A DNA stretch of 23,978 nt from a virus, in the IMG/VR virus record IMGVR_UViG_3300033182_000158, positions 1 to 23,978 of that record; one strand, given 5' to 3'. Numbering within the stretch: the stretch's first letter is position 1; each line of letters opens with the position of its first letter. Both the position numbers and the translations under genes were made by a program. Below the pieces are notes generated by a model. It was not told where the DNA came from and searched no databases. It saw only the letters and a program-made list of their open reading frames with translations. This document shows positions 1 to 23,978 of the stretch, one piece after another.

Positions 1-888
1 AAGTATAATAGAGCCGCCTTGTACTATTGTAGCTGATAACGGATCAATGTTTCCTAAAGTTAATGCAGGAGCGTCTATATCTAACGTAGTACCTCCTGTT
101 ATTGTAAAGAAGTCACCGTCAATGGCAAGTTGTGGAGTATCTGATCCAAATACTGCTGATCTAATTTCTCCTGCGTGTATAGAGTTATTAACAGCATCAA
201 CCATTACACTCGAGTCGTCTGCAAACACTGAACCAGTCAAGTCCATTGTAGAAATATCTACACTATTTCCGCTTGAAATAGTTAGTGTTCCATTAGTAAA
301 TGATAACGTTTGGCTATCTGTTTCTGCCGAAATAAATCCTACATCATTTGTAAGTTGACTTAATGCCGTAGGTATAGTAGGTTTACTTTGTACGTCAGTC
401 CATGTAACGTTTGCTGCTCTCCAAGCACCTGAGTAATATTTTAAAAATTTATTTGTTGTATCTCCTGAAGTTATAACATTATTAAGTTCACCAATATTAT
501 AATTAGATATATCGAAACTTGTTTCTATACTTGTAGGAATATATTGTACACCGTCCCATATTAAGGCTTGACCTGTTGTAGGTAATGTACTTGAGATATC
601 ATTTAACTGTGTCGTAATTGTAGGAATAAATGGAGTTCCTACCAAGTCGTTGTAATTATTAATAATAGTTGGTTTATTTGTTAAATCATTGTAACTTCCG
701 CTAAATGCTACATCTGATAATGCTTGACCATCAATAACAATATCCTGGACTGTTATAATTCCAGTTGCTGTTATATTATTAACATTAATAATACCACATC
801 CAGATAAATTTAAATTATCGCCGGAAGGCAATTCTTTAATTTTATTACTATCTGCTGTGTCAACTATTAGTGGATATCTATTTGCCAT
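1..888 (-). CDS. Tail-fibre-like virion structural protein (3' truncated by window edge)
   Basis: The ATG at 888-886 opens a frame that runs without a stop to position 1, so 296 codons are visible and the C-terminus is outside the window. It starts 1 nt after the TAA of the giant structural gene, with AGGAAA about 10 nt upstream, so the two are probably cotranscribed. The N-terminus is MANRYPLIVDTADSNKIKEL. Around residues 62-74 is SGSYNDLTNKPTI, and related NKPT/SKPT segments recur (for example near residue 146), a low-complexity pattern common in tail-fibre and structural proteins of T4-like marine phages. Composition is rich in Thr, Ser, Asn, Ile and Gly with short beta-type repeats. A role in the tail fibre or virion surface is inferred from this and from the neighbour; no enzymatic motif is visible. 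Confidence 0.75.
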   Translation of the reverse strand, partial: MANRYPLIVDTADSNKIKELPSGDNLNLSGCGIINVNNITATGIITVQDIVIDGQALSDVAFSGSYNDLTNKPTIINNYNDLVGTPFIPTITTQLNDISSTLPTTGQALIWDGVQYIPTSIETSFDISNYNIGELNNVITSGDTTNKFLKYYSGAWRAANVTWTDVQSKPTIPTALSQLTNDVGFISAETDSQTLSFTNGTLTISSGNSVDISTMDLTGSVFADDSSVMVDAVNNSIHAGEIRSAVFGSDTPQLAIDGDFFTITGGTTLDIDAPALTLGNIDPLSATIVQGGSIIL

Positions 889-889
889 T

Positions 890-3800
890 TTATACTTTTC
901 CTACGACTACTTCTATTACACCCTTGTTATCGTCGTCTTTATTTTCAAGGGCTTTACCTATTACTGTTCCAACGCCTGGACTGTTACTTGCAACAGCATA
1001 ACCAGGAATTGCTGCCGTTACTAACAAGTCACCTTTCTTAACTCTACCAAGTACTTTACAAGGAACACGTCCAGTTAACGCTAAGTCTACCACATATTCT
1101 GCTTTTAAATCTGCGTTCATCAAATGCGCTGGATTTGTTGAAACAACGCCTGCTACTCTATGATCACCTTTAGAACTTGTTGCAGTAACTTCTGCTTCTC
1201 CGCCAAATACAAGAACTGTTCCTGGTTCGTAATCTGCATCAGCAATGTAACGTTCTGCCAAGTCAGCATATTTTGCTTGAGTAGCAGTACCATTAAATAC
1301 TGTTGCATACATTGTATTCCAACGATCAGTATTTGAACCAATGTTCTGTGTGCCAACACCGTTTGGTAAAATGCTTCCTGCAACATCTGCTGTAAATGTA
1401 ACAGTATCTGTTGCAGCATCACCTATTGTAGTATTTCCATTGACTGTTAAATTTCCGGTTATTGTAGTGTTACCTGCAATAGTAGTATTACCAGTTGCGC
1501 CGTCAACACTAAACTTAGTTACTTGTGTTGGGCTAGTAGCGTCTTTGATAGTAAAGTCACCTGCCGAAGTAATGATTACATTTCCGTCTATGTTAACATT
1601 GTCAGTAAAGTCTACACTTGTAGTCTTAACAGTTACACGCGGTGTACCATCTGCAATAAGCAATATTGTATTTGCAGCAGCACCTGTAAATCCGTTACCT
1701 GCTCCTAAACCAATGCCTGTAGCATTTGCGGCTGCGTCTCCTTTTTCACTTTCGCATTCAATAAAATTAGCATATATCCAGTCAGCAGCAACAAATCCTT
1801 CACCTGCATAGCTAGAACCAGCTTGTGAAGCACTTTCGGCAGTTATACCAGTATCACCAACATCGATGCTGCCAGGAATGTCTGTTATTAAACTTGCACT
1901 TGTTGTGCCAGCAGCACTTAGTATTGTTGCGCCACCTGGAGTTTTTAAACTAATAGTTGTACTAGCAAGTGTTAATGCATCATATCCGCCTAATTTATAT
2001 TTACTAGCATCAAGTGTGCCGTCTGCTGTACGTCTTGCAATAGTGTTAGGACCGGTTCCTGTCGATACTGCTGTGGTTGCATATAGCCCTGTATCCGTTT
2101 TAATTAACGCAGAACCTACTGTTGTTGTTGCAGTAGCAGTAGTAGGAGTTCCTAAACTAGTACTAGTTGTAGTATTTGTTATAGCACTGCTAGTATTAAA
2201 AGATATTCCAGCCGTTGGAGTACTTGCAACACTTCGTACATATACCGTATTTTCTAAATAAACAGTTCCTTGTACTGTACCGGTTATTGTATTTGCGCCT
2301 TGTGTTTGAGATAATGTATTACCGTCAGTAACACTAACACGACTTGGGAATACAAGTTTTACTATATCAGGATAAGTCCATTCTCTACTATTAAAATCTC
2401 TGTCTTCTAAGCCTGAACCGTATTTTAAAACGTCGCTGTATGCAACATTTTCTGGATCACCTACTGTTTCAACAGTACCTGTACCTACTCCTGTACTTCC
2501 TGATTTTCTAAATACCAATCCTACAGTATTAGAACTAGCACCAATTAAAGTAAAGTTTGTAGTGCCTATAGTTTTAATCATGTAATGTGTATCATTATTA
2601 GCAGCAGTCAACGAAGTTGCATTAACTGTTGTTCCAGCAGTTTGTCTGCCGTATACACAATATTGTCCAATGTCTTGTAATTCTGCAAATACTAGCCCGT
2701 TGTCTTTAACACGAACATATCCGCTTGTAGTTTCAAAGTTCCAATCGGAGAACTTAGCAAGACCTAAATCTGCTTGAACTTTTGTAGCACTTCCACTCCA
2801 ACCTGATACAGCATTGTCTTCGTCAAAAGTATTTGCATTTTGCATTGAAAGTTTACTTTGAGAAATAGCAGCTGAACTATTGACATCGGCATTTACAATA
2901 GTATCATTTTCTATTTGGAAATCAATAGTTGCGCCAGCGGCTGTTCTTGAAACGGACCAGTTAATAACGCTGGTTCCTGCTTCACTAGCATTTGCCCATT
3001 CATCAACTGGCCCATCTTCGATAACAGAAGATACAGAACCACCTGGTATGTCATAAATTGTTTCGGTCGTTAAAAATACACCTAACGTAGGAGTATAAGT
3101 TATTATATTAACTGATCCTAAAATAGGATCTGTAGCTGTTTCAACATCTACAATTACGCCTGTTTTTGTAGGAGATCCCGATGCCGGCAATCCAATAGTA
3201 TTTCCAGCACTCCATGTTCCTCCACTAGGAGGAGTAACTATAATACGCTTTTTACCAGTCGCAACAAACAGATCATTCGCTGCGGTAGAATTTAGTTCTG
3301 TATTACGTAAATCTTCTAATTGGTCAAAATCATTAACTTTACCGTCCACATAATTTTTATTAGTAGCAGCAGTACCATCTGATCCTGGCAACTCTAGATT
3401 AGTAATTCTATTGTTTCTAGAACCGTCTGGTTGCGATCCCATATCGATATCGCCTTCCATTGCTGTCTCACCGTTTAGCGCCAAGAAGCCTGGACCTATT
3501 CTGTTGCCACCCGCTCCTGGAGGGTCAATTGGACTTTCTGATTTTACATTATAACCTAATACCCTATTAATATAATTGCCTGTTGCCTTTTCTGTTGGAA
3601 CAGCACTGCCTGATTCGTCTGTGAACCCGTCATCTGCTGAGAATTCATCGATTGTAACACCTTTCTTAAAGCCCAATGAATTAGCACCTGTTAAACCGAT
3701 GTCACCAGCAAATTCAATTGAACCTGTTGCTTGGTCTACGGTGAAGAACTTACCAACTCTAAAGAAGCCGTATTGATCCGTAGACATCCAGAATACACGT

Positions 3801-6800
3801 CCTTTTCTACGTTCCCATACTTGAGCACTTGTGGCAGTAGGAGCATCGGTGTATGCATCTGCTAAAGCATTTTCAGGATCACCTAACAATACGTTTGGAT
3901 AGTTAGAATCATTAAATCCGCCAGTACCTATTTGTGTAAAGTCATGACCTGTTGCACGGCATAATGAAATAGCGATAGTAATTTCAGCAGTTGCTCCTGT
4001 AGTTAAACCAGCTCTAATAACTCTACTACTTGCTGGAACAGCAGAGTTGAGTCCAGATGGTTGTGGGCTTGGTTTTACATTTGTTCCTGCAACGTCAGCA
4101 AAAGTAATATATACAAATGCTCCGCTATCGTCATAGTTTGTAACTCGATGCATTTTGCCGTCCCAGTGGAAAATCATACCACCAGCATAACCTGCATCTC
4201 CTGGTTGAAGACCTGCGTTATCTCTTAACAAACGTGTGACATTGTCAGTATTTGTAATTTCTAAAATTGCAAGTTTAGTATCTCCCGCTGTTGATCCGTA
4301 ACCTCCACTTAGGTTTGCAATATCAACTTCTAACTGAATAAAGTCATAACCTGCTTCCATGCCTGCTAAGATCTCATCAGCAGCGAGCGGCTGGCTTAAC
4401 GAATCTGCATTTGAAAATGATAAACTTCTGTATGTTACTAAATCAGATTCGTCGAAGTTAATAGCAGTCGATGGTCTTGTTTCTAACCTTGCCGGATCTC
4501 TTACTCCTTCAAAAGATTGGGTAAAGTTATGTCTAAATTCTATAATTGTTCCATTGCCTACAGTATCTTGTAATGATCCATAAAAATCATTTGCTGATGC
4601 TTCGTCTGCTCTTATGTCTAATTTATAGACTACATAACTTTGTGTGATTTGTGGCACAAGTCCGTCGTTCCAAACTGTATCCACATCAAATGTTAGATTA
4701 GAACCGGTCCATCCTGCAACGCTTCCGCCAGCAGTAGTCAATGTGTCTCCAGGAGCATATCCGTAGCCTGGCGCCAACGGAGTAACACTTGTTGCCGCAC
4801 CTGCTCCGTCAATAACAACAGTAAAGGTTGCATTTACACCGCCACCTGTAACTGGCATTATATAAGTTCCAGCAGTTCTTGTTCCATCTGCGCCGCTTAT
4901 CGAAGCATTATCAATAGTTTTAACACTACCAACTGCAACGTCACTAGCAGACTCTCCTATGTTCCCGTCATTATCGGTATCGGATATATTCTGAACTTGT
5001 GAAATAATATAATTTAATGACCCAGTTATTCCACCATGATCTATAGTAATTTGACTATTTACTGTTGGAGGTACAGCCATATCAGTTACATAAATGGTTG
5101 TATCGTCGAACGCATTTGGATAATCGCCGATAATGCTAAATGCCTTACAAGGTTGAATCATAGGATCTTTTAATGTAACCTGATCAGGTATTTCATTTGG
5201 ATCTGCACCTTCTGCTACTAATCCAAAGAATCCGTAACCATTTGATCCGTTGGTACTTCTGATCTCTGAACCGTTCTTAGCGTAGTAGGCAGCATGACAG
5301 TAATATGTAAACATCGACACCATTTCTGATAAAGCACCGTTTGTAGTAACAAGACCGTACCCTAGGTCATTAATCTGTGTAAAGTCGTTACCAAGCATTG
5401 ATCTGTTACCAGCAGTTTGTAAGAAAATATTTTCTCCTGTGCTTCCGGTATATCCGCTGCCACTATTTGAACCTGAATCTAAATAAATTGTTACAGTACC
5501 TGCTGCACTATCATAATTTGAAATAGCATTTACTTGATAACGAACGCCGTCTAAGTAAAAAGGACATGGTAACTCTGGAGCACGAATGAACAATCCTTGA
5601 CCTTGTTCGCTCTCTAACTCTAGTTCAAATGCCGAATTGACTGCTGTGATCTGTGTAGGTATATTTCCAACAAATGCGTCTACAAACATACCACCTGTAA
5701 ATGCTTTGCGATTTCTGCTTCGAGAGAAACTAGAACCGGTTTGTATATACGGTGATTTAGTTAAAATTTGTCCTTCTGGATCTAGCACAACCATAAATCC
5801 GCCATGCCCTTGTACAGTTACATTACGTACAATAGTGGCATCACTCATCATGAATACATCTACACCATCGTCGCTATTACGTTTTGGCGGATTGTAACTT
5901 GGATTAAATGCATATGTAATTATATCGATTAAATTGCCTACAATTGAAACTGTACCTGATTCTCCGGAACCTACAGAAATGTCAGGTGCTACTGAGGTAT
6001 TTTGTGTCGGCGCAACACTAATTAATAACGATGATGCTAGAGTCGAAATGTAGCTAATTGCAGATGATGTTATTGTTTTATCATCACCAAATTCAGCATC
6101 GTCGAATTGATTAATGTAGTTAGAATAATAATCACCTTGTGCTTCTAATGTATATTCTTGTCCGCCGCGAACTAAGTCTGTACTGATAGCATCGATGATT
6201 AATCCAACGTCTCTTGCACACTTATCTTGGTCATAAACAAATGTAACTGTATTATCTAAGTAATCAATAGTACTGTCTATTATAGTTGATCTACTAGAAT
6301 TAATAGCAGTTTGCGCAGATTGCAAAGTTGCAGACACGCCTAGCGAAGATAGATTTGGAGTTGTAGCAGTTAAGCCAGCAACAGTTCCGTTGTCAATCGC
6401 ATCGCTTATTATTGTTACTAATGCTATTAATCTGTTACCTTCTGCACTAGTTGCATTTGCTCCTGTAGTATTTTGTGTGTCTAAATTAGTCGAAGATTTA
6501 GTAACAGTTACTCCTCTTACTATTTGATCAACAATTACTCCTAAACGTCCATATGATGCAACAGTTGCAGCAGTTTCTCCTACTCCTAATTGACTTGCAG
6601 TTCCTACAAAATAACTTGTAGCAGAAGTTACAGTAGCACTATCGCCACCGTACAAAATATCATATGTTAATGCATCAACGATATAGCCTACGTCTCTAGA
6701 ACACTTAGTTGTATTATAATCTAGGAACGGATAGTTGTCGCCGATCCATGCAATTATTTCTGAACGTATGAAGTCTCTGTTATTCTGTAATCTAGTTGCC

Positions 6801-9800
6801 GCGTCGTCTGCATTGCCGTACCCACTTGGTAAGATACTTGGTGCTGGAAAAGAAAGAGCATCTGGAGTATTATTATCTATAATATCTACAATTTCATTAA
6901 ATGCACTGTTTGATCTTGTTTCAGCAGTTCCAGTTATATCTGGTAATGCTGCAACTAAATCTTTAGCACTGTAGTATGTAGTACCTGGGGAACCTACGGT
7001 TACTGAAGAACCAGTTAATGCTGCTATAGTATTAGTTTTTTCAAAATTTAAATTATAAGCATTGTTTGCACGTTGATATGCTAAACCTGCTGTAATAGCA
7101 TTATAGTTAGTTCCTAATGCTATATCGTAACCAACAGCATCTAAGATTAATCCAATATCTCGTTCGCATTTAACTTTACTATACAATAAATCTTGATAGT
7201 TATTATTAATATAGTATAATACCTCAGACGCTATAAATGATTTATTTTGTTGAAGAACTTCGGCTGCTACCGGATAGTTGCCAGAATTAAATGGTAAAGA
7301 AACTGTATCTGGAAGTACGCTAACATTACGTTCAGGATCTGTTAAGTAATGTCTACCAAAGTATCCTTGGAATTCTCCGTTTTGATTATAAAAAGGAGCA
7401 CCTGCAGTTGTAAGTGTTAATCCGTCAAACTCTGCATCTCTGTAGAAATAAATGCTGGACCAAGGAGACTGCGATACACGATCTTTCGGACGTATAATTA
7501 CACGTCTAAATTCGTCACCTTTTAAAGAAACATTATTAGCAAGTCTAATTGGTAAATCTTCTTCGTATGTTCCTGATTCTACAAATATAGTAACTTGTTT
7601 GGTTTTAACAAAGTTTCCGTATTTTACAGGTTCACCTACTTCAAAATCTTTACCGTTTAATTGTACTAATTGGAAAGTATCATTATTAGATACCGTTCCA
7701 TCATTTGAAGTTAAACTTACAATTCGACCTTGCGCACCTGACACTACACCTACCATTATCTTACCAGGCAGTGTATCTATATTTGTTGGATCACCCTGGT
7801 CTACATATGTACGACTACCATTATCTAATACAAGTTTATACGTACTACCGTAAACCACATCACCACCAACTTCGATACCATTTTGAATAATATTCAATAT
7901 TAAATCAAATCTGTTACCTATTGCTGCTCGTTCTGTGCTTCCTGCATTTGGACTATCGAATGTCTGTGTTATTTTTATAGTCTCAAAGTCTTCGTTTCTA
8001 GGTTGGTACACAACACCCATCTTACCGCCAGTAGTATAGTTAGTATAAGCACTAATATCCCATAATTGTAATAAGAATGGATCTGTGTATAATTCGAAAG
8101 TATCAGCATCGATAACTTTAACATAAGCAGATTGACCTTCGATTTCTGTCATACCACCCATGTCTTTAAATATAACTTGTTCGCCGTCAATTAACCCGTG
8201 ATTGGTAGTTGTGGTTACACGAGCTCGTTCTTGACTAACTCCTGTTCTTGCGACTGAATCGATTGATTTTTCTCTGTATAGTTTGTTTTGTAAAACAGCA
8301 TCTACTATATCTCTAGTAACAGTTATCGCATCTACCGTTTCGTTGATTTGCTGTGAACCAATTGCATACCTTGCACTAGTATTAGAATAATATCTTTCTG
8401 CTGCTTGTCGTGTTAGATAATTTGCTGTTAAACCTCTTTTTATATCAAAGCGAATAGCGTCAAGAATTAACCCTGTATCACGCTCACATAAGTCAATATT
8501 ATAAACAAAATCTGGATACGTAAATGCAATATATGCTGTAATTTCTTTTTGAATGTATTCTCTGTTTATTTTAATTAAGTCATGTGCTTGTGTATATACC
8601 GGAGTATTAATTTGTGCTATTGTTACATTCGCAGTAGAATCTCCATTGTCTTTTGTAACAGTTTGAAAATACGGACCTGGTTCTGCTGGAGAAGTAGTAA
8701 TAATTTCTTCTGCTCTTTTTGCAGCGGCATTAATTGTACGATACGCATAGTTAAGTGCGGATCCTTCTTTGCCCGGTGGCACACCGGTCATTAAGTCGTC
8801 GCCATCCATACTTACAAAAATATTAACTGTAGATGAATAACCAGAGTTATCTACATAAAATTTAGTTGCCGCTTGTAAATCGTCTGAACCGTTCACAACA
8901 CCAAATCCTGATACATCGCCTGGGTGATCTGAAAGAGTTAACACTCCGGTCATTGTATCGCCTTGTCTACGAACAACGCTCTTACGTGGCATAGCAACAT
9001 CTGATAAGAAGTTTCCTTCTAGTGTGCTGTCATAAGCAGCATCAGTCATTGTATGTGTATCATCAGGATCAATCGTACCTGACAATTGAATTTTGTCGAT
9101 ATCTACTGCTGTATCGTCTTCTTGAGTTGCATCATCATAATCTAAAAATACTGCTAGTTGATCTGTACTAATATATCTTAAAAAATAAACTGGTTGTGCA
9201 ACACCTGTTCCTGCACCTACACCTGTAGCAACAAAACGTGTCCCTACAGTATTTTCGTCAGCACCAATAGAAACAAAGTTTGTTGATCCTAAATCTTGAA
9301 TTATATATGTTGCACCTACAACAAAAGACCCAGCTGCAACTTCAGTTTTTAAGTTTAACGGGTCATTATATATAGAATTAAAAACAAATGCAGTTCCGTT
9401 AATAGTAGAGTCGTAACCGTGAGATAATACTTCGATATTTCCACTAATGTAACGATTAATCTCTAATATATACTGATCTGTATTTCTAGGTTCTGCCGCA
9501 ACACGAATTGGTAATCCAGAACTAATATAACGTCTGTCTGCATAACCTTTAGTAATAACAAGGTCATCGATAGTAATACTTGAACTATGAGCAGAATTAT
9601 AATTGCTAACAGCAGTTGCAGATATAGCAACATTGGCAATAGCATTATTTCCTACATTTAACGGACCACCTAATTGTGGTTTTAAATCATCTGATAATTT
9701 TGTAAATGCCGTAGAAATTACTAATTTACCTGGAACAGAGTAACTAAATGTAATCGTATCCGCTGCATCTTCATCTAAGGCAGAGTTAGATGCAAGCGTT

Positions 9801-10021
9801 ACTAATTGTAATTCGGTCCCTGCATCATTTACTAGCGGAATGGTATTAGGAGTTAGTTCGTCAGGAGTATCACCTAACGCAGTAAAACTAATTGCTCCAC
9901 CCTGTCCAAATACAGCATAAACTTCTTGGAAATTTTCGTTTACTTTACGAAATGATTCGCGTATGCTATCACCAGTGCCGTCATTACCCTCAACACCAAT
10001 ATTAATATCTTGTCTTGCCAT
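890..10021 (-). CDS. Giant tail-fibre/virion structural protein, 3043 aa
   Basis: The product is a very long virion protein, probably part of the distal tail or a fibre. The N-terminus (MARQDINIGVEGNDGTGDSI, then RESFRKVNENFQEVY) is the typical start of marine T4-like structural proteins. Fibre-type AATK-YVD modules occur near residues 352-391 and 2188-2226. Residues about 400-440 and 806-870 look like a right-handed beta-helix (pectin-lyase-like) segment. A module with the signature C-RD-G-I-DA--YD recurs four times (near 511, 952, 1107 and 1268). A second motif (GTTNF--IGA--NTVG) occurs near 243-273 and 2484-2515. The C-terminus (about 2850-3043) begins with triplet-like TTI-G-N repeats and then YADLAERYIADADYEPGTV, resembling the C-terminal domains, some autoproteolytic (Peptidase_G2-like), of phage fibres. 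That last assignment is tentative. The start has GGAG about 7 nt upstream and a late box at 10068-10075. Confidence 0.9.
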   Translation of the reverse strand: MARQDINIGVEGNDGTGDSIRESFRKVNENFQEVYAVFGQGGAISFTALGDTPDELTPNTIPLVNDAGTELQLVTLASNSALDEDAADTITFSYSVPGKLVISTAFTKLSDDLKPQLGGPLNVGNNAIANVAISATAVSNYNSAHSSSITIDDLVITKGYADRRYISSGLPIRVAAEPRNTDQYILEINRYISGNIEVLSHGYDSTINGTAFVFNSIYNDPLNLKTEVAAGSFVVGATYIIQDLGSTNFVSIGADENTVGTRFVATGVGAGTGVAQPVYFLRYISTDQLAVFLDYDDATQEDDTAVDIDKIQLSGTIDPDDTHTMTDAAYDSTLEGNFLSDVAMPRKSVVRRQGDTMTGVLTLSDHPGDVSGFGVVNGSDDLQAATKFYVDNSGYSSTVNIFVSMDGDDLMTGVPPGKEGSALNYAYRTINAAAKRAEEIITTSPAEPGPYFQTVTKDNGDSTANVTIAQINTPVYTQAHDLIKINREYIQKEITAYIAFTYPDFVYNIDLCERDTGLILDAIRFDIKRGLTANYLTRQAAERYYSNTSARYAIGSQQINETVDAITVTRDIVDAVLQNKLYREKSIDSVARTGVSQERARVTTTTNHGLIDGEQVIFKDMGGMTEIEGQSAYVKVIDADTFELYTDPFLLQLWDISAYTNYTTGGKMGVVYQPRNEDFETIKITQTFDSPNAGSTERAAIGNRFDLILNIIQNGIEVGGDVVYGSTYKLVLDNGSRTYVDQGDPTNIDTLPGKIMVGVVSGAQGRIVSLTSNDGTVSNNDTFQLVQLNGKDFEVGEPVKYGNFVKTKQVTIFVESGTYEEDLPIRLANNVSLKGDEFRRVIIRPKDRVSQSPWSSIYFYRDAEFDGLTLTTAGAPFYNQNGEFQGYFGRHYLTDPERNVSVLPDTVSLPFNSGNYPVAAEVLQQNKSFIASEVLYYINNNYQDLLYSKVKCERDIGLILDAVGYDIALGTNYNAITAGLAYQRANNAYNLNFEKTNTIAALTGSSVTVGSPGTTYYSAKDLVAALPDITGTAETRSNSAFNEIVDIIDNNTPDALSFPAPSILPSGYGNADDAATRLQNNRDFIRSEIIAWIGDNYPFLDYNTTKCSRDVGYIVDALTYDILYGGDSATVTSATSYFVGTASQLGVGETAATVASYGRLGVIVDQIVRGVTVTKSSTNLDTQNTTGANATSAEGNRLIALVTIISDAIDNGTVAGLTATTPNLSSLGVSATLQSAQTAINSSRSTIIDSTIDYLDNTVTFVYDQDKCARDVGLIIDAISTDLVRGGQEYTLEAQGDYYSNYINQFDDAEFGDDKTITSSAISYISTLASSLLISVAPTQNTSVAPDISVGSGESGTVSIVGNLIDIITYAFNPSYNPPKRNSDDGVDVFMMSDATIVRNVTVQGHGGFMVVLDPEGQILTKSPYIQTGSSFSRSRNRKAFTGGMFVDAFVGNIPTQITAVNSAFELELESEQGQGLFIRAPELPCPFYLDGVRYQVNAISNYDSAAGTVTIYLDSGSNSGSGYTGSTGENIFLQTAGNRSMLGNDFTQINDLGYGLVTTNGALSEMVSMFTYYCHAAYYAKNGSEIRSTNGSNGYGFFGLVAEGADPNEIPDQVTLKDPMIQPCKAFSIIGDYPNAFDDTTIYVTDMAVPPTVNSQITIDHGGITGSLNYIISQVQNISDTDNDGNIGESASDVAVGSVKTIDNASISGADGTRTAGTYIMPVTGGGVNATFTVVIDGAGAATSVTPLAPGYGYAPGDTLTTAGGSVAGWTGSNLTFDVDTVWNDGLVPQITQSYVVYKLDIRADEASANDFYGSLQDTVGNGTIIEFRHNFTQSFEGVRDPARLETRPSTAINFDESDLVTYRSLSFSNADSLSQPLAADEILAGMEAGYDFIQLEVDIANLSGGYGSTAGDTKLAILEITNTDNVTRLLRDNAGLQPGDAGYAGGMIFHWDGKMHRVTNYDDSGAFVYITFADVAGTNVKPSPQPSGLNSAVPASSRVIRAGLTTGATAEITIAISLCRATGHDFTQIGTGGFNDSNYPNVLLGDPENALADAYTDAPTATSAQVWERRKGRVFWMSTDQYGFFRVGKFFTVDQATGSIEFAGDIGLTGANSLGFKKGVTIDEFSADDGFTDESGSAVPTEKATGNYINRVLGYNVKSESPIDPPGAGGNRIGPGFLALNGETAMEGDIDMGSQPDGSRNNRITNLELPGSDGTAATNKNYVDGKVNDFDQLEDLRNTELNSTAANDLFVATGKKRIIVTPPSGGTWSAGNTIGLPASGSPTKTGVIVDVETATDPILGSVNIITYTPTLGVFLTTETIYDIPGGSVSSVIEDGPVDEWANASEAGTSVINWSVSRTAAGATIDFQIENDTIVNADVNSSAAISQSKLSMQNANTFDEDNAVSGWSGSATKVQADLGLAKFSDWNFETTSGYVRVKDNGLVFAELQDIGQYCVYGRQTAGTTVNATSLTAANNDTHYMIKTIGTTNFTLIGASSNTVGLVFRKSGSTGVGTGTVETVGDPENVAYSDVLKYGSGLEDRDFNSREWTYPDIVKLVFPSRVSVTDGNTLSQTQGANTITGTVQGTVYLENTVYVRSVASTPTAGISFNTSSAITNTTTSTSLGTPTTATATTTVGSALIKTDTGLYATTAVSTGTGPNTIARRTADGTLDASKYKLGGYDALTLASTTISLKTPGGATILSAAGTTSASLITDIPGSIDVGDTGITAESASQAGSSYAGEGFVAADWIYANFIECESEKGDAAANATGIGLGAGNGFTGAAANTILLIADGTPRVTVKTTSVDFTDNVNIDGNVIITSAGDFTIKDATSPTQVTKFSVDGATGNTTIAGNTTITGNLTVNGNTTIGDAATDTVTFTADVAGSILPNGVGTQNIGSNTDRWNTMYATVFNGTATQAKYADLAERYIADADYEPGTVLVFGGEAEVTATSSKGDHRVAGVVSTNPAHLMNADLKAEYVVDLALTGRVPCKVLGRVKKGDLLVTAAIPGYAVASNSPGVGTVIGKALENKDDDNKGVIEVVVGKV

Positions 10022-10067
10022 TTAGAACTCCGCTTTAGAATGTGGAAATAAATCCTTGCTATGTTGT

Positions 10068-10075
10068 TATTTATC
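10068..10075 (-). promoter_or_regulatory. T4-type late promoter box for the giant structural gene
   Basis: GATAAATA on the minus strand lies about 46 nt upstream of the ATG at 10021. It differs from the T4 late consensus TATAAATA only at the first base. A second box, CTAAATA, lies further upstream at 10117-10111 inside the start of the divergent plus-strand gene. Late expression of a virion protein fits. Confidence 0.55.
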
Positions 10076-10084
10076 AGTACGTTT

Positions 10085-10090
10085 TATAAT
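10085..10090 (+). promoter_or_regulatory. Possible -10 element for the plus-strand zinc-ribbon gene
   Basis: TATAAT lies 17 nt before the ATG at 10108, so a transcript from it would have a very short leader. No good -35 hexamer is seen (TGTTGT at 17-nt spacing). The gene also has a TAAATA box ending 4 nt before its ATG (10098-10103), so a late start is an alternative. Confidence 0.3.
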
Positions 10091-10107
10091 CTTAATGTAA
10101 ATACACT

Positions 10108-10395
10108 ATGTATTTAGGCGAATTTACAATAAAAACAGAACATACTCGTTTATCTAAATGCGGGAAAAATCATTCTTATTATAGAAATAAACGAGTTGTT
10201 AAATTACGCTGTGATAATTGCGGGTTAGAATTTGAACGTGCTAGGGGAAGTATGGATCCTAAACGGTTAAACAATAATTATTTTCACGTGTGTAGTGATT
10301 GTGATGCTAAATCTTTCGCACAGAAGAAAGGAATAGAACGCAAGCACATTTGGGATATGCCTGCGTCTAGTAATTTAGATATTAGTAAATTATAA
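10108..10395 (+). CDS. Small zinc-ribbon-like protein, 95 aa
   Basis: This small basic protein has two CxxC pairs, C35-DN-C38 and C62-SD-C65, spaced as in a zinc ribbon, so it probably binds one zinc ion structurally. Function is unknown; nucleic acid binding is a reasonable inference from the zinc pairs and the many Lys and Arg residues (for example KCGKNHSYYRNKRVVKLRC). It reminds me of conserved hypothetical proteins of T4-like marine phages, but I cannot verify this. There is no SD sequence: the ATG follows TAAATA-CACT, the same context found before two minus-strand genes. It is one of only two plus-strand genes here. It converges on, and abuts, the 24-residue ORF at 10396-10470. Confidence 0.8.
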   Translation: MYLGEFTIKTEHTRLSKCGKNHSYYRNKRVVKLRCDNCGLEFERARGSMDPKRLNNNYFHVCSDCDAKSFAQKKGIERKHIWDMPASSNLDISKL

Positions 10396-10470
10396 TTATT
10401 TTTTCTTTTTTAATACTCTGCGAGCAGTTGCTGCCACAGAACGTTTATGTTGGGCTCTAAACTTTGCCAT
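10396..10470 (-). CDS. 24-residue highly basic micro-protein
   Basis: The minus-strand ORF has its ATG at 10470-10468 and its TAA at 10398-10396. It encodes a Lys/Arg-rich peptide beginning MAKFRAQHKRSVAATARRV and ending in LKKKK. Its ATG overlaps the stop of the upstream membrane-protein gene as TAATG, a strong sign of translational coupling and the main reason to believe a frame this short. Its stop abuts the stop of the convergent gene at 10395. No fold or function is recognisable; the charge suggests contact with nucleic acid or membrane phospholipid. Confidence 0.55.
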   Translation of the reverse strand: MAKFRAQHKRSVAATARRVLKKKK

Positions 10471-10634
10471 TATTCAGATTTCCAAAGTGTCCAAGCACCG
10501 TAAGCAATAGCACCATATGCTACTAAACTTGCGATTGGCTTGAAGATTAAGAAAGCAATTCCTGCACCAATTAGTACTGCGCCATCTAATGATGTGCGTT
10601 CGCCCAAACGAGCATTAATCCATGATCTTAACAT
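10470..10634 (-). CDS. Small membrane protein, 54 aa
   Basis: The ATG at 10634 is preceded by GGAGAA at good spacing. The protein starts MLRSWINARLGERTSLDGAV and then has a hydrophobic stretch (about residues 19-31), a short basic turn with FKP, and a second hydrophobic stretch (about 35-50), so one or two membrane segments are likely. It ends WTLWKSE. Its stop overlaps the ATG of the 24-residue basic ORF (TAATG), so the two are probably made together. The size would suit a small phage inner-membrane protein, but there is no evidence that it is a holin. Confidence 0.7.
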   Translation of the reverse strand: MLRSWINARLGERTSLDGAVLIGAGIAFLIFKPIASLVAYGAIAYGAWTLWKSE

Positions 10635-10647
10635 AGTATTTCTCCAG

Positions 10648-10830
10648 TTATTTTTTTAGGCCGTCTTTAGTTACATTAGGTGTACTTTTCATAGAACGAG
10701 GTGTAACAGGTGCAGCCGTACTAGGTTTTACAGGAGCATTTATAAATTTATTTCTGTTATCCATACGTACTCCAACTATTTTATCTAATGTTAAACTACC
10801 TGAATAAACTGCTGTACGAGTTCTAGCCAT
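10648..10830 (-). CDS. Hypothetical 60-aa protein
   Basis: The ATG at 10830 is preceded by AGGAGATA and, 22 nt upstream, by a CTAAATA late box, so start and late expression are well supported. The product (MARTRTAVYSGSLTLDKIVG onward) is basic, rich in Pro, Thr, Ser and Lys, and largely without hydrophobic core, so it is probably disordered. It is followed 13 nt later by the 54-residue membrane protein and is likely cotranscribed with it. No family recognised. Confidence 0.65.
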   Translation of the reverse strand: MARTRTAVYSGSLTLDKIVGVRMDNRNKFINAPVKPSTAAPVTPRSMKSTPNVTKDGLKK

Positions 10831-10835
10831 TTTTG

Positions 10836-10883
10836 TATCTCCTATATAATGTATTTAGTAAATATTAGTCCCTTAAGGAGATA
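10836..10883. promoter_or_regulatory. Symmetric divergent late promoter region
   Basis: TATTTA-G-TAAATA at 10852-10864 is a palindrome made of two outward-facing late boxes: minus at 10857-10852 toward the gene starting at 10830, and plus at 10859-10864 toward the gene starting at 10889. Flanking it, TATCTCCT (10836-10843) and AGGAGATA (10876-10883) are perfect inverted copies that serve as SD sequences of the two genes. RNA reading through from outside would pair the two SD copies; RNA starting at the late boxes would not. Confidence 0.55.
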
Positions 10884-10888
10884 AAATT

Positions 10889-11266
10889 ATGAGTATTGAA
10901 CTTTTGATTGGTATACTCGTTGTAGTTGCTATCGCATTAATTTATGCTGTTAACAAGGATAAAGGTGTAGATGTAAACAACGATGGTAAAGTAGACCTTG
11001 AAGATGCTAAAGCCGCAATCGAAAATACTGTCGAAGCAGTTAAAGAAGAAGTAACTGAAACTGTTGAAGAAGTAAAAGAGGTGGTTGCAGAGAAGAAAGC
11101 AAAGGTCAAAAAAGCCGTAACAAAGGCTAAGAAGACTACAAAAGCAGTTATTGACTTTACAGCAATGACTAAGAAGGATCTACTTGCTCATGCTAAAGCA
11201 AACGGCGTAAAGGCAAATGCTAGTATGAATAAGGCAGCGATTTTAGAAGCAATTAAGAACGGCTAA
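10889..11266 (+). CDS. Membrane-anchored EF-hand/coiled-coil protein, 125 aa
   Basis: The start ATG follows AGGAGATA. Residues 3-21 form one hydrophobic segment (signal anchor), followed by an EF-hand-type calcium loop at 28-39 with D28, N30, D32, G33, D36 and D39 in ligand positions. Next is a long Glu/Lys/Val-rich heptad-like region (about 44-85), probably a helical coiled coil. The last roughly 35 residues (MTKKDLLAHAKANGVKANAS onward) resemble a small SAP- or Rho-N-like helix-turn-helix used for nucleic-acid binding. The combination of membrane anchor, calcium loop and C-terminal helical module is unusual. Function unknown. The 3' end overlaps the convergent minus-strand gene by 14 nt. 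Confidence 0.8.
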   Translation: MSIELLIGILVVVAIALIYAVNKDKGVDVNNDGKVDLEDAKAAIENTVEAVKEEVTETVEEVKEVVAEKKAKVKKAVTKAKKTTKAVIDFTAMTKKDLLAHAKANGVKANASMNKAAILEAIKNG

Positions 11267-11540
11267 TAATAGACTTTAACTGTTCTATAGCAGTATCACA
11301 GCGAGTGAGCTTACGTTCTAAAACGTTTATAGCCGCTCGCTGTTTTTTTATCTGCTCTTCCAACGAAGCAACATAGCGTTGCGTAGGGACATGAGTTTCT
11401 GAGCCGTCTTCGGAAACCATTATAAGATGGTCTTGTCCTTGACCCTTTAAGCCGCCACTAACACGAGCTGGATTTTTATCATGCGACTTTTCTAGTGCAG
11501 GAATCTGCTTGCGTCCGTACATTCTATTTAAGTAACTCAT
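11253..11540 (-). CDS. Hypothetical coiled-coil protein, 95 aa
   Basis: The product starts MSYLNRMYGRKQIPALEKSH and has a Gly-rich linker (VSGGLKGQGQDH), then a C-terminal heptad-rich helix (about residues 58-92) that looks like a coiled coil. There is no SD sequence; the ATG follows TAAATA-CAAT, where the TAA is also the stop of the preceding gene. It is last in the queD-like to uvdE operon and overlaps the convergent plus-strand gene by 14 nt. No family or function recognised. Confidence 0.7.
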   Translation of the reverse strand: MSYLNRMYGRKQIPALEKSHDKNPARVSGGLKGQGQDHLIMVSEDGSETHVPTQRYVASLEEQIKKQRAAINVLERKLTRCDTAIEQLKSIISRS

Positions 11541-11544
11541 ATTG

Positions 11545-11550
11545 TATTTA
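11545..11550 (-). promoter_or_regulatory. Late-type TAAATA box abutting a start codon
   Basis: TAAATA ends 4 nt before the ATG at 11540, with no SD. The same layout occurs before the genes starting at 10108 (+) and 19515 (-). If used as a T4-type late promoter it would give a leaderless or nearly leaderless mRNA. Part of the box is the stop codon of the preceding gene, so coincidence is possible. Confidence 0.3.
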
Positions 11551-11793
11551 CCGTTTTAGTTCGTGTAATAAAAACTCTTTAGGATCGCACCAATATGTTT
11601 CAAACACAGGTTCTCCTGGCCCAGTAATCATACAGTCAATTACTTCGCAACGTTTAAACCAAATCTTTTTATTTGATATAAAACAACGTCTAGGCAAAAG
11701 TGACAACTTCTGTTGGTGCCCAATCCGTCGATTGTTGAACATGTAAAAGTCCATTGCTTCTTTTTGAAAGTTTATTTTCTCTGGTATTGGCAT
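11548..11793 (-). CDS. Hypothetical protein, up to 81 aa, overlapping the uvdE 3' end
   Basis: The frame opens at the ATG at 11793, 104 nt inside the uvdE gene, and ends at 11548. An internal ATG at 11754 (MDFYMFNNRRIGHQQKL) would shorten the overlap to 65 nt and may be the real start; neither start has a clear SD. The body (CFISNKKIWFKRCEVIDCMI, then TGPGEPVFETYW) looks like a genuine small protein, with three Cys residues before that GPGEP turn and one after. No function is recognised. It is cotranscribed with uvdE and the 95-residue gene. Confidence 0.6.
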   Translation of the reverse strand: MPIPEKINFQKEAMDFYMFNNRRIGHQQKLSLLPRRCFISNKKIWFKRCEVIDCMITGPGEPVFETYWCDPKEFLLHELKR

Positions 11794-12814
11794 AATTGTA
11801 TAATTCTAATGATGCAAGATTCTTGCATTTACTTTCAACCATAATGTCTGCGGTATCACGGAAACTCAATGCCCAATCGTTAACAGCATGATTCCACATG
11901 TAATCGCTATGGGCACGAAGTTTTTGTTTCTTGTATCCGGCAGCAAGCAATGCAGTCATATCAGGTTTAAAGAACTCGCTATGTCCTGCAACATAATCTT
12001 CCCTGCTCACACTGTAATGGATAACCGGTCGAACACCACGCCACGAATCAATTATGCGCTTATATCGATCATCGGTTGATAGAATGTATTCTCCACTAGA
12101 GACCCAGTGGTGGTGTATATCCAATACGAGTGCAACGTCTCCGGCAAGGTCCAAACTTGCGTCAATCCCCCACGACATTTCATCGTTCTCAATTGTAATT
12201 GTATTTCTTGCTTCGGGTGATAAGCGGGTAAGGACGTCCCGTATACCTTGTGGACCTCTGCGACCCGCAATGTGGACATTGACTTTAAAGTCTTGGAATG
12301 ATTGACCGTAGCCCATCCAGCGTACCATGTCGACATGATATTCAAACTCCTCTATAGAACGAGCGACAATGTCGTCATTGTCGCTTGCAAGAACAGTAAA
12401 CTGACCAGGGTGAAAAGACAAGCGAACATCAAGATTCCGTGCAAGATCACCCACTCTAGCAAATTCTCGCTCAAGGTACCTTCTTGTATCAGGTGTTTGC
12501 CAAAAGTAAGACCAACTAGGCTCAGTATAAACAGGCAGGATATCACTACCAAGGCGGACCATTCGTAAATCATTTGGTAAACTCCCTACGTAATCAATTA
12601 GTCGATAAATGGATTTGATGTTGTGTTCCATAATGTCCCACAACCGTTGTTCAGCAACTTCGCGTGTTTGACTGTTTAACCATTTAACAGTAGTTGCTTT
12701 AGTATTTAAAGGACGTTGAATCTCCTCAAGAAGTTTCTTCTTGATAGATTGATCGTGATGCATATACTTGCAAGCGAAGCCTATGCGGTTTGTATTTGAA
12801 TCAAAAGTTTCCAT
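11690..12814 (-). CDS. uvdE: UV damage endonuclease UvdE
   Basis: An endonuclease of the UvdE/UVDE family, which nicks DNA 5' of UV photoproducts and other lesions using divalent metal ions in a TIM barrel. Family motifs are all visible: IGFACKY near residue 11, SFHPGQF at 133-139, NVHIAG at 179-184, ENDE at 209-212, LDIHHHW at 231-237, HSDY at 302-305 and VESKCKNLA at 326-334. Metal ligands of the family (His, Glu and Asp in these motifs) are present, so it looks active. The family core ends near residue 340; the last 34 residues overlap the next ORF and look less conserved in character. The ATG at 12814 overlaps the preceding gene by 34 nt, and a perfect host-type promoter lies just upstream. 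A role in repairing sunlight damage to phage DNA fits a surface-ocean virus. Confidence 0.93.
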   Translation of the reverse strand: METFDSNTNRIGFACKYMHHDQSIKKKLLEEIQRPLNTKATTVKWLNSQTREVAEQRLWDIMEHNIKSIYRLIDYVGSLPNDLRMVRLGSDILPVYTEPSWSYFWQTPDTRRYLEREFARVGDLARNLDVRLSFHPGQFTVLASDNDDIVARSIEEFEYHVDMVRWMGYGQSFQDFKVNVHIAGRRGPQGIRDVLTRLSPEARNTITIENDEMSWGIDASLDLAGDVALVLDIHHHWVSSGEYILSTDDRYKRIIDSWRGVRPVIHYSVSREDYVAGHSEFFKPDMTALLAAGYKKQKLRAHSDYMWNHAVNDWALSFRDTADIMVESKCKNLASLELYNYANTRENKLSKRSNGLLHVQQSTDWAPTEVVTFA

Positions 12815-13491
12815 GTAGTTTCCCAGTTTTGTACATTATAGCAATACCCTCGATTGTTGTCAAGGATAGCCTTTGCCAAAGGATAATCATTTCCACCTTT
12901 ATTCATTTTATCACCAAAGAAGTGAATTTCGTCTATATCTAGAAAGTCGTTAAGTACCTGACTTTTATCAAATCCTTTCGGTGCGATATCGAGTCCTGTT
13001 TCTCCACCTACTGTTGCTTGTAGATTTTGAAATAATTTGTTAAAATTGTCGGAGATAGTTTTTCGTTCATTGTGTTCTTCGTCCCACTGAACATATTCTG
13101 CACGTTCTTCGTAATTAGCATTTCGCCCAACGACACTAAAATTTACCATACCAGGACGTTGTTCAAGATGTAGTCCTGTTCTTTTTGGAAATTTACTTTG
13201 TGTAAGTTGGTCCTGCAGCCATTGTTCAGCTTCTTCTGGCAATTTCCAGTTATTGTTATGGACATTTTCACCTCTGTACCAAATACTATTTCCGTTACAA
13301 TTATAGACATAATCAGCGTTAGTACAAATGTATTCTCCAACTTGTTCTACGGTTTTAGGATAATCACTTCCGGTAACAAGATAAACGTAATTATTGTCTA
13401 CAAAGTTTTCAAACCATAATTGAAACATAGAGTTCATTACATTGCGACTAGGAGTTAGTGTCCCGTCTACGTCAAAAATATATCTTTTCAT
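12781..13491 (-). CDS. Phosphomannomutase-like HAD-family protein, 236 aa
   Basis: The protein matches eukaryotic-type phosphomannomutase (HAD superfamily, Cof/IIB-like cap), which interconverts mannose-6-P and mannose-1-P. Visible motifs are DVDGTLTPSR at residues 7-16 (D7 nucleophile, D9 acid/base), TGSDYPKTVEQ at 40-50, NCNG at 64-67, RPGMVNFSVVGR at 112-123 (sugar-phosphate cap motif), LDIAPKGFDKS at 167-177 and HFFGDKMNKGGNDY at 190-203. I chose the ATG at 13491 rather than 13524 because it sits in an ATGA overlap with the stop of the glycosyltransferase gene and puts the catalytic Asp close to the N-terminus, as in the family. Next to a glycosyltransferase, sugar activation for glycosylation is a plausible role. 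A general sugar phosphatase activity cannot be excluded. Confidence 0.85.
   Translation of the reverse strand: MKRYIFDVDGTLTPSRNVMNSMFQLWFENFVDNNYVYLVTGSDYPKTVEQVGEYICTNADYVYNCNGNSIWYRGENVHNNNWKLPEEAEQWLQDQLTQSKFPKRTGLHLEQRPGMVNFSVVGRNANYEERAEYVQWDEEHNERKTISDNFNKLFQNLQATVGGETGLDIAPKGFDKSQVLNDFLDIDEIHFFGDKMNKGGNDYPLAKAILDNNRGYCYNVQNWETTWKLLIQIQTA
12835..12863 (-). promoter_or_regulatory. Perfect sigma-70 promoter before uvdE
   Basis: TTGACA at 12863-12858, a 17-nt spacer and TATAAT at 12840-12835 form an exact consensus promoter inside the 3' end of the phosphomannomutase-like gene. It ends 21 nt before the uvdE ATG. It would let uvdE be made early, independently of the operon. Confidence 0.75.
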
Positions 13492-14351
13492 ACCCAATTT
13501 TTTATTACCCAAGGATCTTCGCAATATTGAGGATTAGGATCTCCGTGGAATACACATATACAACATTCAGGCCTAGGTTCGACATGTTCTATATGCTTAA
13601 ATTTTCGGTTGCCTTTCATTCCGCCTGCTGCAAATTCTTTTGATTTTCTAACTTCCCACTTCCAACTTAGTATCCAACTGTCTGGATATAATGTTGCTTG
13701 ATGATTTCTAGTAGCCTCAAATAACCAATCCTGATCTCCAAAGAGCCTACGCTGTATCTGTTTTTGATTCTTTTCAAATTCTTCCCAAACATGATGCAGT
13801 TGCCCTGTTTTGAAACGTACTACGCTACTATTGTATTTTTGCCATTTTGGACGCATAGCTCTTGTAAAATCTCTAACAGTACACCAGTGATCAGGTTGAT
13901 ATGTAAAAAGTTTATCTATGTTTCCTGCTATAACTACATCTAAATCAACATAAAGAATAGTTCCGTTAATAGGTAAATCTTTAGAATACATATAAGGCTT
14001 ACACCACCAACCTTCTAAACCTTTCGGCAAAGGAATAATTTTTACATCAGGGTCAATTCCATTCGGATCGTCAGTCAGACAAACAAACGTGTAATCAAGA
14101 GTACAGTTCCTCTTAACCATATTATAAAGTCGATTAACATAATCAAATGAATACTTCGTGCCATGCTTTAAACATAGCACGTAGTTATGATTCTTAATCA
14201 AAGGATTAGGAGAACGGTCGTCGTAAAGTCCGAGATCTTGAGCATCATTGACCATCTGAGTCAATGCTTTTTCTGCTTTTTCGCGACGACGCTGTTCTTT
14301 AATGAGTTTCCATTCTTCTTTAGAATATTGCCTCTTGTCTATTTTTGCCAA
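13488..14351 (-). CDS. GT8-like glycosyltransferase, 287 aa
   Basis: A nucleotide-sugar glycosyltransferase of GT-A fold. It has a DxD metal/nucleotide motif in LYVDLDVVIAGNIDKLF (DLD at residues 136-138), a GDQDWL motif at 205-210 and a C-terminal CVFHGDPNP at 266-274, the order seen in GT8-like families. I start it at TTG 14351 because AGAGGT lies 7 nt before it and the upstream stop is only 2 nt away. The first ATG in frame (14402) would overlap the upstream gene by 49 nt. The N-terminus is a charged helix (KEQRRREKAEK). Its stop overlaps the phosphomannomutase-like ATG (ATGA). Acceptor is unknown: DNA, virion protein or host glycan are all possible. Confidence 0.8.
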   Translation of the reverse strand: MAKIDKRQYSKEEWKLIKEQRRREKAEKALTQMVNDAQDLGLYDDRSPNPLIKNHNYVLCLKHGTKYSFDYVNRLYNMVKRNCTLDYTFVCLTDDPNGIDPDVKIIPLPKGLEGWWCKPYMYSKDLPINGTILYVDLDVVIAGNIDKLFTYQPDHWCTVRDFTRAMRPKWQKYNSSVVRFKTGQLHHVWEEFEKNQKQIQRRLFGDQDWLFEATRNHQATLYPDSWILSWKWEVRKSKEFAAGGMKGNRKFKHIEHVEPRPECCICVFHGDPNPQYCEDPWVIKNWV

Positions 14352-14353
14352 TG

Positions 14354-14950
14354 TTATACCTCTAAGCGACAAATAGCATCTGCAGGAGACTCCCAATTCC
14401 AACGTGATTGTTCTGGTAATAATTCTGCATCAGAAGAAATTTTACGCTGTGCAGACATTTTAGCATCTGTTTCGTCTACTACAACCATTGCATCGTTGCG
14501 TTCGTGTTCGTATACACGTACACCTTCTACATAACAACGTCCATTTGTGATCTTATATACATAATGGTTAACGTGTTCCCAAATAAACAGTGAGCTCATT
14601 TCCATTGATACACCGCTTGGAAGAACACGAAGCGTGCCTAATACACCACCTGGTTCTGTCAGTGCCGGAACTTGGTCAATTAATTCTAAACGAGGATCAT
14701 TCGCTGGTAGTACAGTTACGTGATCAAAATAATATTCTAAGAATTTTTTAATAGGTTTAGTAGCATCGCCAAATGCTACAATCCAGCCCATATCATCAGG
14801 TGTACCTGCAAATGTCAGTTCTACTGAGCGATCATAACCGTGAACGCTGGCGCACTCACCTGGACTACCATCTGGTTCTTTATCAAAGAATTGTGCGTGT
14901 CCGCATGGCAGATTTCTAAATACTTTTGTGCTTTTTACTTTAATAGCCAT
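14354..14950 (-). CDS. 6-pyruvoyl-tetrahydropterin synthase / QueD-like protein, 198 aa
   Basis: Resembles the PTPS/QueD family, which acts on dihydroneopterin triphosphate in pterin or 7-deazaguanine (queuosine) synthesis. The pieces in order are LPCGHAQFF (H18, zinc ligand), GECASVHGYDRS (C33 as candidate catalytic Cys, H37 zinc ligand), VAFGD at 58-62, FDHVTVLPANDP at 75-86 (D76-H77) and VSMEMSSLFIWE at 114-125 with E117 in the place of the pterin-binding Glu. The usual HGH is HGY here, so the third zinc histidine is replaced by Tyr39. I recall the HGY form from a divergent subgroup. A strong SD (AGGAGGC) fixes the start. It leads the operon with glycosyltransferase, phosphomannomutase-like protein and UvdE. 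Other preQ0 genes are not in this window. Confidence 0.8.
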   Translation of the reverse strand: MAIKVKSTKVFRNLPCGHAQFFDKEPDGSPGECASVHGYDRSVELTFAGTPDDMGWIVAFGDATKPIKKFLEYYFDHVTVLPANDPRLELIDQVPALTEPGGVLGTLRVLPSGVSMEMSSLFIWEHVNHYVYKITNGRCYVEGVRVYEHERNDAMVVVDETDAKMSAQRKISSDAELLPEQSRWNWESPADAICRLEV

Positions 14951-15040
14951 CTCTTGCCTCCTGTATTGCTATGAGTAAGTGTGATGACACGCAGAGTGTT
15001 TATAGTGGGATGAGCGTCTAAGTCCACTTGTAATGTGTGT

Positions 15041-15069
15041 ATATTACATGAGTTTATTTATGTTGTCAA
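15041..15069 (-). promoter_or_regulatory. Sigma-70 promoter for the queD-like operon
   Basis: TTGACA at 15069-15064, 17-nt spacer, TAATAT at 15046-15041. It overlaps the 3' end of the gene at 15044-15631 and lies about 90 nt upstream of the ATG at 14950, leaving a leader of roughly 80 nt in which I see no convincing structure. Confidence 0.65.
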
Positions 15070-15631
15070 CCTTTACGTGAGGATAAATCCATTCCTTTGG
15101 TGAGTTCCAGTTTGATTCTTGAAATATATTAAATTCAAGTTTTGGAAAATATTTAATAACCATTCCTATTTGGTGTATCCAATATCTAGGATCAACAGCA
15201 TTTTTTGTACTTGCATCGTAATTTGGAGTATCTTTGTACATATTGTTAACTGTTTTGGTTTTACTATATAAATCAAAACCAATTAAATTAACAAACCCTT
15301 CTTTTGCATTTTTTGCTGCTATAAGGACAGCATACGGACCACTTCCCCATTGAAAAGGTTCATCCCAACGTTGATTTCCCGCATAAGGCAAATCAGGAAC
15401 TACTCGTATTCGTTTACTCTGATTGTATCTATTAATCCAATCTTCTCGAGTATACACAATACTATGTTCATTTGCTTTTAATTGAATTGCTTCTTCGACC
15501 ATTCTTCGATCTACGCACACAAGATGATCTACATGATAATCTCGCATAATTGCATTGCAACCAACAGTTGGTCCGTATAATCGATTTATATTTAAATTAC
15601 TGCGACTTTCACCGTTACCTATTGCCCACAT
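15044..15631 (-). CDS. Hypothetical GNGES-motif protein, 195 aa
   Basis: The protein begins MWAIGNGESRSNLNINRLYG, a Gly-rich beta-turn start, followed by VGCNAIMRDYHVDHLVCVDR and later VNLIGFDLYSKTK. The layout suggests a Rossmann-like or MAF/DUF115-like glycan-modifying fold, but this is a weak resemblance and the function is unknown. It overlaps the preceding two-TM gene by 17 nt and is probably cotranscribed with it. Its end contains the -35 box of the next operon. Its position beside a glycosyltransferase and a phosphomannomutase-like gene makes a part in sugar modification a fair guess. Confidence 0.65.
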   Translation of the reverse strand: MWAIGNGESRSNLNINRLYGPTVGCNAIMRDYHVDHLVCVDRRMVEEAIQLKANEHSIVYTREDWINRYNQSKRIRVVPDLPYAGNQRWDEPFQWGSGPYAVLIAAKNAKEGFVNLIGFDLYSKTKTVNNMYKDTPNYDASTKNAVDPRYWIHQIGMVIKYFPKLEFNIFQESNWNSPKEWIYPHVKVDNINKLM

Positions 15632-15944
15632 CTTCTATTTCTCTGATAGTTTGTCTGGTTGCTTGCAATTCTCGTTTTATTTCTTCAAAATGATCTGTAT
15701 TAGAACTAATATATCGAAGTATAATAACAATTTTATTTAACGCCCACCACCACCAAAACACTGAGATTGTGAAAAAAGTTACGGTAATAAGAACAAGGGT
15801 ACGTTGCATCAAAGAGTCCCAGCCAATAAAATGCTCGAACACTAATAATGCTAATGCTGTAAATGGAAGTGTCCAGGCAGCATAAGACCAGAGACTGGCT
15901 TCTGTACCTGTTCTTCGAACAAGGTTAACTATTTCTTGAACCAC
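15615..15944 (-). CDS. Two-TM membrane protein with C-terminal coiled coil, 109 aa
   Basis: The frame starts at GTG 15944, with GAGGG six nt upstream. Hydrophobic segments lie at about residues 19-38 and 48-68, the second rich in Trp (FWWWWALNKI), followed by a charged helix (FEEIKRELQATRQTIREIE) that is likely a coiled coil in the cytoplasm. It could be a lysis or inner-membrane protein; the two-TM layout with a charged tail is compatible with a holin, but nothing proves it. An exact TATAAATA late box lies 25 nt upstream, inside a hairpin that can hide the SD. Confidence 0.7.
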   Translation of the reverse strand: MVQEIVNLVRRTGTEASLWSYAAWTLPFTALALLVFEHFIGWDSLMQRTLVLITVTFFTISVFWWWWALNKIVIILRYISSNTDHFEEIKRELQATRQTIREIEDVGNR

Positions 15945-15949
15945 AATGC

Positions 15950-15980
15950 ACCCTCAAAAATATAATAATATTTATAGGGT
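15950..15980 (-). promoter_or_regulatory. Late promoter inside an SD-sequestering hairpin
   Basis: An exact T4 late box TATAAATA lies at 15976-15969. ACCCT (15980-15976) pairs with AGGGT (15954-15950), which contains the SD of the gene starting at 15944. Inside, AAATAT (15973-15968) pairs with ATATTT (15963-15958) around a TATT loop. Read-through RNA would fold and hide the SD; RNA starting downstream of TATAAATA lacks the upstream arm, freeing the SD. Confidence 0.6.
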
Positions 15981-15992
15981 TGTGAAAAGTCT

Positions 15993-16008
15993 TAATAGCG
16001 CACTATTA
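15993..16008 (-). terminator. Weak possible intrinsic terminator after the 362-aa structural gene
   Basis: TAATAG-TGCG-CTATTA on the minus strand is a 6-bp AT-rich hairpin with a UNCG-type loop, overlapping the stop codon of the upstream gene and followed by a short ACTTTT. The short T-tract and weak stem make it marginal. Confidence 0.25.
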
Positions 16009-17094
16009 TGTAGCAATTTGACCGAACGGTTTCCACTCGCCAGGAGTACCTTCTCTTGTACAAACCCAACCAACATATCCAGTAGGCCGAGGTTCTGCAT
16101 TCCATATTATATCGCCTTTGATATAACTTCCTGAAGTTGGTATTTTGTCTGCGACTTCGAATTTTTTATTTTGTAAACGTACTGCACCTGCAACCGTTAA
16201 GTCAACATCCTCTGCAAAATTCTTAACGCCAATGCCGACTTTATTTGAAAAACTTGTTTTAGAACTTATTACAATATTCCCATTAGGACCAATTGCTATT
16301 CTAGTTGTGTCATCGGTTACAATTTTTAAACCGCTTGTGGTCCAAGTGCCAATTTTCCATTGTTTGTCGTCAGTTGGATCAATTACAAACTGATGATCCC
16401 AACTTTCTAACGTAAGCATCCCATTAGGATCACCACCACCAATTGACAATTGCTGTGCATCTGCATCATATTTGATGAATTCGTCGATGTTAACAAATCC
16501 GGCTACTCTAAGATTTTCTAAAGTACCTACTTTTCGTAAGTTACTATTTACAATGCCAGTACCTAGTGTATTTGCACTTAAAACCGTTTGATTAGCAATG
16601 CGATATTCTTTGCCTGTGTTTAAATCAAAATCTTCACTTGACCATAATCTTTCTGGATTTCCTTGTAACACTAACTGTTTGGTATACGAACCACCTGTCC
16701 AAATTAACCCTTTTCCTATAGCAGGACCTTTGTCACCTTTGAACTCCAAAGGACTAGTACGTTCATTTCGAATATCTGCAGATATTTCATCTACATGTAG
16801 TTTGTGTGCGTGTACTTCACCTTCTACGGTAAGATTACCTTTAACTGTTAACGGGTTGGCAATAGTTGGCGTAGATATAGATTTTACAGTGATTCCGTTA
16901 TCAGTAACTGTAAGAACTATTTCTTTTGCTTCGTCTTTAATGCCTACACTTGAAAAGTTCGTTATGCGCCCACCATTTATTTTATTGCCGCTTAATTCAC
17001 GGTCTAGTATCTCAACCTTTGGCGCCGGCTGAGTTGCTATTTTATTTTCAATTGCAGTTGCTAAATCGTCAAGAGTTTTTCTAATATCGGCCAT
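16006..17094 (-). CDS. Virion structural protein, 362 aa (fibre or baseplate type)
   Basis: The N-terminus (MADIRKTLDDLATAIENKIA) is a short helix, followed by beta-rich text with TVKGNLTVEGEVHAHKLHVD (about residues 83-102), a triplet-type repeat style shared with phage fibre proteins. Further on are LTVAGAVRLQNKKFEV and a compact C-terminal part with IKGDIIWNAEPRPTGYVGWV and TREGTPGEWKPFG, a form I associate with T4-like marine phage structural proteins. No enzymatic motif is visible. The late box within a hairpin upstream fits a virion protein that must be silent early. Its exact place in the particle is unknown. Confidence 0.8.
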   Translation of the reverse strand: MADIRKTLDDLATAIENKIATQPAPKVEILDRELSGNKINGGRITNFSSVGIKDEAKEIVLTVTDNGITVKSISTPTIANPLTVKGNLTVEGEVHAHKLHVDEISADIRNERTSPLEFKGDKGPAIGKGLIWTGGSYTKQLVLQGNPERLWSSEDFDLNTGKEYRIANQTVLSANTLGTGIVNSNLRKVGTLENLRVAGFVNIDEFIKYDADAQQLSIGGGDPNGMLTLESWDHQFVIDPTDDKQWKIGTWTTSGLKIVTDDTTRIAIGPNGNIVISSKTSFSNKVGIGVKNFAEDVDLTVAGAVRLQNKKFEVADKIPTSGSYIKGDIIWNAEPRPTGYVGWVCTREGTPGEWKPFGQIAT

Positions 17095-17128
17095 CTGATA
17101 ATCCTGTTATAACAACAGTATTTATCAG
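17095..17128 (-). promoter_or_regulatory. Late promoter inside an SD-sequestering hairpin
   Basis: GATAAATA (17126-17119) is a late-type box. CTGATAA (17128-17122) pairs perfectly with TTATCAG (17101-17095), which abuts the ATG. Inside, CTGTT (17118-17114) pairs with AACAG (17108-17104). The SD AGGA (17105-17102) lies in and beside the paired region. RNA started from this box would lack the outer left arm and free the SD. Confidence 0.55.
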
Positions 17129-18393
17129 TTAACCTTTAGAAGTATTGTATCTGGATTAATGCGTCCGTTAAGTGTAGTGTCAGTGGTATTAATTCCATCT
17201 AAGAATTTACGTAAGGCTACTTTGCCTGATGCCTTAAATTCCTTGAGTTGTTCTTCTGGCTTACGAAGCGTCTTTTGAATACTTTGCTTTTCATCATATC
17301 CAACGATGCTGGTTCCTTTAACAGAAAGTCCAGACCCTTCCCGTGCCATTCCTGTCGGGTCTACATTTGCTGCTACGTACTTTCCAAGTTTGCGTGTTTT
17401 AACATTAAAAACCCAAAGCTCACTAGCACCCACAATATCTGTAGGATTGACACTTGCTAACTTATACTTGTCATTAGTAGGAGCATACTTCAAACCGCTA
17501 ACTACTTTGTCCGCACTGCGAGGTTTTGCTTTACGTGGTTTGCGTGTTGCCTTGCTTTGATCAATTACATAGTTACACGCATCAATTAAACCTTCAATAG
17601 CAGTAATGTATTTTTGTACTTCACCTTTTTTAAGATGTCCGTACCCTTCTTTAAGTTGGACCCACTGATCCGCTTCAAGTTCGTCCATCCTACCTAATTG
17701 ACCGCTAGTAGGAATATTTTGAATTTCGCGATAGTCTTCTAGCTCTTTGTCATAAAAGCCAATAATTTTACGAGCGTGTGCTTGTGAAATTTCTGCTTTT
17801 CTAAAATGGGTTTTAAAATCAAATCCTTTTGCATTAAATGATTCTGGATTTGTAATAAATCCTTCTAACCACACATCAATTTCTTCTGTAACTTTTACAC
17901 ATTGATCATGAATACGTTCTTGGATAGTAGGAGTATAAACAGTTGCCTTTTTCTGTTCTTGTGCTTTTTCTACTGCTACAACCTTAGCACCTTGTTCAAC
18001 TGCTTTCTTTGCTGCCTCATGTAAAAATTCTGATAACGGCTTTAATTTTCCAGCAGTACCTGGAAGTGCTTCCCAATATTCTGCATATACAGGATTAAAG
18101 TCTGGACACCCGTCTTGAATCAGCCTACAGTAGATACCAATAACCGGACTGATATCTGCTTTTTTAGCAGAAGTGATTTCTTTAGTAGAATATCCGTTAT
18201 TTTTCATCCAGTCATAAACAGATGGCATCAAATCCGCTGGCTTGTATTCTTGATAATAAAAATCAGCAGCCAGTCTCTGCAAACGACCAAATGCTTGTCC
18301 AGTTAAGTTTTCCCAACCTTGCCAACTTGGTCCTGCAAGTTTGCCGGCCTTACGACGAGGTGCTGCTTTTACTTTAGTCTTTTTGCGTGCCAT
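17125..18393 (-). CDS. Conserved-looking hypothetical protein with basic N-terminus, 422 aa
   Basis: The protein starts MARKKTKVKAAPRRKAGKLA, a strongly basic tail that could bind nucleic acid. The middle (about residues 120-300) is mostly helical and Lys/Glu-rich. The stretch TRKPRKAKPRSADK (about 283-296) is a second basic patch, and the last 110 residues look beta-rich and globular, with LWVFNVKTRKLGKYVAANVD. No catalytic motif is recognised. AGGAGA at good spacing fixes the ATG. It has its own near-consensus host-type promoter, so early or middle expression is likely, unlike the neighbouring structural gene. Confidence 0.75.
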   Translation of the reverse strand: MARKKTKVKAAPRRKAGKLAGPSWQGWENLTGQAFGRLQRLAADFYYQEYKPADLMPSVYDWMKNNGYSTKEITSAKKADISPVIGIYCRLIQDGCPDFNPVYAEYWEALPGTAGKLKPLSEFLHEAAKKAVEQGAKVVAVEKAQEQKKATVYTPTIQERIHDQCVKVTEEIDVWLEGFITNPESFNAKGFDFKTHFRKAEISQAHARKIIGFYDKELEDYREIQNIPTSGQLGRMDELEADQWVQLKEGYGHLKKGEVQKYITAIEGLIDACNYVIDQSKATRKPRKAKPRSADKVVSGLKYAPTNDKYKLASVNPTDIVGASELWVFNVKTRKLGKYVAANVDPTGMAREGSGLSVKGTSIVGYDEKQSIQKTLRKPEEQLKEFKASGKVALRKFLDGINTTDTTLNGRINPDTILLKVN

Positions 18394-18405
18394 GTATTTC
18401 TCCTA

Positions 18406-18425
18406 CTAGCAAAATGTTTCGCTAG
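18406..18425 (-). promoter_or_regulatory. Inverted repeat between promoter and SD of the 422-aa gene
   Basis: CTAGCGAA-ACAT-TTTGCTAG is an inverted repeat (eight pairs, one G-U). It overlaps the last bases of the -10 box and the expected transcription start and ends 3 nt before AGGAGA. As the start site probably lies within it, it is more likely a DNA operator than an RNA hairpin. Confidence 0.4.
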
Positions 18426-18452
18426 TATATATGCGTTAAGGATTATTGTCAA
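18424..18452 (-). promoter_or_regulatory. Sigma-70 promoter for the 422-aa gene
   Basis: TTGACA at 18452-18447, a 17-nt spacer and TATACT at 18429-18424, one mismatch from consensus. It lies in the short gap between the stop at 18469 and the start at 18393. Confidence 0.7.
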
Positions 18453-18468
18453 CTATTTTTGATTAAAA

Positions 18469-19515
18469 TTAGCGATTTCTAAGACTCTTTGGATCATTAA
18501 CCCAAAGATAATGAAGTTGCTCAATTACAGGATCGCTATCGGCAACATCGTGATACGAAACTAACAATTCTGCTAAACGACGGTAATCTCCAGTTTTTGC
18601 AGTAGATTTAACTCTATCGTCCCAAGTCCATTGTCTGTTATGTTCGAACCATCGTAGAACTTCTTTCTTTACTTGGGATACGCTACCAAAATTTTTGGTA
18701 GATTTTTGAGGTGCTGGTTTTGATGCTTGTTGTGCTACACTTTTAGGAACTTTAACTCCTACTATTCCAGGTTCTGGAGTTTCACCAGGAGCAACTAATT
18801 CTACTGGCTGTTTCCATACTTTTTCTAAAAATGCACGTAGTTTGTCTGGAGCACCTTTTGGAGGGTTAACTCCACGTTGTCTAATCCACTTTGTTGCTGC
18901 TTCTGCGCATTCTATATAACGACTTCTCCAATATGATGCATCTGGTATGTTTTTTCCATCCATTGCATATATCATTTTATGTTCTTCGGTCATCGAGTGG
19001 CCTAATTTACCTACTTCAAAATCTTTATCGCCTGGAGCAAAAATACCTTTTTTAATAGCAGCATGCAAGTCTTTAGGCATCATTGCTAATAAACTAGGAA
19101 CTTCTCTTACTATTTTAAATCCTCTATGACGTAACTCGTGTCTTAGTAAATAATTATAATTTGATGCTTCGAAGTTGTCAGACAATTCTTCAGGGTTCAT
19201 AGTAATAACACCAGTTACAGGATTCATATGTCCTCCTTCTGGTTGATCTGACCATTTACCAAATTGTGCCCAAAGAGATTTTTTATAGTTTATTTTTGCA
19301 GGTTTGCCTAAATCGTTAAACACTCCTTGTGCTTCTTTTGCACCAACAACACCTAATGCTAGTATTCCGTCGACACTTGGATCGATATAACTTCCCATTG
19401 CAAGGAAGGCACCAAACGCATTCCAATCTACGCCTTGGCCTCGATTCCACGCATCGTCTTCTTTTGCTTCGACAGAATCAAATTCTTTAAGATCAGTTAC
19501 TTCAAATACACGCAT
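18469..19515 (-). CDS. Putative zinc metallopeptidase-like protein (HExxH), 348 aa
   Basis: LLRHELRHRGF contains a full HExxH motif, H126-E127-L-R-H130, the zinc-binding and catalytic signature of many metallopeptidases. A third ligand could be H179 or a neighbouring Glu in HSMTEEHKMIYAMD (173-186). The segment before it (GGHMNPVTGVITMNPEELSD, then a helix) is compatible with a minimal zincin fold. The C-terminal third is separate: a Pro/Lys-rich linker (about 240-275), then a helical domain. The role may be virion maturation, host-wall entry or lysis; none is proven. The start ATG has no SD and follows TAAATA-CACT. No signal peptide is seen. Confidence 0.7.
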   Translation of the reverse strand: MRVFEVTDLKEFDSVEAKEDDAWNRGQGVDWNAFGAFLAMGSYIDPSVDGILALGVVGAKEAQGVFNDLGKPAKINYKKSLWAQFGKWSDQPEGGHMNPVTGVITMNPEELSDNFEASNYNYLLRHELRHRGFKIVREVPSLLAMMPKDLHAAIKKGIFAPGDKDFEVGKLGHSMTEEHKMIYAMDGKNIPDASYWRSRYIECAEAATKWIRQRGVNPPKGAPDKLRAFLEKVWKQPVELVAPGETPEPGIVGVKVPKSVAQQASKPAPQKSTKNFGSVSQVKKEVLRWFEHNRQWTWDDRVKSTAKTGDYRRLAELLVSYHDVADSDPVIEQLHYLWVNDPKSLRNR

Positions 19516-19519
19516 AGTG

Positions 19520-19525
19520 TATTTA
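19520..19525 (-). promoter_or_regulatory. Late-type TAAATA box abutting a start codon
   Basis: TAAATA ends 4 nt before the ATG at 19515; its TAA is the stop of the preceding gene. The 13-nt string TAAATACACTATG is identical to that at 10098-10110 on the other strand. No SD is present. Confidence 0.3.
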
Positions 19526-19756
19526 GTTGTTTAGTAATTGAAAGTATGTAAGATGTTTTCCTTCTAACTCACCAAATATACGAACTGCGTAACCGTAGTA
19601 ACTAGGATTGATGTCGGTGATCCAATGTATGTCTTCGGCATGTTCCATGCACCACCTGCCAAGTTCTGTTTGTTGCCATTCATAAATTGGCTGAGCAGCA
19701 AAGATTTCCGGATCTTCTACGTCACCTAATTTAAATTCGTGCAACAAAACTTTCAA
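19523..19756 (-). CDS. Hypothetical acidic protein, about 77 aa (TTG start)
   Basis: The frame has no ATG near its beginning. I prefer TTG at 19756, which overlaps the stop of the 49-residue gene as TTGA and has AGGG seven nt upstream. A TTG at 19783 would add nine residues (MGFNGQGWS) but lacks an SD. The product (MKVLLHEFKLGDVEDPEIFA onward) is acidic, with several Trp and Tyr residues and VRIFGELEGKHLTYFQLL at the end. No motif or family recognised. It belongs to the ligase operon by spacing. Confidence 0.6.
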   Translation of the reverse strand: MKVLLHEFKLGDVEDPEIFAAQPIYEWQQTELGRWCMEHAEDIHWITDINPSYYGYAVRIFGELEGKHLTYFQLLNN

Positions 19757-19902
19757 GGACCAACCCTGTCCATTGAATCCCAAACTTTTTTATTGCTTGG
19801 ATCTAATATTGTATAACCTACTGCTAAACTTTTTGCGAATGTTAACGCATCGTCTAACGTGTCAAATAACTTTACATTGCCCTCATATAATAGTGTATAC
19901 AT
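19753..19902 (-). CDS. Small hypothetical protein, 49 aa
   Basis: This ORF runs from the ATG at 19902 to the TGA at 19755-19753. Its ATG overlaps the TAA of the DNA ligase gene as TAATG, a typical coupled arrangement. The product begins MYTLLYEGNVKLFDTLDDAL and continues to a WDSMDRVGP end. It reads like a compact beta-alpha protein, with an amphipathic helix TLDDALTFAKSLA and a strand VGYTILD. Function unknown. Coupling and sensible composition support it as a real gene. Confidence 0.65.
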   Translation of the reverse strand: MYTLLYEGNVKLFDTLDDALTFAKSLAVGYTILDPSNKKVWDSMDRVGP

Positions 19903-21206
19903 TATAATTTCTCTCCTACTCCAAACCCTCTAAACGTCTTAAATCTCGGAAAGCGTAAACTGTACGAACCATCTTGATTTTGAGTAACAGCATCTGCTCT
20001 TACTTCTACTAGATTGCCGATAACAGCATCACGGCTGTTCCAAAAATCGTCACGATTAGCATCAGAAAACCCGCTGCCAACATTAACGCGAATATGTCGT
20101 CCATCGTCGGTTCCTTCGCAGACAAACGCTCCAAGGCGTCCTTCATTACGACCAGTACCTGCTTCAACATCCACTACCTCCAGAGTTACTTCAATAAATG
20201 GTTTCATTTTAAGCCAACTGTGTGTACGCTTACATTCGTAAGCAGCGTCCACATCTTTAATCATAATACCTTCGTAACCACCGTCTACAGCAGCTCTGTT
20301 TAGCTCTGTAAAGCGACTTTGTCCTTCATCAGTATCTAAGTCTACTGTTTCCCAGTCGAGTGCTTGTACGTGCTGTAATGCGTCCTTATGACGATCTACC
20401 CAGTATTTAACCAACATAGAACGTTCGTGCTGCGGCTTTTGCCATATTCCATTTCTAAAATAACCCATTGGAATCATATCAAATAAATGGAGAACAGCAT
20501 CGTCTGCTTCAACATTATCTTTACGATGCACTTGTTTCATAAGATCCTGAAAGTTTGAACTCATTACTTCTCCGTCTAGCATAAGCGGATACGGAGCAGG
20601 ATGCTCTTTTAGAACTGCTTCAATTTCACGTTCGATATGTCCAAAATTATGGAACTGTTTGCCGTTACGACTAAACATTGTAACACCAGTTGGCTTTACA
20701 GCAACTAATACACGAACTCCGTCTAGTTTAACTTCGATCTGCTTTTTACCTGTTAATTTCTTTTCGTGGTTAGCACTATCATGCGCAAGTTGACAACTAA
20801 AAATTGGAATGGTTCCAGGTACTACTTTGTTAACAGTCTTTTCACTTACACCACAACGTAAGTCTTTAATAAGGATACGGCGATACCAATCATTCCATTG
20901 TTCCGTAGTAGCAACATTCATAGCCAGTTCAATAGCATCACGAGCGGCGTGTCCAGTTAGTACGCGAGCATTTAGATCCATTGCTAGTGCAGTAAATACA
21001 TCCCAAGACAGTCCTTGTCCGTCATCTGTTTCTTTGACAGGAACCTGCTTTACACCAAACGTATAAAGCGGATCCAGTGCCATACGCAAACCTTCAAAGA
21101 ACTCTGGAAGTCCTTCGTCATGTGCGGCTTCTAGGATTGCTTCCTTGTTAAGACGACTGTTGTGGTTTTCAAGTTGACGGATTATTTGGTCAGGTTGCGT
21201 TCGCAT
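19902..21206 (-). CDS. ATP-dependent DNA ligase, 434 aa
   Basis: Seals nicks in phage DNA during replication, recombination and repair, using ATP through a covalent lysyl-AMP intermediate. Nucleotidyltransferase motifs are complete: motif I EVKLDGVR at 158-165 with K160 as nucleophile, LDGEVM at 210-215 (motif III), LFDM at 241-244 (IIIa), YEGIMIKD at 311-318 (IV) and WLKMKP at 331-336 (V). Residues 340-434 form the C-terminal OB-fold region (EVVDVEAGTGRNEGRLGAF onward). The N-terminal 150 residues match the helical domain of T4-type ligases. Length is slightly below T4 gp30. The ATG is preceded by GGAGGA and lies 25 nt inside the upstream ORF. All key residues are present, so it should be active. 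Confidence 0.95.
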   Translation of the reverse strand: MRTQPDQIIRQLENHNSRLNKEAILEAAHDEGLPEFFEGLRMALDPLYTFGVKQVPVKETDDGQGLSWDVFTALAMDLNARVLTGHAARDAIELAMNVATTEQWNDWYRRILIKDLRCGVSEKTVNKVVPGTIPIFSCQLAHDSANHEKKLTGKKQIEVKLDGVRVLVAVKPTGVTMFSRNGKQFHNFGHIEREIEAVLKEHPAPYPLMLDGEVMSSNFQDLMKQVHRKDNVEADDAVLHLFDMIPMGYFRNGIWQKPQHERSMLVKYWVDRHKDALQHVQALDWETVDLDTDEGQSRFTELNRAAVDGGYEGIMIKDVDAAYECKRTHSWLKMKPFIEVTLEVVDVEAGTGRNEGRLGAFVCEGTDDGRHIRVNVGSGFSDANRDDFWNSRDAVIGNLVEVRADAVTQNQDGSYSLRFPRFKTFRGFGVGEKL

Positions 21207-21385
21207 TGTTCCTCCAAGTATACTGGTTCCATGTTTAACGAATTGTTATAGTCAAAAATTTCATAGCCCTGTAACTGATACCAAGTGGCACGAGCAGGAG
21301 TCATTAACTTAGTTTCGTTGTAGACTCTGCTCATGCCGATCCACTTCTCAATACCATACATTCTATGCTCTATACCGTTATTCAT
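21182..21385 (-). CDS. Hypothetical protein, 67 aa
   Basis: Small ORF between phosphoesterase and ligase. Its ATG overlaps the phosphoesterase stop (ATGA) and its 3' end overlaps the ligase start by 25 nt, so all three are likely cotranscribed and coupled. The product (MNNGIEHRMYGIEKWIGMSR onward, with TPARATWYQLQGYEIFDYNN) is rich in Tyr and Trp and has no recognisable motif. Confidence 0.65.
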   Translation of the reverse strand: MNNGIEHRMYGIEKWIGMSRVYNETKLMTPARATWYQLQGYEIFDYNNSLNMEPVYLEEQCERNLTK

Positions 21386-21927
21386 CGAATTCTTAACTCT
21401 TCAATGTTAACAGGTGTGTAGTTAATTTGCTCTACACAAACACAATGATATGGTCCAGGCGGACTTGGATTTTGGTGAATGTGTCCATGAACGTTTACTA
21501 AATCTCTCGGATTAGTATATTCTTCTCCAGGAGCACCTCTACGCAGAGCAGACTCGTGTAGTGGCACGTGAGTAAGCATTAGTCCAAATTCAGGAAACAT
21601 TCTCCACACGTCAATCTTAGCCACAAGTTCATGCTTCGCAAAGAACTTAGCATCGTCGTGATTACCTAAGATCAAACGTTTCTGTCCGTTTAATCTTTTC
21701 CACTTCTTGATGAACTCTTCTTTTGGACTCATAAACACATCACCAAGATGATATACCTTGTCACCTGGCTTTACTACACTGTTCCAGTTTTCGATCATAG
21801 TTTCGTCCATTTCTTCAACAGACGAGAAGCGACTGCCACGAATTAAGTTGCCGTCGCTGTCTCTAAACTTGAGAATGTTTTCGTGACCAAAATGTGTATC
21901 ACTAATTAGCCAAATATCTCGTGCCAT
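21382..21927 (-). CDS. Calcineurin-like metallophosphoesterase, 181 aa
   Basis: Two-metal phosphoesterase with the full motif set: SDTHFGH at residues 9-15 (DxH), LGDVF near 61, GNHDD near 88, THVPLHES near 119 and HGHIHQN near 146. Families of this size in phages act on small phosphoesters or nucleic acid ends; the substrate here is not known. AGGAGA precedes the ATG, and a near-consensus host promoter lies between it and tRNA-Phe, so this gene leads the operon with the 67-residue ORF, ligase, and the small genes after it. A supporting role in nucleic acid end repair beside ligase is an inference. Confidence 0.9.
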   Translation of the reverse strand: MARDIWLISDTHFGHENILKFRDSDGNLIRGSRFSSVEEMDETMIENWNSVVKPGDKVYHLGDVFMSPKEEFIKKWKRLNGQKRLILGNHDDAKFFAKHELVAKIDVWRMFPEFGLMLTHVPLHESALRRGAPGEEYTNPRDLVNVHGHIHQNPSPPGPYHCVCVEQINYTPVNIEELRIR

Positions 21928-21948
21928 GATATTCTCCTTAGTTTGTAT

Positions 21949-21977
21949 ATTATATACATAGTTAATGCATAAGTCAA
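21949..21977 (-). promoter_or_regulatory. Sigma-70 promoter for the phosphoesterase-ligase operon
   Basis: TTGACT at 21977-21972, 17-nt spacer, TATAAT at 21954-21949, one mismatch from consensus. It lies directly after tRNA-Phe. Confidence 0.75.
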
Positions 21978-21984
21978 TCTAAAT

Positions 21985-22060
21985 TGGTGCCAACACCTGG
22001 AATTGAACCAGGGACACAAGGATTTTCAGTCCCTTGCTCTACCTACTGAGCTATGTTGGC
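21985..22060 (-). tRNA. tRNA-Phe (GAA)
   Basis: Acceptor GCCAACA/TGTTGGC pairs perfectly, discriminator A, encoded CCA. Anticodon loop CTGAAAA gives GAA. T-arm CCTGG-TTCAATT-CCAGG is perfect. It is the last tRNA of the array. Confidence 0.95.
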
Positions 22061-22063
22061 GGC

Positions 22064-22139
22064 TGGGGTGAAAGACGAGACTCGAACTCGCAACGACTGG
22101 TACCACAAACCAGTGCTCTACCATTGAGCTACAATCACC
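22064..22139 (-). tRNA. tRNA-His (GTG)
   Basis: Anticodon loop TTGTGGT gives GTG. The extra G at -1 opposite C73 is the tRNA-His identity element. Encoded CCA. The acceptor GTGATTG/CTTTCAC has two adjacent U-U mismatches (positions 5 and 6). Three nt separate it from tRNA-Phe. Confidence 0.85.
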
Positions 22140-22145
22140 ATAAAC

Positions 22146-22221
22146 TGGCCCGCCCGGAGAGATTCGAACTCCCGTCCACCTGGTTCGAAGCCAGGCACTC
22201 TGTCCACTGAGTTACAGGCGG
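22146..22221 (-). tRNA. tRNA-Arg (TCG)
   Basis: Acceptor CCGCCTG/CGGGCGG, discriminator G, encoded CCA. Anticodon stem CCTGG/CCAGG with loop CTTCGAA, anticodon TCG. T-arm GGGAG/CTCTC with one G-U. Confidence 0.93.
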
Positions 22222-22225
22222 TTAT

Positions 22226-22303
22226 TGGAGTGGCGAGTCGGATTCGAACCGACGGCTTTAGAGTTTTGCAGACTCTTCCCTTGGGCCTCTCGGGCATCGC
22301 CAC
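22226..22303 (-). tRNA. tRNA-Cys (GCA), copy 1
   Basis: Acceptor GTGGCGA/TCGCCAC, discriminator T, encoded CCA. Anticodon loop CTGCAAA gives GCA. Differs by one base (D-stem) from the copy at 23817-23894. Confidence 0.93.
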
Positions 22304-22309
22304 AATGTT

Positions 22310-22384
22310 TGGCGCAGGACCAGGGATTCGAACCCCGTCTTTCGGTTTTGGAGACCGACGTGCTGCCGTTAACACTAGTCCTAC
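22310..22384 (-). tRNA. tRNA-Gly (TCC), copy 1
   Basis: Acceptor GTAGGAC/GTCCTGC with one U-G pair, discriminator G, encoded CCA. Anticodon stem TCGGT/ACCGA with loop CTCCAAA, anticodon TCC. A diverged second copy is at 23901-23975. Confidence 0.92.
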
Positions 22385-22389
22385 TAATT

Positions 22390-22475
22390 TGGTGGGCAAG
22401 GTAGGAATCGAACCTACTCAACACGAGGTAACGGATTTACAGTCCGCCGCGACTCTCCAACTTCGCCGCTTGCCC
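22390..22475 (-). tRNA. tRNA-Tyr (GTA)
   Basis: Acceptor GGGCAAG/CTTGCCC, discriminator A, encoded CCA. Anticodon loop CTGTAAA gives GTA; a long variable arm is present, as expected for bacterial tRNA-Tyr. Confidence 0.95.
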
Positions 22476-22481
22476 AAATTC

Positions 22482-22538
22482 TTATTGGAAGTTAGACTTC
22501 ATCCACTTCCAGTATTCGCTTACGTCATTGTAACACAT
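22482..22538 (-). CDS. 18-codon micro-ORF after the attenuator
   Basis: The ATG at 22538 is preceded by a textbook SD, AAAGGAG, seven nt upstream, and the frame MCYNDVSEYWKWMKSNFQ ends in TAA at 22484-22482, just before tRNA-Tyr. It lies immediately downstream of the terminator hairpin, so it is translated only if the terminator is passed. It is rich in aromatic residues and Cys. It may be a real micro-peptide, a ribosome-loading site that protects the RNA, or a second leader. The SD strength is the main evidence. Confidence 0.5.
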   Translation of the reverse strand: MCYNDVSEYWKWMKSNFQ

Positions 22539-22556
22539 TGTATTACTCCTTTCAAT

Positions 22557-22589
22557 AAAAAACCCCCGGAGTATTTCTACTTCGGGGGT
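22557..22589 (-). terminator. Intrinsic terminator of the tRNA attenuator
   Basis: On the minus strand ACCCCCGAAGTA pairs with TACTCCGGGGGT around a GAAA loop (12 positions, one A-C mismatch) and runs straight into a T-tract. On the plus strand no T-tract follows, so the direction is clear. Its left arm can instead pair with an upstream arm at 22618-22631. Confidence 0.85.
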
Positions 22590-22631
22590 CTTGTGTAACT
22601 TTGTACTAGGACTAAATCACAAGAGACCCCC
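22584..22631 (-). promoter_or_regulatory. Antiterminator of the tRNA attenuator
   Basis: Arm A GGGGGTCTCTTGTG (22631-22618) pairs with arm B CACAAGACCCCC (22595-22584): 12 bp with a 2-nt bulge, 22-nt loop. Arm B shares ACCCCC with the terminator's left arm, so the two folds exclude one another. Arm A overlaps the last codons and stop of the leader ORF. Confidence 0.7.
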
Positions 22632-22685
22632 TTCGCTCCATAGGCGAATGCAATAAAACATGTTATGCATTTTCTGAGTATTCAT
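22617..22685 (-). CDS. Leader peptide ORF of the attenuator, 22 codons
   Basis: The ATG at 22685 follows AAGGA with 7-nt spacing and the frame ends at TGA 22619-22617. The peptide is MNTQKMHNMFYC followed by IRLWSEGGLL. Codons 19-22 and the stop form arm A of the antiterminator, so a ribosome finishing the leader would cover arm A and let the terminator form; a ribosome stalled at codons 7-12 would leave it free. His, Phe, Tyr, Cys, Arg and Gly, the six specificities of the tRNAs downstream of the terminator, all occur in it. An upstream in-frame ATG (22700) lacks an SD. Confidence 0.6.
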   Translation of the reverse strand: MNTQKMHNMFYCIRLWSEGGLL

Positions 22686-22705
22686 GATTGTGTCCTTCAT
22701 ATAGT

Positions 22706-22713
22706 TATTTATC
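22706..22713 (-). promoter_or_regulatory. Late promoter box before the attenuator leader
   Basis: GATAAATA, identical to the box before the giant structural gene, lies 20 nt upstream of the leader ATG and just after tRNA-Gln. A start 6-7 nt downstream would give an RNA beginning near the leader SD. Confidence 0.55.
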
Positions 22714-22716
22714 GTT

Positions 22717-22790
22717 TGGCTGGGGAACGTGGACTCGAACCACGATTGACGGAGTCAAAGTCCGCTATCCTACCATTAGATGATTCCCCA
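22717..22790 (-). tRNA. tRNA-Gln (TTG)
   Basis: Acceptor TGGGGAA/TTCCCCA, discriminator G, encoded CCA. Anticodon stem GCGGA/TCCGT, loop CTTTGAC, anticodon TTG. T-arm CGTGG-TTCGAGT-CCACG. Confidence 0.94.
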
Positions 22791-22798
22791 ATAATTTT

Positions 22799-22871
22799 TG
22801 GGCCCTGTGCGATTCGAACGCACGACCAAAAGATTAAAAGTCTTCTGCTCTACCAGCTGAGCTAAGGGCCC
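22799..22871 (-). tRNA. tRNA-Lys (TTT), no encoded CCA
   Basis: Acceptor GGGCCCT/AGGGCCC is perfect, discriminator A, followed by AAAA instead of CCA, so the end must be added by a nucleotidyltransferase. Anticodon loop CTTTTAA gives TTT. Confidence 0.94.
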
Positions 22872-22884
22872 TTAACAGTCTTAT

Positions 22885-22912
22885 ATTATACGTCTTATAA
22901 AATGAAAGTCAA
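22885..22912 (-). promoter_or_regulatory. Sigma-70 promoter before tRNA-Lys
   Basis: TTGACT at 22912-22907, 16-nt spacer, TATAAT at 22890-22885. The expected start lies a few nt before the tRNA-Lys 5' end. It would drive tRNA-Lys, tRNA-Gln and read into the attenuator. Confidence 0.7.
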
Positions 22913-22924
22913 GTGTTTTTGGTA

Positions 22925-23000
22925 TGGCGGAGAGTGAGGGATTCGAACCTCCGTCTTCCGGGTTATGAGCCCGGTAGTCTGACCACTGACGTACCCCGCG
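22925..23000 (-). tRNA. Met-type tRNA (CAT), degenerate and partly initiator-like
   Basis: Anticodon stem CCGGG/CCCGG with loop CTCATAA gives CAT; encoded CCA. The 5' end CGCGGGG and the GGG/CCC anticodon stem are as in bacterial initiator tRNA. The 3' acceptor strand ACTCTCC does not match it: positions 1, 3 and 7 mismatch. The T-stem has an A-C mismatch and the D-stem a C-U mismatch. It may be a chimera or a decayed gene. Confidence 0.6.
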
Positions 23001-23002
23001 AT

Positions 23003-23147
23003 AAAAAAATTTAGTAGTAGCATGGTTTGCTATTCTCTTGCCGATCGATGTGTGCAAGTCTATGACTGCACGTTACTAGTATCACGATCCTTAAGCCTCG
23101 AACAAGGTTTGGCTTGCGGGCCTCACGAGCCACGCTACTACTAAAAA
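23003..23147 (-). ncRNA. Structured RNA of unknown class within the tRNA array
   Basis: A 16-bp stem (23145-23130 with 23025-23010; one G-U) closes a domain of about 145 nt that ends in seven U residues (23009-23003). Inside are a hairpin at 23071-23052 (GTGCAGTC / GACTTGCAC, one bulged base, AUA loop), an outer helix GATCG/CGATC (23089-23085 with 23047-23043) and smaller possible hairpins. It starts right after the CCA of tRNA-Glu and ends just before the Met-type tRNA, so tRNA processing would release it. No long ORF fills it. T4 encodes two stable RNAs (C and D) of similar size in its tRNA cluster; any relation is only by analogy. Confidence 0.7.
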
Positions 23148-23223
23148 TGGTACACCCTAGGGGATTCGAACCCCTGTAACATCCGTGAAAGGGATGTATC
23201 CTAGGCCTCTAGATGAAGGGTGC
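23148..23223 (-). tRNA. tRNA-Glu (TTC)
   Basis: Acceptor GCACCCT/AGGGTGT with a terminal G-U, discriminator A, encoded CCA. Anticodon stem CATCC/GGATG, loop CTTTCAC, anticodon TTC. T-arm AGGGG-TTCGAAT-CCCCT. Confidence 0.94.
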
Positions 23224-23230
23224 TTAAACT

Positions 23231-23307
23231 TGGTCGGGCATGAGAGATTCGAACTCCCGACCCACTGGTCCCAAACCAGTTGCGCTACCAGACTGCGCTA
23301 ATGCCCG
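23231..23307 (-). tRNA. tRNA-Pro (TGG)
   Basis: Acceptor CGGGCAT/ATGCCCG, discriminator A, encoded CCA. Anticodon stem ACTGG/CCAGT, loop TTTGGGA, anticodon TGG. Confidence 0.94.
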
Positions 23308-23320
23308 TATTCTTTACTTA

Positions 23321-23755
23321 TTAAAAATTGTCATTAAACTGCGGTCTTTTTGAACTAAGTTTTGCAATCACTTTATATTGTTCCCACGCTGCTTTTACGG
23401 CAGGCTTATCACCAAGTTCGTTCTCAGGAACAAACGTTTCTAACCAGTAGTATGGCATGCGTCCAGGATGGGCGCCAAACTTTCGTGGCTGATGAATCTT
23501 GCCTGCATTATAAAGACTAATACATGCATTTCGATATACAGTATTTGCCTCTTCATCGCTCATATCGGGTTCAGCGTCTTCCCACTCTGGATTACTCAAA
23601 CCACCATACCGATAACCTTCCCAAATCCGTTTCCACTGTTCATCGTTAGTCGGATCAAAGTCAGTACGAGCAACGATAACAATAACATCTTGCTCAAGTA
23701 CTTTACCTTCTACAATATCTCGCAAACAGCGACTGAAACTTAGTCCAATTTTCAT
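23321..23755 (-). CDS. Hypothetical protein, 144 aa
   Basis: The product starts MKIGLSFSRCLRDIVEGKVL, followed by a hydrophobic strand VIVIVARTDFDP and an acidic, Trp-rich body (EQWKRIWEGYRYGG, then NPEWEDAEPDMSDEEAN). It resembles small conserved hypothetical proteins found in many tailed phages, but I know no function for it. AGAGGAA precedes the ATG. It is the first gene after a perfect host-type promoter and probably begins the transcript carrying tRNA-Pro and tRNA-Glu, so it is likely expressed early. Confidence 0.8.
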   Translation of the reverse strand: MKIGLSFSRCLRDIVEGKVLEQDVIVIVARTDFDPTNDEQWKRIWEGYRYGGLSNPEWEDAEPDMSDEEANTVYRNACISLYNAGKIHQPRKFGAHPGRMPYYWLETFVPENELGDKPAVKAAWEQYKVIAKLSSKRPQFNDNF

Positions 23756-23780
23756 AATGTTCCTCTGTTACTGTGTCTTT

Positions 23781-23809
23781 ATTATAAACTTGTTAATAGT
23801 TTATGTCAA
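23781..23809 (-). promoter_or_regulatory. Perfect sigma-70 promoter before the 144-aa gene and tRNA array
   Basis: TTGACA at 23809-23804, 17-nt spacer, TATAAT at 23786-23781: exact consensus. The expected start is about 20 nt before the ATG at 23755. It sits just after the second tRNA-Cys. Confidence 0.85.
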
Positions 23810-23816
23810 CCTAGTT

Positions 23817-23894
23817 TGGAGTGGCGAGTCGGATTCGAACCGACGGCTTTAGAGTTTTGCAGACTCTTCCCTTGGGCCTCTCAGGCATCGCCAC
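23817..23894 (-). tRNA. tRNA-Cys (GCA), copy 2
   Basis: Identical to copy 1 at 77 of 78 positions; the change turns a D-stem C-G pair into U-G. Acceptor, anticodon GCA, T-arm and CCA are intact. Confidence 0.93.
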
Positions 23895-23900
23895 AATGTT

Positions 23901-23975
23901 TGGCACAGGGACACAGATTTGAACTGCGCCTTTTGGTTTTGGAGACCAACGTGCTGCCGCTAACACTATCCCTGC
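23901..23975 (-). tRNA. tRNA-Gly (TCC), copy 2
   Basis: Acceptor GCAGGGA/TCCCTGT with terminal G-U, discriminator G, encoded CCA. Loop CTCCAAA gives TCC. T-arm CGCAG-TTCAAAT-CTGTG has one G-U. It is clearly related to copy 1 but differs at many stem positions with pairing kept. Confidence 0.9.
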
Positions 23976-23978
23976 TCA

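Follow-up and report, generated by a model that had tools for sequence, protein, structure and literature searches.

Attenuators of the trp/his/ilv class carry leader peptides with a run of one to three kinds of control codon, and T-box riboswitches are terminator switches that respond to uncharged tRNA. What phages gain from their tRNA genes has been a matter of debate for decades. As far as the accessible parts of two recent sources go, phage tRNAs replace host tRNAs that are attacked in infection (PMC10264068, eLife 2023; PMC11555353, Nat Commun 2024), and such attack gives a phage a reason to sense tRNA loss. Here we describe a phage locus that is very probably a ribosome-mediated transcription attenuator of a tRNA operon, one that monitors many tRNAs at once. 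It has the parts expected of the trp/his/ilv class, namely a leader ORF with a Shine–Dalgarno sequence and a frame conserved in relatives (translation is not shown), a mutually exclusive antiterminator and intrinsic terminator that share a segment, control codons that fit, with exceptions, the function of the downstream genes, and a geometry in which a stall at the control codons leaves the antiterminator 5′ arm (arm A) free and a ribosome at the stop codon covers it.

The window, that is, the whole stretch of 23,978 bases analyzed here, is a phage contig (a virus record) whose minus strand encodes tail-fibre, DNA ligase, phosphoesterase, and other phage genes, together with thirteen tRNAs at 21985–23975. 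The order on this strand is tRNA-Met, a promoter-like site, tRNA-Lys, tRNA-Gln, Shine–Dalgarno sequence, leader ORF, arm A, a 22-nt gap that is the loop of the A:B pairing, arm B, the terminator (to 22557), an 18-codon ORF, the Tyr, Trp, Cys, Arg, His, and Phe tRNAs, and the phosphoesterase gene, which has a promoter-like site of its own (Table 1). The leader runs from an ATG at 22685 to a TGA stop at 22619–22617, and TTGACT-16-TATAAT (22912–22885) is the closest promoter-like site upstream of it. The first-pass annotation, made from the sequence alone, had proposed the arrangement of Shine–Dalgarno sequence, 22-codon ORF, arms A, B, and C, and T-tract, with A:B and B:C excluding each other through the shared segment, and both sequence and folding bear this out. 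It had further placed six tRNAs after the terminator; Tyr, Cys, Arg, His, and Phe stand, but the second is tRNA-Trp (anticodon CCA) and not Gly, which improves the match because the leader contains a Trp codon. With Trp in place of Gly, all six amino acids are present in the leader as had been claimed, at codons 7, 10, 11, 12, 14, and 16.

Table 1. Features of the tRNA attenuator locus and its controlled block, in minus-strand order
Feature	Position	Strand	Basis or value
Sigma-70-like promoter TTGACT-16-TATAAT, before tRNA-Lys	22885..22912	-	11/12 consensus positions; consensus match only
tRNA-Lys (TTT), upstream of leader in the window, downstream in relatives	22799..22871	-	
tRNA-Gln (TTG), directly upstream of leader	22717..22790	-	
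Shine–Dalgarno GAAGGA, 7 nt before ATG	22693..22698	-	sequence
Segment 1 AATCATGA	22682..22689	-	MFE fold
Leader ORF, 22 codons MNTQKMHNMFYCIRLWSEGGLL	22617..22685	-	homologous frame in ten further contigs
Control codons 7–16 (H N M F Y C I R L W)	22638..22667	-	
Small hairpin TTCGC...GCGAA in leader (CIR..SE codons), family-conserved	22632..22648	-	sequences of relatives
Arm A, antiterminator 5′ arm GGGGGTCtcTTGTG, overlapping codons 19–22 and stop	22618..22631	-	
Arm B CACAAGACCCCC, partner of arm A, or of arm C via ACCCCC	22584..22595	-	
Intrinsic terminator hairpin B:C, stem ACCCCCGaAGTA-GAAA-TACTcCGGGGGT	22562..22589	-	-20.7 kcal/mol
T-tract of terminator	22557..22562	-	
18-codon ORF MCYNDVSEYWKWMKSNFQ after terminator, SD AAAGGAG	22482..22538	-	sequence
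tRNA-Tyr (GTA), controlled block	22390..22475	-	
tRNA-Trp (CCA), controlled block	22310..22384	-	
tRNA-Cys (GCA), controlled block	22226..22303	-	
tRNA-Arg (TCG), controlled block	22146..22221	-	
tRNA-His (GTG), controlled block	22064..22138	-	
tRNA-Phe (GAA), controlled block, final tRNA ahead of phosphoesterase gene	21985..22060	-	

The correspondence in the window has its exceptions. No corresponding tRNA is in view for N8, I13, and L15, and the Arg control codon is CGC, yet the anticodon of the tRNA-Arg is TCG, which counts against the match. The Met, Lys, and Gln tRNAs come just before the leader here but after it in relatives. The upstream region had also been read as holding a late promoter box, for which we find no good evidence; in relatives, the leader is immediately preceded by a TTGACA-17-TATAAT promoter whose spacer is GATAAATAACT, and we therefore reject a late promoter and favor a relic of a sigma-70 spacer, the −35 element of the leader promoter being missing in the window. 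Because the block is rearranged in this way and that element is lost, tRNA-Lys and tRNA-Gln of the window would escape control.

Several other features of the window array were recorded alongside. The tRNA-Trp/tRNA-Cys pair occurs twice in nearly identical copies (22226–22384 and 23817–23975), likely a recent duplication inside the array. Between tRNA-Glu and tRNA-Met (23010–23140, minus strand), a stretch of ~125 nt has complementary ends (GTAGTAGC...GCTACTAC) followed by TTTTTTT; it has no match in Rfam and is possibly an unrecognised small RNA, and the related contig L002 too has inter-tRNA stretches with self-complementary ends. The 18-codon ORF behind the terminator resembles MTAEEYWKWIHANVQ, which is located after the block-1 terminator (see below) in L113 (about 2605–2652) and L139, and both peptides contain EYWKW. 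Finally, a 144-aa ORF within the array (23321–23755, minus strand) is without a PHROG match; it has 22 relatives in viral contigs, with a large tRNA array nearby only in L177/L178, and as a path to relatives of the locus these 22 loci yielded no related array.

Folding with and without arm A available, which had been put forward as a check, gives the proposed alternatives in all seven distinct leader sequences of the family (see below). In the absence of a ribosome, arm A is covered by pairing with an upstream segment, and the terminator is present; in the MFE fold of the window, segment 1 pairs with 22622–22615 and covers the 3′ half of arm A. With arm A masked by a ribosome at the stop codon, only the terminator (−20.1 to −22.1 kcal/mol) and at most a small extra hairpin are found. 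When a ribosome is stalled at the Arg codon and arm C has still to be transcribed, the fold is A:B, at −19.3 to −24.3 kcal/mol, the window value being −24.3 kcal/mol with the upstream part masked. The window terminator folds with a z of −3.6 and the full leader with a z of −3.3. Once arm C is present, the equilibrium favors the terminator over A:B, stalled states included, and the model thus needs A:B to form first, co-transcriptionally. The spacing is constant across the family: arm A starts at codon 19–20 in all, two to three codons behind the last control codon (16–17), and the stop codon lies inside arm A or a few nucleotides behind it.

From this geometry we infer the following sequence of events, for which no transcript, ribosome, or mutant data exist. 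RNA polymerase would transcribe the short leader ORF with a ribosome close behind. When all needed charged tRNAs are present, the ribosome would reach the stop codon and cover arm A, B:C would form, and transcription would end before the tRNA block. When a tested tRNA is short (in the window His, Phe, Tyr, Cys, Arg, or Trp), possibly because host tRNAs are cleaved or decay in infection, the ribosome would stall 3 to 12 codons before arm A; arm A, left free, would pair with arm B once this is made, no terminator would form, and the tRNA genes for the same amino acids would be transcribed. Without translation, segment 1 would hide arm A and transcription would end. Leader translation, stalling, termination, read-through, and the physiological trigger are all inferences.

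A search with the phosphoesterase led to L002 (the same contig as L083), in which MTTMMKHIQQYCIRWFSEGGSVS, together with an antiterminator and a terminator, interrupts a 24-tRNA array. Across 2.9 million viral contigs, pattern scans returned L087, L092, L103, L106, L113, L118, L128, L109, and L139. In total, ten further IMG/VR contigs carry a homologous leader, within a tRNA array in every one of them, and represent six distinct leaders (L083, L087, L092, L109, L139, and the L113 type, the last in five contigs), or seven with the window. The frame, arms A, B, and C, and the T-tract are kept in all. Relatives that keep the terminator but lose arm A or the frame, which would have refuted the proposal, were not seen, since frame, arm A, antiterminator, and terminator are retained in all seven distinct leaders. 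Pattern matches without tRNAs, including L191 in a helicase-like gene, were rejected as chance, as was the single match in GTDB genomes (L095, also without tRNAs). Against 50,697 phage records, leaders searched as DNA and by tblastn gave only tRNA matches, nothing, or chance peptides, except for the leader of a megaphage described below, which found itself and one weak match in a megaphage relative. The array of L002 also holds, in its block 1, a GOLLD RNA at 1885–2344 (185.9 bits) with a tRNA-Ser inside.

Pairing between the arms is likewise conserved. In an alignment of five close relatives, ten A:B pairs persist and pairing is 100%, with a single two-sided change (GC to AU in L139) and two wobbles; sliding the A:B partner lowers pairing to 22 to 72%, and B:C is 98% paired. 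The L083 type and the window/L113 type differ over most of the A:B sequence and yet retain the pairing. Covariation, which had been suggested as a check, is modest in the close relatives (shuffle control, 109 of 500). These structures might serve mainly in the processing or stability of the tRNA precursor, for example as an RNase III or RNase E site, with termination incidental; long tRNA precursors do require processing, and the A:B duplex is long in some phages. We regard this as scarcely credible, as the hairpin is invariably followed by a T-tract, each block has a single terminator of this kind, and processing has no role for a translated leader with a matched codon set.

Across the phages of the family, the set of amino acids in the leader matches the set of downstream tRNAs. 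The L083 leader core MMKHIQQYCIRWF is precisely the set of its ten downstream tRNAs (Trp, Ile, Tyr, Lys, Gln, Cys, Met, Arg, Phe, and His; 10/10), and the corresponding leader of L087 (leader 2) is again 10/10, counting a tRNA-Tyr that ARAGORN missed and that was read from sequence. In L113 and L139, neither core (QQKHMQKHICIRWF and MMKQIKQHCIRWF) contains Tyr, each being equal to the set of nine downstream tRNAs (9/9), and block 2, the block downstream of this leader, is without tRNA-Tyr in both; in L139 tRNA-Tyr is found in block 1, as is probably the case in L113, where a tRNA-Tyr-like gene was read from sequence. The presence of Tyr in leader 2 tracks that of tRNA-Tyr in block 2 in all seven leader-2 sequences. 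In L109, where only the Trp, Cys, Met, and Phe tRNAs remain downstream, Lys and Tyr are gone from the core, yet H, Q, I, and R persist in it, and L092 retains R and H codons though the matching tRNAs were not found. Label permutation gives P = 5e-6 to 6e-6 for each exact case and 0.024 when only the window is considered; as the lineages are related, the values lack independence. Chance is excluded as the source of the family set match, and a correspondence that the first-pass annotation had called suggestive only becomes the strongest evidence once relatives are included. Neither ARAGORN nor the Rfam tRNA model at gathering score picked up the tRNA-Tyr genes of L183 (about 7520–7607) and L190 (about 3990–4077), both on the array strand, and phage arrays such as these may hold further unlisted tRNA genes.

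The short ORF could still be an ordinary small phage protein gene with an ordinary terminator, placed in the array by chance and matching it by coincidence, given that small ORFs with terminators are common in phages and that 22 of 192 strong terminators elsewhere have an upstream ORF able to pair with a terminator arm. Unlike a folded protein, however, the N-terminal half of the leader changes in order (MMKHIQQY, QQKHMQKHI, MMKQIKQH, and QKMHNMFY) while its set is largely kept, and none of about 123,000 same-length windows of real proteins gives an exact set match. Also against an ordinary gene are a shift of the C-terminal frame that spares arm A and the match of unrelated leaders to unrelated arrays, both detailed below, and we consider it very unlikely. 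The attenuator reading is extended by a second leader, which in the L113 type, L139, L087, and L092 precedes block 1, the upstream half of the array (Asn, Ser, Asp, Gly, Thr, Leu, Pro, Ala, Val, Glu, ...), and has its own terminator and a strong A:B. This leader 1 is unrelated to the first and spells the complementary amino-acid set. In L113, all 20 residues of its core LTLTTVEYSTLGSSNPGADV fall in the block-1 set (P = 6e-6), which includes a Tyr-like gene and a Glu gene seen only by covariance model. The L092 leader 1, TFVLTLDTWTPGSENPAGSL, is strongly diverged and spells mostly the same set without Tyr, the tRNA-Tyr of L092 being in block 2; the L087 leader 1 is an exception in that it contains Tyr although tRNA-Tyr is in block 2. 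In a leader–array cross-table, Jaccard indices are mostly 0.69 to 1.00 for a leader's own block type and 0 to 0.14 for the other block, with 0.44 for the reduced array of L109. A one-base insertion in the L139 leader 1 shifts the last codons and leaves arm A intact, which suggests, from sequence comparison, that the leader end is kept as RNA and the front as codons; in the L184 leader 1, a 1-nt indel alters the C-terminal frame and retains arm A.

We also scanned de novo for terminators that precede three or more tRNAs and have a short ORF upstream; leaders with no evident similarity to this family came to light in L059 (a gp23-bearing phage), L053/L072, L049, and two uncultured megaphages of 634 to 642 kb (LR745206 and LR756502), which we take to be LAK-type phages. 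In the megaphages, the arrays comprise Asn, Arg, Leu, Val, Ile, and Thr (and Met) and are matched by the leaders TTMNLNMTMNLTLNVVNITLCNIR and KTMNLNMNLNTLTVVNNTLCIR: 23 of 24 residues of TTMNLNMTMNLTLNVVNITLCNIR lie in the array set {N,R,L,V,I,T,M}, a match that none of 119,059 windows equals, and 18 of 22 fit in the leader of the diverged relative. The L059, L053/L072, and L049 leaders contain nearly all amino acids and have a strong A:B; their set match alone is weak, so that they count for anatomy and not for specificity. Leaders of this kind would respond to any shortage, and an attenuator of mixed amino acids might accordingly sense general translation speed or ribosome-stalling compounds. 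Such a sensor would not need the split by which the two leaders of the family divide the amino acids along two tRNA blocks, nor would Tyr in leader 2 need to follow the block-2 tRNA-Tyr as it does throughout, and we judge it unlikely compared with an attenuator that reads the tRNAs it controls.

Among strong terminators, an ORF with A:B pairing is found in 17 of 24 before at least three tRNAs, versus the 22 of 192 elsewhere. Some of the 17 are related loci, L059 is counted twice among them, and for many loci the presence of a leader was the reason for retrieval; this is a description and not an unbiased rate. Furthermore, A:B pairings were counted by a script that fails to detect the E. coli trp leader (textbook sequence), in which segment 2 lies behind the stop codon, and the test thus detects only attenuators with arm A at the ORF end. 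Nothing comparable was found in fourteen array-bearing isolates (S-CREM1, B614, EspYZU15, ZPAH1, DLP_6, Goe8, CC2, Asesino, AhFM11, 44RR, J2-1, Slicko01, Syn30, and KKP_3711). Vibrio phage KVP40 (L202, 3738–3851) and three relatives (L205, L206, and L207) have a large tRNA array preceded by a terminator and a conserved 37-codon ORF (79 to 88% identity over 33 residues; in KVP40, 19 different amino acids), with only a weak antiterminator, and this group is a lead, the only cultured candidate. In L049 (3367–3468) and L039 (about 3625–3729), related leaders ending in LWAICEDGIRGNE and LWLVVCEDGARGSE, with terminators, lie near Cys/Trp and Trp/Gly/Cys tRNAs and may be another attenuator family.

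On balance, we lean toward a broader reading, in which large phages of several unrelated kinds carry tRNA-array attenuators with one leader peptide reading many tRNA species, and in which, in one lineage, two leaders split nearly all 20 amino acids between two operons, so that the phage measures the host's whole decoding capacity and supplies whichever half is missing when it is needed. The use of only one or two codons for each tRNA suggests tuning to severe tRNA loss, such as would be expected from tRNA-cleaving defences or host tRNA decay, a trigger that is inferred. Sensor codons that list the controlled tRNAs, and follow them upon loss or relocation, would mean that phages expect particular tRNAs to run short and reply with those tRNAs, which fits such defences and decay better than a fixed compensation of codon usage. 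The purpose of phage tRNAs would thereby become testable by reporter.

Leader-based regulation of phage tRNA genes was not found among 5.39 million open papers (subscription papers and preprints were outside the search), in line with the earlier statement that no described attenuator of a phage tRNA array was known to the first-pass annotation. The accessible parts of the two studies of phage tRNAs in infection (PMC10264068 and PMC11555353) concern the tRNAs themselves and not a leader that regulates their genes. GOLLD and other large RNAs of phage tRNA arrays (RF02032; PMC12286853) occur in the same kind of array, as in L002, but GOLLD is a separate large RNA outside the attenuator. A T-box (RF00230) is similar in being a terminator switch in response to uncharged tRNA; in the phage system the sensor would instead be the ribosome on the leader ORF, and covariance-model searches gave no T-box match in the window, nor in six relatives at gathering score. 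The window matches the Rfam His_leader (RF00514) only weakly (25 bits; gathering, 49), and the element works like that leader without being a member. The proposal that the locus is a trp/his-type attenuator sensing the tRNAs it controls gains support from the relatives, the set match, and the second attenuator, with the regulatory step itself inferred. With the trp/his/ilv attenuators of enterobacteria, the phage leaders share a leader peptide, control codons, an exclusive antiterminator and terminator, and a hairpin that prevents read-through without translation. They differ in being found in phages, in controlling tRNA genes rather than biosynthetic enzymes, in placing arm A within the ORF end where segment 2 of trp follows the stop codon, and in devoting one or two codons each to about ten tRNAs. 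The principle is classical; what is new, as far as could be checked, is its target, its breadth, and the way in which two leaders divide the code. Attenuation, otherwise concerned with one to three amino acids, would come to cover about ten tRNAs in a single leader and would have tRNA genes as its controlled output.

What the first reader, a model, noticed from the sequence alone, without database searches (positions are those of the whole stretch)
23003..23147. Unclassified structured RNA embedded between two tRNAs
A 16-bp nearly perfect closing stem, internal hairpins and a U7 tail define an RNA of about 145 nt with no coding content. It lies directly against tRNA-Glu on one side and the Met-type tRNA on the other. 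It does not fit tRNA or tmRNA and is too short for GOLLD. T4 stable RNAs C and D in the T4 tRNA cluster are the closest positional analogy, and their function is also unknown.
Basis: partly seen in the sequence, partly recalled or inferred. Interest (0 to 1): 0.72.

Follow-up and report, generated by a model that had tools for sequence, protein, structure and literature searches.

The report
Self-pairing structured RNA in phage tRNA arrays
Between the tRNA genes of many uncultured phages lies a previously unclassified RNA of about 140 bases whose two loops are usually self-complementary, which predicts that copies of it stick together like the recently discovered phage RNA 'cages' but at a fraction of their size.

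Summary
The window element (minus strand, 23147 to 23003) belongs to a conserved RNA family that Rfam 15 does not contain. I collected 58 distinct members from IMG/VR. They share a long closing stem (P1) with extensive compensatory changes, a three-way junction with conserved strands (GCUCG…ACCUUGU…AUAGYAAAC), and hairpins P2 and P3/P4. A covariance model built only from a distant subgroup finds the window element at E about 3e-7. Most members sit in tRNA arrays (619 of 619 tRNAs on the same strand); a few sit between replication genes in other phages, so tRNAs are not essential. T4 RNAs C and D are not relatives; the U7 tail is not conserved.

The unexpected feature is two palindromic loop sites. 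Their sequence differs between members (GGAUCC, GGCGCC, UGUACA, CCCGGG…; UUGCAA, GAUGGCCAUC, UACUAGUA, UACCGGUA…) but stays self-complementary, far above shuffles, while flanks show no excess. Such switching is the published covariation signature of symmetric intermolecular kissing loops (OLE, GOLLD). I infer a small homo-oligomeric phage RNA that works like GOLLD/ROOL. Oligomerisation is inferred, not measured; its benefit to the phage is unknown. The window copy keeps the second palindrome (UACUAGUA) but lacks the first.

The parts
23003..23147 (-). the whole RNA element, 5' end near 23147 and 3' end near 23003, filling the gap between tRNA-Glu and tRNA-Met
   Evidence: covariance model R1, built without it, matches 23149-23007 at 41.9 bits, E 3e-7
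23130..23145 (-). 5' arm of closing stem P1
   Evidence: pairs with 23010-23025; covariation
23010..23025 (-). 3' arm of closing stem P1
23124..23130 (-). conserved junction strand GCUCGUG (G23130 closes P1; CUC is J1/2; GU starts P2)
   Evidence: conserved in the family; partly by construction of the pattern search
23107..23126 (-). hairpin P2: GU/AC plus GGC/GCC, loop CCGCAA (23114-23119). In most other members this loop (L2) holds a palindrome; here it does not
23102..23109 (-). conserved AACCUUGU: 3' strand of P2, junction base and start of P3
23100..23105 (-). 5' arm of P3 (UUGUUC)
   Evidence: pairs with 23030-23035; own 1.88 of 2 variable pairs against 1.08 swapped between members
23030..23035 (-). 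3' arm of P3 (GAAUAG), followed by the junction strand CAAA (23026-23029; consensus YAAA)
23083..23089 (-). 5' arm of P4 (GAUCGUG)
   Evidence: pairs with 23043-23050 with U23048 bulged; four pairs with double changes in relatives
23043..23050 (-). 3' arm of P4 (CAUCGAUC)
23074..23081 (-). L3 self-complementary octamer UACUAGUA in the P4/P5 internal loop; proposed homotypic contact between two RNA copies
   Evidence: always palindromic but variable in sequence among relatives: UACUAGUA, UCCUAGGA, UACCGGUA
23052..23071 (-). apical hairpin P5 (GUGCAGUC AUA GACUUGCAC)
   Evidence: all five modelled pairs change on both sides in relatives
23003..23009 (-). U7 stretch after P1; specific to this copy
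   Evidence: absent in relatives such as L077, where P1 abuts the next tRNA
23148..23223 (-). flanking tRNA-Glu (upstream)
22925..22999 (-). flanking tRNA-Met (downstream)

Best explanation
A phage-encoded non-coding RNA of 120-150 nt. Shown by comparison: it folds into a long closing stem, a conserved three-way junction and two arms, P2 and P3/P4, and each arm normally presents a self-complementary loop. Inferred: it is transcribed with the tRNA array and freed by cuts at the ends of the neighbouring tRNAs. Copies then pair loop-to-loop (L3 with L3, and in most members L2 with L2) through symmetric kissing contacts, giving a homo-oligomer: at least a dimer, and with two different two-fold contacts per chain possibly a closed dihedral assembly, as in GOLLD and ROOL. 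Speculative: the assembly serves as an RNA-only scaffold or container during infection, the role proposed but not proven for GOLLD and ROOL. The window copy would rely on L3 alone, because its P2 loop has no palindrome.
For: Family and fold; P1 own arms 15.3 of 17 paired against 10.2 with arms swapped between members. Palindromes, in 26 representatives under 80% identical: P2 loops of >=6 nt 14/26 (2.2 expected) and >=4 nt 23/26 (9.8 expected), 0/2000 shuffles; P3 domain >=6 nt 25/26 (14.0 expected) and >=8 nt 16/26 (4.3 expected), 0/2000. Controls: flanking DNA 22/52 against 23.9 expected; P1 arms 3 against 11.9. About ten different palindromic cores occur at L2, so both halves changed together many times. 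A palindrome without a spacer cannot fold on itself, so the pairing must be between molecules; Kretsch et al. used the same argument for OLE L9.3 and GOLLD L21a (PMC12286853). Several group A P2 loops are 9 nt with a central hexamer (AA-UGUACA-C), resembling the HIV-1 DIS, whose apical-loop palindrome is flanked by purines (PMC7357161; the 9-nt DIS loop size is from general knowledge).
Against: No biochemical or expression data. Group A's UACUAGUA is nearly invariant and was part of one search pattern, so much of its frequency is shared descent; the argument at L3 rests on the variants and on group B. The window copy and two close relatives (L105, L125), and also L109, lack a palindrome in the P2 loop, so L2 pairing is not universal. 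L119 has none at L3. The shuffle tests do not model a phylogeny.
Confidence: 0.68

Rival explanations
1. A cis-acting structural element of the tRNA or gene transcript: a stable stem that insulates, stabilises or guides processing of the polycistronic RNA, acting as a monomer.
For: It lies co-directionally inside transcripts, often flush with tRNA ends. In phage DSL-LC04, whose adjacent genes are 73-77% identical to those of L264, the same gap holds only a plain G+C-rich hairpin where L264 has this RNA.
Against: A spacer hairpin needs no conserved three-way junction or internal motifs, and no palindromes that change while staying palindromic.
Confidence: 0.15
2. A scaffold or decoy RNA that binds a phage or host protein at the conserved junction (for example a nuclease or defence factor), the palindromes being secondary or serving only to dimerise the bound protein complex.
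For: The junction strands (CUC, ACCUUGU, YAAA) are the most conserved part, which would suit a binding site.
Against: No linked protein gene: the neighbours are tRNAs in most members and varied replication genes in the rest. Does not by itself explain the palindromes.
Confidence: 0.12
3. A packaging-motor RNA like phi29 pRNA: a ring of copies made through intermolecular loop contacts.
For: Similar size, a three-way junction and two loop contacts; pRNA also assembles through kissing loops (PMC7357161).
Against: pRNA joins two different complementary loops (45AACC48 with 82GGUU85), whereas these loops are self-complementary. No Rfam pRNA match. Members lie in tRNA arrays or replication regions, not next to packaging genes.
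Confidence: 0.03
4. Terminator or chance inverted repeat: the stem plus U7 is an intrinsic terminator with a large loop.
For: Stem followed by U7 in the window.
Against: The U-run is absent in relatives and P1 can abut the next tRNA; interior motifs are conserved across distant members.
Confidence: 0.02

Closest known systems
GOLLD RNA
   Same: Encoded by phages and prophages, often near tRNA islands; function unknown; symmetric kissing loops supported by palindrome switching (PMC12286853).
   Different: Many members exceed 800 nt and it forms a 14-mer cage; unrelated sequence and fold; no Rfam match here.
ROOL RNA
   Same: Phage-encoded, near tRNA islands, homo-oligomeric through kissing loops.
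   Different: 659 nt in the solved example, an octamer; unrelated sequence and fold; no Rfam match here.
OLE RNA (L9.3 kissing loop)
   Same: A homotypic loop that switches between palindromes GGCC, GAUC and AGCU.
   Different: Large bacterial RNA that binds proteins; single dimer interface; not in tRNA arrays.
T4 stable RNAs C and D (species 1 and 2)
   Same: 139 and 119 nt, lie beside tRNAs in a phage tRNA cluster, function unknown.
   Different: No model match in the T4 locus even with filters off; RNA C ends in a T-arm-like GGGUUCGAAUCCC and folds differently.
phi29 pRNA
   Same: Small phage RNA with a three-way junction and intermolecular kissing loops.
   Different: Uses two different complementary loops, not palindromes; packaging motor part; no Rfam match.
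HIV-1 dimerisation initiation site (DIS)
   Same: A six-nt palindrome in an apical loop, flanked by purines; several P2 loops here look alike, and L119 even has GUGCAC.
   Different: Part of a retroviral genome RNA; analogy of one loop only, no relation.

Membership tests
any Rfam 15 family | score at or above the curated cut-off | tested here: not met
   window and 13 loci with members: only tRNA and one separate tmRNA
GOLLD / ROOL | match to the Rfam model | tested here: not met
GOLLD / ROOL | length of several hundred nucleotides | tested here: not met
   members are about 120-150 nt
GOLLD / ROOL (works like) | phage-encoded, near tRNA islands | tested here: met
   40 of 58 members within 100 nt of a tRNA; 619/619 tRNAs same strand
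GOLLD / ROOL / OLE (works like) | symmetric kissing loops that switch between palindromes | tested here: met
   compared. By sequence only
GOLLD / ROOL / OLE (works like) | RNA-only multimer in solution | not testable with these tools
   needs purified RNA
T4 RNA C / RNA D | homologous sequence and structure | tested here: not met
   best score 7.7 bits anywhere in the T4 locus, in no way aligned to rnaC or rnaD; different folds
phi29 pRNA | two different loops complementary to each other | tested here: not met
   loops are self-complementary and L2 and L3 sequences differ; judged by inspection
tRNA or tmRNA | cloverleaf or tRNA-like domain found by ARAGORN or Rfam | tested here: not met
intrinsic terminator | conserved stem followed by a U-run | tested here: not met
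   U-run absent in relatives

The most novel reading that the evidence does not exclude
The smallest known family of natural RNA-only homo-oligomers: a 140-nt phage RNA with two separate self-complementary loops per chain that closes into a symmetric ring or cage, showing that RNA self-assembly is a recurrent phage strategy and not limited to giant RNAs.
Probability: 0.35. Interest if true: 0.9.

Novelty: new variant of a known kind. Interest (0 to 1): 0.76.

Why it matters
GOLLD and ROOL showed that phages encode RNA-only multimers near tRNA genes, with no known function. A sequence-unrelated family about five times smaller, with the same palindrome-switching signature, would indicate convergent evolution. 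It would also give a molecule small enough for NMR, crystallography and simple mutational tests, so the question of why phages carry self-assembling RNAs becomes directly testable.

Tried and rejected
Rfam at gathering and at relaxed E-value: nothing. blastn of the tRNA-RNA-tRNA stretch and of seven relatives against 50,697 phage records: only tRNAs or chance matches. The same three-part pattern in 257 Gb of bacterial and archaeal genomes gave one hit (L157), with no tRNA and no fold, judged chance; this doubles as a false-positive control for the 53 viral hits. Whole-family MAFFT misaligned the AACCUUGU motif between subgroups, so only P1 was read from it and the subgroups were aligned apart. 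L242 and the candidates with poor P1 were rejected as false positives. G-U against A-C counts in P1 (16 against 11) are too close to settle the strand by themselves; strand rests on the tRNAs and the motif. Weak model hits in L054, L067 and L130 (about 14 bits) were ignored. Literature searches found no description of this RNA in the open-access library; subscription papers were not searchable.

Full report
1. The observation. The window is a virus record of 23,978 bases with 13 tRNA genes on the minus strand. The gap between tRNA-Glu and tRNA-Met holds the element at 23003-23147. The closing stem is 23130-23145 with 23010-23025: 15 Watson-Crick pairs and one G-U. Rfam has nothing for it. Folding this one sequence is only mildly better than shuffles (z = -1.95), so the case needed relatives.

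2. Relatives. Neighbouring proteins brought in contigs of related viruses. A sequence search in these gave a weak but positionally matching hit in L077, between tRNA-Leu and tRNA-Ser (nhmmer E 2e-4), and inspection of tRNA gaps gave L025. Shared motifs became the pattern GCTCGTG-N-AACCTTGT-N-ATAGYAAAC, which found 53 viral contigs but only one chance hit in 257 Gb of cellular genomes. Three further scans raised the total to 58 distinct sequences after removing one false positive. The invariance of GCTCG, ACCTTGT and TAGYAAAC is partly a product of these patterns.

3. Independent confirmation. A covariance model made from subgroup B alone finds the subgroup A members, including the window (41.9 bits, E 3e-7) and L077 (43.1 bits), none of which was in the model. 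It also finds divergent members such as L209 (E 3e-6), L221, L239 and L259, and the L234 and L252 types more weakly (E about 0.002); L247 is borderline (E 0.08), and some shortlisted members (for example L237) are not matched and rest on motif and stem.

4. Structure. P1: 17 of 18 pairs have compensatory changes across 25 sequences, and members' own arms pair 15.3 of 17 against 10.2 when arms are swapped. Subgroup A adds P2, P3, P4 and P5, with 27 pairs changed on both sides, a covariation score of 0.513 against 0.213 shuffled, and collapse when partners are slid. Subgroup B gives P1, P2 and P3. The junction strands are CUC between P1 and P2, a single C between P2 and P3, and YAAA between P3 and P1.

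5. Context. All 619 tRNAs in the member loci lie on the RNA's strand; 40 of 58 members lie within 100 nt of a tRNA, often flush with its end, and 28 have tRNAs within 250 nt on both sides. Excision by the tRNA-processing enzymes is a natural inference, not shown. Seven members lie in loci without tRNA genes, between protein genes: the L234, L259, L262 and L264 group between a Pam3 gp34-like gene and an AEP-type primase gene, L252 between RusA- and HNH-type genes, L209 upstream of an ERF gene, and L261 beside uncharacterised genes. In phage DSL-LC04, with 73-77% identical neighbours, the corresponding gap holds only a plain hairpin. The RNA is therefore a module that can be present or absent.

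6. Palindromic loops. In most members the P2 loop (L2) and the loop at the far end of P3/P4 (L3) contain a self-complementary stretch. L2 examples: GGAUCC, GGCGCC, UGCGCA, GCUAGC, UGUACA, UGAUCA, GUGCAC, GCAGCUGC, GGGCCC, ACCCGGGU, AACCGGUU. L3 examples: UUGCAA, CUUGCAAG, UGGUUGCAACCA, GAUGGCCAUC, GCUCGAGC, CUGCAG and, in subgroup A, UACUAGUA, UCCUAGGA and UACCGGUA. In 26 representatives below 80% identity both sites exceed shuffles (0 of 2000 reach the observed counts), while flanking DNA does not and P1 arms show fewer palindromes than expected. At a 70% cut (12 representatives of the earlier set) the excess remains: 9 against 3.5 at L2 and 11 against 6.2 at L3, 2 and 4 of 2000 shuffles. The L3 tests use the whole P3 domain rather than the loop alone, and no test models the tree.

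7. Interpretation. A palindrome with no spacer cannot fold on itself, so concerted change of its halves points to pairing between two copies. Kretsch et al. used this argument for OLE L9.3 and GOLLD L21a, confirmed by cryo-EM (PMC12286853). Two different two-fold contacts per chain allow closed dihedral assemblies or chains; one contact, as in the window copy with its CCGCAA P2 loop, allows a dimer. These steps are inferred. A role as scaffold or container is a guess borrowed from the same paper.

8. Comparison. It works like GOLLD and ROOL but is not a member: no model match, a fifth of the size, a different fold. T4 RNAs C and D were tested and are not related. phi29 pRNA uses heterologous loops. 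Hence 'new variant of a known kind'.

Noticed in passing
window 22520-22600: A strong G+C-rich hairpin (ccccggagtatttctacttcgggg) between tRNA-Tyr and tRNA-Gln, followed by a T-run on the minus strand: terminator-like, inside the tRNA cluster.
   Followed up: no
window 22226-22384 and 23817-23975: tRNA-Cys and tRNA-Trp occur twice in the cluster, with the same anticodons.
   Followed up: no
window 11690-14950: Genes for a UV-endonuclease-like protein (PHROG endonuclease), a phosphomannomutase (PF03332), a glycosyltransferase and a 6-pyruvoyl-tetrahydropterin synthase (PF01242) lie together.
   Followed up: partly
window 890-10021: A single open frame of 3043 aa, probably a giant tail or structural protein.
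   Followed up: no
L025 1876-2008: A second strongly folded spacer (20-bp closing stem enclosing a tRNA-like sequence with GGGTTCGAGTCCC) directly after the family member, possibly a tRNA-like element that ARAGORN misses.
   Followed up: no
L079 4686-4768: An 83-nt tRNA spacer that folds almost entirely into one long perfect stem (UUAUUAUAUUGAAGCACA...), unrelated in sequence to this family; other tRNA gaps (L043, L080, L099) also hold long closing stems, so further unclassified tRNA-array RNAs may exist.
   Followed up: no
L265 1456-1500 and L266 1455-1506: Relatives that lack the RNA have a plain perfect hairpin at the same intergenic place.
   Followed up: partly
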